In this document: piece after piece, positions 1-8,068 of the stretch
How the letters are laid out: each line of letters opens with the position of its first letter
Position numbering within the stretch: the stretch's first letter is position 1
Assembly: GCA_021161545.1 (NCBI GenBank)
Contig: JAGHAJ010000177.1
Location: 1 to 8,068 of the forward strand
Reading direction: 5' to 3'
DNA length: 8,068 nucleotides
Source of the DNA: Synergistota bacterium
GTDB taxonomy: Bacteria; Synergistota; JAGHAJ01
Translations under genes and position numbers: made by a program
Notes under the pieces: generated by a model
What the model was told of the DNA's origin: nothing
Database searches by the model: none
Seen by the model: only the letters and a program-made list of their open reading frames with translations

Positions 1-505
1 GACGGAAGAGATGGCCTTGCTTTTGGCCAAGAGGTATCATTTTAACAAAATGGAGAAAGTTTCCTTAGCTGCGATATTGCACGATTGTGCAAAGACTCTT
101 CCTTCAGAAAAAGCGTTGGAAAAGGTGCGTAAGTATGGTATTATACTTGATGATGTTGCAGTGGCTAACCCTTTGCTCTGGCATGCTGTAGTTGGTGCAA
201 AGATGGTAGAAGTAGAATTGGGCTTACATGATGAGGAAATAATAAATGCTATAAGGGTGCATACTACGGGAGATAGTAACATGTCAATGCTTGATAAAAT
301 CATCTTTATAGCAGATAAGGTGGAATTTGGTAGAGAGTATGGGGGAGTGGATTATTTGAGGGAGCTTGCATGGGTGGATATCGATGTGGCGGTCATGCAC
401 TCAATAAAGGGTACATTGCAGTGGGTGTTATACAGGAAGTTGCACTTGCACCCATCTTCTGTATCTACATGGAATGCTGTTATTGATTATGTTAGGGAGT
501 GTTAA
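1..505 (+). CDS. yqeK: YqeK-family HD-domain hydrolase (bis(5'-nucleosyl)-tetraphosphatase, symmetrical), 5'-truncated
   Basis: The reading frame is open from the left edge (first whole codon at position 2), so the ATG at 11 is internal: the residues before and after it match the helix following the first metal-binding His of YqeK proteins, which lies upstream of the window. About 167 codons are seen of a family usually near 190. Visible metal and active-site motifs in order are LHDCAK (His-Asp at 80-85), a His in LLWHAVVGAK, IRVHTTG, and the Asp of IADKVEFGR. These are the usual HD-superfamily ligands in YqeK spacing. Characterised YqeK proteins hydrolyse Ap4A to two ADP in the cytoplasm; Ap4A is a by-product of aminoacyl-tRNA synthetases. 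Placement before an LCP gene and rsfS is a common bacterial arrangement. The stop at 503-505 is 2 bases before the next likely start, so the two are co-transcribed. The family call is confident; the enzymatic activity is inferred from homologues. Confidence 0.88.
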   Translation, partial: TEEMALLLAKRYHFNKMEKVSLAAILHDCAKTLPSEKALEKVRKYGIILDDVAVANPLLWHAVVGAKMVEVELGLHDEEIINAIRVHTTGDSNMSMLDKIIFIADKVEFGREYGGVDYLRELAWVDIDVAVMHSIKGTLQWVLYRKLHLHPSSVSTWNAVIDYVREC

Positions 506-507
506 AG

Positions 508-1752
508 TTGATGGACAAGATGCTTTTAGATTACTCACAGCAGAAGAGACTTTACGAAAAGAGAAGAAGGAGAAAGAAAATCTTACTCGTTATTGCTGTG
601 GTTATCCTTGCAGCTCTTGTTGGTGGCGGAATAAAGCTCTACAAAACTGTTTTTCCTTCCGAGGAGGAAGTTGCTGAATCCATACAGAAGGTCAATGGAA
701 GGGTATATATTCTATTGTTTGGTGTAGATAGTGTTGAAGGAAGCCACAGATCTGATACAATTGGAGTGGTCTCAATAGACCTTGGGAAAAAGGATATAGG
801 AGTCTTGTCTATTCCCAGGGATACGAGAGTCAGGGTGCCTGGTAGAGGATGGACAAAGATTAATCATTCCTATGCCTATGGGGGAGAAAAACTACTTGCA
901 AGAACGGTGAGTGACTTTATAGGTATTCCGGTTAATTACTATATAAAGATAAACTATAAGGGCTTTATGAATATAGTGGATATGATAGGTGGAGTGAAAA
1001 TAAAGGTAGAGAAAAATATGCACTATGTTGATAAAGCTGGTCACTTATACATAAATATACCAAAGGGGGAACATGTGTTAACGGGTAAAGAGGCTCTTGG
1101 ATATGTAAGGTTTAGGCATGATGTCTTAGGTGATATAGGTAGGATAAAGCGCCAGCAAAAATTCGCAATGGCTATGCTGAATAAGATAAGATCAATGAAC
1201 ATGCTCACTAAATTACCATCATTGGTGCCAAAGATATTGAAAGCCATAGACACTAACCTCTCTTACCAGCAAATAATATATTTAGCAAAGTACCTGAAAG
1301 ACGTGGATTTTTCAAAGATTAGAATTGCTACTGTTCCTGGTAAACCTATAGTACTTGATGGAGTGAGCTACTGGGAGGCTGACCTTAAGGAGCTTCAGCC
1401 CATGATTGATTCTGTGCTTTTGGGAAAGAGGCCATTACATAAAAAAGCTGTGCAGAAAAAGGAATACAAGCCTGCAGATATTTCTGTAGAGGTGTTGAAT
1501 GGTTGTGGTGCGCCTGGTATAGCAGCGAAATTTGGAAACATGCTGAAAGACAAGGGATTTAAAGTTGTTGCAGTGGGTAACGCAAAACACTTTAACTATC
1601 CTAGAACGCTTATAGTTGATCATCAATCTATCAAAGAACGTGCTGAACTGGTAAAGAAGTCTTTGGGCTTTGGCAAGGTACTTTTGAAAAAAGAGGAAGT
1701 ATTTGTTGCTCCTGTAACGGTAATAGTGGGGAAAGATTACAAGAGGAGGTAA
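508..1752 (+). CDS. LytR-CpsA-Psr (LCP) family cell-envelope glycopolymer ligase with C-terminal LytR_C domain
   Basis: A 414-residue membrane-anchored protein. The N terminus is a short cytoplasmic stretch ending in a run of Arg/Lys (about 18-24), then one hydrophobic segment (about 25-44), placing the rest outside the membrane. The LCP catalytic domain (about 65-230) shows the conserved polyprenyl-pyrophosphate-binding residues: RSDT (81-84), SIPRDTR (101-107), KINHSYAYGG, and the RFRHD...GRIKRQQ block (201-217). A LytR_C domain (about 325-412) begins near ISVEVLNGCG. LCP enzymes transfer glycopolymers from undecaprenyl pyrophosphate to peptidoglycan or other envelope acceptors; the acceptor cannot be told here. 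I chose TTG at 508 because AGGGAG (494-499) sits 8 nt upstream, the spacing seen for several other genes here. GTG at 499 overlaps that ribosome site, and ATG at 511 is a close alternative (413 residues). It follows yqeK by 2 bases and its stop overlaps the ribosome site region of rsfS, so it is an operon member. Confidence 0.92.
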   Translation: MMDKMLLDYSQQKRLYEKRRRRKKILLVIAVVILAALVGGGIKLYKTVFPSEEEVAESIQKVNGRVYILLFGVDSVEGSHRSDTIGVVSIDLGKKDIGVLSIPRDTRVRVPGRGWTKINHSYAYGGEKLLARTVSDFIGIPVNYYIKINYKGFMNIVDMIGGVKIKVEKNMHYVDKAGHLYINIPKGEHVLTGKEALGYVRFRHDVLGDIGRIKRQQKFAMAMLNKIRSMNMLTKLPSLVPKILKAIDTNLSYQQIIYLAKYLKDVDFSKIRIATVPGKPIVLDGVSYWEADLKELQPMIDSVLLGKRPLHKKAVQKKEYKPADISVEVLNGCGAPGIAAKFGNMLKDKGFKVVAVGNAKHFNYPRTLIVDHQSIKERAELVKKSLGFGKVLLKKEEVFVAPVTVIVGKDYKRR

Positions 1753-1757
1753 ACTTG

Positions 1758-2138
1758 TTGGACGAAAAGTATCTGGCGATTTCGATTGCAAGAGAACTCG
1801 AGGGCAAAAAAGCAGAGAATATAGTTGTGTTGTATGTTGGTGAAGAAACGATAATTGCTGACTATTTTATTATATGTACAGGTAGGTCGTCTTTACATAT
1901 ACACTCTCTGGTTGATGACATTGAGGAGTTTACACTGAAGCTGGGGCGTGTCCCTTTACATGTGGAGGGTGAGCGTGGTAGCAGGTGGATATTGATGGAC
2001 TATGGAGATATAGTTGTTCATATATTTAACAGGGAAGGTCGCGAATTTTATGCACTTGACCGTTTATGGGGAGGTGCTAAAATCGTTTCTTATAAGGAAA
2101 CAGAGGTGAATAGTGATGAGGGATCTCAGCAGGTTTAA
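1758..2138 (+). CDS. rsfS: Ribosomal silencing factor RsfS (RsfA/Iojap family)
   Basis: A 126-residue cytoplasmic protein, the full family length. It binds ribosomal protein L14 (uL14) on the 50S subunit and blocks 30S joining, shutting down translation during starvation. Family motifs visible are the strand and helix around ADYFIICTGRSSLHIHSLVDDIEE (read in two parts, about 32-55), then WILMDYGDIVVHIF (about 77-90) and REFYALDRLWG (about 94-104). The ribosome site AGGAGG (1744-1749) straddles the end of the LCP gene. TTG at 1758 is 8 nt from it, and TTG at 1755, one codon earlier, is nearly as good. The 3' end overlaps the start of the zinc-finger gene by 23 bases, implying translational coupling. 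The last 15 or so residues are polar and less typical of the family. No anomalies are seen in the core. Confidence 0.93.
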   Translation: MDEKYLAISIARELEGKKAENIVVLYVGEETIIADYFIICTGRSSLHIHSLVDDIEEFTLKLGRVPLHVEGERGSRWILMDYGDIVVHIFNREGREFYALDRLWGGAKIVSYKETEVNSDEGSQQV

Positions 2139-2457
2139 GCCAATGCTTAAGAAGATGCGTGAAGACCTTATTGCAGGTCTAAAAAAACTCGATGAGAGTT
2201 ATGAAAATGAGTTAACTCCTGAAGAAGTTGAGCTTTCTGACCATATGAGAGAACTAAAGAGGATAAATAGGGAAAGATCATTGATAGAGGATACATTATC
2301 AAAGGTAGAAGAAGCTCTGAAAAGATTTGATGAGGGCACTTACGGTAAGTGTATAGATTGCGGTAGAGATATAAGTATAGAGAGACTGGAAGCTGTACCA
2401 TATGCACAGAGGTGCCTTGAGTGTAAGAAAAAATACGAAAAGGGGTTGAGAGGTTGA
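2116..2457 (+). CDS. DksA/TraR-type C4 zinc-finger protein (YteA-like)
   Basis: A 113-residue protein with a long, highly charged helical N-terminal part (about 1-75, heptad-like, probably a coiled-coil hairpin) followed by a C4 zinc finger, GKCIDCG ... RCLECKK. DksA proteins insert their coiled coil into the RNA polymerase secondary channel and, with ppGpp, reset promoter choice during starvation. YteA-like members of Gram-positive-type genomes share the fold but are poorly characterised. The helical hairpin tip appears to lie around PEEVELSDHMREL. It has acidic residues, but I cannot show the exact Asp-x-x-Asp-x-Ala pattern of E. coli DksA, so a true DksA function is inference. The start is ATG at 2116, 9 nt after GAGG (2103-2106) inside the end of rsfS; GTG at 2113 is an alternative. 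Its TGA overlaps the TTG start of gltX (TTGA at 2454-2457), so gltX is probably translationally coupled to it. Confidence 0.85.
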   Translation: MRDLSRFKPMLKKMREDLIAGLKKLDESYENELTPEEVELSDHMRELKRINRERSLIEDTLSKVEEALKRFDEGTYGKCIDCGRDISIERLEAVPYAQRCLECKKKYEKGLRG

Positions 2458-3770
2458 TAAGGGTAAGATTTGCACCAAGTCCGACAGGGGCATTGCACAT
2501 AGGTGGAGCCCATACAGCACTGTTTAATTGGTTATTTGTGAGACGTGAAGGTGGTAGGTTTGTCCTGAGGATAGAGGATACAGATAGGGTACGTTCAACC
2601 AAGGAGGCTGAAAAGACTATACTTGATGGCCTTCAGTGGTTAGGTATCACATGGGATGAGGGGCCATTCTATCAGTCTGAAAGGTTAAACCTTTACAGGA
2701 GATATGCAGAACAACTATTGGAAAACGGACTGGCTTATAAAGAAGGTAGTGCCATAGTATTTCGTACTCCAAGAGAGGGAGCTACATACTTTAAGGATAT
2801 CGTCTGGGGAGATATAGAGGTAGAGAACGGTTCTTTAAAGGATATAGTCTTGATTAAATCTGATGGTATGCCTACCTATAACTTTGCAGTGGTTGTCGAT
2901 GACCATACAATGGGTATTACCCACGTTATTAGAGGGGAAGATCATATACCCAATACACCGAAGCAAATTCTTATATATAAAGCTCTTGGCTTTGAAGTGC
3001 CAGAGTTTGCTCATCTGCCTATGATTTTGGGCCCTGATAAGACTAAACTCAGTAAACGTCACGGTGCAACAGCTGTAGGAGAGTACAGGAATATGGGATA
3101 TCTCCCTGAGGCTGTATTTTACTACCTTTCCCTCCTTGGCTGGAGCCCAAAGGAGGAAGGGGATATCCTTTATCCTCAGGAGATTGTAAAACTCTTTGAC
3201 CTGAGGGACGTTACAAAGCGTGCAGCGGTGTTTGACCTTGAGAAGTTGAAATGGATAAATAAGCTTTTTATAAAAGATAAGTCTCCTGCAGAGCTGGCTA
3301 AAGCCATGCGTTTCTTCTGGTTGGAGAAGGGTTATAATATAGATGATTATCCAGAATCGTATCTACAAGATGTTGTAGCTATTTTGCAAGGAAGGGCTTA
3401 TACGTTGCAGGAGTTGGCAGACTACAGTGATTACCTCTTGAAAGAGAGCCTGAATTATGATAAAATTATTCTTGCAGAGTTTATAGGGGTTATGAAGGGA
3501 GAAGAATGGAATTCTCTCATTGAGGAGATAAAGAAGATAGATCCTTTTGTTGTGGAGAACATTGATAATGCAGTAAGGTCATGGCTAAATAAGCGGGGTG
3601 TGAAATTAAAAGGTGTAGGACAAGCATTGCGATATGCCTTGACAGCACGGCGAGTTACACCTGGCATATTTGAAGTTATGACTTTGCTGGGTAAAGATAG
3701 GGTTGTAGATAGGTTAGAAAGGGCAGTTAGTTTAGTGGTTGGGGAATCGTCTAATTGGCAGGACGCATGA
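2454..3770 (+). CDS. gltX: Glutamyl-tRNA synthetase, short form lacking the zinc-binding insert; 3' end overlaps tRNA-Gln
   Basis: A 438-residue class I synthetase that attaches Glu to tRNA-Glu and, in non-discriminating or GluRS2-type forms, to tRNA-Gln for later amidation by GatCAB. The Rossmann start RFAPSPTG with HIGG (15-18) and KLSKRHG (198-204) are the two class signatures, and RGEDHIPNT and the helical anticodon-binding half (about 290-425) are present. It is shorter than the usual 465-490 residues. After LLENGLAYK (about 96) the sequence jumps to IVFRTPREG, so the roughly 40-residue segment carrying the CxC...YxxxC zinc ligands and the Tyr-Asp-Gly region is missing, with the frame intact. 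KLSKR at 198 against about 237 in E. coli fits one internal deletion. The start is TTG at 2454, with AGGGG (2441-2445) 8 nt upstream. The last nine codons and the TGA (3768-3770) lie inside the tRNA-Gln gene, giving a tail GESSNWQDA beyond the normal family end. Confidence 0.94.
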   Translation: MIRVRFAPSPTGALHIGGAHTALFNWLFVRREGGRFVLRIEDTDRVRSTKEAEKTILDGLQWLGITWDEGPFYQSERLNLYRRYAEQLLENGLAYKEGSAIVFRTPREGATYFKDIVWGDIEVENGSLKDIVLIKSDGMPTYNFAVVVDDHTMGITHVIRGEDHIPNTPKQILIYKALGFEVPEFAHLPMILGPDKTKLSKRHGATAVGEYRNMGYLPEAVFYYLSLLGWSPKEEGDILYPQEIVKLFDLRDVTKRAAVFDLEKLKWINKLFIKDKSPAELAKAMRFFWLEKGYNIDDYPESYLQDVVAILQGRAYTLQELADYSDYLLKESLNYDKIILAEFIGVMKGEEWNSLIEEIKKIDPFVVENIDNAVRSWLNKRGVKLKGVGQALRYALTARRVTPGIFEVMTLLGKDRVVDRLERAVSLVVGESSNWQDA

Positions 3771-3814
3771 CTCTGGATCATGTAGTGGTGGTTCGAGTCC
3801 ACCTTCCCCAGCCA
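3740..3814 (+). tRNA. tRNA-Gln (anticodon CTG), CCA encoded, overlapping the end of gltX
   Basis: A complete cloverleaf of 75 nt including CCA. Acceptor 3740-3746 (TGGGGAA) pairs with 3804-3810 (TTCCCCA). D-stem GTC 3749-3751 pairs with GAC 3762-3764, and the D-loop contains GG (3757-3758). Anticodon stem CATGA 3766-3770 pairs with TCATG 3778-3782 around loop CTCTGGA (3771-3777), so the anticodon is CTG at 3773-3775. The variable loop is TAGT (3783-3786). T-stem GGTGG 3787-3791 pairs with CCACC 3799-3803 around TTCGAGT. The discriminator is G3811 and CCA is 3812-3814. The weak U1-A72 first pair and G73 are typical of bacterial tRNA-Gln. The first 31 nt are also gltX coding sequence, and the gltX stop is in the 5' half of the anticodon stem. 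I see no convincing tRNA promoter just upstream, so it is probably processed from the gltX transcript. Confidence 0.96.
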
Positions 3815-3821
3815 TTTTTTT
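3815..3821 (+). terminator. T7 tract directly after the tRNA CCA (possible transcript end)
   Basis: Seven consecutive T follow the encoded CCA. A run like this often marks the 3' end of a tRNA transcription unit. No dedicated hairpin abuts it: the T-stem ends 11 nt earlier and the acceptor strand lies between, so a classical intrinsic terminator is not established. If it works, it would end the yqeK-gltX-tRNA operon here and separate it from psuG. Confidence 0.3.
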
Positions 3822-3901
3822 ATTTCCTCGCTTTCTCCATGCTTTCAGGAAAGTTTTATTGTGCAATCTTTCGGTTGTCCTTCAAGTGCTTCTTTCTGGG
3901 C

Positions 3902-3906
3902 GGAGG
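3902..3906 (+). promoter_or_regulatory. Ribosome binding site that fixes the psuG start at TTG 3915
   Basis: GGAGG at 3902-3906 is 8 nt before TTG 3915. The earlier in-frame GTG at 3861 has only a weak AGGA (3847-3850) upstream and would add 18 residues unlike the family N terminus. The 93 bases between the T-run after the tRNA and psuG (3822-3914) contain no other gene, and I could not identify a convincing promoter in them. Confidence 0.7.
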
Positions 3907-3914
3907 TTGATACC

Positions 3915-4808
3915 TTGAGAATAAGAAAAGATGTTGAGGATGCGTTAGAAAAAGGTGTTCCTGTGGTATCCCTGGAATCTACGATAATAGCACATGGTAT
4001 GCCATATCCCCAAAATGTGGAGGTTGCCCTTGAACTGGAAAGGGTTGCAAGAGAAATGGGTTGTATCCCGGCTACTGTGGGTGTTGTAAATGGTGAAGTA
4101 GTTGTTGGCATGACAGAGCAAGAAATAGAGCTTATAGGCAGGGAAGATGGCGTCCTGAAACTCTCTACAAGAGACATTCCTTTGTGTGTAGCCAAGGGTT
4201 TATCAGGGGCAACTACGGTTTCAGCAACCTCTTTTATTGCGCATAAGGTTGGCATAGTAGTTTTTGCAACTGGTGGAATAGGAGGTGTTCACAGAGATTT
4301 TGGAGAAACTGTAGATGTTTCAAGGGACTTAGAAGAGCTATCCTATGCGGATATTGTTGTAGTCTCTTCTGGAGCTAAGTCTGTGCTTGACCTCAGAAAG
4401 ACTATTGAATATCTTGAGACAAAGGGTGTATTAGTTTTGGGTTTTAGGACTAGTGAGTTTCCGGCATTTTATACGAGACGTTCTGGTATCACTGTGCCTT
4501 CAGTGGATTCAGTAGAAGATATTGCAAAGATATACCGAGAGAAAAAGGAGCTTTCTATTACTTCAGCAGTATTAGTGGCTAATCCCATACCTGTGGAACA
4601 TGAAATACCAAAAGATACAGTAGATGAATGGATAGAGGCTGCTTTAACAGAATGCAAGAGAGATGGCGTTAGTGGGAAGGATGTTACGCCTTATCTTCTT
4701 TCTAAGGTGGAGGAATTAAGTGCTGGTAAGAGTCTTGAAGCGAATATTCATCTTGTTAAGAGTAATGTCAGGCTTGCCTCGGAAATAGCAATGGTGCTCT
4801 CGAGATGA
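3915..4808 (+). CDS. psuG: Pseudouridine-5'-phosphate glycosidase
   Basis: A 297-residue cytoplasmic enzyme that splits the C-C glycosidic bond of pseudouridine 5'-phosphate reversibly into uracil and ribose 5-phosphate. The family signatures are all present: LESTIIAHGMPYPQN (Glu21), KLSTRDIP (Lys82), TGGIGGVHRD, an Asp at 138 seventeen residues before the Lys of SSGAKSVLD (Lys155), then NPIP and GKDVTPYLL. By comparison with E. coli PsuG (Asp149 binding Mn, Lys166 forming the Schiff base with ribose), Asp138 and Lys155 are the metal ligand and catalytic lysine. Length is normal for the family with the TTG start chosen from the GGAGG 8 nt upstream. The stop TGA overlaps the ATG of the next gene (ATGA, 4805-4808), so the kinase that supplies its substrate is translationally coupled. 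No pseudouridine transporter is visible in the window, so the substrate may come from internal RNA turnover. Confidence 0.95.
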   Translation: MRIRKDVEDALEKGVPVVSLESTIIAHGMPYPQNVEVALELERVAREMGCIPATVGVVNGEVVVGMTEQEIELIGREDGVLKLSTRDIPLCVAKGLSGATTVSATSFIAHKVGIVVFATGGIGGVHRDFGETVDVSRDLEELSYADIVVVSSGAKSVLDLRKTIEYLETKGVLVLGFRTSEFPAFYTRRSGITVPSVDSVEDIAKIYREKKELSITSAVLVANPIPVEHEIPKDTVDEWIEAALTECKRDGVSGKDVTPYLLSKVEELSAGKSLEANIHLVKSNVRLASEIAMVLSR

Positions 4809-5653
4809 AGATCTTGCTCGTTGGGGACATAAATGTGGACATACTTGGAGAGCTTCCTCGTTTCCCCTTTGAAGGAGAGGAAGTGGAGCTTGAAGATTCA
4901 GGTGTAAGGATAGGAGGGGCTGCCTTCAACACAGCAGTAGTTTTGAGGCGCCACGGATTAACACCTGTGTTGTTTGCTTCTGTGGGTGAAGATCTCTTTG
5001 GCAGAAGTGTCTTGTGTAAATGCAGGGAGATTGGAATTTCTACAGATTTCATCCAGCTAAAATCCCCCATTACAGGCATGGTTTTCTCTTTGAATACACA
5101 AAGAGATAGGACTATGTTTACCATAAGAGGTGCAAACAAGGAGCTTTCTGAACCTGAAAAAGTGTATGATATACTGAAAGAATGTGAAATGTTATACATA
5201 TCCTCTTATGCCTTTATCGAGGGTAAGCAGAAAGCAACTGCTTATGACATCCTGAGCCGTGCCAAGCTACTAAAAAAGTTTGCTGTTTTATCTGTATCTT
5301 TCCTAAGTATTATAAAAAATAGGGAGGGCATAGCTGAGATACTTGATGCCTTTGATTTGGTTTCTATGAATAATTTGGAATATATGGAGCTGTTTGGGCA
5401 TAAAAACCCTTTACAGGTAGTATATGGAAAGAAGGCTTTGCTGGTTACGAAAGGTAGGGGTGGTGCAGATTACTACTCTAATGGTGAGAGAGTGGGCTTG
5501 CAACCGGATTTAACAAGTAGTAGCAGATGTCTGACTGGAGCAGGGGATGCCTTTTTAGGGGGGTTTATGGCAGGTCTAGTATTGTACTCTGATGTTAGAA
5601 AGGCATTACAACTTGCTACAGGTTCTGCAAGAGATTGGATAATGCAAGAGTAA
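4805..5653 (+). CDS. psuK: PfkB-family carbohydrate kinase, probable pseudouridine kinase
   Basis: A 282-residue ribokinase-fold enzyme. The N terminus MKILLVGDINVD is the usual PfkB first strand with substrate-contacting Asp. The first PfkB signature is seen at about 34-45 (VRIGGAAFNTAV), and the second at LTGAGDAFLGGF with GAGDAF at 245-250, where Asp248 is the catalytic base and the Gly run forms the anion hole. Fold alone does not give the substrate. The call as pseudouridine kinase (pseudouridine to pseudouridine 5'-phosphate with ATP) rests on the ATGA overlap with psuG, the standard partner. The protein is somewhat short: PfkB kinases usually carry another 20 or more residues after the GAGDAF helix, while here the chain ends 32 residues after the motif at ATGSARDWIMQE. 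I see no sign of a frameshift and the family level is certain; another nucleoside or sugar substrate is possible. Confidence 0.85.
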   Translation: MKILLVGDINVDILGELPRFPFEGEEVELEDSGVRIGGAAFNTAVVLRRHGLTPVLFASVGEDLFGRSVLCKCREIGISTDFIQLKSPITGMVFSLNTQRDRTMFTIRGANKELSEPEKVYDILKECEMLYISSYAFIEGKQKATAYDILSRAKLLKKFAVLSVSFLSIIKNREGIAEILDAFDLVSMNNLEYMELFGHKNPLQVVYGKKALLVTKGRGGADYYSNGERVGLQPDLTSSSRCLTGAGDAFLGGFMAGLVLYSDVRKALQLATGSARDWIMQE

Positions 5654-5660
5654 AGTTTTG

Positions 5661-5669
5661 TGTTATAAT
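5661..5669 (+). promoter_or_regulatory. Extended -10 promoter candidate for the Nudix gene (TGTTATAAT)
   Basis: A consensus TATAAT at 5664-5669 is preceded by TG one base away (5661-5662), the extended -10 form that can act without a -35. No good -35 lies at 16-18 bp. Transcription would start near 5676, within the ribosome site GAGGAGG (5674-5680), leaving a leader of about 11 nt and part of the Shine-Dalgarno. That makes it plausible but not certain; read-through from psuGK over the 33-base gap is the alternative. Confidence 0.45.
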
Positions 5670-5686
5670 TCTTGAGGAGGGCGTTC

Positions 5687-6247
5687 ATGGTAGAAGATGA
5701 TCAACTTAAATGGAAACTTCTTGGTTCGAGGCATGTGTTACAAGATAAATGGATAAGTGTCAGGGCCGATATTTGCCAGATGCCAAACGGCAGGGTGGTG
5801 GAACCGTTTTATGTGATTGAATATCCTACATGGGTGGCAGCTGTTGCCTTAACGCGTAGTAGGGAAATACTGCTTGTCAGACAGTATCGTCATGGAGTAG
5901 GAGAGGTTACACTTGAACTTCCTGCAGGGACGGTAGATGAAGTTGACTTATCCCCAGCGAATGCTATGAGAAGAGAGTTATTGGAGGAAACTGGTTACAG
6001 AGGTGACAAGTTCCTGCAGATAGGGAGATTTTCTGTTAACCCGTCCAATCAAAATAACCTTACTATTGCGTTCTTTGTAGAGGATGTGGAAAAGGCTTCT
6101 GAACCCTCTCTTGATGATACGGAGGAGATAGAGGTTATTCTGTTACCATTCTGTGAGGTATTTGAGCTCATAAAAGAGGGTAAATTCTTTAATTCTGCTC
6201 ATATTGCGTCTATTCTACTTGCTGCTGAAAAATTTGGTCTGAGATAG
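5687..6247 (+). CDS. Nudix hydrolase, ADP-ribose pyrophosphatase-like
   Basis: A 186-residue protein of the size and layout of NudF-type ADP-ribose pyrophosphatases, which hydrolyse ADP-ribose to AMP and ribose 5-phosphate with Mg. The Nudix box is at about 81-104: LPAGTVDEV...RRELLEETGY, with metal-binding Glu97, Glu100 and Glu101 in RELLEE. Spacing from the first Gly is off by one: the usual Gly-x5-Glu-x7-Arg-Glu has Asp87 at the Glu position followed by eight residues, so the first Glu is replaced or shifted. Pro119 (VNPSNQNN) lies about 15 residues after the box, near the Pro common in ADP-ribose-active members. But NP-SNQNN is unlike the SPG motif of E. coli NudF, so the substrate is open. 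The start is ATG at 5687, 6 nt after GAGGAGG; the in-frame TTG at 5672 overlaps that site. It may share the ribose 5-phosphate theme of psuGK, which is inference. Confidence 0.9.
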   Translation: MVEDDQLKWKLLGSRHVLQDKWISVRADICQMPNGRVVEPFYVIEYPTWVAAVALTRSREILLVRQYRHGVGEVTLELPAGTVDEVDLSPANAMRRELLEETGYRGDKFLQIGRFSVNPSNQNNLTIAFFVEDVEKASEPSLDDTEEIEVILLPFCEVFELIKEGKFFNSAHIASILLAAEKFGLR

Positions 6248-6266
6248 TGAAGATCTGGCTTTTGTA

Positions 6267-6294
6267 TTGACACCATTGAATACAGTGGTATAAT
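6267..6294 (+). promoter_or_regulatory. Near-consensus sigma-70/sigma-A promoter for the mutase gene
   Basis: TTGACA (6267-6272) and TATAAT (6289-6294) are both perfect hexamers, separated by 16 bp, with TGG before the -10 giving an extended -10. The predicted start is near 6301, about 158 nt upstream of the GTG of the mutase gene. It lies 20 bp after the stop of the Nudix gene, so the mutase is its own transcription unit. A promoter this strong in front of a metabolic gene suggests that control acts downstream or through a repressor. Confidence 0.85.
6272..6289 (+). promoter_or_regulatory. Imperfect palindrome inside the mutase promoter spacer (candidate operator)
   Basis: ACCATTG (6272-6278) and CAGTGGT (6283-6289) form an inverted repeat with 6 of 7 positions paired around AATA, centred between 6280 and 6281. 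It touches the last base of the -35 and the first base of the -10, so a bound dimer would block RNA polymerase. The regulator is not known from this window; a GntR-, TetR- or MerR-class protein would be conceivable. Confidence 0.4.
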
Positions 6295-6318
6295 AATTTA
6301 AGGGTTGCATTTGAATAC
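6276..6318 (+). repeat. Short direct repeat TTGAATAC flanking the mutase transcription start
   Basis: TTGAATAC occurs at 6276-6283 within the promoter spacer and again at 6311-6318, about 10 bases after the predicted start, 35 bp apart. The flanks are partly alike (ATTGAATACAG and TTTGAATACGAG). It could be a duplicated binding site, but eight bases in AT-rich DNA can repeat by chance. Confidence 0.25.
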
Positions 6319-6410
6319 GAGAGTAAATTCTGATAATAGGATTGGTTTTATGGAGTGAGAGTGTTTATCCCTGAGGCCTGGCAGCTACATGTTGGGATAG
6401 GAGGGATAGA

Positions 6411-6434
6411 GCCTGGCAGAAGGGCCAGGCTTTT
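6411..6434 (+). terminator. Terminator-like hairpin in the mutase leader
   Basis: GCCTGGC (6411-6417) pairs perfectly with GCCAGGC (6424-6430) around a six-base loop (AGAAGG), extendable by A6410-T6431, and is followed by TTTTGATTT. The stem is GC-rich and the T-run is short and interrupted, so termination would be partial. It sits 28 bases before the GTG of the mutase, upstream of the ribosome site, which fits attenuation rather than the end of a gene. Confidence 0.45.
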
Positions 6435-6444
6435 GATTTATGGG

Positions 6445-6450
6445 AGGAGG
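6445..6450 (+). promoter_or_regulatory. Strong ribosome binding site of the mutase gene
   Basis: AGGAGG lies in the purine run 6442-6453 and is 8 nt before GTG 6459. It fixes the start, since no other start codon in this frame follows the in-frame stop at 6372-6374. Confidence 0.8.
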
Positions 6451-6458
6451 GGGTTAAA

Positions 6459-8068
6459 GTGTTCAAAGAAGAAGAGCTTCAAAAGATTTCTCAAAAACGT
6501 GGAGAATGGGAAGAAAAAACTAAGAAAGTATTGCAGAAGCATCCTGAGATGAGGGATAGTTTTCGTACCCTTTCTGAGATACCTGTAGAGAGGGTGTACA
6601 CCCCTGAGCATGTAAAGGACATGGACTATGTGGAGGACTTGGGCTTTCCCGGTGACTACCCTTATACTCGTGGTGTCCAACCAACAATGTATAGAGGAAG
6701 GCTGTGGACACTGAGGGAATATGCTGGCTTTGCTACTGCTGAAGAGTCAAATAAAAGGTACAAGTATCTTATAGAACAGGGGCAGATGGGGTTAAGTGTT
6801 GCTTTCGACTTACCTACGCAGATAGGATATGACTCTGATCATCCTATGGCACATGGAGAGGTTGGTAAGGTGGGTGTTGCGATTGACTCTCTCAAAGATA
6901 TGGAGATATTATTTGATGGCATTCCTCTGGATAAAGTGAGTACTTCCATGACAATAAATGCACCGGCTACAGTAATATGGGCCATGTATATTGCCGTTGC
7001 TGAGAAGCAGGGAGTTCCCATGGAGAAACTCAGGGGGACAATTCAGAATGACATTTTGAAAGAGTACATAGCGCGTGGAACTTATATTTTCCCTCCAGAG
7101 CCTTCTTTGAAACTTATAAGGGATACATTTGAGTTCGGGACTCAGAAGGTACCACTCTGGAATACAATAAGCATAAGCGGGTACCACATAAGGGAAGCAG
7201 GTTCTACTGCAGTTCAAGAGGTAGCTTTTACACTTGCAGATGGTATTGCTTACGTGAATGCTGCTGTCAAAGCAGGTCTTGACCCAAATAAGTTTGGACA
7301 GAGGTTATCTTTCTTTTTCAATGCGCAACAAGACTTTCTTGAGGAAATTGCAAAGTTTAGGGCTGCAAGGAGACTGTGGGCACGTATAATGAGGGAGAGA
7401 TTTGGTGTTACAAATCCAAGAGCACTTACCCTAAGATTTCATACCCAGACTGCAGGAGTTTCTCTAACGGCTCAACAGCCAATGGTAAACATTATTAGGA
7501 CAACGCTTGAAGCCCTTTCCGCGGTGCTTGGAGGTACACAGTCCATGCACACGAACTCTTATGATGAAGCTCTGGCACTTCCTTCTGAGGAATCTGTTAC
7601 AATTGCAATGAGAACTCAACAGGTAATTGCGTATGAATCTGGTGTTACAAACACGGTCGATCCACTTGCAGGCTCTTACTATATTGAATATCTTACTAAC
7701 GAAATAGAGAAGAGGGCAATGGAGTACATAGAGAAGATAGACGAACTTGGAGGAATGCTTGCTGCTATAGAGAAAGGGTATCCTCAGCAAGAAATACAGA
7801 GTAGTGCCTATAACTATCAAAAAGCGGTAGAGAGCGGAGAAAGAATAGTTGTCGGCGTTAATAAGTTCGTTGTAGAAGAGGAGGAGATGCCGAAGAACTT
7901 ACTCAAAGTGAATCCAGAGATAGAGGTTGAGCAAAGTAAGGGGCTTAAAGAACTCAGGGAAGGCAGAGATAATTTGAGAGTTAAGGCAGTACTTGAAGAC
8001 ATAAGGAAGGTTGCGAAAGAAGGCAAAGAAAACCTTATGCCATATTTCATAGAAGCAGTGAAGGCTTA
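6459..8068 (+). CDS. Methylmalonyl-CoA mutase, large (catalytic) subunit of the split type, 3' end outside the window
   Basis: The frame is open from GTG 6459 to the right edge (536 whole codons plus 2 bases). The split-type catalytic subunit is usually about 545-560 residues, so little is missing. It interconverts methylmalonyl-CoA and succinyl-CoA with adenosylcobalamin in propionate and succinate metabolism; the B12-binding domain is a separate small protein, normally encoded downstream. The TIM-barrel hallmarks are [16 protein letters not shown] (about 76-91), [19 protein letters not shown] (about 111-129), [11 protein letters not shown] (193-203), [11 protein letters not shown] (238-248) and [16 protein letters not shown]. 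Tyr78 and Arg206 correspond to Tyr89 and Arg207 of the Propionibacterium enzyme, which hold the methylmalonyl carboxylate. Isobutyryl-CoA mutases differ at these sites, so methylmalonyl-CoA is favoured. Tyr242-His243 are the active-site pair. Expression starts from the strong promoter at 6267-6294 through the structured leader. Confidence 0.93.

Follow-up and report, generated by a model that had tools for sequence, protein, structure and literature searches.

Here, we report that the coding sequence of gltX, encoding a glutamate--tRNA ligase (GluRS), ends inside the gene for tRNA-Gln(CUG) in a Synergistota genome, and that the same nesting is found in a second family of this deep-branching bacterial lineage. 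We propose, as an explanation that is on balance probable, that this is an old nested arrangement in which the tRNA has a separate, putative promoter within gltX and in which a conflict between RNase P and the ribosome is tolerated. The window, by which we mean the whole 8,068-nt stretch of DNA that was analysed, is contig C94 of G000, a Synergistota genome with a size of 1.58 Mb and a completeness of 82% that is the sole member of its family (f1) in the genome collection used. The second family, f3, was sampled with four genomes (G002, G004, G006, and G008; loci L084 to L087); with f1 being a single 82%-complete metagenome-assembled genome (MAG), comparison between f1 and f3 spans only two lineages. 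When 185 genomes from across the Synergistota were searched, 165 had gltX and 159 had tRNA-Gln.

In the window, gltX occupies positions 2454 to 3770 of the plus strand and encodes 438 amino acids between a TTG start and a TGA stop (3768-3770), with a product that belongs to the bacterial GluRS as judged by profile TIGR00464 (467.1 bits against a curated cut-off of 289.95). The tRNA-Gln gene (3740-3814, plus strand) was called by ARAGORN and by Rfam RF00005 (60.6 bits, E 1.5e-11) and has the features of a functional gene, namely a canonical cloverleaf, a CUG anticodon and an encoded CCA; it is 97% identical to an intergenic tRNA-Gln of family f5. The two genes share 31 nt (3740-3770, plus strand), which in gltX are the third base of codon 429, codons 430 to 438 and the TGA, and in the tRNA are the acceptor 5' strand, the D arm and the 5' anticodon stem. 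The 31-nt overlap, including the gltX stop, had been pointed out in a preliminary description of this DNA and is confirmed by ARAGORN, RF00005, ORF calls and TIGR00464 together. Since the TIGR00464 match stops at residue 423, the tRNA-coded residues 430 to 438 here fall C-terminal to the conserved domain; the C terminus reads RLERAVSLVV, followed by the tRNA-coded residues ending in NWQDA.

Several features of the surrounding sequence are recorded here for completeness. A dksA/TraR-family gene (2113-2457, plus strand) adjoins gltX, an adjacency also present in f3, and its stop overlaps the gltX TTG start. The short GluRS of the window is without ~48 residues of PF00749 (98-146), the gap falling at residues ~96-103; this gap is common to the short GluRS orthologues of f2, f3, f5, and f7, and the stretch concerned, a Cys-containing part of the catalytic domain, is kept in the second GluRS of f3 and f5. 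Directly after tRNA-Gln, a run of seven T (3815-3821, plus strand) is a possible transcript end that was not called by the terminator scan. Further downstream, a mutase-like gene at 6459 is preceded by a strong promoter, TTGACA-16-TGGTATAAT (6267-6294), and by a G+C-rich hairpin with a T run (6412-6440) that matched no Rfam family.

The gltX orthologue ends inside tRNA-Gln(CTG) in all four f3 genomes, three of which (G002, G004, and G006) have complete loci with tRNA-Glu(CTC) 21 to 23 nt 3' of tRNA-Gln, while the contig of G008 (L084) ends inside the tRNA. Among the Synergistota loci read, gltX and tRNA-Gln meet solely in f1 and f3. The preliminary description had allowed that the overlap would reduce to a local loss of the stop codon if gltX of relatives stopped upstream of the tRNA; the nearest family has the overlap too, which rules out a stop loss confined to one genome. 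The f3 overlap is 15 nt long and in a different frame, reading TGG GGA ATC GTC TAA (W-G-I-V-stop). In the window, the corresponding stretch of the tRNA, TGGGGAATCGTCTAA (3740-3754, plus strand), is preceded by 17 nt more than in f3, so that gltX is read through it in another frame. The 31-nt overlap would change to the f3 form through a small indel 5' of position 3740, and an assembly or frame artefact of this kind deserves consideration, with f1 represented by one MAG, the exact 31-nt frame seen in that one assembly, and the W-G-I-V-stop reading present one frame away. We nevertheless hold it to be very improbable, as the junction is without a long homopolymer and the tail RLERAVSLVV resembles the C termini of other bacterial GluRS, e.g., RLDRAIAFV; moreover, an overlap exists under either reading.

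The residues that the tRNA contributes in f3 have counterparts across the phylum. The GluRS of other Synergistota families have, in 24 of 26 cases, a C terminus in register with W-G-I-V that consists of an aromatic residue, in general a G, and a hydrophobic pair, and all four f3 proteins have this aromatic-G-hydrophobic-hydrophobic ending encoded by tRNA codons; the f1 protein is without a W-G-I-V-type ending and has a tail like those of other bacteria. The W-G-I-V ending thus appears to matter to the protein, since it fits the motif with which almost every sampled Synergistota GluRS ends. A vestigial tRNA in the gltX of crown Synergistota was considered and, on nucleotide identity, rejected, the 6 to 10 matches in 15 nt being not clearly above what the amino-acid motif leads one to expect.

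RNase P cleaves at the tRNA 5' end, and messages without a stop are handled by tmRNA. The terminator scan of the window gave no terminator-like site between gltX and the tRNA, and a gltX mRNA with its own stop therefore extends through the tRNA 5' half and, very probably, as far as the tRNA 3' end. The cleavage point expected from the tRNA 5' end (3739/3740, plus strand) lies upstream of the gltX stop; a cut there would leave a non-stop gltX message, as previously suggested and as borne out by the gene layout together with known RNase P and tmRNA biology. In f3, a message cut at the tRNA 5' end would terminate in a complete Arg codon. We found tmRNA in nine of nine genomes tested, with the tags AEEPAYALAA in G000 and ADYGYAMAA in G004 and G002. 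The leader UGGU, part of the Val-Val codons (3736-3739, plus strand), can pair with GCCA (3811-3814) to give an 11-bp acceptor stem. Leaders ending in GGY and able to pair with a 3'-end RCC are frequent in G000 and f3, with pairing of at least three pairs in 4 of 36 and 23 of 71 tRNAs, respectively (~3% expected by a rough estimate), and a special meaning of the gltX leader pairing was discarded because such pairing is common among tRNAs of these genomes.

Known systems resemble this geometry in part. The E. coli secG-leuU co-transcript of mRNA and tRNA likewise has a tRNA downstream of a coding sequence that is cut from a longer RNA, but its stop codon precedes the tRNA, so that processing leaves the reading frame intact. 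In mitochondria, tRNA excision determines where mRNAs end and may take away a stop or help to complete one; there, however, stops are completed by polyadenylation, whereas in this bacterial operon the tRNA itself contains the gltX stop. Closest in consequence is arfA of E. coli, in which an endonuclease removes the mRNA stop codon, the product becomes a tmRNA substrate, and both the formation of the non-stop message by RNase III and its control by trans-translation have been shown experimentally (PMC3989581). The gltX geometry, with tmRNA present, fits non-stop regulation of the arfA kind, though arfA uses RNase III and a hairpin where gltX would use RNase P and a tRNA, and control of gltX in this manner would be hypothetical. 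A limited search of the open-access literature returned no bacterial precedent for an mRNA stop conserved inside a functional tRNA, and no direct precedent for gltX/tRNA co-transcription, for a tRNA/CDS overlap combined with RNase P and a non-stop mRNA, or for tRNA promoters inside upstream genes.

Whether the tRNA has to be cut from the gltX transcript depends on where its own transcription could begin. A promoter scan identified TTGAAA-N17-TAAAAT with an extended -10 TGA inside gltX (3438-3466, plus strand; predicted start ~3473), which agrees with a sigma-70-type promoter at 10 of 12 hexamer positions plus the TG (spacing criterion 16-18 nt) and is the only good promoter site upstream of tRNA-Gln in the window, 273 nt before the tRNA. 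The element, TTG[AC]AA-N17-TGATAAAAT, occurs in all five overlap genomes (f1 and the four of f3), falls in f3 on the same gltX codons, with the tRNA 253 nt further on, and is absent from the sampled gltX of other families. A codon test, independent of the scan, singled out the same region: in a stretch of about amino acids 326-338 (3429-3466, plus strand), six of six invariant degenerate columns have identical codons in the five genomes, compared to 22 of 199 such columns gene-wide. This six-column run is the longest in gltX (permutation p 1.25e-4), the longest run in two control sets being 1. Recognisable tRNA promoters of G000 consist of TTGACA or TTGAAA, a 16-18-nt spacer and TATAAT or TAAAAT, and end 8-18 nt before the tRNA; those of tRNA-Met and tRNA-Ala, TTGAAA-17-TAAAAT, match the internal element. 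No proximal tRNA promoter was detected by the scan within the 60-120 nt preceding tRNA-Gln in the window, and in the f3 genome G004 the best site within 60 nt upstream of tRNA-Gln(CTG) reached 6/13, versus 10-12 for most lead tRNAs. Counting against an internal promoter, a start ~267 nt upstream of a tRNA is unusual for bacteria and contrasts with the 8-18 nt of the recognised promoters of G000, and the synonymous constraint may instead mark an RNA structure or an internal start. Nonetheless, tRNA-Gln is probably made mainly from the putative promoter inside gltX, and codons of gltX may do simultaneous duty in protein, tRNA and promoter. Given a constrained promoter-like element within gltX, excision from the gltX transcript is not required as a source of the tRNA. 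Of the preliminary description, then, the overlap and the non-stop geometry stand, reinforced by conservation in f3, while the gltX transcript as the source of the tRNA, against which a dedicated tRNA promoter had been named as decisive, is not supported.

The window genome contains two further same-strand overlaps of this kind, between tadA and tRNA-Ser(CGA) (23 nt; contig C112, L243, tRNA at 1885-1971) and between a long FtsA/PilM-like ORF and tRNA-Arg(CCG) (10 nt; contig C246, L001, minus strand); the TadA profile score of 146.4 bits is just below the NCBIfam cut-off of 150. In f3, no coding sequence overlaps tRNA-Ser(CGA) or tRNA-Arg(CCG). These cases point to general compaction, with stops inside tRNAs apparently arising repeatedly in the lineage, and they weaken the case for a gltX-specific purpose. 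Along with further overlapping genes of the window, for example rsfS and dksA with 26 shared nt (2113-2138), they lend some weight to compaction as the whole explanation, according to which a tightly packed genome lost the gltX stop through deletion, the reading frame then ran on to a stop inside the tRNA, and RNase P cuts gltX mRNA too seldom to have an effect. We consider this unlikely in view of the persistence of the overlap in f1 and all four f3 genomes, the fit of the tRNA-coded W-G-I-V to the GluRS C-terminal motif of the phylum, and the synonymous constraint at the internal element. The gltX overlap is set apart by its conservation, by the f3 tRNA codons that spell out the motif, and by the promoter-like element.

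The enzyme and the tRNA are also linked through charging. GatB is present in f1 and f3, and a search for class Ic synthetases in both gave only GluRS-sized proteins and no GlnRS. In the indirect pathway, tRNA-Gln is first glutamylated by GluRS; with GatB present and no GlnRS seen, tRNA-Gln must be glutamylated by some GluRS. The window GluRS is the sole one seen in the 82%-complete G000, and f3 has a second. Its closest solved structure is T. maritima GluRS2, in entry 3al0 with GatCAB (GatC), and GluRS1 of A. ferrooxidans charges tRNA-Gln(CUG) but not tRNA-Gln(UUG) (PMC3927822). By analogy, the pairing of the gltX synthetase with the CUG isoacceptor is suggestive. A tRNA-Gln(UUG) is encoded elsewhere in G000 and f3, and tRNA-Gln(CUG) may thus be dispensable by wobble. 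The preliminary description envisaged a built-in feedback, in which the gltX transcript would be the source of tRNA-Gln and the outcome between RNase P and the ribosome would decide whether synthetase or tRNA is made, each controlling the other. In favour of this, the layout does not allow one RNA molecule to give both products at the same time, tRNA-Gln depends on a GluRS for its charging, the nearest solved relative was found with GatCAB, and the overlap is kept in two families. Weighed against this, the constrained internal element gives the tRNA its own supply, and a tRNA is needed in large amounts for which the gltX mRNA alone is, on general knowledge, an improbable source; the tadA and tRNA-Arg(CCG) overlaps occur in the same genome, and the frame and length of the gltX overlap differ between f1 and f3, so that the exact geometry is not conserved. 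Feedback between gltX and the tRNA is possible, if unproven, and as the main explanation we judge it quite unlikely.

The linkage of the two genes extends beyond the phylum. In the order of Desulforudis (Bacillota), tRNA-Gln follows gltX in 24 of 36 compared genomes, with the same genes, order and strand as the f3 gltX-tRNA-Gln(CUG)-tRNA-Glu(CUC), but the spacer is always positive (24-114 nt at the loci that were read; as much as ~840 nt when measured from the match end), most spacers read hold TATAAT-like boxes near the tRNA, and no overlap was seen. The tandem tRNA-Gln(CTG)-tRNA-Glu(CTC) lies directly after gltX in a Desulforudis genome, 0.7-2.2 kb after it in two Krumholzibacteria and one Acidimicrobiales genome, and away from gltX in families f5 and f11; gltX followed by this pair, directly or within ~2.2 kb, was seen in several phyla (L005, L016, L024, L033, and L160-L189). 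A GatB tree groups f1 with f3 (support 91/88), and gltX trees place both basal in the phylum, their order unsettled (AU 0.136 and 0.135). The simplest reading would be one origin of the gltX-tRNA linkage, with the spacer worn away in f1 and f3 and the tRNAs relocated in the remaining families. A bolder version, which seems to us distinctly doubtful, makes the overlap itself ancestral to Synergistota: the tRNA 5' end would have become the GluRS C terminus, the motif would be a fossil left after the tRNA pair departed from most families, and the live overlap in f1 and f3 would set a competition between RNase P and ribosome that tunes GluRS to tRNA-Gln.

For the nested arrangement with its own tRNA promoter, we propose that gltX and tRNA-Gln(CUG) (plus tRNA-Glu(CUC) in f3) were neighbours in an arrangement inherited by two related families, and that the spacer shrank until the gltX stop fell inside the tRNA, the usual proximal tRNA promoter probably being lost. 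The tRNA would then be transcribed mainly from the promoter in the gltX codons, ~270 nt upstream (~250 in f3), and excised by RNase P, while the longer gltX operon mRNA would also read through the tRNA. On that mRNA, a ribosome at the gltX stop would keep the tRNA 5' half unfolded, and a message cut by RNase P would lose its stop and pass to tmRNA handling, a cost that would be tolerated; promoter activity, RNase P cutting of the gltX mRNA and tmRNA rescue are each what we infer from sequence. If so, a tRNA-processing enzyme would become a potential mRNA inactivator, in a system made up of a synthetase and a tRNA dependent on a GluRS for charging, and these bacteria would offer a natural test of how cells cope with one RNA that is both read by ribosomes and folded as a tRNA.
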